From: Halobacillus karajensis
GTDB taxonomy: Bacteria > Bacillota > Bacilli > Bacillales > Halobacillaceae
Assembly: GCF_900108515.1 (NCBI RefSeq)
Contig: NZ_FNWW01000004.1
Coordinates: forward strand, 248,001 to 312,000
Length of the DNA: 64,000 nucleotides
Direction of reading: 5' to 3'
Part shown: in pieces, positions 1-64,000 of the stretch
Layout of the letters: each line of letters starts with the position of its first letter
Numbering within the stretch: position 1 is the first letter of the stretch
The notes under the pieces: generated by a model
The model's database searches: none
What the model was told of the DNA's origin: nothing
The model's input: the letters and a program-made list of their open reading frames with translations, nothing else
Position numbers and translations under genes: made by a program

Positions 1-12
1 GTACTGTTTGTT

Positions 13-1110
13 TCATTGGCTTTGAACCGAAGCGAGTTTTTGTTTCATCGCTTCCTGAATCTCCTGCATGTCTTCTTTTTTACCAATTGTTAATCGGATG
101 GTATTCGGAAGTCCCAAAGCTTCTCCTGACCGAACGATAAAACCCTTTGTTAATAAATATTCGAACATTTCATCCCCACTGCAAGGTAAGTGGATTAGCA
201 AGAAATTGGCTTGTGAATCATAATAGGGTAACCCGATTTCCTCACAAAAACTCATGAGCGCCTTTTTATTACGATGATTTACTTCTACCGTTTCTTCAAT
301 AAACTTTTGGTCATCCAAAGCAAGTATAGCGGCGGCTTGAGCGACTGTGGAAGTGTTGAATGGTTCACGAGAAGGTTCAAGAATTTGAATGACATCCGGA
401 TGTCCAACCCCAAAGCCGATTCTAAGGCCAGCTAAACCATATGCTTTAGAAAATGTCCGTAATACAATCAAATTAGGATATTCATTCAAAGCAGCAATTG
501 AATCAAAGGCATTCTCTGCTTCCAAGTATTCGTAATAAGCTTCATCAATGACAACTAGTACGTGTTCAGGTATTCGCTCTAGAGCAGACTGCAATGTATC
601 CTGATCTATATGAACACCTGTGGGGTTGTTTGGTGTACAAATCCATAACACTCGTGTGTGTTCATCAATATTTTGGAGCATTTTTTCCAAATCATGATGG
701 CCGTCAACAAGAGGCACTTCTCTAACTTCCGCTCCTTCAATTAACGCATTGTGACGGTATTGAGGAAAGGTAGGGGACGCCATGACCGTATTCGATCCAG
801 GCTCGAGAAATGTACGACAAATAATCTGAACAACCTCATCTGATCCATTCCCAAAAATCAGTTGACGGTCTTCAACCCCTATGAAGTTCGCTACTTTTTT
901 TCTTACTTCTGTACCATATCCATCGGGATAAATTTCCAAATCAGCAATCAACTTGGGTAATTCCCTTTCGACTACAGGAGAAAAACCATAAGGGTTTTCA
1001 TTGGAAGCTAGCTTAACGATCCGGTTTAAACCAAATTCTTTTTTCACTTCTTCAATGCCTTTCCCAGGTTTGTATGGTTTCATGTTTTTTAGAATATCTT
1101 TTGCCTTCAT
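13..1110 (-). CDS. hisC: Histidinol-phosphate aminotransferase
   Basis: PLP-dependent fold-type I aminotransferase of 365 aa, acting on histidinol phosphate in histidine synthesis; in Bacillus the same enzyme also transaminates aromatic keto acids. Visible marks are the N-terminal SNENPYG motif, the nucleotide-loop region TPNNPTG near residue 163, DEAYYEY near residue 190, and the PLP-lysine motif TFSKAYGLAG near residue 220. A GAGAGGAG ribosome site precedes the ATG. The gene starts 13 bases after aroH ends, so it belongs to the aroC-aroB-aroH transcription unit. In B. subtilis the trpEDCFBA genes lie between aroH and hisC; here they are absent. tyrA would be expected next, beyond the left edge. 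Confidence 0.95.
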   Translation of the reverse strand: MKAKDILKNMKPYKPGKGIEEVKKEFGLNRIVKLASNENPYGFSPVVERELPKLIADLEIYPDGYGTEVRKKVANFIGVEDRQLIFGNGSDEVVQIICRTFLEPGSNTVMASPTFPQYRHNALIEGAEVREVPLVDGHHDLEKMLQNIDEHTRVLWICTPNNPTGVHIDQDTLQSALERIPEHVLVVIDEAYYEYLEAENAFDSIAALNEYPNLIVLRTFSKAYGLAGLRIGFGVGHPDVIQILEPSREPFNTSTVAQAAAILALDDQKFIEETVEVNHRNKKALMSFCEEIGLPYYDSQANFLLIHLPCSGDEMFEYLLTKGFIVRSGEALGLPNTIRLTIGKKEDMQEIQEAMKQKLASVQSQ

Positions 1111-1123
1111 AAGGAAACTCCTC

Positions 1124-1486
1124 TCAACTCTTTAAATCTGGTCTCAGTTGTACCGCGTCATTATGATAAATATGGTGGATGTCTTTTTGGGCTTTGTCCG
1201 TGCAAATGGTCACCATGACCCTGATGCATTTTTGAAGGCTTCCAGGAACCGGGATCTCCCTCATGCACATTACAGGAACGTAGGTCCACCCCTCTATTTT
1301 TCTTAATGATTTAGCAGGGAACGTATCATTAAGATCCTCGGTCACTGTAAAATATACAGAGGCGACATCGTCTGCCTCTATTTGGTTGTACTTAATAATA
1401 TCCTTCAGTAATTTATGGGATTCAGCAATGATTTCATCCTGTTCGTTATGTTTTACCGTAGTAGCTCCTCGAACTCCTCTAATCAT
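1124..1486 (-). CDS. aroH: Chorismate mutase, AroH type
   Basis: Monofunctional 120-aa chorismate mutase converting chorismate to prephenate for phenylalanine and tyrosine synthesis. Length and sequence match the trimeric AroH class of B. subtilis rather than the AroQ helical class. The known catalytic residues can be placed with a one-residue offset: Arg6 in the N-terminal IRGVRGA segment, Cys74 and Glu77 in VMCMREIP, Arg89 in CIRVMV, and Tyr107 near the C-terminus. The ATG overlaps the aroB stop in an ATGA arrangement, which indicates translational coupling within the aro operon. Confidence 0.95.
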   Translation of the reverse strand: MIRGVRGATTVKHNEQDEIIAESHKLLKDIIKYNQIEADDVASVYFTVTEDLNDTFPAKSLRKIEGWTYVPVMCMREIPVPGSLQKCIRVMVTICTDKAQKDIHHIYHNDAVQLRPDLKS

Positions 1487-2562
1487 TCACCACTCACCTC
1501 AGCTTTTAACAAGTTCAACTGCTTGACAATTTCCTTTTTATCTACATTCAGGACGCATGCATCGCTAATTTTTTTAAGTAAAACAAAGTTGATTTCTTGT
1601 CCAACTGTCTTTTTATCCCATAACATCCGTTCTACCATGTGTTCAGAATCGAGGGTAGATAAGAGGGAAAGTGGATAATTATTTTTCTTTAACCATTCCG
1701 TAAATTCCTTTACAGGCAGTTCAGCGCCAACAACTTCTTCACTCAATTTCATCATGAATAGTAAACCAATGGCCACCGCCTCGCCATGAGTGATTTCACC
1801 ATATCCAAGTTCTGCCTCTATAGCGTGTGCTAATGTATGGCCTAAGTTAAGATGCTTCCTCAATCCAGTTTCTCTTTCATCCTGTTCCACGATGGAAGCC
1901 TTAACGTGGATTCCTCTTGTCAGATCGGTCTCCAACTGTTCCTTTGTAACTCTTTGAATATCCACTTCAAGTAAAGTCTTACTCCAACCTTCATCACTGA
2001 GAAAAGCATGCTTAATTACTTCCCCATACCCCGATCGAATTTCACTTTCAGGTAAAGTATCAATCGTTTCTATATCATAAATCACTTTTGTTGGATTATA
2101 AAAAGAACCAATTAAATTCTTTCCGTTAGGATGATTGATCGCAACTTTCCCTCCGACACTGCTGTCGTGAGCAAGAATCGTTGTGGGCATTTGGATATAA
2201 TCCACCCCCCGCAAGTAAGTGGATGCTACGTACCCAGCCAAGTCTCCAATCATTCCACCGCCCAGTGCGATGATTAAAGACTGACGATCAAGCCTTGCCT
2301 CCACACAACGATCAAGAACTTTTTCATACATCCTCATACTCTTTGACGATTCGCCAGCAGGAACAATTGCTGTATGAACCTCAAAGTTTTCTTTTAAACT
2401 GGAGGCTACTTCATTTAAATAATGTGTCTCCACTTTATCATCTGTGATAACAAGAATGGATGTATAGTCGGAATCTATCAACTCCGTTACTTTATTTCGT
2501 AAATCCTTCCCGATTACTACGTCATAATCATGAGTCGTGGCATGGATAGTTACAGAAACCAT
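1483..2562 (-). CDS. aroB: 3-dehydroquinate synthase
   Basis: Second enzyme of the shikimate pathway, turning DAHP into 3-dehydroquinate with NAD and a divalent metal. The 359-aa length is normal. It carries the NAD-binding segment GGGMIGDLAGYVAS near residue 100, the DSSVGGKVAIN segment near residue 135, and the metal-binding HLNLGHTLAHAIE motif near residue 245, with a further GEAVAIG stretch. It overlaps chorismate synthase upstream by one base and aroH downstream by four, so the three are tightly coupled. Confidence 0.96.
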   Translation of the reverse strand: MVSVTIHATTHDYDVVIGKDLRNKVTELIDSDYTSILVITDDKVETHYLNEVASSLKENFEVHTAIVPAGESSKSMRMYEKVLDRCVEARLDRQSLIIALGGGMIGDLAGYVASTYLRGVDYIQMPTTILAHDSSVGGKVAINHPNGKNLIGSFYNPTKVIYDIETIDTLPESEIRSGYGEVIKHAFLSDEGWSKTLLEVDIQRVTKEQLETDLTRGIHVKASIVEQDERETGLRKHLNLGHTLAHAIEAELGYGEITHGEAVAIGLLFMMKLSEEVVGAELPVKEFTEWLKKNNYPLSLLSTLDSEHMVERMLWDKKTVGQEINFVLLKKISDACVLNVDKKEIVKQLNLLKAEVSGE

Positions 2563-3731
2563 TAAAATCCCCTAACTTCAATACGGTAATCGTCAACGGC
2601 CCGCTTTAAACGAGGGAAGTAGTCTGCTGGAAATTCATCTGTAATGGCTTTAGCCAATTCAAAAGCAACAATGTGTTCCATCACTACAGAAGCGGCAGGA
2701 ACTGCACAAGAGTCTGAACGTTCTATGCTCGCATTAAAAGGCTGTTTAGTTTCTATATCTATGCTTTGTAACGGTTTATACAGAGTTGGAATTGGTTTCA
2801 TAACGCCTTTCACTACAATTGGCATTCCAGTTGTCATCCCACCTTCAAAACCACCCAGGCGGTTCGTACGTCGGTAATATCCCCGCTCTTCACTCCATAG
2901 AATTTCATCATGTACTTTACTACCATTTCTTCGGGCAGCTTCAAATCCAATACCGAACTCTACTCCTTTATAAGCATTAATGCTCATTACTGCTCCAGCA
3001 ATTTTAGCATCTAGCTTTCTATCGTATTGGACGTAAGATCCAATCCCTGGCGGCATTCCTTCAACATATACTTCGGTCACTCCACCAATGGAATCGCCTT
3101 CTTTTTTCGCTTCGTCAATAGCCGTCATCATTTTCTTAGCCGCAGCTTCATCAAAAGTACGTACAGGAGAAGCTTCTGAGATTTCACGGCGTTGTTGTAA
3201 AGTTAGGTTTTCATCAACATTTGAAACAATCCCTGCTATTTCTCTAACATATCCTGTTACCTCTATACCTAGTTCTTTTAAAAGCACTTTAGCTACAGCT
3301 CCAGCCCCTACACGTGCTGCTGTTTCTCTTGCAGAAGAACGTTCAAGAACATTTCTCATATCTCTATGGCCATATTTCATGCCTCCGTTCAAATCAGCAT
3401 GTCCAGGCCTAGGCTTTGTAACTGTCCGGCGAATATTCTGTGTATCCTCAGGTAATGGATCCTCCCCCATGATATCTGTCCAATGCTTGAAATCGTCATT
3501 ATTAACAACGAGCGTGATCGGTGATCCCAGGGTATAACCATGACGGACACCGCTTGTGATATCTACCAAATCCTTTTCTATTTGCATACGTTTGCCACGC
3601 CCATACCCGCCTTGGCGTCTGATCAATGATTCATTTATTTGTTCCCTCAAAAGGGGAAGATGTGAGGGTACCCCTTCAATAATAGTCGTCAATTGTTTAC
3701 CATGTGATTCTCCAGCGGTTAAGTAGCGCAT
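2562..3731 (-). CDS. aroC: Chorismate synthase
   Basis: FMN-dependent last step of the shikimate pathway (EPSP to chorismate); the B. subtilis gene is called aroF. The 389-aa protein starts with the diagnostic TAGESHG motif and carries [15 protein letters not shown] and [14 protein letters not shown]-like segments around residues 115-145 and [10 protein letters not shown] near residue 340. It is the first gene of the aroC-aroB-aroH-hisC unit and has a good AGGAGG site 10 bases before its ATG. The intergenic region upstream is AT-rich and should hold the operon promoter, but I could not assign convincing -35 and -10 boxes. Confidence 0.96.
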
Positions 3732-3845
3732 AAACCAACGTACCTCCTATGTAGTAATCCCTTCTCAGGGAGTGTTCTAAATTTTTAAATACTACTATAT
3801 CATATCGCTTTAAATTTGTGACGATAAAATATCCGAATTTTTATA

Positions 3846-3881
3846 AAAAAGAACCGAAAGCGCTTTCTGGCTCTTTCCTTT
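3846..3881 (-). terminator. Intrinsic terminator after cheR
   Basis: Inverted repeat with arms AAAGAGCC and GGTTCTTT around an inner GAAAGCGCTTTC palindrome, followed on the minus strand by a T-rich run. It lies about 40 bases past the cheR stop and upstream of aroC, isolating the two units. The inner palindrome resembles a cre core, but the terminator reading explains it better. Confidence 0.65.
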
Positions 3882-3922
3882 TAAACAAATTAAACAAAGC
3901 TTTTATGAAAATCCCCTCCAAG

Positions 3923-4714
<792 letters not shown>

Positions 4715-4824
4715 CTACTTGCATACTATTTCACTTTAGAGTACTTCAACCTATTTGAGATGTAAATAGTTGGTGTTCTTATGATATATTAACCGGTTTT
4801 CTATTGCCATCAGTGCTTCAGCAA

Positions 4825-4853
4825 TAAAAAAAGCCACCCTAAAAGGCGGCTTT
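4825..4853 (-). terminator. Intrinsic terminator after ndk
   Basis: GC-rich hairpin with arms GAAAGCCGCC and GGTGGCTTT, followed by seven T on the minus strand, directly after the ndk stop codon. It ends the ndk transcript before cheR. Confidence 0.85.
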
Positions 4854-4857
4854 CAAA

Positions 4858-5304
4858 TTAGTAGATCCATTTTAAACTGTCTTTTTCATAATTTACAAGT
4901 TCGCTGGTTTCAAAAAACAAGCCGATCTCTCTATCAGCACTTTCTTTAGAATCAGAGCCATGGATAACATTTTTCCCTACAGTTACACCATAATCCCCAC
5001 GGATCGTTCCGGGAGCTGCTTCAGAAGGTTTAGTTGCCCCCATCATTGTACGTGCCGTAGTGATTACATCTTCACCTTCCCAAACCATTGCGAAGACGGG
5101 ACCAGAAGTAATAAAGTCCACTAATTCACCGAAGAATGGCTTATCTTTATGTTCACCATAGTGTTCTTCTGCTAGTGCGTTAGATACTGTCATTAACTTA
5201 GCTCCTGCAAGTTTAAATCCTTTACGTTCAAATCTTGCTATAATATCACCGATCAAATTGCGTTGTACACCATCTGGTTTAACCATCAAAAAAGTCTTTT
5301 CCAA
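4858..5304 (-). CDS. ndk: Nucleoside diphosphate kinase
   Basis: Transfers the gamma phosphate from ATP to NDPs via a phosphohistidine. The catalytic motif NVIHGSDS is present near residue 115, with [15 protein letters not shown] near residue 80 and TIRGDYG near residue 104. I place the start at a TTG giving 148 aa beginning [15 protein letters not shown], because a TGAGGTG ribosome site lies 6-7 bases before it and the B. subtilis protein starts the same way; the GTG three codons upstream overlaps that site. Its place between cheR and hepT is the B. subtilis order. Confidence 0.95.
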
Positions 5305-5396
5305 GCCAAACACCTCATTTTATGTATAGTGTGAAAGCGCTTTTAATAAGTGCCATAAAAAATTCTACCAAACAATAGGAAGAAAGGCAATAGATT

Positions 5397-6368
5397 TTAT
5401 GCCCTTCTTTTCCCAATGTACTTAGCGATCCCCTTCAGGGTTTGTTTTGCCCTGTTTGCTGGTAGTTTCGCAAGGGATTGATAGGCCTTCTGAAGATAGC
5501 GATCACTAATATCCAATGATTTCTCTATCGAACCGTTAGACTGCACGGTTTTTATCAAAGGCGCCAGTTCATCCGTATGCAGATCTTCTTTTCGCTGGAA
5601 TACACTTTCAAGGTGGCTCTTAAAACCAGGGTCCTCCATCGAAAAAAGTACAGGAAGGGTGATATTGCCTTGTAATAGATCACTTCCTGCTGGTTTGCCG
5701 AGTTCCTTCTCAGACGCAGTAAAGTCTAATACATCATCTATGATTTGGTAGGACATTCCGACATAATAACCGTACTGATAAAGAGCACGTTCATGTACAG
5801 GATCCACGTTTGCTGCGATAGCACCTAAGCGACAGCTTGCTGCAATGAGAAGAGCTGTTTTCCTCTTTATTCTCCGTAAATATGTTCTTATATCCTGTTC
5901 CGTGTTATATTTATCTCTAATTTGTTCGATCTCACCTAAACAGAGTTCTACCATCGTACCAGCTAGAATCTGGTGGGCACGGGGGTTCTCCAAGGCAGAG
6001 AGATTTTCAAGGGACCTCGCGAAGATATAGTCTCCGGTGTACATAGCAATTCTATTGTCCCACCGCGCTTTAATTGTAGGTTCTCCTCGCCTTAATTCTG
6101 CCTCATCTATAACATCATCATGCACAAGAGAAGCTGTATGTATAAGTTCCAAGGAAACAGCGACTGCTTTCATACGCTCGATATTGTAATCGCCGAACTT
6201 CCCCCCAAGTAATACAAAAACAGGGCGAATTCTCTTCCCCCCTGCCTGCAACAATTGACTGGATGCTTCTCTCAGGACCATATTGTCAGATTGAATCGTT
6301 TCATTGACCGCCTTTTCAATGACAGCCAAATCATTTTTAAGAAAAGAATAAATCATCGCTAGTTTCAT
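5397..6368 (-). CDS. hepT: Heptaprenyl diphosphate synthase component II
   Basis: Catalytic subunit of the two-component trans-prenyltransferase that makes the C35 chain of menaquinone-7. The 323-aa polyprenyl synthetase has the first aspartate-rich motif LVHDDVIDEAELRRG near residue 82 and the second, YQIIDDVLDF, near residue 212, plus the GGKRIRPV substrate motif near residue 43. The partner HepS is encoded two genes upstream and menG lies between them, 16 bases away, forming the usual hepS-menG-hepT operon. Membrane-associated role in respiration. Confidence 0.95.
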   Translation of the reverse strand: MKLAMIYSFLKNDLAVIEKAVNETIQSDNMVLREASSQLLQAGGKRIRPVFVLLGGKFGDYNIERMKAVAVSLELIHTASLVHDDVIDEAELRRGEPTIKARWDNRIAMYTGDYIFARSLENLSALENPRAHQILAGTMVELCLGEIEQIRDKYNTEQDIRTYLRRIKRKTALLIAASCRLGAIAANVDPVHERALYQYGYYVGMSYQIIDDVLDFTASEKELGKPAGSDLLQGNITLPVLFSMEDPGFKSHLESVFQRKEDLHTDELAPLIKTVQSNGSIEKSLDISDRYLQKAYQSLAKLPANRAKQTLKGIAKYIGKRRA

Positions 6369-6384
6369 GGCATTTCATCCTTAG

Positions 6385-7098
6385 TTATTGCTTTTCCCCC
6401 ATATGCATGGCTGCAACGCCACCCGTATAGGATTTAATAATCACATTTTTAAAGCCAGCCTCTTCAAACATCCATTTCAGTTCCTTTTTCCCAGGAAAAT
6501 CCTTTGCAGACTCATGAAGCCAGCTATACTCCTTATAACTTTTAGCAAAAAGCCTTCCGATTAATGGCATGATATTCCCGAAATAAAAATAATAAAGTCT
6601 CTTGAATAAAGGATTTGTAGGCTGAGATGTTTCTAGACACACTACTTTTCCACCCGGTTTCACAACCCTGTACATTTCCTTTAAAACCTGCTTATAGTCT
6701 GGGACATTTCTCAATCCAAAGCCTATGGTCACAAAGTCAAATTGATCATCTTCGTAAGGAAGTTCCATGGCATTACCATGTTGAAATTCGACTTGCTTAA
6801 CTCTCCCTGCTATTTTTTTCTTGATACCGACAGACAGCATATTTTCACTGAAATCTAGTCCAATGACCTTCCCTGAAGGACCTGTTTCTTCAGCTAATGC
6901 CATGGTCCAATCTCCCGTACCACAACAAACATCAAGAGTATAATCACCTTTTTGCACTTTCATTCGCTTCATAACATCCTTCCGCCACAGGCGGTGTTGT
7001 TGAAACGATATAATCGAATTCATACTGTCATACCTTTTATAAATTTTTTCAAATACGTGGTGGACTCGTTCTTCTTTAGTTAGTGGTTCCATGCTCAC
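6385..7098 (-). CDS. menG: Demethylmenaquinone methyltransferase
   Basis: SAM-dependent C-methylation of demethylmenaquinone, the last step of menaquinone synthesis (UbiE/MenG family, 237 aa). Motif I reads [15 protein letters not shown] near residue 55, with DFSENML near residue 82, [13 protein letters not shown] near residue 122 and the family C-terminal signature around [13 protein letters not shown]. The start overlaps the hepS stop by four bases, and hepT follows, so all three are co-translated to supply menaquinone-7. Confidence 0.95.
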
Positions 7099-7898
7099 CC
7101 TTCTTCCGCTATCTTTCTATGGTTGAATTGATGATGTATGGCCGCGTGCATATACGACTTCAGCCAATTAAAATGAACAGGCAGCTGGGTTACTGTCGTT
7201 TCCAACCGGTGCACATGGCTTTGTAAGGTTTGTTCAATGTTCCCTAATATTTGACCGCTGTTTCCCAACAAAGCAGGACGTTTTATAAGAGCATCTATCA
7301 ATGGAGAAAATTTCCCTGCCTGATAACTGCGTTTTTCCTCCAAGAGTTTCTTAGCTAACAGCCATTCTCCTGCCATATCATTAATGGCTGTCTTCTGGAC
7401 ATATGTAGCGACCCTTTGGATCAGAAGTGATTCGATTTTCTTCAAACCATCTAAAAATTCCTGGAATGACTCAACGTCTTTGTAATAGAGACCCATTTTC
7501 AATTCATTAATTTCCTTAATCGCTCCGGCTAATGTATGAATCATTGGAATATCATCAAGCTGAGACAGCAGGTAATAATAAAGACCACTGTAATAATCTC
7601 CAGCTAATACTGTTAGTTGTCTATGACGGATAATATCACGATCATCCTCTTCATCAGTTAAAGTAACAAGGTCATGAGTATCCAATGCAATTTGTACGAG
7701 CATCGTCGTGATTACATATTGTTCTTTTTTAACCTCTGAGAGGTTGGTATGATTCATGATAGAAGAAAGGATCACAAGCTTGTCTTCGTCGATTGTCGGC
7801 TCAGGGATGAAACGTACCAAATAAGGGTGGCGAACTTTCGATGCAATTTTTCGTTTGAGTTGTTTGATTTCGTTTTCTGAAGAATTCAACTTGATCAC
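7095..7898 (-). CDS. hepS: Heptaprenyl diphosphate synthase component I
   Basis: Non-catalytic regulatory subunit (267 aa) that works with HepT to set the C35 chain length. It has no aspartate-rich prenyltransferase motif, as expected for component I, and its identity rests on its overall resemblance to the HepS family and its place directly before menG-hepT. The start used is a GTG at 7898; an in-frame TTG three codons later, behind AGGTGATC, is an alternative. The mtrB gene precedes it, as in B. subtilis. Confidence 0.88.
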
Positions 7899-7993
7899 CT
7901 AGTCCCTTTCCTGAACACTATTAAACCATTCCTATTATAGCATATTTCACCATGTGCTGCTGTTTATTATGTATATGGCTGCAGAGTAAAACA

Positions 7994-8218
7994 TCACTCT
8001 GCATCGTTCTTCATTTCTCCATGACTTGTTTGAATAGTAGCTTTTCCACGAACCTTAACAGCTGATGTATGTTCAGTAAATTGAGCAATCATCACTTCTC
8101 CCCTGTCAAGCTTTTCTGAGTGATGAAACCGCGTGTCCGTGCCGCGTGTTAACCCTATGACATTCACCCCATCTTCGAGGGCTTTAATAACAAAGAAATC
8201 GTTATTGGATGTAGACAT
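7994..8218 (-). CDS. mtrB: Tryptophan RNA-binding attenuation protein TRAP
   Basis: The 74-aa TRAP forms an 11-mer ring that, when loaded with tryptophan, wraps the leader RNA of trp genes on G/UAG triplets. The RNA-contacting residues Lys36, Lys55 and Arg57 (B. subtilis K37, K56, R58) are conserved, as are the tryptophan-pocket segments GLTRGTDT and FTEHTSA. An AAGGAGG-type site precedes the ATG. Two context oddities: folE (mtrA), normally directly upstream in one operon, is missing, and the trp structural genes are not in the aro cluster 6.5 kb away. The trp target must therefore be elsewhere in the genome. Confidence 0.95.
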
Positions 8219-8244
8219 ACGGGTAGCCTCCTTCTATTATCTTT

Positions 8245-8274
8245 ACTATCTCTTACAAGGGGGACTTTTGTCAA
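8245..8274 (-). promoter_or_regulatory. Probable SigA promoter of mtrB
   Basis: On the minus strand a perfect TTGACA (8269-8274) is followed after 18 bases by GATAGT (8245-8250, four of six to TATAAT), about 27 bases before the mtrB ATG. A promoter here fits mtrB having lost folE as its upstream operon partner. Confidence 0.6.
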
Positions 8275-8349
8275 AACATCCACCTTGATGATGACCGCCC
8301 TCACACAAGTATGACCTGAATGAAGGGGTTTTAATAATAAAATAAAAAG

Positions 8350-8375
8350 AAAAAGGGTGCACATGCACCCTTTTT
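8350..8375. terminator. Terminator after hbs
   Basis: Near-perfect palindrome with arms AAAAAGGGTG and CACCCTTTTT directly downstream of hbs. A- and T-runs on both sides let it work in either direction; here it ends the hbs transcript. Confidence 0.85.
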
Positions 8376-8394
8376 CGAAGCCCTATGTAGCTGA

Positions 8395-8667
8395 TTATTT
8401 AACCGCATCTTTAAGGGCTTTACCAGGTTTGAACGCTGGTACTTTGCTTGCAGAGATTTCGATTTCTTCTCCAGTTTGAGGGTTACGGCCTTTACGTGCC
8501 GCACGCTCACGTACTTCGAAGTTACCGAATCCGATCAATTGGACTTTATCACCATCTTTTAGTGAATCCATGATAGATTCGAATACAGAATCTACAGCTT
8601 GTGTAGCATCTTTCTTAGAAAGATCAGCTTTTTCAGATACAGCATTGATAAGATCTGTTTTATTCAT
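8395..8667 (-). CDS. hbs: DNA-binding protein HU
   Basis: Small histone-like protein that compacts and bends DNA as a dimer. The ATG at 8667 gives 90 aa, the usual HU length, with [10 protein letters not shown] at the N-terminus, [20 protein letters not shown] in the DNA-binding beta arm (residues 47-66) and the [14 protein letters not shown] tail. The upstream in-frame GTG at 8676 overlaps the GGAGG ribosome site and is rejected. It is preceded by a 525-base gene-free region with a plausible vegetative promoter and followed by a strong terminator. Confidence 0.96.
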
Positions 8668-9192
8668 GACACTCACCTCCTCCCAAGAAGGTTAAACTCA
8701 TTCAAGCGACTTTTCATCCGCTTTAAATGTTAATTTAGCGGTCATCTTTTGATGACATGCCTTATAATAAACGACTTTACAGCGAAATTCAATAGACAAT
8801 CACTTTAAAATCGCGTAACACCGCGACTTCCAAGCTGAATAACGCTTCATTTCACATGTAGCTTACCATAACCAGCTACAGGATGCAACAATCCACAAAC
8901 GTTGATTTGACGGGATTTTAAAGGGTTTTATTATCTTCTCTTAGATAAATACGACATCTAACTTTAAATAACCTTTATTCATCGTAATTTTTTCCTAAAA
9001 AAATTGCCGAAGAGGTGATTTTAGCTGTTTTTATTCGGGCAACCATAGAAAATCCCCCTTTTTTAAGACCTTTTGATTCTTTTATTTTCTACAAAAAAAA
9101 GACTTTCCTTTACTATTATAGAGCAGAAAAGTCTTTGATCATGATTACCTTTTTACTTCTAAGAGAAATTAAAAACGGCTCACTCGGAGCCG
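8668..9192. other. Gene-free region upstream of hbs
   Basis: No credible coding sequence. It holds the hbs promoter, a GTCATC-TTTT-GATGAC hairpin in the hbs leader (8741-8756), an inverted repeat TGTAGCT/AGCTACA (8858-8881), and an AAAGACTTT/AAAGTCTTT repeat (9098-9136). The long leader suggests post-transcriptional or multi-promoter control of HU, but no known riboswitch is recognisable. Confidence 0.6.
8764..8792 (-). promoter_or_regulatory. Probable SigA promoter of hbs
   Basis: Minus-strand TTGAAT (8787-8792) and TATTAT (8764-8769) are separated by exactly 17 bases, about 100 bases before the hbs ATG. Confidence 0.6.
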
Positions 9193-9194
9193 TT
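9169..9194 (-). terminator. Intrinsic terminator after spoIVA
   Basis: Arms AACGGCTC and GAGCCGTT with a five-base loop, followed by a T-run on the minus strand; the stem begins within the spoIVA stop codon. Confidence 0.85.
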
Positions 9195-10671
9195 ATAAGA
9201 TAATAGCGATCATGCCGCCTGAACCTTCATTAATGATACGTTCAAGTGTTTCTTTAAGTTTATATCTTGCATTTTCAGGCATTAGTGCCAGTTTAGCTTG
9301 AATACCTTCTCGAACAATAGAACTTAATGAACGACCGAATATATCTGAATTCCAGATGGATAACGGGTCTTCTTCAAAGTCCTGCATTAAATACCTTACA
9401 AGCTCTTCGCTTTGTTTTTCTGTTCCAATGATTGGTGAAAATTCTGATTGCACATCGACCTTAACCATATGGATAGACGGGGCCACTGCTTTTAATCTGA
9501 CACCAAAACGTGATCCTTGTCTAATGATCTCCGGTTCATCGAGCGACATATCTTCTAATGTTGGAGCAGCAATACCATAACCCGTTTGTTTCACCATCTG
9601 CAAAGCATCAGCCACTTGATCGTATTCTCGTTTCGCATGCGCGAAATCCTGCATAATTTCAAGTAAGTGGTCTTTTCCACGAATTTCTTCGCCAACAATT
9701 TCTTTCAGAACATGATCATATAAATGCTCTGGCGCCTGGAGGTCAATTTCGGCAATACCCTCTCCAAGATCCATACCTGAAATGTGGGCTCCAGTAATAT
9801 ATTCATATTGATCAAAGTTACCAACAACCGTATCTACATCTCTTAAACGCTTAATATCTTTGACCGTTTCTTCAATTGCTTCCTGAAGATTATTTCTTAA
9901 CCAATGTCTTGAATCAAGAACCATAACCCAGCTTGGCAAGTTTACGTTAACTTCCAGGACCGGAAATTCAAAAAGAGCTTCACGCAGTACGCTCTGTACA
10001 TCATTTTCACGCATACTTTCTACTGATAAGGCGAGTACAGGAATATCATATTTCTCAGATAAATTCGCTCTTAGCTTCTCTGTATTTGGATGATGGGGTT
10101 GAGCAGAATTCACGATCATAATAAAAGGTTTTCCAACTTCCCTCAATTCCTCGACAATCTTCTCTTCCGCTTCTACATAATCTTCTCGGGCGATCTCCCC
10201 AATGGTTCCATCTGTAGTGACGACAATTCCAATCGTGGAGTGTTCTTGAATAACTTTTTGAGTGCCAATTTCTGCGGCTTCATGAAAAGGTATTGCCTCT
10301 TCATACCAAGGCGTGTGGATCATCCTTGGGCCATGTTCATCCTCATAACCAACAGCACCGTTTACAGCGTAGCCGACACAGTCGACCATGCGCACCCGAA
10401 TATCAAGGTGATCATCAATATTTATGTTTGCCGCTTGGTTAGGAACGAACTTAGGTTCTGTTGTCATGATCGTTTTCCCAGCAGCGCTCTGAGGCAATTC
10501 ATCAAGAGCACGCTCACGCTCCGTTTCCTCCTCCATATTTGGTAAAACAACGAGTTCCATAAATTTCTTTATAAAAGTGGATTTTCCAGTCCGTACCGCC
10601 CCAACGACGCCTAAATAAATATCTCCATTAGTCCGTTTGGAAATATCGCTAAAGATATCAACCTTTTCCAA
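9193..10671 (-). CDS. spoIVA: Stage IV sporulation protein A (coat ATPase)
   Basis: ATP-hydrolysing protein that polymerises on the outer forespore membrane as the base of the coat, anchored by SpoVM. The Walker A motif GAVRTGKS spans residues 24-31, with Lys30 as in B. subtilis, in a TRAFAC-like GTPase fold, followed by a Walker B-like VRMVDCVGY segment. The C-terminal half carries the assembly region and ends AIIL. I choose a TTG start at 10671, giving 492 aa, the family length, because GGGAGGGG lies just upstream; the earlier ATG would add 11 residues that include the ribosome site. A mother-cell SigE promoter lies upstream. Confidence 0.97.
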   Translation of the reverse strand: MEKVDIFSDISKRTNGDIYLGVVGAVRTGKSTFIKKFMELVVLPNMEEETERERALDELPQSAAGKTIMTTEPKFVPNQAANINIDDHLDIRVRMVDCVGYAVNGAVGYEDEHGPRMIHTPWYEEAIPFHEAAEIGTQKVIQEHSTIGIVVTTDGTIGEIAREDYVEAEEKIVEELREVGKPFIMIVNSAQPHHPNTEKLRANLSEKYDIPVLALSVESMRENDVQSVLREALFEFPVLEVNVNLPSWVMVLDSRHWLRNNLQEAIEETVKDIKRLRDVDTVVGNFDQYEYITGAHISGMDLGEGIAEIDLQAPEHLYDHVLKEIVGEEIRGKDHLLEIMQDFAHAKREYDQVADALQMVKQTGYGIAAPTLEDMSLDEPEIIRQGSRFGVRLKAVAPSIHMVKVDVQSEFSPIIGTEKQSEELVRYLMQDFEEDPLSIWNSDIFGRSLSSIVREGIQAKLALMPENARYKLKETLERIINEGSGGMIAIIL

Positions 10672-10722
10672 AGGATCCCCTCCCAAATAAAATTTCACCT
10701 TCATACAAGCCTAGACAATCTA

Positions 10723-10752
10723 ATTCTATGACGTTGTCCTAGTGGAATATGC
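10723..10752 (-). promoter_or_regulatory. SigE promoter of spoIVA
   Basis: Minus-strand GCATATT (10746-10752) fits the SigE -35 consensus kmATATt completely, and CATAGAAT (10723-10730) fits the -10 form CATAnnnT, with a 15-base spacer. It lies about 50 bases before the TTG start, consistent with mother-cell expression of spoIVA. Confidence 0.75.
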
Positions 10753-10883
10753 ACGAAATTATAAGTTCAAATACGGTCACTTCGGACAAACTGTCATAGC
10801 ACTTCGCATAAACGTCATGTAGAGGAGATATGGGGAAAATAGGGAATAGGAAAAAGGATTAGTTTATGCTTTTCTAGAAATCT

Positions 10884-10918
10884 ATGAAAAAAACCGCTCC
10901 TCTATGCAGGAACGGTTT
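10884..10918 (-). terminator. Intrinsic terminator after yphF
   Basis: Hairpin arms AAACCGTTCCT and AGGAGCGGTTT (one mismatch) followed by a T-run on the minus strand, 20 bases past the yphF stop. Confidence 0.75.
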
Positions 10919-10937
10919 CGATTCATGTAGATAGGTA

Positions 10938-11651
10938 TCAATTTTTAAACACTGGTTCTCCATCTTCAATGGTATATGCAGTCGAATACGCAGGGACAAA
11001 AGGAGTATGATCTGTCAATAAATAACGAATGTCTTCCCCATTCTTATAATCATGATTTTCATCCCGGAGATAAGTATACAAATCCTTACGATAATCAATA
11101 TATACCTGACCTTGTTCATCTAAATAAACCGGCAGTTGATGTTCAGAATAAGGGCTGTCCACCATAGGGGGCTCCTCCATCCCAAGTGCTCCATAATCTA
11201 GTTCGTACACACCTGGAGCCACAAAGTCACCGAACGGTGGATACTTGTTATTATCCCGGTAGAATTTCACTTTCACCTGAAGTGATCGTACTTCTTCAGT
11301 TGTGCGGAGATCCAAAACTTTCACGGTAGGGTTAGATTCCGGGTGGATAATAACATATTGATAATGTCCACCATTTTCAAAAGATGTACCTGGTAACTCA
11401 TTTATTAAGTTCAATTCTCTCAATTTACTGAATTCTATTGGGTATTTTTGGAATATAGGAGTATCCTGGTCTTTTGTCTTTATAGGCAGCCTGCCATTCG
11501 TTTGTTCTTGATAATTATCTACAGCGTTTTGCACGATCTCCAACTGTTGATCGTTGGGCACTTGATTCTTCGCCAATTGGTTTTGGGGGTAGAGACAGCC
11601 TGAGAGCAACAAAACGGGTAAAGGCAATAGAATAAATAATATTCGTTTCAT
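10938..11651 (-). CDS. yphF: YphF-like lipoprotein
   Basis: A 237-aa lipoprotein of unknown function. The N-terminus has a basic start, a leucine-rich core and the lipobox LLLSGC with Cys19, so it should be lipid-anchored on the outer face of the membrane. The rest is soluble and rich in Tyr, Asp and Pro, with no catalytic motif I recognise. Its place between spoIVA and yphE equals that of yphF in B. subtilis. The yphE gene ends 15 bases upstream, so the two probably share a transcript. The name rests on position and general resemblance. Confidence 0.75.
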   Translation of the reverse strand: MKRILFILLPLPVLLLSGCLYPQNQLAKNQVPNDQQLEIVQNAVDNYQEQTNGRLPIKTKDQDTPIFQKYPIEFSKLRELNLINELPGTSFENGGHYQYVIIHPESNPTVKVLDLRTTEEVRSLQVKVKFYRDNNKYPPFGDFVAPGVYELDYGALGMEEPPMVDSPYSEHQLPVYLDEQGQVYIDYRKDLYTYLRDENHDYKNGEDIRYLLTDHTPFVPAYSTAYTIEDGEPVFKN

Positions 11652-11666
11652 GGTGAATCCCCCTTG

Positions 11667-11867
11667 TCAGGCAGTTGGTCCGCTTAAGACAATATATAGA
11701 ATTATAATCCCGCCAAAGATCATAAATAAATAAGCGAACACAGCAACCATTCCTGATAAAAATCCTTTTAATTTATATCTGCTTAAATAAATTAGCCCGA
11801 CGGCTAGAAATAATGAGATCATCCCCCCGAATGATATGTACATTTTGAGCATTGATTCTGACACCAT
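11667..11867 (-). CDS. yphE: YphE-like small membrane protein (DUF2768)
   Basis: A 66-aa protein with two predicted membrane helices (roughly residues 10-30 and 38-60) joined by a short basic loop, RYKLKG. It matches the YphE/DUF2768 family found in sporulating Bacillaceae by size and gene order; function unknown. The start is the ATG behind AAAGGAGG at 11867; an in-frame ATG six codons earlier lies before that ribosome site and is rejected. Confidence 0.8.
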   Translation of the reverse strand: MVSESMLKMYISFGGMISLFLAVGLIYLSRYKLKGFLSGMVAVFAYLFMIFGGIIILYIVLSGPTA

Positions 11868-12017
11868 TCTTCCTCCTTTATGCACATTTCGCTTTTGGTA
11901 TTATACCACATGTCTATAATCACGGACAGTTACGATTGCCGTCATTCTTATGATTGCCTTCTCTTATCCATTGTAGAATCCAAAGTCCATCATTTTCTAA
12001 TGGCTGCTAAAAAAGGG

Positions 12018-12051
12018 CAAAAAAAGAGCCGAGGCAATAAGGTTACCCCGG
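12018..12051 (-). terminator. Probable terminator after spoVIF
   Basis: Minus-strand hairpin with arms CCGGGGTAA and TTGCCTCGG (G-T pairs allowed), followed by CTC and seven T, about 100 bases past the spoVIF stop. Confidence 0.6.
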
Positions 12052-12154
12052 TTGACTAAACAATTCCCTAACCAGCTCATGCGTAATGATTGCTGCGTGA
12101 TATCTTATGCATACGAATGAAGGACCGCCTCCTCAGGCGCCTACAAGTTCGTAA

Positions 12155-12412
12155 TTATTTTAAGAATTTGCCTAACGTATTCATATCAAGAGGCATGTTT
12201 TGCTTCGTGATTGCTTCCACAATCTTATCTTCTTTAGCCGGAGATACATTCTTATTTGCGACCTTCGCAAGTTGACGAACGAGGCGCCTCACAGTCTTTT
12301 CGTCGCTGAAGTCTGCATTTTGCACAGAATTCGCCACTTTAAACACATCTTCCGGATCGATGTTCGCCTTTTTCTTCAAATGATCGAAAATATTCTTTTG
12401 AAAATCATTCAT
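12155..12412 (-). CDS. spoVIF: Stage VI sporulation protein F
   Basis: A small 85-aa, mostly helical protein of the SpoVIF family, needed in B. subtilis for the final coat/resistance stage and linked to late mother-cell coat gene expression. The start is the ATG at 12412 behind GAGGAGGT; an upstream in-frame ATG at 12481 would overlap the end of gpsA and put the ribosome site inside the gene. In B. subtilis the gene lies elsewhere (yjcC), while here it sits between gpsA and yphE, within a sporulation-rich block. No enzymatic motif is visible. Confidence 0.82.
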   Translation of the reverse strand: MNDFQKNIFDHLKKKANIDPEDVFKVANSVQNADFSDEKTVRRLVRQLAKVANKNVSPAKEDKIVEAITKQNMPLDMNTLGKFLK

Positions 12413-12473
12413 GAACACTTGACCTCCTCGTGCATTAGGTTCTGTGTAGTATATGCACGAGAATCGAGATGTG

Positions 12474-13514
12474 TCAGTCATTCATCTTTTCATCAAGAAT
12501 ATTTGTCAAATCCTCCATTTCATGACGACGAATCCTTGTCATAAGCTCATCGACAACATCCCTGGGTTCAGCTGCTTCGAAAAGGATCCGGTAAATACCT
12601 GAAGTAATCGGCATTTCAACCCCTTGATCTTGAGCTAGCTGAAAAGCGGCCTTTGTGGTTCTGACCCCTTCCACAACCATACCCATTTGTTCAAGAACAT
12701 CTTCTAAAGGATGTCCCTTTCCAAGCTTATTCCCAGCCCTCCAGTTACGACTATGAGAGCTTGTACAAGTAACAATAAGGTCCCCTATTCCTGTTAAACC
12801 TGAAAATGTAAGCGGGTTCGCCCCCATTGAAGTTCCAAGTCTAGCAATTTCCGCCAAACCTCTTGTAATGAGAGCAGCCTTCGCATTATCTCCGTAACCA
12901 AGGCCATCAGATATCCCAGCTCCAAGAGCAATTATATTTTTCAATGCTCCCCCAAGCTCTACACCTACTAAGTCAGGAGAAGTATAAACACGGAATTGTC
13001 GATTAATAAAAAGGTCCTGGACCTCTTCAGCAACTTCGAGCTTTTCTGAAGAAACTGTGACAGTCGTTGGCTGTCTTAAACTCACTTCTTCAGCATGGCT
13101 CGGCCCAGAAAGTACAACAATATCTTCGTAAAGGTTAGAAGGGATTTCTTCTCTCATTACTTCTGAAACGCGTTTGTAAGTCCCTGGCTCAATCCCTTTT
13201 GAAGCATGGGTAATAATCACTTTTTGGTTTAGCACTTGTTTTAATTGAGCACATACTTCCCTCATCGCCTTTGTCGGTACGACAAGGACCACGTGCCCAG
13301 CGTCTTCTACAACCGTTTTCAGGTCATGATTAGCCTGAATTGAAGTTGGAAGCTTTACATCTTTCAAGTATTTTTCATTTGTATGGGCTCTATTAATTTC
13401 CTCGGCAAGGTTTTCCCTATGTGTCCACAGATGAACATTGTGACCATTATCTGCGAGGACAAGTGCAAGGGCCGTGCCCCAGCTCCCTGCTCCTAGGACA
13501 GCTACTTTTTCCAT
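12474..13514 (-). CDS. gpsA: NAD(P)H-dependent glycerol-3-phosphate dehydrogenase
   Basis: Makes sn-glycerol-3-phosphate from dihydroxyacetone phosphate for phospholipid synthesis. The 346-aa protein has the Rossmann motif [12 protein letters not shown] at the N-terminus, ASKGIEPGT near residue 109, the catalytic-lysine region [17 protein letters not shown] near residue 190, and [18 protein letters not shown] near residue 239. It follows der by 26 bases, as in B. subtilis, and these two essential genes probably share a transcript. Confidence 0.96.
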
Positions 13515-13540
13515 TTCTACCTACTCCCTTCTCAAATGAT

Positions 13541-14851
13541 TTAAGTTCTCCTTCTTGCAAAGATCTTTATTGGAGTCCCTTCAAATCCGAAGGCTTCACG
13601 TATTCGATTTTCTAAGAATCGTTCATATGTGAAGTGCATAAGTTCAGGTTCGTTGACAAAAACGACAAAACTAGGCGGTTTCACGGATACTTGTGCCGCA
13701 TAGAAAATCTTTAATTTTTGCCCTTTAATTGATGGAGATGGATTCATAGCCAGAGCATCCATAATTACCTCATTAAGCACATTTGTTTGAACACGTTTCG
13801 CGTGGTTCTCACTAGCTTCTAACACTTTAGGAAGTAATGTATGGATACGTTTTTTCGTTTTTGCGGAAAGGAAAACGATGGGGGCATAATCAAGAAAACG
13901 AAAGTTATCACGAACTTTATCTTCGAATTCTTTCATTGTTTTCTCTTCCTTTTCGACGGTATCCCACTTATTGACTACGATAATAACTGCCTTCCCAGCT
14001 TCATGGGCATACCCTGCAATCTTTTTATCCTGTTCCTGGATACCCGTATCAGCATCAATCAATGTAAGAACCACATCTGAGCGCTCAATTGCCTTCAAAG
14101 CTCTCATGATGCTGTACTTCTCTGTAGTCTCATATACTTTCCCACGTTTCCTCATACCGGCTGTGTCAATAATCACATAATCCCGATCATCTTTTACAAA
14201 AGGTGTATCGATGGCATCTCTTGTTGTACCTGCGATATCGCTGACAATAACCCGCTCTTGACCTAGAAGACTATTTACAAGGGAGGACTTCCCGACATTT
14301 GGACGGCCAATCAAACTAAAACGAATGGTATCGTCATCGATTTCTTCTTGAACTTTTTCAGGGAAATGCTTAACAACTTCATCAAGCATATCGCCCAATC
14401 CCAAACCATGGGTACCTGAAATCGGGAAAGGCTCTCCAAAACCAAGAGAATAAAACTCATAAATATTCTCTCTCATTTCAGGGTTATCTACTTTGTTTAC
14501 AGCAAGCACGACAGGTTTATTCGATTTAAATAGGATTTTCGCCACTTCTTCATCGGCACCTGTAATGCCGTCACGTCCGTTGACCATGAACACAATAACG
14601 TCCGCTTCATCAATCGCCACTTGGGCTTGAGCTCTCATTTGGACAAGCAACGGTTCGTCACCAAGTTCAATACCACCAGTGTCAATTATATTAAACCGTG
14701 TTGTCAGCCATTCAGCTTCTGCATAGATACGGTCTCTTGTCACTCCTGGAGTGTCTTCTACAATGGATATTCTTTCACCGACTAAACGGTTAAAAATCGT
14801 TGATTTGCCGACATTTGGACGGCCTACAATAGCAATTACTGATTTTCTCAT
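13541..14851 (-). CDS. der: Ribosome-assembly GTPase Der (EngA)
   Basis: Essential tandem-domain GTPase that binds late 50S subunit precursors. Two complete G domains are visible: GRPNVGKST with DTPGVTRD and NKVD (residues about 9-130), and GRPNVGKSS with [10 protein letters not shown] and NKWD (about 181-300), followed by a C-terminal KH-like domain. The 436-aa length is exact for Bacillaceae. A strong terminator separates it from the upstream yphA-YIEGIA unit. Confidence 0.97.
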
Positions 14852-14912
14852 GAAAGGATCATCCTTTCTCTATTTCTATTTTCATTATTTCATGTTTCCT
14901 CAGTAGTGAAAA

Positions 14913-14975
14913 GCAAAAAAATACTGCTCTCCTCCGGCTGGATGGTTTAACAGCCCATCTTCCGAAGAACAGCAG
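14913..14975 (-). terminator. Terminator after the YIEGIA operon
   Basis: Long imperfect hairpin whose outer arms are CTGCTGTTCT and AGGAGAGCAG, followed by seven T on the minus strand, between the small capping-subunit gene and der. Confidence 0.7.
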
Positions 14976-15036
14976 GAAGCCATTAACTTTATTATCTTAG
15001 CAAACTTTGTGAAAAGAAACAATTCTTTCCCCAACC

Positions 15037-15222
15037 TTAATGTTTGACGATAATATACAGTTGATCGCTTAAAGCATGAGCAATCCCATCTAAAATAGCT
15101 TCGAGATTTGCGGCTACAGCTTCCATCTCTTCCTTAGTTTCACATTTAAATACAGCTGCACTGCCATGGACTTTATTTTCCTGAGTGGTCACAGATGCTA
15201 AGATAGCCTTCTCCATTTTCAT
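15037..15222 (-). CDS. Small capping subunit for YIEGIA protein
   Basis: A 61-aa protein matching the small family annotated as the capping complex subunit for YIEGIA. It begins MEKAILASVTT after a short lead and has a Lys/Glu-rich middle and the conserved-looking tail DQLYIIVKH, and it appears soluble. An AGGGGGG site precedes the ATG. It lies 12 bases after the YIEGIA gene, and such small genes are typically paired with it in spore formers. Biochemical function is unknown; the family name implies physical association with the membrane partner. Confidence 0.7.
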   Translation of the reverse strand: MKMEKAILASVTTQENKVHGSAAVFKCETKEEMEAVAANLEAILDGIAHALSDQLYIIVKH

Positions 15223-15234
15223 TAACAGTCCCCC

Positions 15235-16104
15235 CTATCTATTCTTTGAAGGCATTTGAATGGCATTTTCAAGAACAGGTACATGTTCGATAATCTTTTT
15301 GGCACGCTGGGGATCTTTTTCCTGTGGAAGAATAAAAACACCAATTCTTCCGTCATTGAGATCCCTTTTAATCAAGGGGACAAGCGCAGGTGTGCCAGAG
15401 TCTCTAAAAACCCCCATGGTCACTGATACATCATGGAGGATAGCCTGTCTTTGACCGAGGTTAGCGATGGTTGAGCGCACACTAAATTCTCTAGGAGTCA
15501 GAATAAAGCCCATGCCATACTTCTTAATTTCCTCCTGACGTTCAGGTAAACCGATATTCATGATATAAATATTATCAACATACAACCCAGCTCCATCAAA
15601 AGAGAGTTCTGAATGTTCGACAGTTACAATATCGAATAGCTTAGATCCACTCATTAAAACTTTGGAAAGCAGGAAACATACTACCGCAGAACCTATAGCC
15701 ACCCATATATTAAAAGCCAAGTAACATAAGGTAACAATAAAAGAAGTAAAAATCACAAGGTAGTTACGGCTTTCGAAAGCTACTGCAATTCCTTCAATGT
15801 ATGTATTTCCCCGTGGCACTAATTCATAAGCATCCATTTCAGTAAGTGTATTTCTTTCCATATTACGCACTTCACGAAATTGAGACGCAGCAAGTGTCAA
15901 AAAAGTAACAGCTGTAAATTCTTTTTCCATGATAGAAGGAATGGCAATGGTTCCAAGTGCTGCTGCAATAAATCCTAAAGATAAATGAATAATTTTCCCA
16001 TGTAAATAAGTCGGGTATTGCCGGTAATCTGTACGCAGCATAAACACACGCAAAGCTGTGCCTACAACAATACCGAAAACAATAGGATACGTGTATTCGT
16101 TCAC
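15235..16104 (-). CDS. yphB: YIEGIA family membrane protein (YphB-like)
   Basis: A 289-aa protein containing the name-giving sequence YIEGIA at about residue 102. The N-terminal half has four to five hydrophobic segments (about residues 5-20, 43-60, 68-80, 112-155); the C-terminal half is a soluble domain with SVRSTIANLGQRQAIL near residue 210 and a conserved-looking FILPQEKDPQRAKKIIEH near residue 255. The family is confined to endospore formers as far as I know and has no assigned biochemical role. It overlaps yphA by four bases and is followed by the small capping subunit, giving a three-gene operon. Confidence 0.85.
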   Translation of the reverse strand: MNEYTYPIVFGIVVGTALRVFMLRTDYRQYPTYLHGKIIHLSLGFIAAALGTIAIPSIMEKEFTAVTFLTLAASQFREVRNMERNTLTEMDAYELVPRGNTYIEGIAVAFESRNYLVIFTSFIVTLCYLAFNIWVAIGSAVVCFLLSKVLMSGSKLFDIVTVEHSELSFDGAGLYVDNIYIMNIGLPERQEEIKKYGMGFILTPREFSVRSTIANLGQRQAILHDVSVTMGVFRDSGTPALVPLIKRDLNDGRIGVFILPQEKDPQRAKKIIEHVPVLENAIQMPSKNR

Positions 16105-16706
16105 ACCAAAGCAGCTCCTTTTGGTCGAGTTTTCTTCTTGCGGATTGACCGCTTTAACTGGTCAACCCCGTGAAAAAGCAACAGAATTATTAATCCCTTC
16201 ATGACAAAGGAGTTTGTCACCTGAGTGTCAATGAGCCCTTCTTTTTGATAAAGGGTAAAAATTAGATAAGAAATCAAAGTGCCCCCCGCATTGGTTAATA
16301 ACCATATGGCAATCAGCCCCCCTAGATCATCCATGACCACACGTAGCATCCATATAAACAGAATTATACTTAGGGAAGCTCCAGGGAAATTGACCCAGAT
16401 CGGATGGATGACAAGAAACATCCATATAGATGCATACCCAACACTAAATATAAACGGCCAAAAATGATTAAAAAATGCTCTTTTTTTTCTTATCCATATA
16501 TAGACACCAAAGATAAAAAGGAAAGAAACATGGAAATAAATCTGGGTCGAGGGGTCCCACGGAAATATCTCATATGTACACATCAATAACCCCACAAACA
16601 ACAATAAGTCTCTTCTTATTTTTTTATTTTGAATAAAAAAGAATACGATTATGGTAAAGATCCAAGCATACCAATAAAAAGTTATCCCAATGTCCCCGCC
16701 TCCCAT
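16101..16706 (-). CDS. yphA: YphA family membrane protein
   Basis: A 201-aa polytopic protein with about six hydrophobic helices separated by short basic loops (KNKKIRR near residue 27, RKKR near residue 71) and a basic C-terminus. Size and place before the YIEGIA gene match B. subtilis yphA; function unknown. The only upstream ATG is followed at once by GGAGGCGGGG, which looks like the ribosome site itself, so translation may really begin a few codons later, for example at the ATT coding Ile6. A CATAATA SigG-type -10 lies only 12 bases before the ATG, which supports a later start. Confidence 0.75.
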   Translation of the reverse strand: MGGGDIGITFYWYAWIFTIIVFFFIQNKKIRRDLLLFVGLLMCTYEIFPWDPSTQIYFHVSFLFIFGVYIWIRKKRAFFNHFWPFIFSVGYASIWMFLVIHPIWVNFPGASLSIILFIWMLRVVMDDLGGLIAIWLLTNAGGTLISYLIFTLYQKEGLIDTQVTNSFVMKGLIILLLFHGVDQLKRSIRKKKTRPKGAALV

Positions 16707-16717
16707 CTTTCACCATT

Positions 16718-16724
16718 TATTATG
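16718..16724 (-). promoter_or_regulatory. Candidate SigG -10 of the yphA operon
   Basis: Minus-strand CATAATA matches the forespore SigG -10. The surrounding 12-mer CACACATAATAA is identical to that at the spoVA promoter 44 kb away. The -35 region (around 16742-16746) is poor, so this is a candidate only. Confidence 0.4.
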
Positions 16725-16751
16725 TGTGGTTCCTTAAGGCTTTAAACATAA

Positions 16752-16786
16752 ACAAAAAGAAAACCTATGACAATTCGTCATAGGTT
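16752..16786 (-). terminator. Intrinsic terminator after fni
   Basis: Perfect arms AACCTATGAC and GTCATAGGTT with a five-base loop, then TTCTTTTTG on the minus strand; it begins at the fni stop codon. Confidence 0.9.
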
Positions 16787-17808
16787 CAATGAATTCTTTG
16801 ATCATACCATTCTTTCATATGACCATAGAGTACATATTCAACTCCCTGTAAATCCGCAGGTGATGAAGCATTTAATAACATCATGGCTATTTTTAACTCT
16901 TGATGAACCTGGTGAATGGTCTCAATTAAAGCATTCTGCCCTTCATTCATCAACACCTTAAGCAGAGAACCAGCCATGCCAAATCCATAGGCACCAAGGA
17001 TGATGGCTTTGGCTCCATCAAGACCATTCCTTATACCTCCAGAGGCAAAAACGTACATGTCCTGATGGATTGTTGTTTCCATTATCGAAGCAGGTGTCGG
17101 GATCCCCCAGTTATTAAACGAAGACAAGGCACGTTCTCTACGCATATTTTCTACTTTAGAAAAGTTGGTGCCCCCTCTACCACCTATGTCAATATGGCGT
17201 ACCCCCATTTGATATAGAGTTTCAGCTGTTTCCCTGGACATCCCATACCCAACTTCTTTAACAATAATGGGAACACCTACTCCATCAATCACCTTTTGCA
17301 TAGATGTTAACCGTTTACTAAAATCCCGGTCACCCTCGGGCATTATCAATTCCTGCAATGTATTCATATGGACCTGTAAAGCATCCGCATCAATCATTTC
17401 CACCGCCTCCCGAGCCTGTTCCAAAGAAGCCTCTGTACCTACATTAGCAAAAATGATACCTTCGGGATTGGTTTCTCTAACCACTTCATAGGTTTTCCGT
17501 TCTTCCGGATTCTTCAAAGCGGACATTTGAGATCCGACAGCCATGCCAATTCCAGTTTCTTTAGCTGCAGCCGCTAGCTGAGCGTTGATGGTTTTCGTTT
17601 CTTCGCCACCGCCACCAGTCATTGCATTCACAAAAAAAGGGGAACTTAAATTAAGTTCCCCTACTTTCATCCCTATTTTTAATTCGTCAAAGTTGAGACG
17701 GGCAATACTTTGATGAACAACTTCCATATCATCAAAGTGGTTATGCAGATCCCGTTCATGACTGATGGCATGGCGGATATGATCAATTTTCCTTTTGGCT
17801 CTACTCAT
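16786..17808 (-). CDS. fni: Type 2 isopentenyl-diphosphate delta-isomerase
   Basis: FMN- and NADPH-dependent enzyme interconverting IPP and DMAPP, the building blocks for menaquinone and undecaprenol. The TIM-barrel protein shows NAMTGGGGEETK near residue 67, KEVGYGMSRETA near residue 188, DIGGRGGTNF near residue 211 and FASGGIRNGLDGAKAIILGA near residue 255, all type 2 signatures. I use the ATG at 17808 (340 aa, starting MSRAKRK), since AGGG lies six bases before it; upstream ATGs at 17814 and 17829 have poorer spacing. It lies between yphA and ypfD as in B. subtilis. Confidence 0.94.
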   Translation of the reverse strand: MSRAKRKIDHIRHAISHERDLHNHFDDMEVVHQSIARLNFDELKIGMKVGELNLSSPFFVNAMTGGGGEETKTINAQLAAAAKETGIGMAVGSQMSALKNPEERKTYEVVRETNPEGIIFANVGTEASLEQAREAVEMIDADALQVHMNTLQELIMPEGDRDFSKRLTSMQKVIDGVGVPIIVKEVGYGMSRETAETLYQMGVRHIDIGGRGGTNFSKVENMRRERALSSFNNWGIPTPASIMETTIHQDMYVFASGGIRNGLDGAKAIILGAYGFGMAGSLLKVLMNEGQNALIETIHQVHQELKIAMMLLNASSPADLQGVEYVLYGHMKEWYDQRIH

Positions 17809-17845
17809 ATCCATCCCTACTTTTATCATTTATTTTTAAATCTAC

Positions 17846-18988
17846 TTATTTTTTATATTTATCAAGCTTATCGCCAATCATGTCACTTAAAGAGAAGCCA
17901 GAATTATCCTCTTCTCTTTCATACTGCTGAATGTCGGCTCGCGCTTCTTCACGTTCTAATTCTTTCATGCTTAGTGAAAGACGTTTGGCGTCTTCATCTA
18001 CATCAAGAACCTTGACTTCTACCGTTTGTCCTTCTTCAAGGACTTCATCCGGTGTACCGATGTGACGGTTGGAAATTTGAGAAATATGAACAAGGCCTTC
18101 GACCCCTGGGAAAACTTCAACAAATGCACCGAAGCTGACTAGGCGTCGAACGGTTCCTTTCAAAGTTTCTCCAGGATTCACTTTAGATGTGATATCGTGC
18201 CATGGTCCTGGCTGAGTCGCTTTCAAGGAAAGTGAAATTCTTTCGTTATCACGATCTACAGAAAGGACCTTCACTTTGACAGCCTGGCCTTCTTCCACTA
18301 CATCAGACGCCTTTTCTACGTGCTGATGGGACAGCTGAGAGATATGTACAAGTCCGTCGATACCTCCCAGGTTTACAAAGGCTCCGAAGTCTGTCAAACG
18401 TTGAACGGTTCCTTCGATGACTTGTCCTTCTTCAAGAGATTGTAGCACCTCATGCTTTTTCGCCGACTCTTCTTCTTCAACGACAGCACGGTGGGAAAGG
18501 ATTACACGGTTTTGTTCACGATCCAATTCCACGACTTTCAAGGAAAGTGTCTTCCCTTTATAGTCTTCAAAATCTTCAACGTAATACGTTTCAACCAAAG
18601 AAGCCGGAATAAAACCACGGAGGCCGATATCTACGACCAGTCCACCTTTAACAACATCCTTAACTTCAGCTTCAAAGATTTCTCCGCTTTCGAACTTAGC
18701 TTCAAGGTCTTCCCAAGCTTTGTCAGCATCGACCGCACGTTTAGAAAGAACGATTTCATCATCTTCCACTTTCTTCACCTGCAGGGTCAGTTCATCTCCT
18801 TCACTGACCGCATCTGAAGCTTTTTCTACATGAAGGCTGGATAGTTCACTGATAGGTACAATACCCTCGACTTTATATCCAACATCTACGAGGACCTGTT
18901 TTTCTTCAATTTTCACGACTTTACCAGTCACGATGTCCCCTGCAGAGAATTCTTTCATTCCTGATACTTCTTGATTCATTTCATCCAT
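17846..18988 (-). CDS. ypfD: S1 RNA-binding domain protein (ribosomal S1 homologue)
   Basis: A 380-aa protein with four S1/OB-fold repeats, at about residues 15-85, 100-168, 185-255 and 270-342, each with the G-x-V-x-G-x-V pattern and VHISQLS or VHISQIS in repeats three and four. It is the Bacillus counterpart of ribosomal protein S1, but shorter than the six-domain E. coli form and regarded as non-essential in B. subtilis. The acidic C-terminal tail is low complexity. AAGGAGG lies 10 bases before the ATG. The order cmk-plsC-ypfD is typical for the group. Confidence 0.93.
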
Positions 18989-19088
18989 ACCAAGCTACCT
19001 CCTTCAATTTCCGACACAACCTAATAAAACAGAAATGCCCTTTTGTCTAACTTCTAATATTTAGAGCATTTTGTCAAGTGATTACGCC

Positions 19089-19673
19089 TTAGGATTGATG
19101 AATTTTATGCAATTGTCTGATTTCTTCCATGATCCGATCTGTTACAACCTGAGCCGAGGCCTTTTCTTCACGGTATTCTGACATATCAATCGGTTCACCA
19201 TATACGACTTTTAATGATTTGAATTTTTTATAAGGCCCGATAATCGCACATGGTACAATGGCTGCATCTGATCTCAAAGCAAAAAAGCCAGCACCTGCAA
19301 GTCCTTTACCGACTTCACCATTTTTCTGCCTTGAACCTTCAGGGAAAAGACCTAAAGCATGACCTTCTTTTAAAACGCCAAGTCCTTTTCTCAATGCGTT
19401 TCGATCCCTCATCCCACGTTTGATCGGAAATGCATGGACTTTTTTCAATATACCCCCAATGATAGGGTTTTTAAACAACTCTTCTTTAGCAAGAAAGTAA
19501 ATATTTCGATTACTGGTTATGCCTACAACCGGCGGGTCTATGTTAGAAATGTGGTTAGCACAAATGATAACAGGACCTTTTGACGGGATATTATGTTTTC
19601 CAATGACTTTTATTCTGTACATTGGATAAAAGATAATGCTGCATAAAGCTTTACCAATTTTGTACAAATTCAC
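19089..19673 (-). CDS. plsC: 1-acyl-sn-glycerol-3-phosphate acyltransferase
   Basis: Membrane acyltransferase converting lysophosphatidate to phosphatidate. The 194-aa protein carries the catalytic NHISNID (N-H-x4-D) box near residue 40, a [10 protein letters not shown] segment near residue 78, and FPEGSRQ near residue 115, all marks of the PlsC family, with one hydrophobic segment near the N-terminus. It starts at GTG, behind GGGGGACC, overlapping the end of cmk by four bases. It should supply phosphatidate along with GpsA, encoded nearby. Confidence 0.93.
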
Positions 19674-20356
19674 CCTTGGTCCCCCTTTACACTCTTTTCA
19701 TGAACAATTTCAAGGATACGATCAACCACTTCATTTATCCCCATCGATGTAGTATCCACTTCTATCGCATCCTCAGCTTTAACAAGCGGAGCTGTTGCCC
19801 GGTTGGAATCAATTTCATCACGTTTTCTGATCTCTTCCATCAATTGATGCAGATCCGATGGAAAACCCTTTTCCATATTTTCTTTATGACGGCGTTGAGC
19901 TCTTTCCTCAACAGAGGCAATCATAAAGATTTTCACTTCTGCATTCGGCAGGACATGAGTCCCAATATCGCGGCCATCCATAACAACCCCTTTGTCTTTG
20001 ACAAGTTGCTGTTGGCGCTGAACCATTTCTTCACGTACCTCTTTATGTTTAGCAACAATCGATACCTGATTGGTCACTTCAGCTGTCCTAATTTCTTCAG
20101 AAACATCCTGGTGGTCAAGAATCACCCTTTGCCCCTGTTCACTCTGAACAAGATTCAAATCCGACGATCCAAGAAGAGTCACAAGACTCTGCTCATCCTC
20201 CAGTGATATTCCTTCTTTCAATGCTTTCCACGTTAAGGCTCGATACATAGCCCCGGTATCTACATAAATAAAAGAAAGCTTCTCTGCGACTTTCTTTGCT
20301 ACAGTGCTTTTTCCGGCAGCCGCTGGACCGTCAATGGCAATTGTCATTGTGTTCAT
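19670..20356 (-). CDS. cmk: Cytidylate kinase
   Basis: Phosphorylates CMP and dCMP, recycling CMP from phospholipid and nucleic-acid turnover. The P-loop GPAAAGKST begins near residue 10, [10 protein letters not shown] near residue 28, and the lid/CMP-binding segment [18 protein letters not shown] near residue 158. The ATG at 20356 gives 228 aa, close to the 224 aa of B. subtilis, with GGAGG 12 bases upstream; the ATGs at 20383-20386 lie before that site. The ypfA and ypfB genes that precede it in B. subtilis are not found. Confidence 0.95.
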
Positions 20357-20923
20357 ACTTTTTAATATCCTCCATCTGTACATCAACTAAAAACGCACTG
20401 GCACAGCGCGCTTTCCCTTAAGTATTTTTCCTTAATAATCACTCTTAAGAATAACACAATTATATGGATGAAATCTATATTAATTGTAGGCTCTCCTCCT
20501 TGACTGCCTTTTATTGTTCAACACAGGATTGAATGATGAATTGGCTTTTTTTCAAGAATGCGAGACCTTCTAACAGGGGCGTTTATGTATTATTTGACTA
20601 TGATCATACACAATGATCTTACAATTGTATCGTTTTATTCATCATCCGCTTTCAGGACCTCTCGGATAGGAGAGGCCCTGTATATATCCTGTTCCCTCTT
20701 CAAAACCTTGGCTCTGTAACGTCTTTATTCTCTTATTATTATGTAAAGGAAAACATTAGGACTAAAGAACCGAAAAATGCATGTTATAAAAGATAGTGAA
20801 ATGAAACAATAAAAATGGCTTCCTAAGGCTTACAATAGGGTTTAAAATTATAAAAGAAAGACAGGCTGTCGGTTCTTTCTCGACAGCCTGAAACTCATAT
20901 AAAGAGAGCTTTCCTCATTTTAG
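20357..20923. other. Gene-free region between cmk and ypeB
   Basis: No acceptable protein gene on either strand. B. subtilis has ypfB and ypfA (a PilZ c-di-GMP receptor) here; both appear lost or moved. Visible structure: an AAGGAGGAGAG Shine-Dalgarno-like stretch (minus, around 20491-20501) with no ATG, GTG or TTG behind it, a GGACCTCTC/GAGAGGCCC hairpin (20655-20678) without a T-run, and the ypeB terminator. Confidence 0.6.
20862..20890 (-). terminator. Intrinsic terminator after ypeB
   Basis: Perfect 10-bp arms CAGGCTGTCG and CGACAGCCTG with a nine-base loop, followed by TCTTTCTTTTA on the minus strand. Confidence 0.85.
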
Positions 20924-22264
20924 TTATATTTCTTGGTTGAACTTCATTTCAGCTTTCTTCAATGTTTCTACCTTTTCTTCTTGTCCATTGCTGGCGTTTA
21001 TAAATATTCGGTAAGTGGTATTCTCCATAGTAGCTAGGAATTCATAACATAATACTTGTTCATTTACATCGTTCTCTATCACTGACAGATGATTTTCCTG
21101 AATGTCTACATTAGGGTTCACCTTATCACGGGCTTCTTCTAAAGATATTTCTGGGTCATTTAATTCCATGTCACTGTGGTGATCATAATAATCTCTTGAG
21201 GACATCCCAAGTACTTCCCCATTATCCAATGCCACTTTTACAACAATAGAATCTGTGAAAAAGCGGACATCGTTTTTAGTATATAGAAAGCGGAAAACCC
21301 CCATTTTATCGTATTGATTACTTTCAACCAACTCTAAATTTGAGATCTCCAGCCCTTTCACATATTCTTTAGCCTTTTCAGATGCCTCATGAAGAGAAAT
21401 CTTAGGTTCTCCAACCTCTCTGCTGATCATAATCGTCAGTGGGTGTCCGCCTTTTTCCGTTAAATCAATATAGCCGTTTTTTCCGTCGTCCTGAAAGGAG
21501 GCTGTATATGTCGGGACGTCTGCTCCTTTTCCGGATTTGGTTACGGTTAACTTGTCTGTTGATACTTTTTCTAACCATTGACTAGCGGCTTTTTTAGCTT
21601 GTGATTCGTTTATTTTTTTGCCTTGAAGCTGTTGGTAACTCTTCTCCGGACCAGAGGAATCAAGACCTGTTTGAGTGACGGATTCCTCATATCCTTCCAT
21701 TGATTTCTCTACGGTTTTAAATCCATTAACGATGGTATTATCGCCAACTTCATCATTTGTAGCGAGCGCAAGTTCTACATCCATCCACCTTAAGTTATCT
21801 TTCAGTACAACATTTTGAACTTTCCTTAGTTCGCTTTCAATTTCTCCTGATTTCTTATGAAGTTCTTCAAGTAACTTCACTTCATCACTACTTAATGGCT
21901 TTTTCTCTAAATCCCGAACAGCTGTACGATAAGCGAACTCACCGATATCATACAGAAACTCTTCTGTTTTATTAAAAGGAAGAAGTGTCAGCGGCAGCTG
22001 TCCGACGTCTGTACTGGCTTCAGATGAAATTTTCCATATTTCGGCGAGTTGTGGTGATAAACTTTTCCGGGAATTCATAGCCAAACTTGATCCAATTTTA
22101 TCGTGTAGCAAATCAATATTGTAAGTCAAATCGTGAAAGGCACGCTGATAACTGTTTTCCGCTTGAATAAGGACTGCGTTTTTGTCCTGGTTTTCTTTAT
22201 AGCCCCAAACACCTGCACCTATTGTAGCAACACTTAGTACTATAATGGCGATCCATCTACCCAT
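20924..22264 (-). CDS. ypeB: Germination protein YpeB
   Basis: Partner of SleB, needed for SleB assembly and stability in the spore cortex/inner membrane and acting as its inhibitor until germination. The 446-aa protein has one N-terminal membrane anchor (about residues 4-21) and a helical N-terminal domain, followed by repeated PepSY-like modules (about residues 220-290, 295-365 and 370-440). It starts 11 bases after sleB and the pair forms the standard bicistron, normally made in the forespore under SigG. Confidence 0.94.
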   Translation of the reverse strand: MGRWIAIIVLSVATIGAGVWGYKENQDKNAVLIQAENSYQRAFHDLTYNIDLLHDKIGSSLAMNSRKSLSPQLAEIWKISSEASTDVGQLPLTLLPFNKTEEFLYDIGEFAYRTAVRDLEKKPLSSDEVKLLEELHKKSGEIESELRKVQNVVLKDNLRWMDVELALATNDEVGDNTIVNGFKTVEKSMEGYEESVTQTGLDSSGPEKSYQQLQGKKINESQAKKAASQWLEKVSTDKLTVTKSGKGADVPTYTASFQDDGKNGYIDLTEKGGHPLTIMISREVGEPKISLHEASEKAKEYVKGLEISNLELVESNQYDKMGVFRFLYTKNDVRFFTDSIVVKVALDNGEVLGMSSRDYYDHHSDMELNDPEISLEEARDKVNPNVDIQENHLSVIENDVNEQVLCYEFLATMENTTYRIFINASNGQEEKVETLKKAEMKFNQEI

Positions 22265-22275
22265 ACGCCCACCTC

Positions 22276-23124
22276 CTATTTACAGAAAATATGTTTGCCA
22301 ATTTGTTTAATTTGTGGTCTCGACCAAATCCAGTCAGATGTAGCCGTTTCCGGATTAAAATAATACAATGCCTGCCCAGATGGGTCCCACCCATTAATCG
22401 CATCCATTACTGCTTCCTTGGCTTGATCATTTGGTTCAAGCCAAATTTGACCATCTGCCACAGCTGTGAAAGCCCGTGGTTCAAAAATGACACCTGATGC
22501 AGAATTAGGGAAAGAAGCACTTTTTACCCTGTTTAAAATAACGGCTGCTACGGCTACTTGACCTACATAAGGTTCTCCTCTAGCTTCACCATATACAGCA
22601 TTGGCCATTAATTGGATATCATTTTGGGAATATCCACTTGGAACGTTAACAGCTGTTGGTTCCTGCTTTTGCTGCTGATTTGCTTGTTCATTTTGATTTG
22701 ATTTAGGTTGTTGTTTTTGCTGTTTACCTGGTTTGGTTTGCTGAGACTTTGGTGTTCCACCATAATGAGTAAATTCGTTTCCTTTTTTAATTTGTTCTTT
22801 TACGTATCCCTCATCATAATTACTTGCCTTATTCAGCTTGTTTTTAACCTCATCTCCAACTAGACCATCAATTTCAAGACCAAATTCATACTGGAAATTT
22901 CGAACTGCCCAGTACGTCCCCCATCCGAAGACGCCATCAATTTTACCGTTATAAAAGCCTAAATATTGTAATCTTGATTGCAATTCGATCACATCGTCGC
23001 CTGTAGCCCCTTGTTGAATGACCTGATTTGAAAAACCTTGGACGGGTTTGACATAGGTCAACTCTGATAGAGGGAAAAGCAATAAGGCCATACCCATAGA
23101 CACGACCATCGTCTTTTTTATCAT
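22276..23124 (-). CDS. sleB: Spore cortex-lytic enzyme SleB
   Basis: Lytic transglycosylase that degrades muramic-lactam cortex during germination. The 282-aa protein has a signal peptide (residues 1-30), a peptidoglycan-binding repeat (about 35-95, with GATGDDVIELQSRLQYLGFY), a long Gln/Lys/Asn/Pro-rich linker (about 125-160), and a C-terminal hydrolase domain with MANAVYGEARGEPYVGQVAV, whose Glu is the expected catalytic acid. The Q-rich linker is low complexity and probably variable. It is directly followed by ypeB. Confidence 0.95.
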   Translation of the reverse strand: MIKKTMVVSMGMALLLFPLSELTYVKPVQGFSNQVIQQGATGDDVIELQSRLQYLGFYNGKIDGVFGWGTYWAVRNFQYEFGLEIDGLVGDEVKNKLNKASNYDEGYVKEQIKKGNEFTHYGGTPKSQQTKPGKQQKQQPKSNQNEQANQQQKQEPTAVNVPSGYSQNDIQLMANAVYGEARGEPYVGQVAVAAVILNRVKSASFPNSASGVIFEPRAFTAVADGQIWLEPNDQAKEAVMDAINGWDPSGQALYYFNPETATSDWIWSRPQIKQIGKHIFCK

Positions 23125-23235
23125 CCAACATTCACCCCTGACCCAAAAGTTTAGTTATAGGGGTAGTTTTTAACAGAATCAAAAGATTATGCATAATTAA
23201 ATCAAGGTAAAACTTCCTTATATAATTGGCTAGAC

Positions 23236-23282
23236 GATAAAAAACAAGGAAGGACAATTTTTGTCCTTCCTTGTTTTTTATC
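23236..23282. terminator. Bidirectional terminator between prsW and sleB
   Basis: A perfect 20-bp inverted repeat starting GATAAAAAACAAGG around a seven-base loop. A- and T-runs flank both arms, so it can stop transcription from either side; prsW is the natural client. Confidence 0.85.
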
Positions 23283-23345
23283 TCGAATTCACCCGGCCTC
23301 TATAAGAATCTATTTTAATCATAGGGAACAGTTTTGAATAGTTCT

Positions 23346-24014
23346 TTATAATTTTAAAAGTTTTTCATGGTGTTGGTTAGCAATTTTGATTTTCCGAATC
23401 CCAATCACCCATAAGATAATCATAAAAGGGGTGATCCAATACATCCATGTCACTTCTTTCACTGAAATAATATAATCATACATAACATGGAAAGCAACAG
23501 GGATCCATAGTCCTACAAATAAACACCAGCTCGATCGATTTGTCCTGAATTTAGCCTTCCCCATATAATACCCCATAACAATTCCAAATAGAGCATGTGA
23601 AGAAACAGGGAAAACCGCTCGTAATATAGCTATTTCAATTCCATTTTGGAAGAGGTAGATAATATTTTCAATGGTAGCGAAACCTAAACTTATGGCCACT
23701 CCATAAATGATTCCATCATAATGATGATCGAAATCAGAGTGACGATAGGCCACAAATAACAAAAAGAACCATTTAAAAAATTCTTCTAACAGACCAGCGA
23801 GGAAGAAGGACTTCACCAACGGAGAATGAAATATGTTCTCTGCTTCAAACGCATATTGGATAAACATGATAGGAAATACCATGATGACTCCGATAATGAA
23901 CATTCGAATTATGAGTGGGAGCGGCTCAAGTTCAATCCTCTTACTTAAATATATAAATGTCATGATGGCCACGGCAGGGGATATGGCAGCAGTTAAAATG
24001 GCCATTTTTCTCAA
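23346..24014 (-). CDS. prsW: PrsW-family intramembrane metalloprotease
   Basis: Membrane protease of the type that makes the site-1 cut in anti-sigma factor RsiW in B. subtilis. The 222-aa protein has about seven membrane segments, the LLEEFFKW motif (EExxxK-type) near residue 95, HALFG near residue 147 and HVMYDY near residue 182, giving the Glu/His set expected of the family. It sits beside sleB-ypeB as prsW (ypdC) does in B. subtilis. The substrate here is unknown; a RsiW gene is not in the window. Confidence 0.88.
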   Translation of the reverse strand: MRKMAILTAAISPAVAIMTFIYLSKRIELEPLPLIIRMFIIGVIMVFPIMFIQYAFEAENIFHSPLVKSFFLAGLLEEFFKWFFLLFVAYRHSDFDHHYDGIIYGVAISLGFATIENIIYLFQNGIEIAILRAVFPVSSHALFGIVMGYYMGKAKFRTNRSSWCLFVGLWIPVAFHVMYDYIISVKEVTWMYWITPFMIILWVIGIRKIKIANQHHEKLLKL

Positions 24015-24078
24015 CCCTCTCTCTTTCTTTCACCTAAGTTTCATCGTATCATGAAGGTATAAGAAAAGGAACAATTGA

Positions 24079-25065
24079 ATGGAAGATGGTGTAAAAATGA
24101 AACGAATACTAGTGATCCACACAGGTGGAACGATTTCAATGAAGGAAAATAAAGAAACAGGAGAAGTGAACACTTCCTCCCAACATCCAATGGATGAAAT
24201 ATCCACGATACTAAAAGGGACAACAGAAATAGAGGACGAAATCCTATTCTATCTCCCCTCCCCTCATATACGGCCAGATCACATGCTTAAGCTAGGGCGG
24301 GCCATCCATGAGAAAATATCAAAGAAAAACTATGATGGAATTGTCATTACTCATGGCACCGATACTCTTGAGGAAACCGCGTATTTTCTTGATTTATTCC
24401 TACAAACACGAAAACCTGTTGTTGTAACAGGGGCTATGCGCTCAAGTAATGAAATTGGATCAGACGGGTTATATAACCTGCTAAGTGCCATCCGCGTAGC
24501 CAGTTGTGATGAGGCACAGGACAAAGGAGTATTAGTTGTTATGAACGATGAGATTCATACAGCTAAAAATGTTACAAAAACAAGCACTAGTAATGTAGCG
24601 ACCTTTCAAAGTCCTCAATATGGCCCCATAGGAATTACGACCAAAAGTGAAGTGTTCTTTCATCATAAAATGACTAGGCATGAGTCCTATCCGATCCAAA
24701 ATATTAATAAGCGCGTGTCCCTCATTAAAGCTTATGCAGGAATGGATGGCTCCTTAATTGATGCTGTAAGGGAAAGCCAAGTAGACGGGCTCATCATCGA
24801 AGCATTGGGACAAGGCAATTTACCACCAGAAACTGTCGATGCATTAAAACGTACGCTTGATGATTCCATTCCCATTGTACTCGTCTCCAGATGTTATCAA
24901 GGAATTGTTCAGGATACATACGGTTATCCGGGAGGCGGAAGAGAACTCAAAGAGATGGGAATTGTCTTTGCTAATGGCTTAACCGGGCCAAAAGCACGTA
25001 TAAAATTGATGGTTGCGCTTGAAATGACTTCTAACCTAACAGAACTGGAACATATATTCAGCTAG
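24079..25065 (+). CDS. ansA: L-asparaginase
   Basis: Hydrolyses asparagine to aspartate and ammonia. The 328-aa protein carries both active-site signatures: HTGGTISM near residue 15 and HGTDTLEETA near residue 95, plus VVTGAMRSSNEIGSDG near residue 115. It has no signal peptide, so it is cytosolic. It starts at 24079 with AAGGAAC upstream; an ATG six codons on (24097) is possible. It is the first plus-strand gene in the window and is monocistronic with its own terminator; nearby gudB also releases ammonia from amino acids. Confidence 0.92.
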   Translation: MEDGVKMKRILVIHTGGTISMKENKETGEVNTSSQHPMDEISTILKGTTEIEDEILFYLPSPHIRPDHMLKLGRAIHEKISKKNYDGIVITHGTDTLEETAYFLDLFLQTRKPVVVTGAMRSSNEIGSDGLYNLLSAIRVASCDEAQDKGVLVVMNDEIHTAKNVTKTSTSNVATFQSPQYGPIGITTKSEVFFHHKMTRHESYPIQNINKRVSLIKAYAGMDGSLIDAVRESQVDGLIIEALGQGNLPPETVDALKRTLDDSIPIVLVSRCYQGIVQDTYGYPGGGRELKEMGIVFANGLTGPKARIKLMVALEMTSNLTELEHIFS

Positions 25066-25127
25066 CTCTCGATCATTATATTACCCTAAATCAGTAGTAG
25101 AGCCCAATCGTCCACCTTTCCTTTAAC

Positions 25128-25170
25128 AAAAAAGCCTCTCCTTCATTTACCTTGTAAGGAGAGGCTTTTC
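25128..25170. terminator. Terminator after ansA
   Basis: Perfect arms AAAGCCTCTCCTT and AAGGAGAGGCTTT with A-rich and T-rich flanks; bidirectional in appearance, placed between convergent ansA and ypdA. Confidence 0.88.
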
Positions 25171-25259
25171 CATTAATTTTTTTTAGGCACGGCACCAAAA
25201 GCAGACCGTCGGTTTTTAGACAGACTGGATCTCAGAATACTCAAAGGTCTTTTTTAATC

Positions 25260-26237
25260 CTATTGTTTTGCGATTGATGATGCAATTTTCTCACCATGAT
25301 AACGGCCATTTTCAATGAAAATCTCATTATTATTATAGCCTGCAGCAATGACGCCGGCAATATAAATCCCATTAATATTTGTTTCCATAGTATCTTCGTT
25401 AAAGGCAGGACGTCCTGTTTCTTCGTCCAACTCAACTCCCATATTAGTTAGAAAGGTGTGGTCAGGACGATATCCAGTCATGGCAAAAACAAAATCATTA
25501 GGAATGCTTTTTTCTTCCCCTTTACACTCATAAATCACTTTATTTTCCGTAATTTCTTTGACATTTGCGCAAAATTCCATTTCTATTATCCCTTTTCTTA
25601 CAAGGGCTTCAAACTGAGGAAGAATCCACGGCTTAATACTCTTAGAGTATTCTTCACCACGATAGAGAACTGTAATATTGGCACCACATTTCTCTAATTC
25701 CAGAGCCGCATCTGCCGCAGAGTTTTTTCCTCCTATGATCACCACATCTTTTTTGTAATACGGATGGCCCTCTTTAAAGTAATGCATAACCTTAGGGAGA
25801 CTTTCACCTTTCACATTCATATAGTTAGGTTGATCATAGTACCCTGTGGCAACAACTATTTGTTCTGCTTTATAAGTTTTTTCGCCACCTTCATTTTTTT
25901 CTGTATGAAGAGTAAAATAGGACTCTCCTTTTTCTACAGAAGTAACCTTCTCATATGTGTTCAGGCGTAATTCTTCCCGACCGGCAACCGCTCTGTAATA
26001 AGATAACGCCTCATTTCGTACTGGTTTCTGACGCTCAGAAATAAAAGGAATCTTACCTATTTCCAATTTTTCACTTGAACTAAAAAACGTCTGATGTGTA
26101 GGATAATGATAAATTGAATTTACGATATTTCCTTTTTCTATAATTAAAGGGTTTATCCCCTTTTTCTTTAATTCGATGGCTGCGCTCATCCCACATGGCC
26201 CTCCACCGATGATGATGACTTTTTCTTCCTGCTGCAC
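25260..26237 (-). CDS. ypdA: Bacillithiol disulfide reductase YpdA (Bdr)
   Basis: FAD- and NADPH-dependent flavoprotein that reduces oxidised bacillithiol, part of the low-molecular-weight thiol redox system. The 325-aa protein has the FAD motif IIGGGPCGMSAA at residues 9-20, where the Cys is the residue proposed to be active, the NADPH motif VIIGGKNSAADAALE near residue 165, and FAMTGYRPDHTFL near residue 250. It starts at GTG behind GAGGAG. It is next to gudB, as in B. subtilis. Confidence 0.92.
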   Translation of the reverse strand: MQQEEKVIIIGGGPCGMSAAIELKKKGINPLIIEKGNIVNSIYHYPTHQTFFSSSEKLEIGKIPFISERQKPVRNEALSYYRAVAGREELRLNTYEKVTSVEKGESYFTLHTEKNEGGEKTYKAEQIVVATGYYDQPNYMNVKGESLPKVMHYFKEGHPYYKKDVVIIGGKNSAADAALELEKCGANITVLYRGEEYSKSIKPWILPQFEALVRKGIIEMEFCANVKEITENKVIYECKGEEKSIPNDFVFAMTGYRPDHTFLTNMGVELDEETGRPAFNEDTMETNINGIYIAGVIAAGYNNNEIFIENGRYHGEKIASSIAKQ

Positions 26238-26340
26238 GAAAAAACACTCCTCTTTCTATAAATCCCAAGATAAATGCTGCTCATCTAGTTCAACAGCGGT
26301 TCCTTCATCTAAGTATACCAAGATCCATATAAATAAAAGG

Positions 26341-26370
26341 AATCTCCTATCATTTTAATGATAGGAGATT
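26341..26370 (-). terminator. Terminator after gudB
   Basis: Perfect 14-bp inverted repeat AATCTCCTATCATT with its complement and a two-base centre, followed by CCTTTTATTT on the minus strand, 17 bases past the gudB stop. Confidence 0.8.
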
Positions 26371-26387
26371 CAAATAAGGGAATCAAG

Positions 26388-27668
26388 TTAAATCCATCCA
26401 CGGAATCTTGAAGCTTCTGCCATTTTTCTAACACCGACCATATAAGCAGCAAGACGCATATCTACACGGCGTGTCTCAGATGTACGATAAACATTATCGA
26501 ATCCTTTTACAATCACTTTATGGAGCTTTTCTTCCACTTCTTCTTCCGTCCAATAATATCCTTGGTTATTTTGAACCCATTCAAAATAGGAAACAGTAAC
26601 TCCACCAGAGGAGGCTAACACATCTGGTACAAGTAATATTCCTCTCTCTGATAGGATTCTGGTAGCATCAAGTGTGGTTGGACCATTGGCTGCTTCCACG
26701 ACAATAGATGCTTTTATGTTATAAGCGTTGTCTTCTGTAATTTGATTCTCAATCGCTGCTGGTACGAGAATGTCACAATCAAGCTCTAACAATTCTTCAT
26801 TGGTAATTGTATTTTTAAACAAATTTGTAACCGTACCAAAGCTGTCCCGTCGATCGAGTAAGTAGTCAATATCGAGTCCCTCTGGATCATGGAGTCCACC
26901 GTAGGCATCTGAAATACCAATGACCTTTGCGCCTCGATCGTGCATGAATTTGGCCAGGAAGCTTCCCGCATTACCAAAACCTTGAACAACAACTCTGGCA
27001 CCTTCGACGTTAATCCCTTTCTTTTTAGCCGCTTCTTCAATACAAATGGTCACACCTTTGGCAGTAGCTGTTTCACGCCCGTGCGATCCCCCTAGGACAA
27101 GAGGCTTACCTGTAATAAACCCTGGATTGTTAAATTCATCAATCCGACTGTATTCATCCATCATCCAAGCCATGATTTGTGAATTTGTAAATACATCAGG
27201 TGCAGGAATATCTTTTGTCGGCCCTACAATCTGGCTAATCGCACGAACATATCCTCTACTGACGCCTTCTAGTTCTCGGAAAGACATATCACGTGGATCG
27301 CACACGATCCCTCCTTTACCACCACCGTAAGGAAGATCGACGATCCCTGCTTTCAAACTCATCCAAATAGATAAAGCCTTAACTTCTTTCTCTGATACAT
27401 TCGGGTGAAACCGTACGCCACCTTTTGTCGGGCCAACCGCATCATTATGCTGGGCACGATAGCCTGTAAAAATTTTAATTTGATCATTATCCATCCGCAC
27501 AGGGATTCGTACTGTCATCATTCTGACAGGTTCTTTCATTAATTCATACACTTCATTTGGGTATCCTAATTTATCAAGTGCTTTCTTGACCACCGTTTGT
27601 GTGGACTTCAACACATCAAGTTTATCATTGCTTTGGTTTGCAGAATCTGTTGGCTTATCGGCTACCAT
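26388..27668 (-). CDS. gudB: NAD-specific glutamate dehydrogenase
   Basis: Oxidatively deaminates glutamate to 2-oxoglutarate and ammonia, the main catabolic route for glutamate in bacilli. The 426-aa hexameric-type enzyme shows GGVRFHP near residue 80, the catalytic-lysine motif PYGGGKGGI near residue 113 and the Rossmann motif VQGFGNAGSF near residue 225. No in-frame duplication of the type that inactivates laboratory gudB in B. subtilis is apparent. Its upstream region contains three palindromes with an AACGTT- or ACGCGT-type core similar to CcpA sites, so carbon control of the kind known for rocG is possible. Confidence 0.94.
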   Translation of the reverse strand: MVADKPTDSANQSNDKLDVLKSTQTVVKKALDKLGYPNEVYELMKEPVRMMTVRIPVRMDNDQIKIFTGYRAQHNDAVGPTKGGVRFHPNVSEKEVKALSIWMSLKAGIVDLPYGGGKGGIVCDPRDMSFRELEGVSRGYVRAISQIVGPTKDIPAPDVFTNSQIMAWMMDEYSRIDEFNNPGFITGKPLVLGGSHGRETATAKGVTICIEEAAKKKGINVEGARVVVQGFGNAGSFLAKFMHDRGAKVIGISDAYGGLHDPEGLDIDYLLDRRDSFGTVTNLFKNTITNEELLELDCDILVPAAIENQITEDNAYNIKASIVVEAANGPTTLDATRILSERGILLVPDVLASSGGVTVSYFEWVQNNQGYYWTEEEVEEKLHKVIVKGFDNVYRTSETRRVDMRLAAYMVGVRKMAEASRFRGWI

Positions 27669-27720
27669 CCATTTACCTCCTATATCAATCCATTCGATTA
27701 GGACTCGTTCTTCAGTGATT

Positions 27721-27726
27721 AGTATA
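27721..27726 (-). promoter_or_regulatory. Probable -10 of gudB promoter
   Basis: Minus-strand TATACT (five of six to TATAAT) about 52 bases before the gudB ATG. The -35 region with a 17-base spacer reads TTTCCT and is weak, which fits a regulated promoter. Confidence 0.4.
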
Positions 27727-27753
27727 CACGTTCACTGCATTTTAGGAAAGCTG

Positions 27754-27803
27754 AAAACGCGTTTTTCTAAACGTTTTCAACAGAAAAATGAAAACGTTTA
27801 CAC
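27754..27803. promoter_or_regulatory. Three cre-like palindromes upstream of gudB
   Basis: AAAACGCGTTTT (27754-27765), TTCTAAACGTTTTCAA (27765-27780) and ATGAAAACGTTTACAC (27788-27803) lie in tandem. The last matches the CcpA consensus WTGNAANCGNWWNCAW at every fixed position but the final one. They lie upstream of the gudB -10 and immediately after the ddl stop. Confidence 0.5.
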
Positions 27804-27812
27804 ACCGTACTA

Positions 27813-28742
27813 CTAATCTTTGTGAGACAGCTCTACAAATTTTTGAATAAGATCATCATAACTCAAACCGATTTCCTGAGCAGAATCGGGGAAGAGACTT
27901 GTTGGTGTCATTCCCGGCAGTGTATTCACTTCTAAGATCATAGGTTCTTGTTTTTCATTTATGATGAAATCCACACGTGAATATACGTCACAACCTAGTA
28001 ATTGATGAGCAAGGACAGCATCTTGTTGAAGCTGGGCTGTCAATTGAACATCCACTTTCGCAGGGACAATATGTTCGCTGCCTCCAGGTTTATATTTTGA
28101 ATCAAAATCATAATAATCATTCTTAGGAATAATCTCGATGACTGGAAGTGCTTGTTCTTTCCCTTTATACCCCATTACCGGGACAGTCACTTCTTTCCCC
28201 TGCACATAATCTTCTACTAGTATCATAGAATCGGATTTCGCGGCTTTCTCAATCCCCTGGCGGATTTCCTCTTTTTCTTTGACGATTGTTAACCCTAACG
28301 TGGATCCTTCCTGGTTTGGCTTTATAACAAATGGCAAATCAAAGGATTTTTTAATTTCCTCTTCCACCCTGTCGACCTGCCTTGAATCAGCCACATCGTA
28401 GACTTCACTTTGGGCTGTGTACAAACCATTCAGTGAAAAGATTTGTTTTGATTTCGCTTTATCCATAGCCAGTGCTGATGCAAGAACTCCGGAACCTACA
28501 TATGGAATTCCAAGCATATCTAAAAGACCCTGAATCTTACCATCTTCCCCAAACTTTCCGTGTAAACCAATAAATACAAGGTCCACATCCAATTCCAGGA
28601 TTTCTACCAGTTTCTCTGGTGAAAAATCAATGGCTGTGACATCGTGCCCCTTATTTTCTAAAGCTTTTATAATCCCCTTTCCAGTTGAAAGAGAAACTTC
28701 CCGTTCACCGGACGTTCCACCATATAGAACCGCAATCTTCAT
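27813..28742 (-). CDS. ddl: D-alanine--D-alanine ligase
   Basis: ATP-grasp enzyme joining two D-alanines for peptidoglycan precursors. The 309-aa protein begins VLYGGTSGEREVSLSTG, has the PNQEGSTLGL loop near residue 165, the substrate-specificity pair Lys-Tyr in FDSKYKPG near residue 217 (the form tied to D-Ala-D-Ala rather than D-Ala-D-lactate ligases) and EVNTLPGMTPTSL near residue 271. It is not linked to murF here. It is inserted between gudB and mecB, which are close neighbours in B. subtilis. Confidence 0.93.
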   Translation of the reverse strand: MKIAVLYGGTSGEREVSLSTGKGIIKALENKGHDVTAIDFSPEKLVEILELDVDLVFIGLHGKFGEDGKIQGLLDMLGIPYVGSGVLASALAMDKAKSKQIFSLNGLYTAQSEVYDVADSRQVDRVEEEIKKSFDLPFVIKPNQEGSTLGLTIVKEKEEIRQGIEKAAKSDSMILVEDYVQGKEVTVPVMGYKGKEQALPVIEIIPKNDYYDFDSKYKPGGSEHIVPAKVDVQLTAQLQQDAVLAHQLLGCDVYSRVDFIINEKQEPMILEVNTLPGMTPTSLFPDSAQEIGLSYDDLIQKFVELSHKD

Positions 28743-28956
28743 ATGTTACACTCCATTTCATATCCCACTATATATTAAGTTACACCATTTCTTATCTTAA
28801 CATGTTCCCTTTTAGGCTTCTATTTAAAAATGTGGCTTTAACGAGTTTTTTTAAATGACCTCCTCAATCAATGAATTTTAAAGACCTTATTGAATACGTA
28901 CGTGTTTTTCCCCCCCCACAATAAGAAGGGAAGTAATTGAATACTAAGAGTAGTGA

Positions 28957-28999
28957 TCAAAAATAAAAAGAACGAAGCTTAATGGAAGCGTCGTTCTTT
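28957..28999 (-). terminator. Terminator after mecB
   Basis: Arms AAAGAACGACGCTT and AAGCTTCGTTCTTT (two mismatches) followed by TTTATTTTTG on the minus strand, just past the mecB stop. Confidence 0.8.
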
Positions 29000-29003
29000 C
29001 AGT

Positions 29004-29585
29004 TTATGAAAAGTGCGTATAGATAGTTCTGCATGCCTCTTTGTCCATGATCTGTTTCCCGTATTCAACCAACCGGTGAGATGTCACTGCTGTGGCGGAA
29101 GCGAATTCAGACATTAAGGCAATTACCTGATCTTGATCTAAATGGAAAATGTCTTCGTCTTCAAGAAGCATATAATAAGACCCATGATATAAGAAGACAC
29201 AGCCACCGGTTACATTAAGTTGATACAATTGGATACCTGCACGGATGACATGCTCAAACTCTTCGAAAGAAAACATCATCTCTTTGCTTTCATCCAAGGT
29301 CACTTTCATTTCAATGTAATCTTCATCTTCCTCTATATCTGCGGGTTCCGTTTTGGTTACAACCACTAACATCCCTTGTGCTTGTAATAGATAAACTTGC
29401 ACAAGCAGCACACCTGACAGCTCAACTCCAAGTTCTATTCCTGCATCAAACATCATGTCACTAAATATACGATGTACTCTAGGTAAGTCACTCCAAAGCT
29501 CTTCACGAGACAAACCCCGATCCATCAGATCGTCAAACGTAAGAAAGATCTTAAATTTCTCATTCGTCATTCTTTCCACTCGCAC
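29004..29585 (-). CDS. mecB: Adaptor protein MecA paralogue (YpbH/MecB)
   Basis: Adaptor that delivers substrates to the ClpC unfoldase. The 193-aa protein has an N-terminal substrate-binding domain (about residues 1-80, MRVERMTNEKFKIFLTFDD), an acidic linker (EPADIEEDEDYIE, about residues 81-93) and a C-terminal ClpC-binding domain rich in Phe, Glu and Tyr. Starting residues and length fit YpbH rather than the longer MecA. The start is a GTG behind GGGGGG. In B. subtilis the paralogue modulates competence and sporulation proteolysis; its clients here are unknown. Confidence 0.88.
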   Translation of the reverse strand: MRVERMTNEKFKIFLTFDDLMDRGLSREELWSDLPRVHRIFSDMMFDAGIELGVELSGVLLVQVYLLQAQGMLVVVTKTEPADIEEDEDYIEMKVTLDESKEMMFSFEEFEHVIRAGIQLYQLNVTGGCVFLYHGSYYMLLEDEDIFHLDQDQVIALMSEFASATAVTSHRLVEYGKQIMDKEACRTIYTHFS

Positions 29586-29803
29586 ATGATCGCCCCCCCT
29601 GTCACGATGTGTGTTATCTATATCTTATGATGACTCTTGCGATTATGGCACCTTTTTTCAAATTATATCCGACGTATTAGGCAGGGGCAAACGTTTCTCC
29701 TGCAAATCCTCTTCCCTTTATCCGAATAAGCTGGAAATAAAGAATCCAGTACCAAAGCAGTTTTCAAAATTTCCTTCCCCCTCCCAGGATCTGGTTTTAA
29801 CGG

Positions 29804-30703
29804 TTACCTTTCCTGCAACCAGTTCTCCCAATCTTTTTTGGAATTCCCCACCATAAAGGGGTGAATTTTCTTTTGATCGAGTTCGGATAAATAGTCGTCC
29901 ACATATCCGCCAAGGCCGATTTTTAAATCCGTGTATTGTCTCTGTAAAGACTCCACGACCCGGATAGCCTCTGCGGTATTCTTTTTAAGTGGACAAGACA
30001 TAAACATATATGTTGGCTTAACTTCATCAATAACGATTTGCATATCTCCACCGTCAATCCTTTGTCTGAGATAAACAACATCATACCCTTTTCTTTTTAA
30101 GAATAAGGCAAAAAGAAGCAATTCCAACTCATGATGTTCATTTGGCCCACAGACAAGCAATGCTTTCGGAAGCAGAGGGTCTGTGGGAATCGAAATCAAC
30201 ATCATGCCAATTCTCGATCGAATAAACTGAAGGGCAAAGTGTTCATGAGCACTTGTTATCCCATTTTCTTCATGCAGGTCCCCGATTTTACCAAGAATAG
30301 GTCCGAGAACGTCAATCGCGACCGTTTCAGGTGTAAATAGACTAAATGCATAGTCGAAATGTCGTTGGGCTTCTTTTTCGTTAAAAGAAAGCAAACCACT
30401 TAAAAGATCATCTCCTATTTTTTCAAGCTGTGTCGTTTGTTCAAAGTGATCAGGCCGTGTATCGGCCTTTTCATTACTTTCTATGAGAGAGACAGCTTGT
30501 GAAATAGTAAATCCTTTATCCAATTTTTCCATTAGCCCTTTCAATATCCGAATATGATCATCGGTATACAATCGATGACCGGCCTCATTTCGCGATGGCC
30601 TTATTATTTTATATCGCCTCTCCCAGGCCCGGAGTGTCCCCGGTTGAATCCCAAGCAATTGTGACACAGCTTTTATGTTGTATGTTGCATTAGTCCTTGC
30701 CAT
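29804..30703 (-). CDS. MerR-type regulator with B12-binding domain (CarH-like)
   Basis: A 299-aa regulator: N-terminal MerR winged helix (residues 8-75, with GIQPGTLRAWERRY), a helical B12 cap region (about 90-165) and a Rossmann-like cobalamin-binding domain (about 178-290). The lower-ligand histidine expected of CarH (its His177) is matched by His190 in GPNEHHELEL, and the Glu-His of the cap motif W-x9-E-H is kept as Glu154-His155. However the Trp is replaced by His144, and the residue equal to the light-forming His132 is Glu145. It may therefore sense a cobalamin form by a different mechanism, or have lost binding. Targets unknown. Confidence 0.82.
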   Translation of the reverse strand: MARTNATYNIKAVSQLLGIQPGTLRAWERRYKIIRPSRNEAGHRLYTDDHIRILKGLMEKLDKGFTISQAVSLIESNEKADTRPDHFEQTTQLEKIGDDLLSGLLSFNEKEAQRHFDYAFSLFTPETVAIDVLGPILGKIGDLHEENGITSAHEHFALQFIRSRIGMMLISIPTDPLLPKALLVCGPNEHHELELLLFALFLKRKGYDVVYLRQRIDGGDMQIVIDEVKPTYMFMSCPLKKNTAEAIRVVESLQRQYTDLKIGLGGYVDDYLSELDQKKIHPFMVGNSKKDWENWLQER

Positions 30704-30793
30704 ACGCCTGTCCCCACCCGTTCATTTTCTAAAATTATATAAGAGATCAAGAGTTCGTGTAAATTGTATTTCTTCTTCCTGAGGAGTAATCAT

Positions 30794-31573
30794 TTATTCC
30801 TCATTGGATGTTAACTCGATCCAATGACATTCCGCCTTCGTCCCTAAACGGAGCGGCAATAATGATGTTCCATACCCTTCGCTTATAAGACTTGACCTTC
30901 CCCCTTCCGCCTTCCATCCCCCACGTTCGTAATGACCATATCCAAAAATTCTAATTTGCCCTCCGTGTGTGTGTCCACTTAAGACGAGATCAAAATTCTC
31001 ATGACCTTTCTGATTCATTCTTTTAAACACATACGGATCATGGACGCATAGGATTTGTAATAAATCGTTGGTTCCCTTTACATCTGACGCTTTGTTATAA
31101 GGTTTCATAAAGTAAGGATCGAGTCCCCTTACCATGACTTTTATCCCGTTTTCAAAAGTGATGAATTGGTCTTCATTAGAAATCGTTTTTACATTTAAGC
31201 CTTCAAGAAAATCAATAAGCGAACCGTATCTCCACTCGTGATCATTATTCCCAGGGACAAAATATATCGGTGCTCCCCATTGGCTTAGAATAGATAAATT
31301 TTGTTGCAGCCTTCTTTCTGTTGTCCTTTGGTCAACAAGGTCACCACCAATAATGACAAGGTCTACGTGCTCCACATCATTGAAGGTTTGGGCTTCAAGC
31401 GCTCGGTTATGTATATCAGAAATAAAAAAGAGACGGAGCGTCTCGTTTCTTTTCAAAGAATGACATATAATTTTCTTTTTATTTAAATGATCGTGTTCTG
31501 CACAAAATCTCATGTAAGTTACAAGGATAGATCCTAACAAACATAGGAAAAGCAGAAGCCACCACATATCCAT
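30794..31573 (-). CDS. ypbG: YpbG-like metallophosphoesterase
   Basis: A 259-aa calcineurin-type phosphoesterase anchored by one N-terminal membrane helix (residues 2-20). The five metal-binding blocks are visible: DIHNR near residue 54, GGDLVDQR near residue 76, GNNDHEW near residue 109, VHDPYVF near residue 178 and SGHTHGGQ near residue 200. This layout resembles membrane UDP-diacylglucosamine hydrolase-like enzymes, but the substrate is unknown. Position matches B. subtilis ypbG. Confidence 0.87.
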   Translation of the reverse strand: MDMWWLLLFLCLLGSILVTYMRFCAEHDHLNKKKIICHSLKRNETLRLFFISDIHNRALEAQTFNDVEHVDLVIIGGDLVDQRTTERRLQQNLSILSQWGAPIYFVPGNNDHEWRYGSLIDFLEGLNVKTISNEDQFITFENGIKVMVRGLDPYFMKPYNKASDVKGTNDLLQILCVHDPYVFKRMNQKGHENFDLVLSGHTHGGQIRIFGYGHYERGGWKAEGGRSSLISEGYGTSLLPLRLGTKAECHWIELTSNEE

Positions 31574-31769
31574 TCCCCCAAACCATATGGAAATAAAGTT
31601 TATCTTAACACAAATAAATACAACAAAAAAATGAGATAAAGGTTAGATCAGAGCTACACACCCCTCCTCAACTACCTTTCCTCGCAAAAGAAAACCGACA
31701 CCATCCTTAAAAAGGGAGGAGAAGGACCTACGTTTGACTCCGTCCCCTTTTATTATAAATCTATATCAT

Positions 31770-31804
31770 AAAAAATGCTGTAACCTATTTCTTATGGTTA
31801 CAGC
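31770..31804 (-). terminator. Terminator after CBS-ACT gene
   Basis: Perfect arms GCTGTAACC and GGTTACAGC with a ten-base loop and ATTTTTTAT on the minus strand. Confidence 0.88.
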
Positions 31805-31812
31805 GGCCTTCT

Positions 31813-32451
31813 TTAAACATGTTTAACACTTAATATACGAAAACCTGTCTTTTCAAGTTTTTTAGTGAAAGCTTCAATATTATTATTATCTTCAATTTTT
31901 AAAACGATCCTTCTTGCGAGCTTATCTGTTTCATCAAAGGTAGCTAGTGAAATTACATTCTCGTGATAACTTTTAATAATATCACCAAGACGTTCAATCC
32001 TTCCTGCTGATTCCTCTGAGGTAAATGCAATCCTCACCCCTTGTTTCTTCACACCAAAAGCACTTTCAAACTGTTCAATCACATCAAACCTTGTCACTAG
32101 ACCAAGAAATGTCTTCTTTTCATCCACTACCGCCAGCACGGAGAAGCCTTTGAACATTGGGAGTGTACGCTCAAACACCTCTTCATCATTTATATAGTAA
32201 TTCCCATGCCTAGCGATCTCCCCAGCCGTTGTATTGTTAAGGAACGTCTTCCGATCCGTGCTATCTTCTTCATTAAAATAAGCACGAAAAATAATTTCCT
32301 TTGAAATCATTCCCGCAAATTTACCAGATTTCAGGACAGGCACCGCTTCGATATCTTGTTCATCCAGCATTTGCAAAACTTCCGAAAGGGAGTCAGAAGA
32401 CTCTGATTTATACGATTTATGGGCGGGTTTCATAATTCCTTTTACAAACAT
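31813..32451 (-). CDS. CBS-ACT domain protein (AcuB-like)
   Basis: A 212-aa protein with two CBS domains (about residues 5-60 and 75-130) and a C-terminal ACT domain (about 137-210), the architecture of AcuB. CBS pairs bind adenosine ligands and ACT domains bind amino acids, so it is probably a ligand-sensing regulator; no effector domain is fused. The ATG at 32451 has GAGGTGAG just upstream and gives the AcuB length; ten extra residues would be added by an earlier ATG. It is divergent from cotJABC. It is not next to acuA/acuC here, so the name is tentative. Confidence 0.75.
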   Translation of the reverse strand: MFVKGIMKPAHKSYKSESSDSLSEVLQMLDEQDIEAVPVLKSGKFAGMISKEIIFRAYFNEEDSTDRKTFLNNTTAGEIARHGNYYINDEEVFERTLPMFKGFSVLAVVDEKKTFLGLVTRFDVIEQFESAFGVKKQGVRIAFTSEESAGRIERLGDIIKSYHENVISLATFDETDKLARRIVLKIEDNNNIEAFTKKLEKTGFRILSVKHV

Positions 32452-32525
32452 ACACTCACCTCTTCTTTTAATACTCTTCACCTTTCAGTTATTCGTCCCA
32501 ACACGTGGAATCTCCTGCAAGGGCT

Positions 32526-32554
32526 GAATAGGACAAGAATCCCTCGCATAAAAT
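32526..32554 (+). promoter_or_regulatory. Candidate SigE promoter of cotJABC
   Basis: GAATAGG (32526-32532; five of seven to kmATATt) and CATAAAAT (32547-32554; fits CATAnnnT) with a 14-base spacer, 26 bases before cotJA. The cotJ operon is SigE-dependent in B. subtilis. Confidence 0.5.
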
Positions 32555-32580
32555 CCCATAGAAAAGGATGTGATAAAAGT

Positions 32581-32799
32581 ATGTACACCCCGATAAAGTG
32601 TTATCAACCTTATCACGGGATCAACGATCCATGTCCGCCCATAGGGATAAAATGCTACCAAACTCCCCCAAACCTCTATTTAGGGTTTCAAGCACCTAAT
32701 ATGCAGCAATTTCCAATTCAAGAAGCGTTGTACAGAGGGACGCTTTGGCCAGTTTTGTATGATCCATACCCAACACCCATGAAGAAAGGAGGAAGATAA
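32581..32799 (+). CDS. cotJA: Spore coat associated protein CotJA
   Basis: A 72-aa inner-coat protein of the CotJ complex, rich in Pro, Tyr and Cys (two ICKY-type Cys motifs), with the family segments PPNLYLGFQAPN and LYRGTLWP. The ATG at 32581 is preceded by AAAGGATG. An in-frame ATG much further upstream would run into the divergent gene's promoter and is rejected. Its stop overlaps the cotJB start by one base. Confidence 0.88.
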   Translation: MYTPIKCYQPYHGINDPCPPIGIKCYQTPPNLYLGFQAPNMQQFPIQEALYRGTLWPVLYDPYPTPMKKGGR

Positions 32800-33068
32800 T
32801 GAAACAAGCGGCCAATCCTGACAAAGAACGCCATGCATTAATGGAAAAAATCCAAATGGTAGATTTTGCTTTAGTTGAACTTACCCTCTACCTGGATACT
32901 CATCCTCAGGATAGTCAGGCAATTCAACAATTTAACCAGTTAGCGGTGGAAAGCAGAGATTTAAAAGGAGCTTATGAGAAGCGCTTCGGACCTTTAAGGC
33001 AATTTGGCGGCAGTTTTTCAGGTTATCCTTGGAACTGGGGAGATACCCCTTGGCCATGGCAAGTATAA
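32799..33068 (+). CDS. cotJB: Spore coat protein CotJB
   Basis: An 89-aa partner of CotJA and CotJC. A helical body with DFALVELTLYLDTHPQD near residue 22 is followed by the aromatic C-terminal tail YPWNWGDTPWPW typical of CotJB. The start overlaps the cotJA stop, with AGGAGGAAG inside the end of cotJA as ribosome site. It is thought to help assemble CotJC into the coat. Confidence 0.9.
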   Translation: MKQAANPDKERHALMEKIQMVDFALVELTLYLDTHPQDSQAIQQFNQLAVESRDLKGAYEKRFGPLRQFGGSFSGYPWNWGDTPWPWQV

Positions 33069-33103
33069 TATGTCATTTCTAAGAGTGAAAAGGGAGGGCG
33101 CTT

Positions 33104-33673
33104 ATGTGGTTTTATGAGAAAAAGTTGCAATACCCTGTTAAGGTTTCCGAATGTAACCCAAGACTTGCCAAATATTTAATTGAACAGTACGGAGGAGCAG
33201 ACGGGGAATTATCAGCAGCCCTTCGATATTTAAATCAGAGGTACAGTATCCCTGACAAAGTCATCGGGCTTTTAACAGATATCGGGACTGAAGAATTTGC
33301 CCATTTGGAAATGATTGCTACCATGGTTTACAAACTTACCAAAGATGCAACTCCGGAACAAATGAAGGAAGCAGGGCTTGGGGCACATTATGCTAACCAC
33401 GATCATGCATTATTTTATCATGACGCAGCCGGTAATCCTTGGACGGCCACATATATCCAGGCCAAAGGAGACCCAATTGCTGACCTCTACGAAGATATCG
33501 CCGCGGAGGAGAAAGCCCGTGCCACTTATCAATGGATTATAAACATGTCTGATGACCCTAGCCTTAATGACGGTTTGAAATTCTTGAGGGAACGGGAAAT
33601 TGTTCACTCACAACGGTTTAGAGAAGCGGTAGAAATACTTAAGTTCGAGCGGGATCGTAAGCAAATCTTCTAA
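33104..33673 (+). CDS. cotJC: Spore coat manganese catalase CotJC
   Basis: A 189-aa di-manganese catalase that disproportionates hydrogen peroxide in the spore coat. Metal ligands are suggested by GELSAALRYLNQRY (Glu35 region), EEFAHLEM near residue 66, EDIAAEEKARATYQW near residue 127 and REIVHSQRF near residue 168. The start follows GGGAGGG. It ends three bases before the convergent ypbE-like stop, leaving no room for a separate terminator. Confidence 0.93.
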   Translation: MWFYEKKLQYPVKVSECNPRLAKYLIEQYGGADGELSAALRYLNQRYSIPDKVIGLLTDIGTEEFAHLEMIATMVYKLTKDATPEQMKEAGLGAHYANHDHALFYHDAAGNPWTATYIQAKGDPIADLYEDIAAEEKARATYQWIINMSDDPSLNDGLKFLREREIVHSQRFREAVEILKFERDRKQIF

Positions 33674-33676
33674 TCT

Positions 33677-33991
33677 TTAACGCTCTACTGTGACGCGTTC
33701 ATGGTAGGGCACTTCTTTTTCAATGATAGAAGGCTTTGGAAAAGATCGCCCAAACCAATCCTCCCAATAACGATAAGAGAGAAGGACCCCCATCAATAAA
33801 ATAAGAATAATTAGAAGGAAACGCATCCAAAGGGAGCTGATATTCCATATCTTTTTTTCTTTTTTACTTTTGTGGGCATCCTTTCTCGAAGGAAGCTCTA
33901 GAACGTCCTGTCCTCTTCTATGAGATGCCTCTTCTTCTGTGAATTCTTCCCATTTATCATTAAAACCTCCAGCTGATATCCGATTACTCAT
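33677..33991 (-). CDS. YpbE-like small membrane protein lacking LysM
   Basis: A 104-aa protein with a charged, Arg/Glu-rich N-terminal cytoplasmic part (residues 1-55), one membrane helix (about 58-76, WMRFLLIILILLMGVLLSY) and a short extracellular tail. Position (after ypbD-recQ-ypbB) and topology correspond to B. subtilis ypbE, but that protein is longer and has a LysM domain outside, which is absent here. The ATG at 33991 has a G-rich ribosome site and overlaps ypbD by eight bases. Function unknown. Confidence 0.65.
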   Translation of the reverse strand: MSNRISAGGFNDKWEEFTEEEASHRRGQDVLELPSRKDAHKSKKEKKIWNISSLWMRFLLIILILLMGVLLSYRYWEDWFGRSFPKPSIIEKEVPYHERVTVER

Positions 33992-34580
33992 CCGTTCCCC
34001 CCCACTTTCCAAAACGTATCCAAAATGCTAGCACTACATCTATTATGAAATGTGCCGTAATCGTCACTAGTAAACTACCTGTCATCTCATACATATACCC
34101 GATAAAGAAGCTGACGAATAAAACAGATATAAACAAGACCATTTTAGTGAGGTAACGAATGTGCATGATCGCAAATAGAACACTTGCGATGATATAACCA
34201 AACTCAGCGTGCAGGACTCCCCTAAAGAGCATTTCCTCACTCACAGCAACAAGCAACGTAATCCCAATGATGCTGATAATGGATCGATTTTTAAATACTT
34301 TTACATTTATACCACCATCATCGTACATTCTACGTGGTAAACGATACAGGAGAAAAATGTCAATGAAAAGCACCAATAGTCCTGGTAAGGCGCCATAAAG
34401 AAAAATTTGCTTGCTATCATAAACCAACTGTCTACTCCAACCGCTCCAGAATGAATCAAAAAGAAACACACTTCCTATAATGGCAAGAGTTAAAATAATC
34501 ACCTGGGTGAGAATCAGTTGAATAGTTACTTCCCGATCATTCATTTGTAAAATGACTTCTGATTGACTCTTAGGTTTCAT
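33984..34580 (-). CDS. ypbD: CPBP-family intramembrane protease (YpbD)
   Basis: A 198-aa membrane protein with about five helices and the CPBP/Abi signature motifs: EEMLFRG near residue 117, FAIMHIRY near residue 136 and AHFIID near residue 176. Members cleave prenylated or peptide substrates in the membrane; the B. subtilis homologue has been tied to the RsiW cascade. It overlaps recQ by four bases, so expression is coupled to ypbB-recQ. Confidence 0.85.
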   Translation of the reverse strand: MKPKSQSEVILQMNDREVTIQLILTQVIILTLAIIGSVFLFDSFWSGWSRQLVYDSKQIFLYGALPGLLVLFIDIFLLYRLPRRMYDDGGINVKVFKNRSIISIIGITLLVAVSEEMLFRGVLHAEFGYIIASVLFAIMHIRYLTKMVLFISVLFVSFFIGYMYEMTGSLLVTITAHFIIDVVLAFWIRFGKWGGTDE

Positions 34581-36082
34581 AATAAAACTCCTTGACTGAA
34601 GATCAGGCTCAATCTTTCCTCCCAGCTTGACTTCTTGTATTCTTTATAGTCTTCACAGAATGATAATTCATCGAGTTTAAAATCACATGCATCACAACAC
34701 GGTACATGTGGTTTCCGAATGACCTCCTGGAAAGGCTTGTAAAGAGAGGTCCTGCGACAGTCAGTTTCATGAATCCATTTCATCATTTCCGTTAGTTTAT
34801 TTTGTTTATACACCCATCTATTCTCAAGAGATTGTTCAATTTTTTGCTGAATCGCAGAAGGAACTTTCTGATGCCATCTCCCTCGGATCATCCCCTCTTC
34901 TTCCAATTTAAATTTAACAAAATTCCATTGGGACTCTGACAATTGAAATCTCTCCATGATGTCTTCATCTTCGGGTACCTCTCTCTCTTTCTGTAAAAAA
35001 GAAAATATCCTATTTAAATCTTTTTTTTCGGGAAGTTCGCTCTGTATGAGCCTTTGAGGAAGGTGATGATCCTGCCGCGTAAAGAGCAAAAGACTTACCG
35101 CGTCCTCCCCATCGCGCCCTGCTCTTCCTATCTCCTGAATAAATGATTCCAGCTGTGGTGGTAAATGAAAATGAATCACAATACGTATATCTTTTTTATC
35201 CAATCCCATACCAAAAGCACTTGTACAGCAGATGACATCCAATTGGTTATTCATGAATTGTTGTTGTACAAGCATCCGGTCAGTCTGTTCCATTCCTCCA
35301 TGATAAAAGGCGACCCGCTGCTTTAGACGGTCCCGAAGTTCAAAACTTACTTTTTCTGCCCATTGTCGACTAGAGAAATAAATCATAGTCGGTGCTTGAT
35401 TCTTTGTTAAAACTTCAATGATGCGCTCTGTTTTCTCTTCTGGAGATAAATGCTCTTCGACAGCAAGACTGATATTCTGTTTATCCATCGGATAGATTCT
35501 TTTTTTCATGTGAGGTCGGCGAAGTTTATTCATTATATCCTGTTGGACCTCAGGCGTTGCAGTTGCGCTCAAGGCAAGAACTGGAGGGTTCTTAAGTAAG
35601 TCAATGGTTTGATCCAGTTTTAGATAGTCGGTTCTAAATTCATGTCCCCACTGGGAAATGCAGTGAGCTTCATCAATAACAAAAAGCTTGATATTCATAT
35701 GTTGCAGTCTTTGCTGCAAACGCTGGTTCTGGAGCATTTCGGGCGAGATATAAACAAGGGAGAACGTATGAAGGCGATTCATAACTTTCTGTTTCTCTTC
35801 CTTATCCATAAAACTGTTCAAAGCCGTAACTGATTGGAAACCGGAAGATTTTAACTGCTTCACTTGATCGACCATCAGTGAAATCAAGGGAGATATAACT
35901 AACGTCGTCCCCCCCATAACCTTCGAAGGGAGTTGATAACAAAGAGATTTTCCTGTTCCTGTAGGTAAAATACCTAAAACATCTTTCCCTTGAAGTACAT
36001 CCCTTATGACCTCTTCCTGTCCTTCCCGAAAACTGCTAAATCCAAAGTATTTTTTTAATGCCGCATATAAATCAACCCTCAT
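34577..36082 (-). CDS. recQ: ATP-dependent DNA helicase RecQ
   Basis: 3'-5' superfamily 2 helicase acting in replication-fork repair. The 501-aa protein has the Q motif FREGQEEVI near residue 18, Walker A GTGKSLCYQLP near residue 42, DEAHCISQWGHEFR near residue 136, the aromatic-rich loop within it, and QEIGRAGRDG near residue 316. A Cys cluster in CCDACDF near residue 466 supports a zinc-binding RQC part. It lacks the HRDC domain of longer RecQ proteins, like the shorter RecQ paralogue of B. subtilis. It is coupled to ypbB by a four-base overlap. Confidence 0.94.
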   Translation of the reverse strand: MRVDLYAALKKYFGFSSFREGQEEVIRDVLQGKDVLGILPTGTGKSLCYQLPSKVMGGTTLVISPLISLMVDQVKQLKSSGFQSVTALNSFMDKEEKQKVMNRLHTFSLVYISPEMLQNQRLQQRLQHMNIKLFVIDEAHCISQWGHEFRTDYLKLDQTIDLLKNPPVLALSATATPEVQQDIMNKLRRPHMKKRIYPMDKQNISLAVEEHLSPEEKTERIIEVLTKNQAPTMIYFSSRQWAEKVSFELRDRLKQRVAFYHGGMEQTDRMLVQQQFMNNQLDVICCTSAFGMGLDKKDIRIVIHFHLPPQLESFIQEIGRAGRDGEDAVSLLLFTRQDHHLPQRLIQSELPEKKDLNRIFSFLQKEREVPEDEDIMERFQLSESQWNFVKFKLEEEGMIRGRWHQKVPSAIQQKIEQSLENRWVYKQNKLTEMMKWIHETDCRRTSLYKPFQEVIRKPHVPCCDACDFKLDELSFCEDYKEYKKSSWEERLSLIFSQGVLL

Positions 36083-37149
36083 GTTGTACTGTTCCTTCCT
36101 TCGATCCTATGTTGTCCACTGGCTAAAGCGAGCCTTAGTTCAAAGTAATTATACTTCCCATTAAAGGCTTCATGAATTTGTTTTAACTTCTGAGTATCCA
36201 TAGCCAGCGCCATATTATTAATGTCATCCACATCATAATCACTTAAAAATGAAGCAATAGAAAAGTCGGGTATAATTAGGGCTGCTTCTACGATATGATC
36301 TTGAATCGTGCTCTTTTTCAGCTTTCTCAAAGTTACAATTTCATCAATGCTTAGGCCCTGCATGAAGTATTGATAAGTTTTACGTGCAGATTGAGTGATT
36401 AAATAAGTAACATCCAACCCTTTTGTGCACAAATGGAGCACAGGATAAGATTCTTTATCTTTTTTAGCTTCTAGAAACAAATAATAATGAGTGTGCTCGA
36501 GATGGAGTTGGACATCCACGTCATTCATTCCATACATTTCTTTCAACTGTTCAACCGTTAATCCGATAACCTTTCCTCCTGTCAAACGATGTACATAAAG
36601 ATTTGCCTCGATCACCGAATGATTTTCTAATAAGGTATGGATTTCCTCATAAAGCGATTGGATCAATCTTGGTAATTTATGCTGGAACTTGTGATAGACC
36701 AGCCTCGCCCATCGTTGGGCTTGATAATCATCTACTATAGGATAGTAATGCTTTATACCAGCCTTACGATTGGCCATCATTTGTATTAAAAGGTAGACCC
36801 TCCGCCAAAAAGAAGGAATGACCTCATGCCAGACCATCCCTTTAAAATATTGTATCTTTGGACCCTTGTAGGAGTAAAGCGCGTCTTTACCGCTAGAAGT
36901 AAGGGTAGGAAACGATTGATCATTTACTACAATAAGCCCCTCTTGGATCAATGGGTGTATATGAGCATCCAGCTGTTTACGTCTTAAATCAGGCATAATC
37001 CCAAAAAAATCATCCACTTGATACCCTTTTGCATCCTGCATTGTCTGTGATGACCTTTTTCCTGTCAGCAAATTATAGATGCCAGAGGTTGTACGTTCTC
37101 CTCGGAATTTATCAATACATTGTAGAATCAAATGATGAAACACCCTCAT
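36079..37149 (-). CDS. ypbB: YpbB-like helicase partner
   Basis: A 356-aa protein of the YpbB family, always adjacent to recQ in bacilli. It contains a helicase-associated helix-turn-helix near the C-terminus (about residues 262-330; LSIDEIVTLRKLKKSTIQDHI) of the kind found fused to RecQ helicases in other organisms. It has no nuclease or ATPase motif, so it probably supplies a DNA-binding arm to RecQ. It opens the ypbB-recQ-ypbD-ypbE unit and is divergent from fer. Confidence 0.85.
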   Translation of the reverse strand: MRVFHHLILQCIDKFRGERTTSGIYNLLTGKRSSQTMQDAKGYQVDDFFGIMPDLRRKQLDAHIHPLIQEGLIVVNDQSFPTLTSSGKDALYSYKGPKIQYFKGMVWHEVIPSFWRRVYLLIQMMANRKAGIKHYYPIVDDYQAQRWARLVYHKFQHKLPRLIQSLYEEIHTLLENHSVIEANLYVHRLTGGKVIGLTVEQLKEMYGMNDVDVQLHLEHTHYYLFLEAKKDKESYPVLHLCTKGLDVTYLITQSARKTYQYFMQGLSIDEIVTLRKLKKSTIQDHIVEAALIIPDFSIASFLSDYDVDDINNMALAMDTQKLKQIHEAFNGKYNYFELRLALASGQHRIEGRNSTT

Positions 37150-37194
37150 TCCCTCCTTTCTTCATCTATGTAAAAAGGTTGTATTCTATCTTAA

Positions 37195-37575
<381 letters not shown>

Positions 37576-37585
37576 TCCCACCACA

Positions 37586-37608
37586 GCCCCTGAAAAGGGG
37601 CTTTTTTA
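37586..37608 (+). terminator. Intrinsic terminator after fer
   Basis: GCCCC and GGGGC arms with a six-base loop followed by six T, 11 bases past the fer stop. Confidence 0.88.
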
Positions 37609-38055
37609 ATTAACCAATGTTTCAAATCTTACCTCTGCCTCTATACGATCCATCGTCGAAAAAAGCCGGTAATTTTCCGAGTCAATGATTCGATAATGCT
37701 GACTCATCACATTTTGCTGTAGCGTATATTTTTCTGTTGCGGCTATGTTGTACCACCATACTTTCCCGCCTAATGTCTTCTTCCCTTGTGGTTCCACTTG
37801 TTTATGGGCAATAGTTTCTACTATTTCCACAGGGGCATCACCAAGGATTCCTCTCAAAACATCACTTTCCTGAAAGAGTGCACAAACGGCCACCACTGTT
37901 GTCCAACCGGCAAGTGTCCGTTGTTTTTCAACTTGTACTAATGTTTTCTTAGACAGCCCCAGAATCTCTGACATCCGGTCTTGAGTGTATCCATATTCGA
38001 CACGAATCAACTTCATCTTTTTAGATATTTGTTTTCTAATCTCCTGTTTATCCAT
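37606..38055 (-). CDS. XRE-family transcriptional regulator
   Basis: A 149-aa protein with an N-terminal helix-turn-helix (about residues 15-50; YTQDRMSEILGLSKKTLVQVE) and a C-terminal region of about 90 aa without a recognised ligand-binding motif. I use the ATG at 38055, with AAGGTG upstream; an earlier ATG lacks a ribosome site. In B. subtilis fmnP and serA occupy this interval, so the gene is an addition relative to that order. Targets unknown. Confidence 0.7.
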   Translation of the reverse strand: MDKQEIRKQISKKMKLIRVEYGYTQDRMSEILGLSKKTLVQVEKQRTLAGWTTVVAVCALFQESDVLRGILGDAPVEIVETIAHKQVEPQGKKTLGGKVWWYNIAATEKYTLQQNVMSQHYRIIDSENYRLFSTMDRIEAEVRFETLVN

Positions 38056-38118
38056 CACCTTACCGTCCCCTTTACTGCGCCCTTTCATTTTAACATGAGA
38101 ATTAGATACAATCCCATC

Positions 38119-38153
38119 AATAAGACCCCCTGCACAGGGCAGGAGGTCTTATT
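38119..38153 (-). terminator. Terminator after rsiX
   Basis: Minus-strand hairpin with AATAAGACC and GGTCTTATT outer arms and GC-rich inner pairing, starting at the rsiX stop. Confidence 0.75.
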
Positions 38154-39378
38154 ATTCTTCCACGATAGGGTTGATTCTCTCAGGCACTGGTATTGGTTCT
38201 TTGAGGTTGTACGTCGAGAATTCACTTACATTAAGACCCTTAAATTGGATTTCTTTAAAACCGAACTGAGCCCCTGTAGCAAGTATCGCTTCAATCATGG
38301 TTAAGACTTGTTGTTCACTAGCCCATGATTTATGGTGGAGCTCTATTGTAACTAGACCTTCCTTCGATTGAATCGTTGTAAACTGTACATGTTCCGGGAC
38401 GGGTGGCTTAACAAAAAGTCCGTTCCCCTTTTCCTTCATATTCTTTAATGCTTCTTGAAAAGTGAGCGGAGTATCGATCGCAATAGGAACTAGTAACCGT
38501 TCGGATAAATCTTCAAACTGGTACAGCATGAAAATATATTCCCCCTGTTCAATAACTGGTAGTTCTGTCATTTCTCCGTAGTTTCCGAGTACAACAGGGT
38601 TACCATTCTCCTTACGTATTAAGATTCTCTCAAGCTGAGGTGCGACATTTTCCAGCTCCCAGCGAATGCTTTCAACAATTGTCTGTGTCGAAGCTGAACC
38701 ATTTACTTGAAAATCATTAGGAAATATTACGACAGCTTCAGCTTTTTGTTCGTTTATTTCATATTGAAGCGATGTTGTCATACGGTCAGCCAAACCATAC
38801 TTATCCAAATCGATCTTACTAGCCTCTTTATTTATGGAAAGAGGTAGGACCACTTCAGCATTTCTTCCAGGATAAGCCATGATTTCAAAACCATTATTGG
38901 ATGACATGGTTATCATAGAATCAAGCTCAGAATCATTCGCTAAAGGGGCAGAGCCTGATTCTTGCTCTTCAGTTTCTTCTTCATTCCCTTCGATGGCAGG
39001 TTGTTCTTCCTTTTGCTTCGAGCGATGTGGCTTAGCTTCTTCAATTTCTGCCCGGTCTGCTTCTTTACTTTGAAACGTCTGATCAGAGGAGTGATCTTCA
39101 GATGAGGATGTTGAAAACTCCTTGTTTTCATGTGTGTCTTTAGAAGATTCATCTACAGTTAGCAACTGGTTATCATTTAAGAACACAGGAATAAATACAG
39201 CTAATACAAGAACCACCGCCATAGTTGCTAAACCTGGCAAAACCCACGGAGCCTTCTTTCTTTTTTGTTTATTCACGCGTGCGGATATTTTCTGATAGAG
39301 ATCTTCTTTGGATTGGCGATCTTCCACAGAAGGGAGCCTTTTCATTAATTGTTCGAGTTCCTTATCCTTACGTTTCAC
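38152..39378 (-). CDS. rsiX: Anti-sigma-X factor RsiX
   Basis: A 408-aa transmembrane anti-sigma factor. The cytoplasmic N-terminus (residues 1-44; LEQLMKRLPSVEDRQSKEDLYQKIS) should bind SigX, one membrane helix spans about residues 45-67, and the outside part begins with a Ser/Glu/Lys-rich low-complexity linker (about 78-150) followed by a globular sensing domain. It overlaps sigX by four bases, the usual arrangement. The identity rests on topology, operon position and the SigX neighbour; it is slightly longer than the B. subtilis protein because of the linker. Confidence 0.87.
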   Translation of the reverse strand: MKRKDKELEQLMKRLPSVEDRQSKEDLYQKISARVNKQKRKKAPWVLPGLATMAVVLVLAVFIPVFLNDNQLLTVDESSKDTHENKEFSTSSSEDHSSDQTFQSKEADRAEIEEAKPHRSKQKEEQPAIEGNEEETEEQESGSAPLANDSELDSMITMSSNNGFEIMAYPGRNAEVVLPLSINKEASKIDLDKYGLADRMTTSLQYEINEQKAEAVVIFPNDFQVNGSASTQTIVESIRWELENVAPQLERILIRKENGNPVVLGNYGEMTELPVIEQGEYIFMLYQFEDLSERLLVPIAIDTPLTFQEALKNMKEKGNGLFVKPPVPEHVQFTTIQSKEGLVTIELHHKSWASEQQVLTMIEAILATGAQFGFKEIQFKGLNVSEFSTYNLKEPIPVPERINPIVEE

Positions 39379-39908
39379 GGTCTGCCCCCTCCTTCATTCA
39401 TCTTTGCCAATATTAACTTCAAGGCTTTCACTGCTCTATGTTGAGTTGTCTTCACTTTACTCTCACTCCAGCCTAAAATTTCTGCTGTCTCCTTAATCGA
39501 CATGCACTGAATATAACGTAAAATTAATACACTTTTTTGATCGACCGTACATTCATCCAGCGCCCTGTATACCTCTTGAACTTCATCTTTTTGGATAGCT
39601 ATTTCTTCAGGAAGTTTTTGATGGTCTTGAATTTGTTCTCCTTTTTCATTCCAATCAAAAAACTCCATTATACGATTACGTTTACGTTTTTGTTTGCGAA
39701 AGTAATCAATGGCCACGTGTCGAGCTATAGAGAACAACCACGTCTTTTCTGAGCTTCTTCGGTTAAATGAATCGTATGATTTCATGACTCTTACATAAAC
39801 ATCCTGAACAAGGTCCTCAGCAAGATCCCTATCCTTAACCATGTATAAAAGGAACTGAAAAAGATCATGGTGATAGTTTTCATATAATTCATCAAAGAAC
39901 GTTCGCAA
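39375..39908 (-). CDS. sigX: ECF sigma factor SigX
   Basis: A 177-aa extracytoplasmic-function sigma factor that controls envelope-modification genes. Region 2 contains FLLYMVKDRDLAEDLVQDVYV (about residues 15-35) and SFNRRSSEKTWLFSIARHVA; region 4 has IKETAEILGWSESKVKTTQHRA near residue 137. The TTG start at 39908 follows AGGAGG with good spacing and gives an N-terminus like the B. subtilis protein; the upstream GTG includes the ribosome site. A perfect SigX-type promoter lies upstream, implying autoregulation. Confidence 0.93.
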   Translation of the reverse strand: MRTFFDELYENYHHDLFQFLLYMVKDRDLAEDLVQDVYVRVMKSYDSFNRRSSEKTWLFSIARHVAIDYFRKQKRKRNRIMEFFDWNEKGEQIQDHQKLPEEIAIQKDEVQEVYRALDECTVDQKSVLILRYIQCMSIKETAEILGWSESKVKTTQHRAVKALKLILAKMNEGGGRP

Positions 39909-39936
39909 TGGTGGTACCTCCTGGGTCACTTCTTTA

Positions 39937-39963
39937 GTCGTTTTATGTATAGAAAAAGTTACA
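39937..39963 (-). promoter_or_regulatory. Autoregulatory SigX promoter
   Basis: Minus-strand TGTAAC (39958-39963) and CGAC (39937-39940) separated by 17 bases fit the ECF SigX/SigW-class consensus exactly, about 30 bases before the sigX TTG. Confidence 0.82.
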
Positions 39964-40120
39964 CTCTCTATCTTAATATGCGGAAAAAGAAAAAGGAACA
40001 GGAAACAAAAAAGAGAACTAATTCATTAATTGTACGATTTATGTTAATGAAAGAGGACGGATACCCCTTTTTGGCCATGCGTATTTGCAAAATCGATTCC
40101 GGCATAAGAGATAGCTTGAT

Positions 40121-40163
40121 AAATAAAAAATCATAGCCACCCTGCGATCAGGACAGCTATGAT
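40121..40163 (-). terminator. Terminator after ECF S-component gene
   Basis: Outer arms ATCATAGC and GCTATGAT plus an inner CCTG/CAGG pair, followed by TTTTTTATTTATC on the minus strand, overlapping the stop codon. Confidence 0.82.
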
Positions 40164-40669
40164 ACTTTCGTAATGGCATTTCTTTTTTCATACCGTTGGA
40201 AAAGAGTCCCTAATATGGGAGATAAGACTAAGACGAATGCTGTGTTGGCAATAGCATGATTAATATCCATAGGTAAGCCAGCCATGTAATAAGCCCAAAA
40301 TGGCTGGCCGGAAGCGCGCATTGTGAGAGAAAGGATGATTCCGAAGAACATTCCACTTATAAATCCATAAATGGAAAGAGCCCAGACCGGAAGCTTCGGC
40401 CAAACTTTCCCTAAAAGACCTGCTATAATGCCTATGAGAGACCAGGCAATAATCTGCCAAATTGTCCAGATGCCCATCCCTAACAAAACATTGGAAACAA
40501 AAGCAGTTAATAATGCAATAAGAACACCCGCACTTGGTCCAAGCCAAAAACCAGCGATAATAATAATCGCTGTCACAGGTTGGATATTAGGCAAATGTGC
40601 GAGTGCCATCCGCCCCGCCACAGCCAAGGAAGCAAGCATAGCAATTAATGTTAATTTATACGTATTCAT
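40157..40669 (-). CDS. ECF transporter S component, probably for vitamin B12
   Basis: A 170-aa integral membrane protein with five to six helices, typical of energy-coupling-factor substrate-binding subunits; it would work with shared EcfA/EcfA'/EcfT encoded elsewhere. Residues 18-45 (GRMALAHLPNIQPVTAI) and the ASGQPFWAYYMAGLPMD loop near residue 118 look like the CbrT-type cobalamin/cobinamide group. The substrate is inferred mainly from the cobalamin riboswitch upstream and the transcobalamin-like lipoprotein in the same operon. It begins seven bases after that gene. Confidence 0.85.
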   Translation of the reverse strand: MNTYKLTLIAMLASLAVAGRMALAHLPNIQPVTAIIIIAGFWLGPSAGVLIALLTAFVSNVLLGMGIWTIWQIIAWSLIGIIAGLLGKVWPKLPVWALSIYGFISGMFFGIILSLTMRASGQPFWAYYMAGLPMDINHAIANTAFVLVLSPILGTLFQRYEKRNAITKVS

Positions 40670-40675
40670 CCTTCA

Positions 40676-41074
40676 TCATTCCCAAGATTGGTAGTTAAAT
40701 AAGACCTCGTCACCATCTTCCAGTTCATATTCATTCGCACCGACCATAACCTCTTCTCCATTGATCGTGTACATCCAACCCATTTTTTCCTCTTCGTTAG
40801 TTGAGATTCCTTCAATACTGTTTATAAACCCTTCCGTTTGTTCTACCTCATAGTTTGATTCCATGACCTCCATTAAAGTTGTACCTTCTTCCACTTTAAA
40901 TTCATCTTCCGCGATCATTTCATCACCTTCAGAGATCTGAACATCAACAGTCAATTCCTCTGCCTGTTCTTCCTCAGTAGTTGATGTTTCTTCTTCTTCC
41001 TGCTGGGCACCGCATCCGGCTAGCACCCCAATAGCTAAAACCATGGCTGTGAAAATAGAATACCACTTATTCAT
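40676..41074 (-). CDS. DUF4430 (transcobalamin-like) lipoprotein
   Basis: A 132-aa secreted lipoprotein: lipobox GVLAGC (Cys near residue 19), an acidic Glu/Thr-rich linker (about 22-42), then one DUF4430 domain (about residues 48-131) of the fold seen at the C-terminus of transcobalamin and intrinsic factor, ending FNYQSWE. It may trap cobalamin or cobinamide at the membrane for the ECF subunit encoded next. The ATG at 41074 has GGGAGAG upstream; a longer in-frame reading would cover the riboswitch terminator and is rejected. Cobalamin binding is inference. Confidence 0.82.
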   Translation of the reverse strand: MNKWYSIFTAMVLAIGVLAGCGAQQEEEETSTTEEEQAEELTVDVQISEGDEMIAEDEFKVEEGTTLMEVMESNYEVEQTEGFINSIEGISTNEEEKMGWMYTINGEEVMVGANEYELEDGDEVLFNYQSWE

Positions 41075-41170
41075 TCCAAATCTCTCCCTATTCTCTATTT
41101 GTCCCAAAGCTTGTGTAATTATTTCGGATAACCAGAAATATGAAATAACTGAAGACCAAGTACTTCCCAA

Positions 41171-41204
41171 TAAAAAAAGCTTACCCTTAATTTTGGGTAA
41201 GCTT
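41171..41204 (-). terminator. Riboswitch-controlled terminator
   Basis: Perfect arms AAGCTTACCC and GGGTAAGCTT with an eight-base loop, then TTTTTTATT on the minus strand, lying between the B12 aptamer and the lipoprotein gene. This is the likely expression platform. Confidence 0.88.
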
Positions 41205-41264
41205 AAGACAATCCAACGGTAAGCTACACAAAAGTGTTTTACCATTGGTTGTCTCAAATACTCA

Positions 41265-41450
41265 ATCCCCGAAGCTTTGAAACATTGGATCAGGCAGGTC
41301 TACTGACTCGTGTATCCTTCTACTCAGGATCCTTCCCATGCCACATAGCACAGTGGAAATTCCTTTTCATCAACACTCACAGTTGCGAGGACAGTTCTGG
41401 TTTCTCACCAGATTCCCTTTTAAGTCTTACCCAAGACACCTGAATCCTCT
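41265..41450 (-). promoter_or_regulatory. Cobalamin (AdoCbl) riboswitch
   Basis: The minus strand carries the B12 box GAGTCAGTAGACCTGCC (41293-41309), the core GTCCTCGCAACTGTGA (41377-41392), the GGTGAGAAACC element near 41400-41410 and the usual flanking helices. Its terminator follows at 41171-41204. A further long hairpin (41207-41253) lies between aptamer and terminator. High cobalamin should stop transcription of the lipoprotein and ECF genes. Confidence 0.95.
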
Positions 41451-41502
41451 TCATATGAAGTTCTATAGACTAGATTACAACAATCTTCAAGATATAGCAA
41501 TA

Positions 41503-43287
41503 TCATTTTTCCGTACTTGCAAACGGGATCTTGAAGGTGAATGTTGTCCCTTCTTGCAGTTTACTATGCACACTAATGGACCCTTCATGTGCTTCTACAA
41601 TGTTTTTAGCTATGGCTAATCCCAATCCTGTTCCCTTCTTATAATTTTTATTTTCACGCTTCCTTGATTTATCTGCCTTATAAAAGCGCTCAAAAACAAA
41701 CGGAAGATCTTCCTCCTTAATACCAAAACCAGAATCCTTAACACTTGCCACCCATTCTTTTTGGCCTTTTTCAATGATTACCTTTACTGCACTGCCCTGG
41801 TTGGAATGCCTGATCGCATTATCAATTAAATTCGTAAACACTTGCTCTATTCGGTCCGGGTCAAAATGAAGAAGATCAAAACCACTGTCTATCCTCAACT
41901 CTAGATCGACTTCTTTTTCGTTGGCTATCCCGGAAAACTTGCGGATGATTTTATTCATAAAGGACTGTATCTCCACAGGCTCTGTCGATAACTGAATATG
42001 CCCTGCTTCCATACGCGCTAAATCTAACAGCTCATTCACCAAGCGACCAATCCTCAGTGATTCATCATGTATAATCTGCGCTAATTCATTTTTATCTTCT
42101 TTCGATTCTGCAATGTCATCGACTATCGCTTCACTATACCCTTGAAGCATGGAGATCGGTGTTCTTAATTCGTGAGAAACATTAGCAATAAAATCTTTCC
42201 GCAGCTTATTCAGTCGTCTTTCTTCTGTCATATCTCTAAGTACAGCCACCGCTCCCCTGACTTGTTCTCTATCGTACAAAGGTGTCATAATTATAACCCA
42301 GGATCTCCCCTGTAGTGTCATTTCAACCATGGACTCCTTCTCATCATGAATGACGCTATTAAATAATTCTTCTAATGGTTCTGGTAGAGCTGGTCTTCCT
42401 GACTGGGAAGAAACACTATATCTTTCAAATTCATAAGCTTCCAGATAATGTTGGGCGGGGGGGTTGGATATTAACACATCTCCTTGACGGTTGAACGTAA
42501 TTACCCCATCAGCCATCGAACTCAAAATTCCTGACAGCTGCTCTTTTTCCTGATTCAACGCATTAATATGAAATTTCAGCTCTCGTCCCATACGATTAAA
42601 CGCCATCGCTAATTCACCAATTTCATCATGAGTCCGAATTGGAATTTTTGTATTGAATTCCCCTTTTGCAAGTTCAAGTGCTCCTTCTCTCATTTTAATT
42701 AAAGGCGCTGTTATTCGTGTGGAGAGGAAAAAGGCGAAAATTGTTGTTAAAACAATGGCAATTCCTGCCCCCAAAAAAATAATTTTCGTTGTTTGTTCGG
42801 ATGTCTCCTCAATGGTATCCAAGGACTGGTAAACAAAGACAGCCCCACTATTATGATTTAAAGGAGTTCCTACAACCATAATTCCATTTTCACCAGAGGT
42901 CAGGTTAGCGACTTTCTTTACATCGGCACCTTCTTCTAACACGGCTGATAATTCTTCATCTCTTTCGAACCATGAATAACTAAGTTCAGGCAGAGAAGAA
43001 GAATCATTTTCCGGAACAAGGAGGTCTTCGGATCCGCGTACGATAACAGCCCGACTGGCGGAGTCTTTTACCAGAGCTGTTGTAGACAGCATAAGCTCTT
43101 CATCATCTTCATAACGATCCACGACGTCAGAAATTTTATCAGCTGTCTGTAAGAGATGTCTCTCTGCCTCGAGTATATGATAGTTTTGGAAGAACTCTAG
43201 AAGCAGGACTGTCAGGATGAAAAGTACAAAACAAACTAAAAATAAGATGGTAAACCATAACTTTACGACAACACTACGCCAAAACAT
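41503..43287 (-). CDS. resE: Sensor histidine kinase ResE
   Basis: Membrane kinase of the ResDE system that signals oxygen limitation and NO. The 594-aa protein has two membrane helices (about 8-30 and 170-192) bounding an extracellular domain, a HAMP segment (about 190-245), a PAS-like domain (about 255-350), the phospho-His box FIANVSHELRTPISML near residue 370, and an ATPase domain with NLIDNAIRHS, DSGFGI and GTGLGLAIAK. It overlaps resD by one base. Confidence 0.93.
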   Translation of the reverse strand: MFWRSVVVKLWFTILFLVCFVLFILTVLLLEFFQNYHILEAERHLLQTADKISDVVDRYEDDEELMLSTTALVKDSASRAVIVRGSEDLLVPENDSSSLPELSYSWFERDEELSAVLEEGADVKKVANLTSGENGIMVVGTPLNHNSGAVFVYQSLDTIEETSEQTTKIIFLGAGIAIVLTTIFAFFLSTRITAPLIKMREGALELAKGEFNTKIPIRTHDEIGELAMAFNRMGRELKFHINALNQEKEQLSGILSSMADGVITFNRQGDVLISNPPAQHYLEAYEFERYSVSSQSGRPALPEPLEELFNSVIHDEKESMVEMTLQGRSWVIIMTPLYDREQVRGAVAVLRDMTEERRLNKLRKDFIANVSHELRTPISMLQGYSEAIVDDIAESKEDKNELAQIIHDESLRIGRLVNELLDLARMEAGHIQLSTEPVEIQSFMNKIIRKFSGIANEKEVDLELRIDSGFDLLHFDPDRIEQVFTNLIDNAIRHSNQGSAVKVIIEKGQKEWVASVKDSGFGIKEEDLPFVFERFYKADKSRKRENKNYKKGTGLGLAIAKNIVEAHEGSISVHSKLQEGTTFTFKIPFASTEK

Positions 43288-44003
43288 CAGTCACCAGAAA
43301 CCTCAAATTTATATCCAATTCCCCAAACAGTCACAATCATTCCCGCAGCCTCAGCAGAAACTTTGCTTAGCTTTTCTCTAAGACGTTTCACATGTGTATC
43401 TACAGTCCTAAGATCTCCGAAGAATTCATATTGCCAAACTTCCTTTAATAATTGTTCTCTATCAAACACTTTGTCCGGTGCCTGAGCCATATAATGGAGA
43501 AGCTCATACTCTTTTGGAGTCAGTGCCACTTCTTTACCATCTGCTGTCACTCGATGAGCGTCATTATCGATGGTCATGTGGGGGAAGACAAGAACGTTAC
43601 GTGCCGCTGTATCTGTTTCCAGGAACTTTGTTGATGAAGATCTGCGTAAAAGCGCCTTCACTCTTAATACCACTTCTCTTGGACTAAAAGGTTTTACAAT
43701 GTAATCATCCGTTCCAACTTCGAATCCTTGCACCCTATTGGCTTCTTCTCCTTTGGCTGTAAGCATAATGACAGGAGTTGCTTTCTTTTCACGAAGTGCT
43801 TTACACACTTCTACTCCATCTTTTCCTGGAAGCATTAAATCAAGAAGAATGACGTCATATTCATTTTGAAGGGCTTTTTGCAATGCTTCTTCCCCATCTT
43901 CCGCTTCATCGATCGTATAGTCTTCTCTTTCGAGGTACATCCGAATCAACCGTCGGATACGTTCTTCATCATCAACTACAAGTACTTTCGCATCTTGATC
44001 CAT
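43287..44003 (-). CDS. resD: Response regulator ResD
   Basis: OmpR-family regulator of anaerobic and aerobic respiration genes. Phosphorylation site Asp in VILLDLMLPGKDG near residue 57, acidic pocket VDDEERIRR near residue 11, Lys in YIVKPFSPRE near residue 106, and a winged-helix output domain (about 140-235) with RTVDTHVKRLREKLS. 238 aa, the normal length. It may be transcribed both from the resA promoter and from its own promoter in the 262-base gap after resC. Confidence 0.95.
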   Translation of the reverse strand: MDQDAKVLVVDDEERIRRLIRMYLEREDYTIDEAEDGEEALQKALQNEYDVILLDLMLPGKDGVEVCKALREKKATPVIMLTAKGEEANRVQGFEVGTDDYIVKPFSPREVVLRVKALLRRSSSTKFLETDTAARNVLVFPHMTIDNDAHRVTADGKEVALTPKEYELLHYMAQAPDKVFDREQLLKEVWQYEFFGDLRTVDTHVKRLREKLSKVSAEAAGMIVTVWGIGYKFEVSGD

Positions 44004-44100
44004 AGTATTTAAACCTCCATGTACATAAAATAACCTCTATATTTACCAAATACTAAGTTCAACTTGCGTTCATTTCACCACAAGATAGACCCTTATACAA

Positions 44101-44132
44101 AGGGCAGGTCGAGCCTATTGTCTCGCCTGCCT
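44101..44132 (-). terminator. Possible attenuator between resC and resD
   Basis: Minus-strand hairpin with arms GGCAGGCGAG and CTCGACCTGCC, followed by only a short T-tract. It could partly separate resABC from resDE transcription. Confidence 0.5.
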
Positions 44133-44265
44133 TCTGTTCTTGTCTAGCCATTTATATGAATCCGCTTCACCCCTGTGGAATTAAGCCAATCCCTCGTTTG
44201 ACATGGATCCTCACACAGAGGCATGACTTAAACTTGTCGGGAGATAGCTCAAGCGTCTTTAGTAT

Positions 44266-45456
44266 TTAAGCATAGGAATGTAATCCGGATATGATTAAGT
44301 TGACCGCAATCAAATTGAACATAATTATTCCGAAGCCACCTACTGCAAGCCACGCTGACTTCATTCCCTGCCATCCTCTGGAGAGACGCAGGTGTAAGTA
44401 GGCAGCGTAAAAGAAGAAAGTAATCAATGCCCAAACTTCTTTCGGATCCCACCCCCAGAAGCGGTCCCAAGCCTGTTGCGCCCATATCATAGCAAAAATA
44501 AGTGCTCCCAATGTAAATACAGGGAAACCTATGGCGACAGCGCGGTAGGAAATTTCATCGACAAGTTCAGGGTTAACTTTCTTATTCAGTAGTGGTTGTA
44601 CTGCTGCAGCAATGCGCTTCCGAATAATTAAGCGAACACCCCAATAAAGGATGAGTCCACCTAAAATCGACCATAAGAATGTATTGAATTTTTTAGCAGC
44701 ATCTTCTCCTCGCATCCATTCAGGAGCGTGGAAAATTGGAGACATTACACCTTCACTGATCATGACCCCCTCATTCGGACCAGCCAGGGCAGGCATTTCA
44801 TAAGTCACTTCCGTCTGCTGGCCCTCAACAGGAGCCTCAAATGTTGCCTCATAATCCAATGCGTTGAATGTAGAACTTATAATGATAAATGCAAGCGTAG
44901 CTGCAATGACATAAATAACAAATTCAAGCCAAGTCGTATGTTTAGTACGTCTAGTCTGATCGACCTGGCTGATTAAGAAAATCAATCCAGCAACAAAGCT
45001 AACCGATAAAATCCCCTGTCCGAGAGATGCTGTCGTTACATGGATATATAACCAATGTGATTGCAGCGATGGAACAAGAGGAGAAATTTCCGTTGGAAAC
45101 ATGCTCGCAAATGCAATAAGAAGCAAGGCAATCGGTAGTGCAAATAATCCAAGCAAATCAACACGATAGATGAAATATAGAATGATAAACGCAAATACAA
45201 GCATCATTCCAAAAAATGTTGTATATTCAAACAGATTACTAATCGGGGCATGGCCGCTTGCGATCCACCTCGTAATAAAATATCCCACTTGGGTGAGGAA
45301 TCCTATAATTGCAAGCGAGATCCCTATATTTCCTGCCATCTTACTCTTGCTTTTCTTTTTATCCCGAATCGTTGCAGCAAAGAACAGGGTTGCAATTAAA
45401 TAGATAAAAAAAGCAGCGTAGAGCAGATTGCCGCTTATCGTTGACAAGTCTCCCAT
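44266..45456 (-). CDS. resC: Cytochrome c synthesis protein ResC (CcsB/CcsA type)
   Basis: Polytopic membrane protein (396 aa, about eight helices) that carries haem to the outside and, with ResB, attaches it to apocytochrome c. The tryptophan-rich haem motif [16 protein letters not shown] lies near residue 330, with conserved histidines in [15 protein letters not shown] (near 137) and HLRLSRGW (near 358). It follows resB by 17 bases. Confidence 0.94.
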
Positions 45457-45473
45457 TTTTCATCCTCCTGACT

Positions 45474-47108
45474 CTATGATTTCATTTCATACTGATCCTG
45501 GGGAGCTTCGATTTGAGTACCTTCAATGGACTTCTCAATCTCCATCCTCAAGGCATACCAGTTTTTGTTTGTATGTCCAGCAATCCAAGCACCATCAGGT
45601 CTAGGTTGGAGCCATATTCGACGGTGATTCCAATACATTCCCTGGATGACACCGATCATAAAGATTGCACCTCCAAGAGATATGATTCCTAGAGTGTGAT
45701 CTTTTTTGACAGTTAAACCTGTTACATCCCGAACATCAAAGCTAGTAAGACCTAGTTTATATTGATTATCTTGACCAGCATCGATATTTGCGCCAATTCC
45801 CAGGAAACTTGTTTCCGGTGTTTCTTCACCAGGCGGATAAAGGTTAAAGACGAATGCAGGATTTCGCGGATATTTTGATACAGAAGCCGGTTGACCGTCC
45901 TGCATTTCATAATCAGGGAAATAATTTACCACCTCTACCCTGAACCCTCCGTCCAATTCATATGTAGATTGAGGGTTGGCTAAATCAATAGTGAACTCCC
46001 CATGATTGGATTCTTCATCATCTGAATCGTGGATTTTGAAAGACATTTCACTAAATTCATTCAATTGATAACTAGCTTGATAAAGAGCGTAGTCATCAAA
46101 TTTCAGTGGGTTATTCATTGTAGCTGAGCCTTCCTTTATCGGCTCTAATTCAGGATCAGCGCCTGTCACCCCTTGATTTGTCCGCTCATATATAACAGCA
46201 TCTGTACGAAAGGTTTTCGGAATCGCACCATCCTGACTTTCGATGGCTTCTTTAAACCTTGCATCTTCAGGGTTGTCCTTATCATAGGTTTCGAGGGTGA
46301 AAGCTTTATTTTCTATATAAAACTCTCCCTCCGTACCAGAGATCAGAGTAGTTTCTCCTTCTCTTACCCAAATAAATTCATCCACGTAAAAGGCAGGGAC
46401 AAATCGTAATAACGCCCCTAATAAAAAAATAATCAGTCCAATATGGTTAACGTATGGGCCCCACCTTGCAAAACGATTTTTCTCTGCCAAAATGTGCCCG
46501 TCTTGTTCATAGAGTTTAAAACGTCTCTTCTTTAAATTAGCTTTAAAACGATCAATATCAATATTATCTGCTTGCGTTTCTCCAAAAATCCGTTGTTTTT
46601 TCATGAAAAGCTCATGCCGCTTCGGCTTCTGCTTTTTCAATGTTTTATACAATGGGAAGAAGCGGTCAATAGATGCGATTACAATCGATATTCCCAACAT
46701 CGCGAGCAAAAGCATAAACCACCATGAACTAAATAAATCGTGAAAACCTAACTGGTAATAAATTTGACCTGCCATCCCGTATTGATCACGGTAATGAGTA
46801 GAAGGATCTACATTACTCGAGATAAATTCTTCCTGAGGAAAGATGGTTCCAATAGCTGATGCAATTACGACTATAAATATCAATGAGACACCGACTTTAA
46901 CAGAGGAAAAGAAATTCCATATTTTGTCGATAATCGTTCGATTATACGTTTGTGACCTGCGGGCACTGCCATCATATCGCATATTAAGGAGTTTCTTATC
47001 TTCATTACCGTCGATATGCTGATTCTTCTCTACAGGTTTCCCGCACGCTTCACACAGCACCGTTCCCTCAGGATTTACATGACCACATTCACAGGTAATT
47101 TCTTTCAT
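45474..47108 (-). CDS. resB: Cytochrome c synthesis protein ResB
   Basis: A 544-aa partner of ResC in System II cytochrome c assembly. The N-terminus is a small zinc-ribbon (CECG near residue 5 and CEACG near residue 18). Membrane helices lie at about 75-95, 130-150, 215-235 and 485-505, with a large extracellular domain (about 245-480). The zinc-ribbon tip is common in Bacillus ResB proteins. Confidence 0.93.
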   Translation of the reverse strand: MKEITCECGHVNPEGTVLCEACGKPVEKNQHIDGNEDKKLLNMRYDGSARRSQTYNRTIIDKIWNFFSSVKVGVSLIFIVVIASAIGTIFPQEEFISSNVDPSTHYRDQYGMAGQIYYQLGFHDLFSSWWFMLLLAMLGISIVIASIDRFFPLYKTLKKQKPKRHELFMKKQRIFGETQADNIDIDRFKANLKKRRFKLYEQDGHILAEKNRFARWGPYVNHIGLIIFLLGALLRFVPAFYVDEFIWVREGETTLISGTEGEFYIENKAFTLETYDKDNPEDARFKEAIESQDGAIPKTFRTDAVIYERTNQGVTGADPELEPIKEGSATMNNPLKFDDYALYQASYQLNEFSEMSFKIHDSDDEESNHGEFTIDLANPQSTYELDGGFRVEVVNYFPDYEMQDGQPASVSKYPRNPAFVFNLYPPGEETPETSFLGIGANIDAGQDNQYKLGLTSFDVRDVTGLTVKKDHTLGIISLGGAIFMIGVIQGMYWNHRRIWLQPRPDGAWIAGHTNKNWYALRMEIEKSIEGTQIEAPQDQYEMKS

Positions 47109-47136
47109 AATAAAACCTCACAATGTCAAGTAGACT

Positions 47137-47691
47137 CTATTCCTCAGGTGTTATACTTTGTAAGTGACCTTCCAGTTTATCTAATGTCAATGGACCGATC
47201 ACTTGCTCTTCGATTTCACCCTCTGGGTTGATGAATAGTGTGGAAGGAATGGGTCCGATATTATAAAGCTCCATCACTTGTCCATTTTTGTCCTGGAGAA
47301 TTGGGAAAGTTAAATTGTATTCGTTCACAAAATTCTCTACGACAAGCTCAGTCGAATCCAAATTAATGGCGAGGATTTCGACACCTTTCTCTTTATATTT
47401 CGGATACAATTCTTCCATATAAGGCATTTCCTCTTTGCATGGTTTACAATAGGTTGCCCAAAAGTTCACCATGACGCCTTTTCCTTTGAGATCGCTTAAC
47501 CGGATCGTCTCATCCGTGCCGAACTTTTTCAATTGAAAGTCCGGTGCCTCTTCCCCCTTGGCAATCACAGATTGTTCATCTTTCCCGTTGGCTACGAGAG
47601 CGAACACTACAAGCCCCACCATAACGGCAAGCATGGACGTACGGAAAATAAGACGTCTTTTTTTCTTTTTAATGGTTTTTTCCTTCATCAT
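47137..47691 (-). CDS. resA: Thiol-disulfide oxidoreductase ResA
   Basis: Membrane-anchored thioredoxin-fold protein that reduces apocytochrome c cysteines before haem attachment. It has one N-terminal helix (about residues 15-33) and the active site WATYCKPCKEEM near residue 77 (CKPC rather than the B. subtilis CEPC). A conserved Glu-type position follows in the fold. The 184-aa length fits. It is the first gene of resABCDE on the minus strand. Confidence 0.95.
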   Translation of the reverse strand: MMKEKTIKKKKRRLIFRTSMLAVMVGLVVFALVANGKDEQSVIAKGEEAPDFQLKKFGTDETIRLSDLKGKGVMVNFWATYCKPCKEEMPYMEELYPKYKEKGVEILAINLDSTELVVENFVNEYNLTFPILQDKNGQVMELYNIGPIPSTLFINPEGEIEEQVIGPLTLDKLEGHLQSITPEE

Positions 47692-47742
47692 ATTTCACTC
47701 CTAAACCATTATAACATCGATAGCTACATGTAAATTTGAACG

Positions 47743-48480
47743 TTATTCAACATTTTTCTCTGCAAGTGCACGAAGCTGCTTGACTTCATATGGTTTTAAC
47801 GGACGGAAATCCCCTGCATTCATTCCTTTTAAATCTAAAGATCCGTATCTTTCACGTTTCAACTTATCTACGGGGAATCCTAAAGATTCAAACATCCTTC
47901 GTACTTGGCGGTTTTTGCCTTCATGAAGAATAATTTGAACGATGGCTGTATTTTTCTTTGTATCCGTCGAATTAATTTTGGCATGGACGGCTTTTAAATA
48001 CTCTCCATCAACAGTCATGCCTTTTTTCAATTGCTTCAATTGCTCTTTTGAGGGGATTCCTTTTGTCTTTGCTATATACACTTTATCCACCTCGTGACTT
48101 GGGTGCATAAGCTGATTTGCGAATTCACCATCATTCGTTAACAAAATCAACCCTGATGTATCATAATCGAGACGTCCTATAGGGAAAATTCTTTCCTGCA
48201 CGTCCGGAAGAAAATCTGTGACAACTTTACGTCCTTTGTCATCACTAACACTTGAAATAACACCACGTGGCTTATAAAGCAAATAGTAGACAGGCTCTTC
48301 TTTATCAATCGGAACCCCTTCCACTTCAACGTCATCATTTTTACCTACTTTTGTTCCAAGTTCTGTTACTACTTTTCCATTGACTGTCACTTTTCCATCT
48401 AGAATCAACTTTTCAGCTTTACGTCTTGAGGCAATACCTGCGTGGGCGATCACCTTTTGTAGTCGTTCCATATCTGCCAT
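47743..48480 (-). CDS. rluB: 23S rRNA pseudouridine synthase RluB
   Basis: Forms pseudouridine in 23S rRNA helix 89. The S4 RNA-binding domain (about residues 5-60) starts MERLQKVIAHAGIASRRKAE; the catalytic motif GRLDYDTSGLILLTNDG lies near residue 102 and includes the catalytic Asp. The ATG at 48480 gives 245 aa and has GGTGA upstream; an earlier in-frame ATG would add 18 residues that are not part of the family. Confidence 0.94.
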   Translation of the reverse strand: MADMERLQKVIAHAGIASRRKAEKLILDGKVTVNGKVVTELGTKVGKNDDVEVEGVPIDKEEPVYYLLYKPRGVISSVSDDKGRKVVTDFLPDVQERIFPIGRLDYDTSGLILLTNDGEFANQLMHPSHEVDKVYIAKTKGIPSKEQLKQLKKGMTVDGEYLKAVHAKINSTDTKKNTAIVQIILHEGKNRQVRRMFESLGFPVDKLKRERYGSLDLKGMNAGDFRPLKPYEVKQLRALAEKNVE

Positions 48481-48592
48481 ACGACCGTCACCAACTTTCT
48501 TATTATACTTACATTTCATCAGAAACGGAGCCACGCTCTCGAAGCGCGGCTCAACAGTTCATCTACATTATACACATACTGCAAAGTTTTGA

Positions 48593-48627
48593 ACAAAAAA
48601 ATCATCCTATCAGCTAAATAGGATGAT
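48593..48627 (-). terminator. Terminator after spmB
   Basis: Arms ATCATCCTAT and ATAGGATGAT around a seven-base loop, then seven T on the minus strand, starting in the spmB stop codon. Confidence 0.85.
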
Positions 48628-49125
48628 AACTATCACTATAGAAGCTATTATACCAACTAAATCCGCCAAGAGTCCAACTTTCAAAGCATCCCCCATCCTC
48701 TTAATTCCGATAGCTCCAAAATAGACCGTGATGATGTAGAGGGTTGTGTCCGTACTTCCCTGCATAACAGAAGCCAGCTTCCCTATAAACGAATCAGGTC
48801 CAAAAGTACGGATCAGCTCTGTTGTCATACTTAAAGCTGCTGTCCCGGATATCGGTCTTATGAAGGCTAGAGGGAGGATTTCTGCTGGAGCGCCGATCAT
48901 GGACATTAGGGGTTGAAAGAGCTTAACAACTGCCTCCATGGCCCCGGATGCTTGAAAAATAGCTATAGAAACCATCATTCCTAATAAAAAAGGCAATAAA
49001 CTAATAGCAATTTGTATTCCTTCTTTACTTCCTTCCACAAATACTTCATAAGAAGGAATCCTTTTTACCGTCGCAGTCACTAGAACAAGGAGAATAATGG
49101 AAGGGATGAGCCAAATACTAATCAT
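48610..49125 (-). CDS. spmB: Spore maturation protein B
   Basis: A 171-aa membrane protein with a nucleoside-recognition (gate) domain. With SpmA it is needed for full core dehydration and heat resistance of spores. Four to five helices are visible, with FIRPISGTAALSMTTELI near residue 88 and SVMQGSTDTTLYIITVYFG near residue 118. It overlaps spmA by four bases, downstream of dacB. Confidence 0.93.
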   Translation of the reverse strand: MISIWLIPSIILLVLVTATVKRIPSYEVFVEGSKEGIQIAISLLPFLLGMMVSIAIFQASGAMEAVVKLFQPLMSMIGAPAEILPLAFIRPISGTAALSMTTELIRTFGPDSFIGKLASVMQGSTDTTLYIITVYFGAIGIKRMGDALKVGLLADLVGIIASIVIVIILFS

Positions 49126-49712
49126 GAACGCATCGCCCTCTTCCTTCTATAATAAAAATAGCGATCGATTAACAATGCGGAAATGGTTGAAATGATCGTT
49201 GCCAAGATCGTGGCTCCTACAATTGATGTTGGATCACTAGAATCATATTTCATCCGAATGGCGATTACCGTCGTCGGGACAATCGTAAGAGAAGAAGTAT
49301 TAATAGCCAGCAGCGTAATCATTGATCTGCTGGCTTTATCTGATCCAGAAAGGTTTTTTAACTCTTTCATTGCTTTTAGCCCCATTGGTGTGGCTGCATT
49401 TCCTAACCCAAACATATTTGCCGTCATATTTGATAATATATAACCAAGGGCTGGGTGGTTCTCAGGGATGTCCGGAAAAATTCTTTTTACTACAGGGCGA
49501 AATAGCTTAGCCAGACCTGCAAGCAATCCAGCTTCCTCGGCGATTTTCATGAGGCCCAACCAGAAAATCAGTACACCTGCCAGGCTTAATGTAATCATAA
49601 GGGCTTCATCTAATGTTGAAAAAATCGCTTTATTAACCTCTTCCATTGTTCCGTTAAAGGCTGCATATGCGATACCAGCAACAGCAAGAAAAGCCCAGAT
49701 CAGGTTGACCAT
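49122..49712 (-). CDS. spmA: Spore maturation protein A
   Basis: A 196-aa membrane protein with a gate domain, partner of SpmB. The sequence NMTANMFGLGNAATPMGLKA near residue 92 is the family signature, and five helices are predicted. Its ATG lies inside the end of dacB (13-base overlap), so dacB-spmA-spmB are translationally coupled, which matches the joint role in cortex and core structure. Confidence 0.94.
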   Translation of the reverse strand: MVNLIWAFLAVAGIAYAAFNGTMEEVNKAIFSTLDEALMITLSLAGVLIFWLGLMKIAEEAGLLAGLAKLFRPVVKRIFPDIPENHPALGYILSNMTANMFGLGNAATPMGLKAMKELKNLSGSDKASRSMITLLAINTSSLTIVPTTVIAIRMKYDSSDPTSIVGATILATIISTISALLIDRYFYYRRKRAMRS

Positions 49713-50794
49713 GGTACTCCCCCCATCATTCTGTTCAAAAAGTTTTTCACTTCTGAAAAGAAGGATTGTGAAGGACGTTCATTCCAAACAGGCGCTTCTA
49801 AAACAGGGGTTTGACCCACCATGAAGGCTGTGACCCCCGCCAGATTTGTTGTATTATTTTTCTCATCATAACGATAAAAGGCAGCACGAAGGTCTTCTTT
49901 TTCTGATAGTGTTAAAGGATAATAAATATCCCTCGGGATGTAATACGTTTGACCATTGGCTTCAACCACCCCTTCACTTTGGAGCTTAACAGTTTCGAAG
50001 TTATTAAATCCCCATTCGAACATCCGTTTATGATCGTTCCAATCATCTGACGCTCTTAAAGTGACCGCGATCAATTCCATCCCGTCTTTTTCAGCACTTG
50101 TCACTAATGTTCTTCCCGCTGCTTTTGTAAAACCTGTTTTTCCACCGTTCGTAGGTTCATAGTACTGGGTGAGCATTTTATTTTTATTCCGCCAAGAGTA
50201 GTCCCTGTTTTCTGAACGGTACAATTCACTGCCTGTTACTTCACGGAATGTATCATTTTTCATGGAGTAGGCCATAAGTAATCCTAAATCATAAGCACTG
50301 GAATAATGTGTTTCTCCATCTAAACCATGAGGATTTTCAAAATGACTATTATTCATGCCAAGCCAGGCCGCTTTTTCATTCATTAAATGGACAAAACCTT
50401 CCACACTTCCCCCAACATGCTCAGCTATTGCAACAGCTGAGTCGTTCCCAGACCGGAGCATTAATCCATAAACGAGATCCTTGAGAGGGATTTTTTCATT
50501 TTCCGTCAGATAGATGGAAGATCCTTCCGTATAAACAGCTCTTTTACTTACTTTCACGTCTTCCTCCATCATCCCTGATTCAATCGCAATAATGGCTGTC
50601 ATAATCTTAGTCGTGCTTGCAATCAACGTAGGATCGTATGCATTCTTCTCAAATAAAACCCTTCCTGACTCTGCATCCATCAACACCGCACGCTCCGCAG
50701 AAACCTTTATATTAGGATTGGCCTGAACCCTGTCCACCTCACAAAGAGGGAGGATTAATGGAATAGCCAAAAATATAAAAAGAAGCCTTCTCAA
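49700..50794 (-). CDS. dacB: Sporulation D-alanyl-D-alanine carboxypeptidase DacB
   Basis: Penicillin-binding protein 5* that trims peptide side chains in the spore cortex and so lowers cross-linking. A 364-aa protein with a signal peptide (about 1-26), SxxK motif ASTTKIM near residue 62, SGN motif RSGNDSAVA near residue 116, KTG motif GGKTGFTKA near residue 217, and a C-terminal domain with an amphipathic tail. A mother-cell SigE promoter is likely. Confidence 0.94.
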   Translation of the reverse strand: MRRLLFIFLAIPLILPLCEVDRVQANPNIKVSAERAVLMDAESGRVLFEKNAYDPTLIASTTKIMTAIIAIESGMMEEDVKVSKRAVYTEGSSIYLTENEKIPLKDLVYGLMLRSGNDSAVAIAEHVGGSVEGFVHLMNEKAAWLGMNNSHFENPHGLDGETHYSSAYDLGLLMAYSMKNDTFREVTGSELYRSENRDYSWRNKNKMLTQYYEPTNGGKTGFTKAAGRTLVTSAEKDGMELIAVTLRASDDWNDHKRMFEWGFNNFETVKLQSEGVVEANGQTYYIPRDIYYPLTLSEKEDLRAAFYRYDEKNNTTNLAGVTAFMVGQTPVLEAPVWNERPSQSFFSEVKNFLNRMMGGVPWST

Positions 50795-50826
50795 AAGGAG
50801 TTCCTCCTATTCTCATCGTTTGCTTC

Positions 50827-50855
50827 AACTTATGCAAAAGCGTACAAGCTTATGA
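50827..50855 (-). promoter_or_regulatory. Candidate SigE promoter of dacB-spmAB
   Basis: Minus-strand TCATAAG (50849-50855; five of seven to kmATATt) and CATAAGTT (50827-50834; fits CATAnnnT) with a 14-base spacer, 32 bases before the dacB start. Confidence 0.45.
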
Positions 50856-50949
50856 GTATGAGGAATACAGAACTTGAGCGTATGCTGCAAAGTACTGTAA
50901 CAGCCTTAAAAATGACCCTTACGGCTAAAGAGGGATTTAAGGGTTTACC

Positions 50950-50993
50950 AAAAAAACAAATAAACTGCCCCACAACCCCGGGGCAGTTTATTT
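50950..50993 (-). terminator. Terminator after scpB
   Basis: Perfect 14-bp arms AAATAAACTGCCCC and GGGGCAGTTTATTT with an eight-base loop, T-run on the minus strand, two bases from the scpB stop. Confidence 0.92.
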
Positions 50994-50994
50994 G

Positions 50995-51585
50995 TCACTC
51001 ATCAGCAAAAGGATCTTCTGTGAATTTTTCAAAAAACAGATCTGCTTCTCCTTCCTCTTCTTCCCCTTGCTTCAGTTCAGATAATGGGGGAAGTTCATCA
51101 ATGGAAGTCAACCCAAAATAAATGAGAAAATCTTTTGTTGTTCCATATAATATTGGGCGACCGATAGCATCTTTTCGGCCTTTTTCCTCTATCAGCCCCC
51201 GATTAACGAGGGTTTGTATCGCGCGGTCACTTTTCACACCTCTAAGATCGTCTACCTCAACCCTGGTAATGGGCTGCTGATAAGCAATAATCGCAAGAGT
51301 TTCGAGAGCGGCTTGAGATAACCGGGTTGATCCAGGTGAATCAAGGAGACGCTTATAATAAGAGGCATGTTCCGGTTTTGTAGTCAAATGCAGAGTGCCT
51401 TGGGAATCCATGAGGGTCAATCCTCTATCTCGTTCTTTATATTCCTCTATCATTTCATTTAATAGATTGTCTAAATCCTTTGAGCTTAGCTCTAGTAATT
51501 GGGTGAGTTTCTTTTTGGTAAGCCCTTCTTCTCCAGCTGCAAATAATAATCCTTCGGTGATAGCTTTATAATCCTCTAACTCCAT
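50995..51585 (-). CDS. scpB: Segregation and condensation protein B
   Basis: Kite-type regulatory subunit of the SMC-ScpAB condensin that organises the chromosome. The 196-aa protein has two winged-helix domains (about residues 5-75 and 85-165) with LSQAALETLAIIAYQQPITR near residue 94 and DAIGRPILYGTT near residue 138. It overlaps scpA by ten bases. Confidence 0.95.
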   Translation of the reverse strand: MELEDYKAITEGLLFAAGEEGLTKKKLTQLLELSSKDLDNLLNEMIEEYKERDRGLTLMDSQGTLHLTTKPEHASYYKRLLDSPGSTRLSQAALETLAIIAYQQPITRVEVDDLRGVKSDRAIQTLVNRGLIEEKGRKDAIGRPILYGTTKDFLIYFGLTSIDELPPLSELKQGEEEEGEADLFFEKFTEDPFADE

Positions 51586-52331
51586 GGTGCATCCTCCATC
51601 TTATATACAATTAGTTCATCAAAGTGTTGTTGTTGAACACACACGATGTCATTACTCTTCATCAATTCTAGTAAAGCGATGAAAGTGACAACAATATGTG
51701 GTCGTGTTCGCTTTTCAAACAATTGATGAAAAGGAGTACCATCTGGTTTCACGTCAATTTTCCCCAGGATCTCTTCCATTCTCATTTGAATCGGAATTTC
51801 ATCTCTACGGACTTTTGCTTCCTGGGGTCTCTCTGTCTTGGTTCGTTTCATCAATTTACCCATTGCTTGAATCATATCATAAATCGAAGCTTCTCCAGGA
51901 CGTACCTCCGCTTCTCCATCATCCCAGCCTTCCAAGCTCAAAGGGGGTCGAGTATAAATACGGTTGGCATCAAGTTCTTTTTCCTTTAATTCTTCAGCTG
52001 CCTGTTTATATTTCCGATACTCAATGAGTCTCCGCATCAAATCTTCACGCGGATCCTCTTCCATTTCCCCTTCTTCAAAATCATCTTCCATATTCTGATT
52101 TGGCAGCAGCATCTGACTTTTAATAGCGAGAAGAGATGCGGCCATGACCAGATATTCACTAGCAAGATCAAGCTCTAGTTCTTGCATGGTATGGATATAG
52201 TGCATATATTGATCCGTGATTTGAGAAACGGGTATATCATAGATATCAATTTCATAGCGGTTGATCAAATGTAAAAGAAGATCAAGAGGCCCTTCAAAGC
52301 CTTCCACTTTCACTTGGTAGCTTTTTGTCAT
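51576..52331 (-). CDS. scpA: Segregation and condensation protein A
   Basis: Kleisin subunit that bridges the SMC heads. The 251-aa protein begins with the SMC-neck-binding domain (EGFEGPLDLLLHLI near residue 11; YLVMAASLLAIKSQMLLP near residue 60), has a flexible acidic middle, and ends with a winged helix that binds the SMC cap. ScpB is encoded next; no promoter boxes are clear in the gap upstream. Confidence 0.95.
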   Translation of the reverse strand: MTKSYQVKVEGFEGPLDLLLHLINRYEIDIYDIPVSQITDQYMHYIHTMQELELDLASEYLVMAASLLAIKSQMLLPNQNMEDDFEEGEMEEDPREDLMRRLIEYRKYKQAAEELKEKELDANRIYTRPPLSLEGWDDGEAEVRPGEASIYDMIQAMGKLMKRTKTERPQEAKVRRDEIPIQMRMEEILGKIDVKPDGTPFHQLFEKRTRPHIVVTFIALLELMKSNDIVCVQQQHFDELIVYKMEDAPWS

Positions 52332-52741
52332 ATCATTCTTCCTTTACGTTCCGTAGTACTTCTTTATAATGGTATCAAAAAACTGCCCTGTCTGACAGTA
52401 GAGTCTGCTTGTAGAATTCTTCTCCGTTTATTAAAATAACTTTGTCCACTCTCTGTATAATCATTTGGACGAAGTAATTAATAGTCCTGTGTTTTGAGTC
52501 AATGATATAGTAGTAATTTATAATGCTCAAAAGTTTCACGAGAACGCTAAGAACTTCATCAACCTGATTTCCGATATTTGTTACATTTTTATTTTCCCTT
52601 CGTTTAGAATGAGGTGAACACGGGGAGCTTTAGAAAAGCTCTTTAAAGAAGCGGCCCGGTAATATTGTTCATGCTTTGTATGAGCGGCGTCGTCCCGTTC
52701 ACCCTATTAGACATGAATCCAACATAGAACGGAGTTTTTAT
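52332..52741. other. Gene-free region between scpA and the DUF309 gene
   Basis: Divergent intergenic region of 410 bases. A plus-strand TTGAGT with TATAAT 19 bases later (52495-52525 region) could drive the DUF309 gene, and a GAGCTTT/AAAGCTC hairpin lies near 52623-52640. I see no ORF or RNA family. In B. subtilis the riboflavin genes lie nearby, but none of them is here. Confidence 0.55.
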
Positions 52742-53209
52742 ATGTATCCAAAACCCTATATTGAGTATCTTGCTCATTTTCATGGGACGAGAGATTACTT
52801 TGAATGTCATGAAGTGCTTGAAGAACATTGGAAAAAAGTGGATGCCAACAATCGATCTTCCATTTGGGTCCTTTTCATACAGATTGCAGTAGCCATGTAC
52901 CATGACCGGCAAGGTAACCAAAATGGAGCCTTGACACTTATGAAACGATGCCTTGTTAAATCACGTTACCATCAAGAGGGCCTTTATCAATTAGGTTTAG
53001 ACGGTGTGCATTTGCACAATCAAATACAGGAAAACTATAGACGTTTGCACGATGGCCTTCCCTATCGCAGCTGGAATATGCCGGTCATTGACCTGGAACT
53101 CCGTAAGGAAGTCCAGCTCTTATGTCAGCATTGGAATGTAGCCTACGGCTCACCAAGTGATCTATCTAAAAAGAGTCTGGTTTATAAACACAAGATGAGG
53201 AAGCAATAA
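52742..53209 (+). CDS. ypuF: DUF309 protein (YpuF-like)
   Basis: A 155-aa helical protein of the DUF309 family with HFHGTRDYFECHEVLEEHWK near residue 13 and WVLFIQIAVAMYHDRQGN near residue 43, a conserved His/Glu set that might bind metal. Function unknown. The ATG at 52742 is preceded by CGGAGTT; an in-frame ATG 22 codons earlier lacks a ribosome site. The place next to scpA corresponds to ypuF of B. subtilis. Confidence 0.85.
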   Translation: MYPKPYIEYLAHFHGTRDYFECHEVLEEHWKKVDANNRSSIWVLFIQIAVAMYHDRQGNQNGALTLMKRCLVKSRYHQEGLYQLGLDGVHLHNQIQENYRRLHDGLPYRSWNMPVIDLELRKEVQLLCQHWNVAYGSPSDLSKKSLVYKHKMRKQ

Positions 53210-53346
53210 TTCCTTTCTCGAAAGAAAAGAAGAAACATCATCTATCCAATCTATCTACCCTGGCAAGAAGCCTCACAGATATCGTTTTGTAAACCGAAAA
53301 GGTGGACTTAATCCCCTCCATGAAAAAGGGGCAGCCCCTAGACAAC

Positions 53347-53379
53347 AAAAGGAGGTGCCACAAATGGACACCTCCTTTT
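53347..53379. terminator. Bidirectional terminator between ypuF and ribT
   Basis: Arms AAAAGGAGGTG and CACCTCCTTTT around an 11-base loop between convergent genes, with A-rich and T-rich sides. Confidence 0.82.
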
Positions 53380-53383
53380 TCAT

Positions 53384-53749
53384 TTATAACTGTGAAGAGG
53401 CACTTTCTTCATCACATTTATCGATAAAGGATTCTGTAGCTATATCTGCACAGACTTCCCGCTCACCTTTAAAGTGGTCACGGACACGGTGAATCATTTG
53501 TTTTCCAATCCCAGCGTTACGGTGGGAAGGGTTAACAGATACGTGCTGAATGATGGCCTTCCCATCCTCTACACGGACGCCGACTGCACCGATAATGTCC
53601 TCCTCTTTCCACAAAAACAAATTCCAATCAGGATTGGAATCATATTCTTTAATAATTTCCTGAAGTGTCTTTACATCGGAAACTTCAGGCATGAAAGAAA
53701 GCAAACCCATCGCAATCTTTTCAAATGATTTTTTATAACGAATTAGCAT
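53384..53749 (-). CDS. ribT: GNAT acetyltransferase RibT
   Basis: A 121-aa GCN5-related N-acetyltransferase matching RibT. The acetyl-CoA-binding motif VNPSHRNAGIGKQMI near residue 73 is intact. In B. subtilis ribT ends the riboflavin operon; here no rib genes and no FMN riboswitch are nearby, so it stands alone. Substrate unknown. Confidence 0.85.
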   Translation of the reverse strand: MLIRYKKSFEKIAMGLLSFMPEVSDVKTLQEIIKEYDSNPDWNLFLWKEEDIIGAVGVRVEDGKAIIQHVSVNPSHRNAGIGKQMIHRVRDHFKGEREVCADIATESFIDKCDEESASSQL

Positions 53750-53861
53750 ATTAACCCCTCAATTATGAAAATAACTTTCCTAGAGTTCCAGATGATCGAT
53801 TGAATCGATACCGAACAATTGTTACTTTCAATCATTGTCTAAGTTCTTGTGCGTGTCAACC

Positions 53862-53951
53862 TCACATAACAATTCCGAACCAGTAGTATAAACCCCAGCC
53901 CAAGCTGAACAACGCCAAAAACGTAAACAGCATCCAGTTTTTCTTTTTCAT
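53862..53951 (-). CDS. Possible 29-aa membrane microprotein
   Basis: A short reading frame starting MKKKNW, followed by a single hydrophobic, aromatic-rich helix and ending GIVM. The basic start and one helix are typical of small single-pass membrane proteins. Upstream GGGGG is a weak ribosome site. It lies in the 275-base gap between ribT and the M50 peptidase. It is too short to judge by coding statistics and may be chance. Confidence 0.35.
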   Translation of the reverse strand: MKKKNWMLFTFLALFSLGWGLYYWFGIVM

Positions 53952-54024
53952 TCTACGCTGCCCCCGGTTAAATCGTGATTTGCCCCGCTACATAGAATAT
54001 AGCATTGTTTATGATTATTCAACC

Positions 54025-54474
54025 CTATTTACACCGTTTAAGCGCTTGTAGAATGCGGTATCCGTCTGAAACCTTTCCTTTAAGTGAGAAAGGGATAAGG
54101 TTTATAACAGCCAGATATAAGTTAAAAAGAAAAGGAAGCGTGAACCAACCATACCCTTCTTCTAACGATAGAAAAAATAAGGAAGAGGCTGTCAAACCAT
54201 TTAATAATGGTCCCCCTGCACTGATCCAAATCTTTTCACGGTTTGAAAAAAAGGATTCACGTTCATTGAGCGAGTAAGCTCCTTGAAAGAAAAGAAGATG
54301 AATACACACTCGTACCCTTTTCTGTTTCCAACTTAATAACACCTTCCCCCGGCCCAGATGAAGTTCGCTATGATCTGAACGAAACAATAGACCTGGTATG
54401 ATATGGCCGAGTTCATGGATGAGCTGACTAAGAGGCGCCACTAAAAAGATTAATACAAGTATGGTGCCGATCAT
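54025..54474 (-). CDS. Small M50-type membrane metallopeptidase
   Basis: A 149-aa membrane protein with the zinc motif HELGH near residue 20 and two to three hydrophobic segments; the second site-2-protease element is seen as N-L-I-P-F near residue 130 rather than a typical LDG. It is shorter than SpoIVFB. It is probably an intramembrane or membrane-bound zinc protease of unknown substrate, and it sits just downstream of ppiB on the minus strand. Confidence 0.72.
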   Translation of the reverse strand: MIGTILVLIFLVAPLSQLIHELGHIIPGLLFRSDHSELHLGRGKVLLSWKQKRVRVCIHLLFFQGAYSLNERESFFSNREKIWISAGGPLLNGLTASSLFFLSLEEGYGWFTLPFLFNLYLAVINLIPFSLKGKVSDGYRILQALKRCK

Positions 54475-54492
54475 GAAATGATCTTATTCCGC

Positions 54493-54927
54493 TTATTTAT
54501 CTTCTACTCTTACCTTTTGCATAACATCCCCTACACGGACACGGTCAACCGTATCTACGCCTTCGATTACTTTACCGAAAACGGTGTGACGGCCGTCTAG
54601 ATGCGGTTGTGCGGAGTGGCAGACAAAGAATTGACTTCCACCTGTATCTTTCCCAGCATGTGCCATAGAAAGTGAACCCCGTTCATGTTTATGAGGGTTC
54701 CCTTCAGTCTCACAATTAATTGTATACCCCGGGCCGCCCGTACCCGTACCATTCGGGCAACCTCCCTGGATGACAAAATCAGGGATGACACGGTGAAATG
54801 TCAGTCCATCATAGAATTCATCATTTGCAAGTTTTTCAAAATTCGCTACCGTATTTGGTGCAGCCTCATCATAAAGTTCAATCAGCATTTTTTCTCCATT
54901 TTCAAATTCAATCGTTGCTTGTTTCAT
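54493..54927 (-). CDS. ppiB: Cyclophilin-type peptidyl-prolyl isomerase
   Basis: Cytosolic protein-folding catalyst of 144 aa. It has [21 protein letters not shown] near residue 43, with the catalytic Arg, SLSMAHAG near residue 84 and [24 protein letters not shown] near residue 95. It follows lysA on the minus strand by 14 bases, the same neighbour as in B. subtilis. Confidence 0.95.
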
Positions 54928-54941
54928 TTCTCATACCCCTC

Positions 54942-56237
54942 TCATTTTTCATAGGATAAATCAAGTCGTGTCATCTCCTGGTAGCTCTCTCTTCTTACAA
55001 CCAGTTGGTGTTCACCATTTTCAACGAACACGACAGCCGCTTTTTGAAAGCGGTTGTAATTGTTTGCCATAGCATAACCATACGCTCCTGTGCTGAAAAC
55101 TGCAAGTCTATCGCCGTGTTCAATTTTTGGTAATGCTACATCCCATATTAGCATATCCCCTGATTCACAGCACTTCCCAGCAATTGAATATTCTTTCTCA
55201 GCTTTTTCATCCATTTTTTCTATAAGAGCAGCTTCATATTTCGCCTGATAAAGTGCCGGGCGGATATTGTCTGTCATTCCACCATCAACAGATACATACG
55301 TCCTTACTTCAGGGACTTCTTTAATCGATCCTACCGTATAAATGGTCATCCCTGCTTCCCCGACAATCGCACGCCCGGGCTCTATCCAGATTTCAGGCAT
55401 AGGATAATTATATTGAGTGGAAAGTCTTTTCACTTCATTAATCAAGGCATAGGCATATTGGTCTAATCCAAGAGGTTCATCATCCTTGGTATATTGAATA
55501 CCAAACCCACCACCTAAATTTAAGACACTTGCTTCATAATCAAAACGCTCCCGCCATCCTTCCAATGTCTTAAATAGTTTTCTTGCTGCCATTTCAAACC
55601 CACTCGTTTCAAAGATTTGGGAGCCGATATGGCAATGTAATCCGGACATCCGAATATTTGAATCATCCTGTACCTTCATAAATGCTTCTTCTGCCTGACC
55701 ACTCGTTAAATCGAAGCCGAACTTCGAATCTTCCTGACCTGTAAGAATATAGTCATGGGTGTGAGCCTCTATCCCGGGAGTCACTCTAAGCAGTACGTCT
55801 ATTTTTTTATTTTGTTCCTTTAAGATGGTCTGTAAGAGCTCAATTTCATAAAAATTATCTACTACTATACAACCAATCTGATGCTTCACAGCCATTTCTA
55901 ATTCGCGGATGCTTTTATTGTTCCCGTGCATATGAATTTTCTCCACAGGAAAACCTGCTTCAAGGGCCGTATGTAATTCTCCCTCTGAGACGACATCAAG
56001 GCTCAATCCTTCTTGATTCGCGACTTGCAGCATAGCTACTGCCGAAAATGCTTTACTGGCATAGGCCACTTGAGCCGCAACACCACTTTCTTCAAATGTC
56101 CGGACGAAAGCACGAGCCTTGGTCCTTATTTTTTCTACATCATATACATAGAGAGGGGTACCATAATGTTCAGCTAGTTCCGATGCAGGAACTTGTCCGA
56201 TCATTAGCTGCCCTCGTTCATTAGCAGTACGGTCCAT
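54942..56237 (-). CDS. lysA: Diaminopimelate decarboxylase
   Basis: PLP enzyme that makes L-lysine from meso-DAP, the last step of the pathway. The 431-aa protein has the PLP-lysine motif AYASKAFSAVA near residue 58, GLHCHIGSQI near residue 198, NLGGGFGIQ near residue 240 and CCESGDML near residue 348. A terminator follows spoVAF upstream, so it is transcribed separately from the spoVA operon. Confidence 0.95.
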   Translation of the reverse strand: MDRTANERGQLMIGQVPASELAEHYGTPLYVYDVEKIRTKARAFVRTFEESGVAAQVAYASKAFSAVAMLQVANQEGLSLDVVSEGELHTALEAGFPVEKIHMHGNNKSIRELEMAVKHQIGCIVVDNFYEIELLQTILKEQNKKIDVLLRVTPGIEAHTHDYILTGQEDSKFGFDLTSGQAEEAFMKVQDDSNIRMSGLHCHIGSQIFETSGFEMAARKLFKTLEGWRERFDYEASVLNLGGGFGIQYTKDDEPLGLDQYAYALINEVKRLSTQYNYPMPEIWIEPGRAIVGEAGMTIYTVGSIKEVPEVRTYVSVDGGMTDNIRPALYQAKYEAALIEKMDEKAEKEYSIAGKCCESGDMLIWDVALPKIEHGDRLAVFSTGAYGYAMANNYNRFQKAAVVFVENGEHQLVVRRESYQEMTRLDLSYEK

Positions 56238-56272
56238 CGTATCCCACCTTTTCCCGTAACACGGGGAATGAT

Positions 56273-56305
56273 AAAAGAAAATGCCCTTTGTAAGTCAAAG
56301 GACAT
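56273..56305 (-). terminator. Terminator after spoVAF
   Basis: Arms TGTCCTTTG and CAAAGGGCA (one wobble) with a five-base loop, then TTTTCTTTT on the minus strand, between spoVAF and lysA. Confidence 0.78.
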
Positions 56306-56353
56306 GTAAGATTTATTTTAATTTATCACAATGCTAAAGAACGGGCAATATGA

Positions 56354-57823
56354 TTATTTCTGACGATGATTGTTCTGCGGATGGACGATACTTGGTCGAA
56401 CCTTCAATGATGGCATGCTTAGACGAAGCAAAATCTGGATTGCAGCTTTTAAGTTAAACGGCAAAAACGGCCATAAATAAGGAGTGTTTAGAGACTTCGT
56501 ACTCGCTAGTAGCAGAATATAAGCTAAGAAACCAATCATTAAACCTTTCGTACCAAACAAGGCGACAAGGATAACGAACAAAATACGTGCCATCTTATTA
56601 GCGACAGATAATTCATAACTAGGCGTGGAATAAGATCCAATCGCAGCTACAGCAACGTAAAGGATAACTTCCGGTACGAACATTCCTACATCGATGGCTA
56701 TCTGCCCTATAAGCACAGCAGCTATTAGCCCCATGGCTGTCGATAACGGGGTCGGTGTATGAATAGCAGCTATCCTCAACATTTCAAGTCCAAGATCAGC
56801 GATTAAAATTTGAAAAATGATGGGAATGCTACTTTCCTCATTCGGACCGATAAATGACAGCGGTTCCGGAAGCAAGTCCGGCTGCATAACGAATAACATC
56901 CATAATGGGAGCAAAAAAACAGAAGCGAAGATCCCAAAAAAACGTATCCAGCGGACAAATGTCCCAACGGGTGGCGATTGACGGAATTCCTCCGCATGCT
57001 GAACATGATGAAAATAAGTAGTAGGTGTGATAATCATACTTGGTGATGTGTCCGTCATGATGACGACATGTCCTTCAAATAAATGGGAAGCCACAACATC
57101 CGGCCTTTCCGTGTATCTGACCAAAGGAAAGGGGTTCCTCCCCTGATTCACAAGATACTCCTCAAGCGTTTTATCTGCCATGGACAACCCATCTGTATCA
57201 ATATTTTGTATTTCTTCTTTTAACAAATCGATAAGACCAGGGTCTGCCACATCTTTAATATAAGAAATACAAACATCGGTCTTCGAGCGATTTCCTACCT
57301 GCATGATTTCATGACGGAGACGCTCATCCCGAATCCGGCGTCGTGTAAGAGCAGTATTTTCAATAATGTTTTCCGTATATCCATCTCTTGATCCTCGAAT
57401 AACTTTTTCCGTATCTGGTTCTTCCGGGGTCCGGCCTGGGTAGGTCCGAACATCCACAATGAATGCTTCCGTTTCACCATCAATGAAAATGACCATTAAC
57501 CCTGACAGCATCTGAGTGATGCATTCTTCCAAGTTGGATGTGGTATCTACTTGTTGATGTGGAATCTCATCTTTGATCGTTTTAAAAACAGATTCGACGT
57601 TCTCTTCAATGTCATTCATTTCCATCAGTTGACGCATGACTTCAACTACCATCGGAGTCTCGACAAGGCCTGTGACATAGTAAAAGTTTACTTCATGACC
57701 AAGCAATGTCAACGTCCGGAATCCTACATCAAAGGACTGTTCTACGCCGATCCGCTCGTTCATCATCATACGGTTCTGTTCAAGTTTCATGACGATCGGT
57801 GTTTCATTATTATTTTCAGGCAT
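56354..57823 (-). CDS. spoVAF: Stage V sporulation protein AF
   Basis: GerA-like membrane protein of 489 aa, last gene of the spoVA operon; in B. subtilis it associates with germinant receptors and boosts germination. A large cytoplasmic N-terminal part (about residues 1-280) is followed by about five helices (from about 290). The ATG at 57823 follows GGAGG, though with a short spacer; a GTG at 57844 is the alternative. The spoVAEA gene that precedes it in B. subtilis is missing here. Confidence 0.93.
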   Translation of the reverse strand: MPENNNETPIVMKLEQNRMMMNERIGVEQSFDVGFRTLTLLGHEVNFYYVTGLVETPMVVEVMRQLMEMNDIEENVESVFKTIKDEIPHQQVDTTSNLEECITQMLSGLMVIFIDGETEAFIVDVRTYPGRTPEEPDTEKVIRGSRDGYTENIIENTALTRRRIRDERLRHEIMQVGNRSKTDVCISYIKDVADPGLIDLLKEEIQNIDTDGLSMADKTLEEYLVNQGRNPFPLVRYTERPDVVASHLFEGHVVIMTDTSPSMIITPTTYFHHVQHAEEFRQSPPVGTFVRWIRFFGIFASVFLLPLWMLFVMQPDLLPEPLSFIGPNEESSIPIIFQILIADLGLEMLRIAAIHTPTPLSTAMGLIAAVLIGQIAIDVGMFVPEVILYVAVAAIGSYSTPSYELSVANKMARILFVILVALFGTKGLMIGFLAYILLLASTKSLNTPYLWPFLPFNLKAAIQILLRLSMPSLKVRPSIVHPQNNHRQK

Positions 57824-57847
57824 AAACCTCCGCTCCTTGATCACTAT

Positions 57848-58198
57848 TTATCCTTTAGGCTTGAATATGACAGCAACTATAAAGCCGAACAAGATGGCAG
57901 AGGCAATACCGGCTGATGTCAATTCGAAAATACCAATGGCTACCCCTATAACGCCATGTTCGTCAGCCTGCTCCATCGCGCCGTGTAGCAACGAATGCCC
58001 GAAGCTTGTAATCGGCACAGTGGCGCCTCCCCCTGCAAATCTTATTAAATTGTCATATAGGTCAAAGGCATCCAAAACTGCGCCTGCCACAACAAATGAT
58101 GACATCACATGAGCAGGAGTCAATTTGAATACATCAAGAAGAATCTGCCCAATCACACAAATGCCTCCTCCAACAAGGAAAGCCCACAAGAACGTCAT
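57848..58198 (-). CDS. spoVAEB: Stage V sporulation protein AE (SpoVAEB)
   Basis: A 116-aa membrane protein with four predicted helices, including [15 protein letters not shown] near residue 56. It is part of the SpoVA channel that loads and releases Ca-dipicolinate. It resembles SpoVAC in sequence (both have the VP-ITxF pattern), fitting a common membrane fold. It overlaps spoVAD by four bases. Confidence 0.93.
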
Positions 58199-59211
58199 GA
58201 TTCACCCTCTCCTCTCGTCAACACCACAGCGTGAGCGATTCCTGGAATCGATTCCTTTTGCTGAAGCATCATCGGACTCATCAGAGCGCCTGTGGCTACG
58301 ATCAAGACACGTTTATACTTACCGCTAATTAAGTCTTGAACAATTTTTCCATACGTTACAACAGCTGAACAAGCACAGCCACTTCCTCCAGCGAAAACGG
58401 GTTGATCACTGTGATAAACAAGAAGCCCACAGTCTCTATGCACATCCCCGATGTCATACCCGTCCTGCTTCATCATGTCTTTAAGTATCGGGGTTCCTAC
58501 CGCCGAAAGATCACCTGTAGCAATCACATCATAATCTCCTGGGACACGGCCCATATCCTCTAAGTGAGTTTTAATAGTATCCCAGGCCGCAGGTGCCATA
58601 GCAGACCCCATATCAAATGGATCTTTTATACTGTAGTCCATGACTTTACCAATCGTTGCCGCCTCTACTTGGATAGGAGAAGGGTTTTTCGAAAGAATAG
58701 CAGCCCCGCTACCTGTAACCGTGAATGTAGCCGTATTTGGTTTTTGTCCACCGTACTCTGTTGGATAACGGAATTGACGTTCAGCTGTACAGTTATGAGA
58801 ACTCACGGCGACTAACGCTTGCTTTGCGTAGCCGGCTTCAACAAGAGCGGCACCAGTTGCCAGTGTCTCCATACTTGTCGAACACGCCCCAAACATACCA
58901 AGAACAGGAATTCCAAGCTGTCTGGCCACATAATTTCCTGTGACATTTTGATTTAATAAATCTCCAGCTAAAAACAAATCAATATTGGATTGGTCCATAC
59001 CTGCTTTTTGCAAACAGACTCGGACTGCATCTGTCATTAATTTGCGTTCAGCAAGCTCCCAATTGGATTCTCCACAGTGAAGCTCTTCATGAATAATGTC
59101 ATAGGTGTCCTTAAGCGGGCCTTCTCCTTCCATAGGGCCAACTGCGGTTCCTGTAGATTGTAAATATACAGGGCTTGTAAACGTCCATGATTGTGTTCCT
59201 GTTTTTGCCAT
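58195..59211 (-). CDS. spoVAD: Stage V sporulation protein AD
   Basis: Soluble dipicolinate-binding subunit with a thiolase/ketoacyl-synthase fold. The ATG at 59211 gives exactly 338 aa, the B. subtilis length, behind AGGAGG; an ATG two codons upstream is too close to that site. [14 protein letters not shown] near residue 110 resembles the active-site Cys loop of the enzyme family, but SpoVAD is not known to be catalytic. Confidence 0.94.
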
Positions 59212-59223
59212 ATCCATTTCCTC

Positions 59224-59682
59224 CTAAAAAATAAGCTTCCAGGCATATCGAATGATCCCAAGAACATAAGCGGCAACTACTCCAAAAACAATCACTGATC
59301 CTGCCAGTTTGAATAAATTAGTCGCCACTCCAAGCACGTATCCTTCAGATTTATGTTCAAGAGCAGCCGAAGTAATCGAGTTGGCAAACCCTGTCACAGG
59401 GACCGCCGATCCTGCTCCAGCAAATTGTCCGAGCTTATCATATACACCAAATCCAGTGGCAAGAGCTGCTATTAAAATCAAGGTTGCAACCATCGGATTG
59501 GTTGCATTTTTTTCACTAAAATCAAACCAATGAATATACATTTGTGTCAAAAGTTCACCGAATACACAAATCAACCCACCAATGATAAAGGCTTTCAAGC
59601 AATTCATTAAAATAGGCGGTTTCGTTTGATAAGATTTTCGTGCTTTATCAAAGTTCTTTTCATTTAACGGTTGTTTATCCAC
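59224..59682 (-). CDS. spoVAC: Stage V sporulation protein AC
   Basis: Membrane protein of the dipicolinic-acid channel; the B. subtilis protein behaves as a mechanosensitive channel. The GTG start at 59682 lies 7 bases behind AGGAGG and gives 152 aa; an ATG ten codons upstream includes the ribosome site and is rejected. Four helices are predicted, with GAGSAVPVTGFANSI near residue 94. Confidence 0.93.
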   Translation of the reverse strand: MDKQPLNEKNFDKARKSYQTKPPILMNCLKAFIIGGLICVFGELLTQMYIHWFDFSEKNATNPMVATLILIAALATGFGVYDKLGQFAGAGSAVPVTGFANSITSAALEHKSEGYVLGVATNLFKLAGSVIVFGVVAAYVLGIIRYAWKLIF

Positions 59683-59708
59683 TTTTTTTCCTCCTATTAA
59701 TCCCTTTG

Positions 59709-60119
59709 TCATTTAACAAACATAATCCATTGAAACAATGAACCAGCGATTTTCCCTAAAACCAAAGCCATTAACAATGTGAAAAGAAATCCATCGACCC
59801 CGATTCTTTTGAATAACAGTGGAAAGACATTAAGAACCTCTGTCAAAGCTGCTGCAAGCATCCCAATAAAAATCCCATGAAAAAGTCCCCATATCATAAG
59901 ACCAATCAAAGTCATTTTTACTGGTCCATCACCAAATGAGAGGTAGATACCAGCAAATACGCCTAAAATAACAGCCATTTCGTAATGCCTAAGCTTTGAC
60001 TCAGAATGACTTAATTGCATAAGACGAGGGATGATTCCCAGAACAGTCAGAAAAGCTACAAAGCCAGTACCTACAGCAATTCCAGCCGCAAGTCCTATAA
60101 GTGCTTCAACGATCCACAT
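59709..60119 (-). CDS. spoVAB: Stage V sporulation protein AB
   Basis: A 136-aa polytopic membrane protein with four to five helices, part of the spoVA operon; required for dipicolinate uptake, detailed role unclear. It overlaps the end of spoVAA by 14 bases. GC content and style match its neighbours. Confidence 0.9.
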   Translation of the reverse strand: MWIVEALIGLAAGIAVGTGFVAFLTVLGIIPRLMQLSHSESKLRHYEMAVILGVFAGIYLSFGDGPVKMTLIGLMIWGLFHGIFIGMLAAALTEVLNVFPLLFKRIGVDGFLFTLLMALVLGKIAGSLFQWIMFVK

Positions 60120-60723
60120 CCTTTTTTTCCACCTTATTTTCTTTAATGGCTACGTAATGATCGAGATCCTCCTGGTAATTGAAAATTTCCACTTCCATAG
60201 GACTTGGTTCTTCGTTAAATCGCTTCTGGAACCAATGATTGAAAAATAGAATCATTCCAATCCCAAGTCCAATGGAATAGGGAACCTGTATCCATAAAGG
60301 ATGTTCAACCTCTTCACCAGTCAGCATGAAGTGTAATTTTTGTTGTACTTCTTGCATGCTCACATCATAGTGAAAATTCATAATCGCCATAGCGGCACCG
60401 ATAAAAAGCAAAATCCATATTCCGCTAATTAATAAAGGAGATGGCTGCTTTTTATGTTTTTCTACATGAACAACACATTGGTTCGGCCCAATCAATTCAA
60501 TTTCTAAGTCAGGAAACTTCTCTAACACCTGCTCAATCAGCATAAAAGAATCAACGACCACAATGTTCTGATCATCTTCAGTCACTTGATGTAAGACCAT
60601 CTTCTGTAGGACTGATTTGTGACGCTTGGATCCTGTAACACGCGCCACATCTTCCAGACGTATTTTCGCCTGAGGCTGAACATAAATGGATTGTTTCATA
60701 CGTATATAGACAGGAGTCGCCAA
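60106..60723 (-). CDS. spoVAA: Stage V sporulation protein AA
   Basis: First gene of the spoVA operon. The TTG start at 60723 gives 205 aa (206 in B. subtilis) behind GGGGAGG; the long upstream reading contains the promoter. The N-terminal part is soluble (about 1-105) and two membrane helices follow near residues 113-132 and 155-175. Dipicolinate uptake fails without it. Confidence 0.92.
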   Translation of the reverse strand: MATPVYIRMKQSIYVQPQAKIRLEDVARVTGSKRHKSVLQKMVLHQVTEDDQNIVVVDSFMLIEQVLEKFPDLEIELIGPNQCVVHVEKHKKQPSPLLISGIWILLFIGAAMAIMNFHYDVSMQEVQQKLHFMLTGEEVEHPLWIQVPYSIGLGIGMILFFNHWFQKRFNEEPSPMEVEIFNYQEDLDHYVAIKENKVEKKDVDR

Positions 60724-60758
60724 CTTCTTTCGCCTCCCCTGCATGTTTTTCTTAGACT

Positions 60759-60788
60759 TATTATGTGTGAGATGCAGGAAAACATACA
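60759..60788 (-). promoter_or_regulatory. SigG promoter of the spoVA operon
   Basis: Minus-strand TGTATG (60783-60788), whose GTATG fits the SigG -35 gHATR, and CATAATA (60759-60765), a perfect SigG -10, separated by 17 bases, 36 bases before spoVAA. Confidence 0.78.
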
Positions 60789-60811
60789 GACAGCTTCCTT
60801 CCATAAAACCA

Positions 60812-60840
60812 TAAAAAAACTGTACCATTTTAGGTACAGC
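60812..60840 (-). terminator. Terminator after sigF
   Basis: Arms CTGTACC and GGTACAG followed by seven T on the minus strand, between the sigF stop and the spoVA promoter. Confidence 0.85.
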
Positions 60841-60842
60841 TT

Positions 60843-61589
60843 TCAGCTCGTATCATTCATCGTTTCCTTCATATCTGCAAGAATTTTCTTTTCTAACCGC
60901 GAAACCTGAACTTGAGAAATACCGAGACGTTCTGCCACTTCCGTCTGTGTCTGATCCTTATAATACCTTAGGTAGATAATTAAACGTTCTCTCTTGTCCA
61001 GTTTACTCATAACATCTTGTAATGTCAGATGATCAAACCAATTATTCTCTTCCTCAGCTATTTGGTCGACAAGCGTAATCGGATCGCCTTCATTCTCGTA
61101 AACAGTTTCGTAAATCGATTGGGGCGTTCGTCCAACTTCCTCCGCCTGGACGATTTCTTCTTTCGTAAGCCCCAGCGCATCGGCAAGTTCATTCACTGTA
61201 GGGGAACGGCCGTGCTCTTTCAATAATTCTTCTTTTTTTGCCCTTACTTTATGATTGAGCTCTTTCAAACTCCGACTTACTTTCACACTTCCATCATCAC
61301 GAATAAACCGCTGGATTTCTCCGATGATCATGGGCACGGCATACGTGGAAAATCGAACGTCGTAGCTTAAATCAAACTTATCTATCGATTTAAGCAACCC
61401 GATACAACCAATTTGATACAGATCATCTTGATCATATCCACGGCGCAGGTAACGCTGGACGACCGACCAAACAAGGCGGGTATTCTTTTCAACTAAATAA
61501 TCCCTTGCCTCTTGATCGCCCGCCTGACTCTTTTTAATCAAGTCTTTGACATCTTTGTCGGACAGACGTTCTTTTGTCGTATCGCTCAT
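60843..61589 (-). CDS. sigF: Sporulation sigma factor SigF
   Basis: First compartment-specific sigma factor, active in the forespore. The 248-aa protein has region 2 (about residues 30-100, with YDQDDLYQIGCIGLLKSIDK), region 3 and region 4 (about 195-240, QTEVAERLGISQVQVSRLEKK). SpoIIAB, encoded just upstream, binds it until SpoIIAA is dephosphorylated. It ends the spoIIA operon. Confidence 0.96.
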   Translation of the reverse strand: MSDTTKERLSDKDVKDLIKKSQAGDQEARDYLVEKNTRLVWSVVQRYLRRGYDQDDLYQIGCIGLLKSIDKFDLSYDVRFSTYAVPMIIGEIQRFIRDDGSVKVSRSLKELNHKVRAKKEELLKEHGRSPTVNELADALGLTKEEIVQAEEVGRTPQSIYETVYENEGDPITLVDQIAEEENNWFDHLTLQDVMSKLDKRERLIIYLRYYKDQTQTEVAERLGISQVQVSRLEKKILADMKETMNDTS

Positions 61590-61599
61590 AGGCGCGACC

Positions 61600-62040
61600 T
61601 CAATTACACAAAGCGCGGGTTGACGTAAGTTGCTTCGTCATTCGGATCGTCGTACCAATCCCGGGCTCTGATGTGATATCTACTTGATCCATGAAATTCT
61701 CCATAATCGTAAAACCCATGCCAGAACGTTCCCATTCCGGTTTCGAGGTGTAAAGAGGCTCCCTTGCAATATCTATGTTCTCAATTCCATGGCCTCGATC
61801 CTTGATAATCAGTTCGATCTCTCCATCATCAATCGCACACATAAGCATGACTTTTTCATCCGATTTTTCATCATACCCGTGAATAATGGCATTTGTCACA
61901 GCCTCGGAAACGACTGTCTTGATATCTGTCAATTCTTCCATCGTGGGATTGACCTGGCTTATAAAAGCGGCTACGGACACACGGGCAAGTGACTCATTTT
62001 CACTAACACTCGTAAATTCCAACGTCATTTCATTTCGCAT
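61600..62040 (-). CDS. spoIIAB: Anti-sigma F factor SpoIIAB
   Basis: Serine kinase and anti-sigma factor (146 aa, GHKL fold). ATP-binding boxes: [11 protein letters not shown] near residue 46, DRGHGIENI near residue 81 and [13 protein letters not shown] near residue 107. It binds SigF and phosphorylates SpoIIAA. It overlaps spoIIAA by 16 bases. Confidence 0.96.
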
Positions 62041-62390
62041 GATGCCACCCCCAACATCTCCAACGCGGATGCCTCGTCATCCACGAGTTTCATGATTTTG
62101 AACATTCCTGACATATCGAACAGTCTGCGAACTTCCGGTGAAATGGAACAAATCATCATTTCGTTCCCTTTCGCTTGCACTTCTTTATAGCGACCGAGCA
62201 TCACACCAAGGCCTGAACTATCCATGAAGGACAATTTTTGTAAATTGACAATCACATGTTCGATACCGTCGTTATTTAATTCTTTCTGCCAATCTTCTCG
62301 AAGTCCAGTCGCTTCATGATGGTCAAGCTCCCCTTCTAACCGGACGAGCAATACATTTTCTCTGACAGCAAAATTGACTTGAAGACTCAA
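62025..62390 (-). CDS. spoIIAA: Anti-anti-sigma factor SpoIIAA
   Basis: STAS-domain protein of 121 aa that releases SigF when dephosphorylated. The phosphorylated serine is Ser58 in FMDSSGLGV, the same number as in B. subtilis, which supports the TTG start at 62390 behind GAGGAGGT; an upstream ATG would add 20 residues. A SigH-type -35 lies 60 bases upstream. Confidence 0.95.
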
Positions 62391-62427
62391 GTGAATTACC
62401 TCCTCTGACTTATAAGAGTCACTATGT

Positions 62428-62457
62428 CTTTTCGTACTTTTTGCTGTCATTTCCTGC
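62428..62457 (-). promoter_or_regulatory. Candidate SigH promoter of spoIIA
   Basis: Minus-strand GCAGGAAAT (62449-62457) fits the SigH -35 RNAGGAWWW; the -10 around TACGAAA (62430-62436) is only a fair match to RNNGAAT, with a spacer of 12. No clear 0A box was seen. Confidence 0.42.
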
Positions 62458-62483
62458 TCAAAAACAATACTAGTGGGAATGTG

Positions 62484-63659
62484 CTAAAACCTCTGAAAGC
62501 TCGTCAAATTCCTCCATGAACGCTGCCACAAAGCAGGGAATCCGGCTTTTTCTACCGATTCAGATGTTTCCAGACGTACTTTCGCCACTTCTTCCTCCCC
62601 ATTCTTCACGACTACCCACCCCATGTGGGCCCCTTTTTTCAACGGTAGATCAGTGGACTTGGCCATTTTTATTTCGGTTTGGTAATCGCTTTTCTTATCA
62701 TTTTTCTTCTTAAGAACGACCACATCTTTTTCTGGGGACAGGTTCAAATGCATCGGTTTGCCGCGAGTTATCTTCATTGTATTCATAGTATCATCTTTGG
62801 AATAGAGCTTCACACCTTCATATTGGCTGAAACCATAATCAAGCAGGCTTGTAACATCTGCATTTCTCTTTTTAGGACTTTCAGCACCCATCACGACCGC
62901 AATCATATGCATATCATTACGCTGAGCAGATGCTGTCAGGCAATATTTTGCTTCTGAGGTATACCCCGTTTTCAACCCATCCATTCCAGGATAGTTTTTA
63001 ATCAGTTTGTTTGTATTTACGAGCCAGAATTCGTTATCCTGACCTTTTCTTAAGTAATCATCATAGATTTTCGTGTATTCAGTTACTTTATCATGAAGCA
63101 GTAATTCTCTAGCCATTACAGCCATATCGTGGGCCGTACTATAATGATCCTCTGCAGGCAGCCCTGTAGGGTTTTGGAAATGAGTATCCTTTAACCCTAA
63201 GTCTTTCGCCTTCTTATTCATCTGGGCAACGAACTCTTTTTCACTTCCGGATATTCGCTCGGCCATAGCCACACTCGCATCATTCCCTGATGCTACAGCG
63301 ATGCCTTTCAATAAATCCTCTACTGTCATTTCCTCTCCCGCTTCAAGAAAGATCTGCGATCCTCCCATCGAAGCAGCATGTTCACTGATGCGGACTTTTT
63401 CATCTAATTTTATACCGCCATTTTCGAGCTCTTCCATGATCAATAAAAGGGTCATCACTTTTGTCATACTCGCTGGGGGCAGCTTTTTATTTGCTTCTTT
63501 ATTATAAAGCGTCATCCCGCTGTTCTTTTCCATTAAAATCGCCGACTTTGCCGAATTGACGATCTCTGTCGATTCCTTTTCCTCAGCCAAAGTCATGTTT
63601 AGCGGAAGAAGAAAGAACACTAAACAAAGAGCGAGACATACACCCATCATCTTTTTCAT
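62484..63659 (-). CDS. dacF: D-alanyl-D-alanine carboxypeptidase DacF
   Basis: Forespore low-molecular-weight penicillin-binding protein that trims cortex/germ-wall peptide. The 391-aa protein has a signal peptide (residues 1-25), ASMTKVM near residue 62, ASGNDASVAM near residue 122, GLKTGYT near residue 233 and a C-terminal membrane-anchoring amphipathic tail. The SxxK, SGN and KTG motifs are all intact. A weak SigF-like pair, GTATA and GGGAATGCTA with a short 14-base spacer (63692-63720), lies upstream. Confidence 0.95.
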   Translation of the reverse strand: MKKMMGVCLALCLVFFLLPLNMTLAEEKESTEIVNSAKSAILMEKNSGMTLYNKEANKKLPPASMTKVMTLLLIMEELENGGIKLDEKVRISEHAASMGGSQIFLEAGEEMTVEDLLKGIAVASGNDASVAMAERISGSEKEFVAQMNKKAKDLGLKDTHFQNPTGLPAEDHYSTAHDMAVMARELLLHDKVTEYTKIYDDYLRKGQDNEFWLVNTNKLIKNYPGMDGLKTGYTSEAKYCLTASAQRNDMHMIAVVMGAESPKKRNADVTSLLDYGFSQYEGVKLYSKDDTMNTMKITRGKPMHLNLSPEKDVVVLKKKNDKKSDYQTEIKMAKSTDLPLKKGAHMGWVVVKNGEEEVAKVRLETSESVEKAGFPALWQRSWRNLTSFQRF

Positions 63660-63789
63660 AACCTAAACCTCCCAATTGCTTTAAGTGCCCCTAGCATTCC
63701 CTTACCATCACCTTCTATACATGATGTCAATTAGATAAGCATTTAGAGTGACGCGGAGAACAGCAACAGATGAGCGCCCTTTTCCCTCA

Positions 63790-63824
63790 ATAATAAAAAG
63801 CGCCCCCATTTAAGAGAGCGCTTT
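63790..63824 (-). terminator. Terminator after the HIT gene
   Basis: Arms AAAGCGC and GCGCTTT with a 14-base loop, T-rich on the minus strand, overlapping the stop of the HIT-family gene. Confidence 0.75.
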
Positions 63825-64000
63825 ATATATAACGTTTATTCTCTTCTTTTTTGAGCCAATGCCTTATGCCTTTACCTGCATGTGGCTCATCACTAAAACG
63901 GGGAATGATATGCATATGTGCATGAAAGATATGTTGGCCACCCGTTTCATAACAATTATACCCAATGTTATAGCCATCCGGTTGAAGTGTTTCATCCAGC
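63823..64000 (-). CDS. HIT-family protein, C-terminal part
   Basis: Partial minus-strand gene running off the right edge; about 58 codons are visible. The histidine triad HAHMHIIPRF is intact (catalytic His of the HIT superfamily), preceded by NIGYNCYETGGQHIFH. Such proteins hydrolyse nucleoside phosphoramidates or related adenylates. Start and N-terminus are outside the window. Confidence 0.85.
   Translation of the reverse strand, partial: LDETLQPDGYNIGYNCYETGGQHIFHAHMHIIPRFSDEPHAGKGIRHWLKKEENKRYI

Follow-up and report, generated by a model that had tools for sequence, protein, structure and literature searches.

A two-gene block on the minus strand of Halobacillus karajensis quite probably constitutes a minimal corrinoid uptake operon, in which a riboswitch-controlled lipoprotein would catch the corrinoid and a CbrT-type S component would import it together with EcfA1A2T. 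It lies in a window of 64,000 nucleotides, which is the whole stretch of DNA that was analysed. A preceding sequence-only reading had proposed that a CbrT-type uptake protein and a transcobalamin-like lipoprotein form one operon under cobalamin control, and this core is upheld by the riboswitch, by the match of the S component to 6fnp and by the fold of the lipoprotein; the accompanying suggestion of an unusual or distinct route is not. From 41458 to 40130, the minus strand carries a riboswitch, a terminator, the DUF4430 lipoprotein gene, the ECF S-component gene and a second terminator, flanked by two genes given for context only:

41503-43287, minus strand: upstream neighbour (context only), resE-like sensor histidine kinase with HisK_sensor, HAMP, PAS, HisKA and HATPase domains
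41276-41458, minus strand: cobalamin (AdoCbl-type) riboswitch aptamer (RF00174, E 5.4e-29)
41206-41254, minus strand: long hairpin between aptamer and terminator, from leader folding; putative part of the expression platform
41177-41204, minus strand: intrinsic terminator of the riboswitch, 10-pair stem and T run
40676-41074, minus strand: DUF4430 (transcobalamin beta-domain-like) predicted lipoprotein, 132 aa (PF14478; lipobox LAGC, Cys21)
40157-40669, minus strand: cbrT-like ECF S component, 170 aa (ECF_trnsprt E 1.1e-9; 6fnp_A by phmmer)
40130-40163, minus strand: operon-end terminator, 15-pair stem and T run
39375-39929, minus strand: downstream neighbour (context only), sigX (NF007220 SigX, 270.6 bits vs a cut-off of 260)

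The block had been placed at 40157-41450, a location that holds except at its upper end, where the aptamer begins 8 bases further, at 41458. A gap of 6 bp separates the lipoprotein frame (41074-40676) from the S-component frame (40669-40157). Both frames match their Pfam families (PF14478 and ECF_trnsprt), in agreement with the proposed pair, and the setting between a resE-like gene and sigX is likewise borne out by the domain layout of the kinase and by an NF007220 score above cut-off. The name resE for the kinase (43287-41503) is a by-eye reading of domain layout and neighbours; among the matches listed, no NCBIfam histidine-kinase model reached its cut-off, the best being WalK at 386 vs 725. 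No EcfT or EcfA genes were seen among the open reading frames at the window locus.

The cobalamin riboswitch was confirmed by a covariance search, in which RF00174 matches end to end (model positions 1-189 of 189) at 118.1 bits vs a gathering score of 31.5. At that gathering score, this is the single match in the whole 64 kb. The terminators are supported by hairpins with T runs at 41204-41177 and 40163-40130 on the minus strand; a scan for terminator-like sites returned 8 on both strands of 4 kb, vs 2.7 expected from shuffling. Leader segment 41290-41170, in which the long hairpin and the terminator are taken jointly, folds at -43.9 kcal/mol (z -6.06), a value equalled by 0/200 shuffles. By a criterion set in this analysis, a terminator-like hairpin follows the aptamer on its 3′ side in 30/30 relatives vs 42/600 mononucleotide-shuffled controls. 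The riboswitch is likely of the OFF type, such that low AdoCbl should permit read-through of the terminator. A simple promoter scan found no minus-strand promoter-like site just 5′ of the aptamer, and promoter-like sites were not enriched (8 vs 9.5 in shuffles).

By sequence, the S component of the window groups with CbrT, and corrinoids would be its transported substrates. A phmmer search of all PDB sequences gave a sole match up to E 10, chain 6fnp_A (E 5.4e-21). With a 26-row S-component profile, the same chain is found at E 8.8e-40 and the second-ranked chain, another S component (4hzu_S), at E 0.39, which sustains the earlier CbrT-like assignment. The 6fnp entry is ECF-CbrT of Lactobacillus delbrueckii, for which binding and transport of cobalamin and cobinamide were demonstrated (PMC5997447). 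Two other vitamins were considered and rejected. The NCBIfam folate model scores 20.4 vs a cut-off of 60. The riboflavin family PF07155 does pass (32.9 vs 26.7), but ECF_trnsprt scores 39 and the PDB sequence search yields CbrT alone. An AF2 model of the S component is confident (pLDDT 93), and its Foldseek matches are weak: the best are other S components at E ≥ 6.5e-3, with 6fnp outside the best 50.

The first gene of the operon encodes a predicted lipoprotein, which is presumably anchored at the outer face of the membrane. Its lipobox, LAGC, occupies residues 18-21, and Cys21 is invariant in 52/52 aligned Bacillaceae sequences. PF14478 (DUF4430) covers residues 64-129 at 78.8 bits vs a cut-off of 23.8 (E 4.3e-22). 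The AF2 model is confident from approximately residue 40 onwards, with blocks of 93-97 over residues 41-130. Foldseek returned 716 matches with this model, 19 of them at E ≤ 1e-3, and these comprise 17 chains of transcobalamin, intrinsic factor or haptocorrin and two chains of RUMGNA_00854. Among them is the free beta domain of human transcobalamin (TC), both without CNCbl (5no0) and with cyanocobalamin (5np4); the next class, ubiquitin-like proteins, starts from E 4e-3. Fold searches with the models, each of a single protein, led to the transcobalamin beta fold for the lipoprotein and, weakly, to S components for the S component.

The sequence of the lipoprotein points in the same direction as its fold. 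A 24-row profile finds the haptocorrin C-terminal domain at rank 2 among 177,635 sequences (E 0.0062, weak when taken alone), and the family-invariant Trp100 and Gly112-Ala113 align to identical residues in that domain. In the AF2 model, a helix (67-74) is followed by strands 77-80 and 83-87, which may correspond to the beta-hairpin insert after the helix that marks the transcobalamin-like SLBB clade (Burroughs et al. 2007, PMC1796856). By Pfam, the alpha/alpha toroid is absent from the window protein, whose 132 aa carry DUF4430 only. In transcobalamin, the two domains clamp B12 and splitting them lowers affinity; the isolated human TC beta domain was nevertheless crystallised with CNCbl and with cobinamide (Bloch et al., PMC5599065). 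These crystal structures indicate that a beta domain by itself is able to bind corrinoids, with lower affinity than the intact protein. Judged by its modelled fold, the window lipoprotein has cobalamin or cobinamide as its most likely ligand, to be caught in the wall space.

The rest of the genome provides a setting for such an operon. Five cobalamin riboswitches lie above cut-off in the 4.07-Mb host assembly, that of the window included, and the other four precede metE, class I RNR genes, prpC-prpD-prpB and a valine-type operon. The latter comprises an acyl-CoA dehydrogenase, a 3-hydroxyisobutyrate dehydrogenase, an aldehyde dehydrogenase and two enoyl-CoA hydratases called by eye; gene families at the host riboswitches were otherwise identified by Pfam, and the gene names were assigned in this analysis. 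The enzymes encoded by metE, the class I RNR genes and prpCDB do without B12 and are alternatives to enzymes or routes that depend on it. "Isozymes of B12-dependent enzymes" are a described target class of the cobalamin riboswitch (PMC3766115). At host contig C9:8471-9136 (L069), two divergent cobalamin riboswitches face prpC-prpD-prpB, of the methylcitrate cycle, and the valine-type catabolic operon.

The methylmalonyl-CoA mutase family occurs at two places in the host genome. Four of its open frames contain B12-binding domains, including a borderline match in a MerR-type regulator of the window. This 299-aa regulator (29804-30703, minus strand), approximately 10 kb from the operon, combines MerR with B12-binding_2, its B12-binding match falling just below cut-off, and the layout of MerR plus B12-binding is presumably that of CarH-type cobalamin photoreceptors. 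CbiC/CobH is absent from the host genome by a search that was positive in 7/14 control genomes. The organism is therefore a B12 user that, by this one marker, performs no corrin ring synthesis. EcfT (PF02361) is found at host contig C20, adjoined by ecfA1, ecfA2, truA and rplM (by eye), and a second EcfT at contig C3. This is the Group II ECF arrangement, with a lone S component and an EcfA1A2T module elsewhere in the genome, and the S component would use the EcfA1-EcfA2-EcfT module of the truA/rplM locus.

The pair is well conserved. Across 61 genomes (that of the host and 60 relatives), the S component is found in 43. Within the taxonomic family of the window, it occurs in 35/37 genomes, with an adjoining DUF4430 gene in 35/35, and the riboswitch was detected at 30/30 scanned loci (of 34 other loci in the family). 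The closest named relatives of the S component are from six Halobacillus, at 85-89% identity. A wider set of 80 named loci was chosen as the closest matches among 154 and is for that reason no sample of all CbrT genes; here, DUF4430 lies directly upstream of cbrT in 80/80 (75 by ORF calling, five by tblastn), so that the DUF4430 and ECF S-component genes seen side by side in the sequence-only reading are adjacent throughout this survey. A relative of the resE-like kinase (phmmer E ≤ 1e-60) is upstream of the pair in 78/80 of these loci, and a sigX relative (E ≤ 1e-25) was found downstream in 50/80. The riboswitch is present in 69/80, 68 by nhmmer and one (L137) recovered by Rfam from the 12 misses. 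The gene pair is kept with no riboswitch at the Rfam gathering score in 11/80, including L109 and L154. At these two loci, merely ~40 bp lead from the resE-like gene to the DUF4430 gene.

Three forms of the system can be distinguished. Form (a), that of the window, consists of DUF4430 and cbrT with no ECF genes beside them; one such locus, L077, matches the related AdoCbl model RF01482. Form (b) unites nrdJ, DUF4430, cbrT and an adenosyltransferase, in the order nrdJ-DUF4430-ECF S-adenosyltransferase on a Lactobacillus intestinalis plasmid. In a variant of this form (L075), cbrT comes ahead of DUF4430 (nrdJ-cbrT-DUF4430-pduO); it has no riboswitch at the gathering score and its DUF4430 protein is without a lipobox Cys. 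On the L. plantarum plasmid pMF1298-5, a "fucose-binding lectin II" gene lies between cbrT and DUF4430 (L213:8560-9612, plus strand), with no Pfam match at E 0.001. Form (c) is larger, comprising one or more large DUF4430 proteins, a smaller DUF4430 protein, an EcfT-like protein, an EcfA fusion and a longer CbrT. Its EcfT label is partly positional, since Pfam CbiQ matches 2/5 of the EcfT-like proteins (L073 and L202, not L072, L074 and L211). Sortases were confirmed in L072 and L074, and matches to the alpha/alpha toroid and SLH were found in 3/4 large DUF4430 proteins scanned (L073, L194 and L202, none in L072). The riboswitch leads all four form (c) loci of the taxonomic order of the window (L072, L073, L074 and L076). 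A 1553-aa surface protein at L073:5702-10363 (plus strand), itself led by a cobalamin riboswitch, has five DUF4430 stretches along with the alpha/alpha toroid and SLH, joining both transcobalamin domain types in one bacterial protein.

The resE-sigX gap holds more than one form. Form (a) occupies it in the window, and in L072 (G039) form (c), with a sortase and an EcfA-like fusion, is found between relatives of the window kinase (E 1.6e-205) and of SigX (E 3.2e-72). A CbrT tree mostly separates the forms and clusters the L072 CbrT with the CbrTs of form (c). The tree was built by FastTree with a midpoint root and no support values, and open reading frames below 140 aa were dropped (L109, L113, L118, L194, L206). 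Its form labels are rough: L103 is marked "noDUF" despite a DUF4430 gene, and L215, "multi" by distance, sits on the two-gene side. An origin of the two-gene form by shrinkage of the large operon at this site was considered and is unsupported, as the L072 CbrT groups with those of other large operons. From the shared gap and the tree placement, it is probable that the resE-sigX site received two kinds of B12 system, or that one took the place of the other there.

The coupling holds at phylum level too. An even draw of 249 Bacillota genomes was searched at E 1e-8 for CbrT and E 1e-4 for DUF4430: CbrT was found in 75, DUF4430 in 77 and both in 73 (Fisher p 2.5e-55, which overstates the evidence because the surveyed genomes are not independent). 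Per genus, each family is found in 56/188. The biotin S component BioY, used as a control, occurs in 222/249 genomes and in 71/77 of those with DUF4430, showing no link (p 0.21). In at least 65/75 genomes, CbrT and DUF4430 share a contig at a distance of no more than 12 kb, and in at least 8 they are within 100 bases. DUF4430 was not found in a search of the whole genome in two genomes with CbrT (G144 and G232), and the G144 contig ends ~500 bases past cbrT. The converse, DUF4430 with no CbrT, was seen in G193, G248, G253 and G273, three of which are one genus. The pairing of an ECF S component with DUF4430 had been called unusual, a view ruled out by co-occurrence in 73/75 CbrT and 73/77 DUF4430 genomes. 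The idea of a perhaps distinct uptake route is not well supported either, the coupling being usual in Bacillota and scavenging by transcobalamin-like proteins having been predicted in 2007 (PMC1796856). In nine genomes (G101, G113, G166, G176, G200, G255, G267, G280 and G305), the CbrT match lies inside an open frame of 739-1059 aa, which suggests an S component fused to other domains.

As family and anatomy of the riboswitch suggest, transcription would pass the terminator when AdoCbl is low, and both proteins would then be made. The lipoprotein, at the outer face of the membrane, would bind cobalamin or cobinamide in the wall space via its transcobalamin-beta-like domain. The CbrT-type S component would take the corrinoid from it, dock on the shared EcfA1-EcfA2-EcfT of the truA/rplM locus and carry the corrinoid inward. 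A role of the lipoprotein as donor to CbrT is plausible. Because ECF-CbrT is functional in vitro on its own (PMC5997447), the lipoprotein would be a capture-raising helper rather than an absolute need. In a more specific version, which is rather doubtful, the free beta domain would act as a dedicated ECF substrate-binding protein, holding one face of the corrinoid and docking on CbrT so that together they rebuild the two-sided clamp of transcobalamin. If true, the same binding module would serve B12 capture in Gram-positives and the B12 carriers of animals, and the multi-DUF4430 systems with alpha/alpha toroids, SLH, sortases and lipoproteins would be wall relays of like kind.

The operon could also serve B12 uptake with no hand-over, the lipoprotein merely concentrating corrinoid in the wall, or stabilising or orienting CbrT. 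This is possible, if somewhat doubtful. B12 transport by purified ECF-CbrT needs no lipoprotein, the transporter complements E. coli (PMC5997447), gene order varies (as in L075), and the nearest DUF4430 gene is often some kb from cbrT (within 100 bases in at least 8 genomes, vs at least 65/75 within 12 kb); against these points, the co-occurrence in 73/75 genomes and the resemblance in fold to a B12-binding domain favour a direct corrinoid role. A true substrate other than cobalamin, namely a precursor such as cobinamide, is improbable. CbrT and the TC beta domain both accept cobinamide (PMC5997447, PMC5599065), and in the L. plantarum plasmid cluster cobS and salvage genes lie close to the ECF genes, but the affinity of CbrT is approximately fourfold lower for cobinamide than for cobalamin (PMC5997447) and the other host riboswitch targets concern general B12 supply. 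It is very improbable that the lipoprotein binds another ligand and is linked to the system by co-transcription only, as would be the case for a component of ResE or SigX envelope signalling. The position of the block between the resE-like gene and sigX, with a kinase relative upstream in nearly all named loci, would fit such a role; elsewhere (L075, L202, L214), however, DUF4430 still accompanies cbrT, nrdJ, an adenosyltransferase or ECF genes. A ResE/SigX partner role was rejected on this pairing with cbrT at other genomic locations.

The corrinoid uptake reading bears on a family that Pfam still lists as a "domain of unknown function". In the Bacillota sample, DUF4430 and CbrT are coupled almost one to one, which suggests that Gram-positive ECF B12 uptake usually has a transcobalamin-like extracellular partner, and the two-gene form is small enough for direct testing. 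It also bears on the origin of animal transcobalamin, a question raised in 2007 (PMC1796856). The open-licence PMC literature, in the text available, yielded no assay of a bacterial DUF4430 protein; its DUF4430 hit in PMC4350170 concerns fish Tcn-like proteins. The pairing of DUF4430 with CbrT is usual in Bacillota and was largely foreseen in print. New here are the tightness of the coupling, the two-gene riboswitch form and the finding that a different lineage has a larger form at this site.

Among known systems, ECF-CbrT of L. delbrueckii (6fnp), predicted by Rodionov et al. 2009 and demonstrated in 2018, has an S component of the same family (PMC5997447), and the window operon, too, is likely to rely on a shared ECF module. 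The L. delbrueckii cluster is nrdJ-cbrS-cbrT-pduO, whereas the window operon has two genes and a riboswitch and lacks an adjacent nrdJ or pduO. Since the gene order on the L. intestinalis plasmid is that of the L. delbrueckii cluster, cbrS is very likely the DUF4430 gene; in its available text, the ECF-CbrT work treats CbrT without cbrS (PMC5997447). BtuFCD likewise combines an extracytoplasmic corrinoid binder with a membrane importer, as proposed for the window pair, but neither window protein matches a periplasmic-binding or FecCD-type Pfam family. BtuG of Bacteroides plays a role like that proposed here, since this lipoprotein captures B12 at the surface and serves a transporter. It differs in acting with the outer-membrane protein BtuB and in being a beta-propeller, a fold unlike that of the window lipoprotein (PMC6143338).

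The closest precedent is the transcobalamin-like SLBB clade (Burroughs et al. 2007, PMC1796856), described in low-GC Gram-positives with toroid fusions and CbiO/CbiQ operons and with an Oceanobacillus protein named as a member. B12 scavenging was proposed for it, in bacteria usually without key B12 synthesis enzymes. The window lipoprotein is likewise a predicted beta-grasp protein, secreted or anchored, while the S component, the riboswitch and the two-gene form of the window are without mention in the available text of that study. With transcobalamin, intrinsic factor and haptocorrin, the window lipoprotein has the C-terminal beta-domain fold in common; the alpha/alpha toroid half is absent from the window protein, which is also distinguished from them as a predicted lipoprotein.
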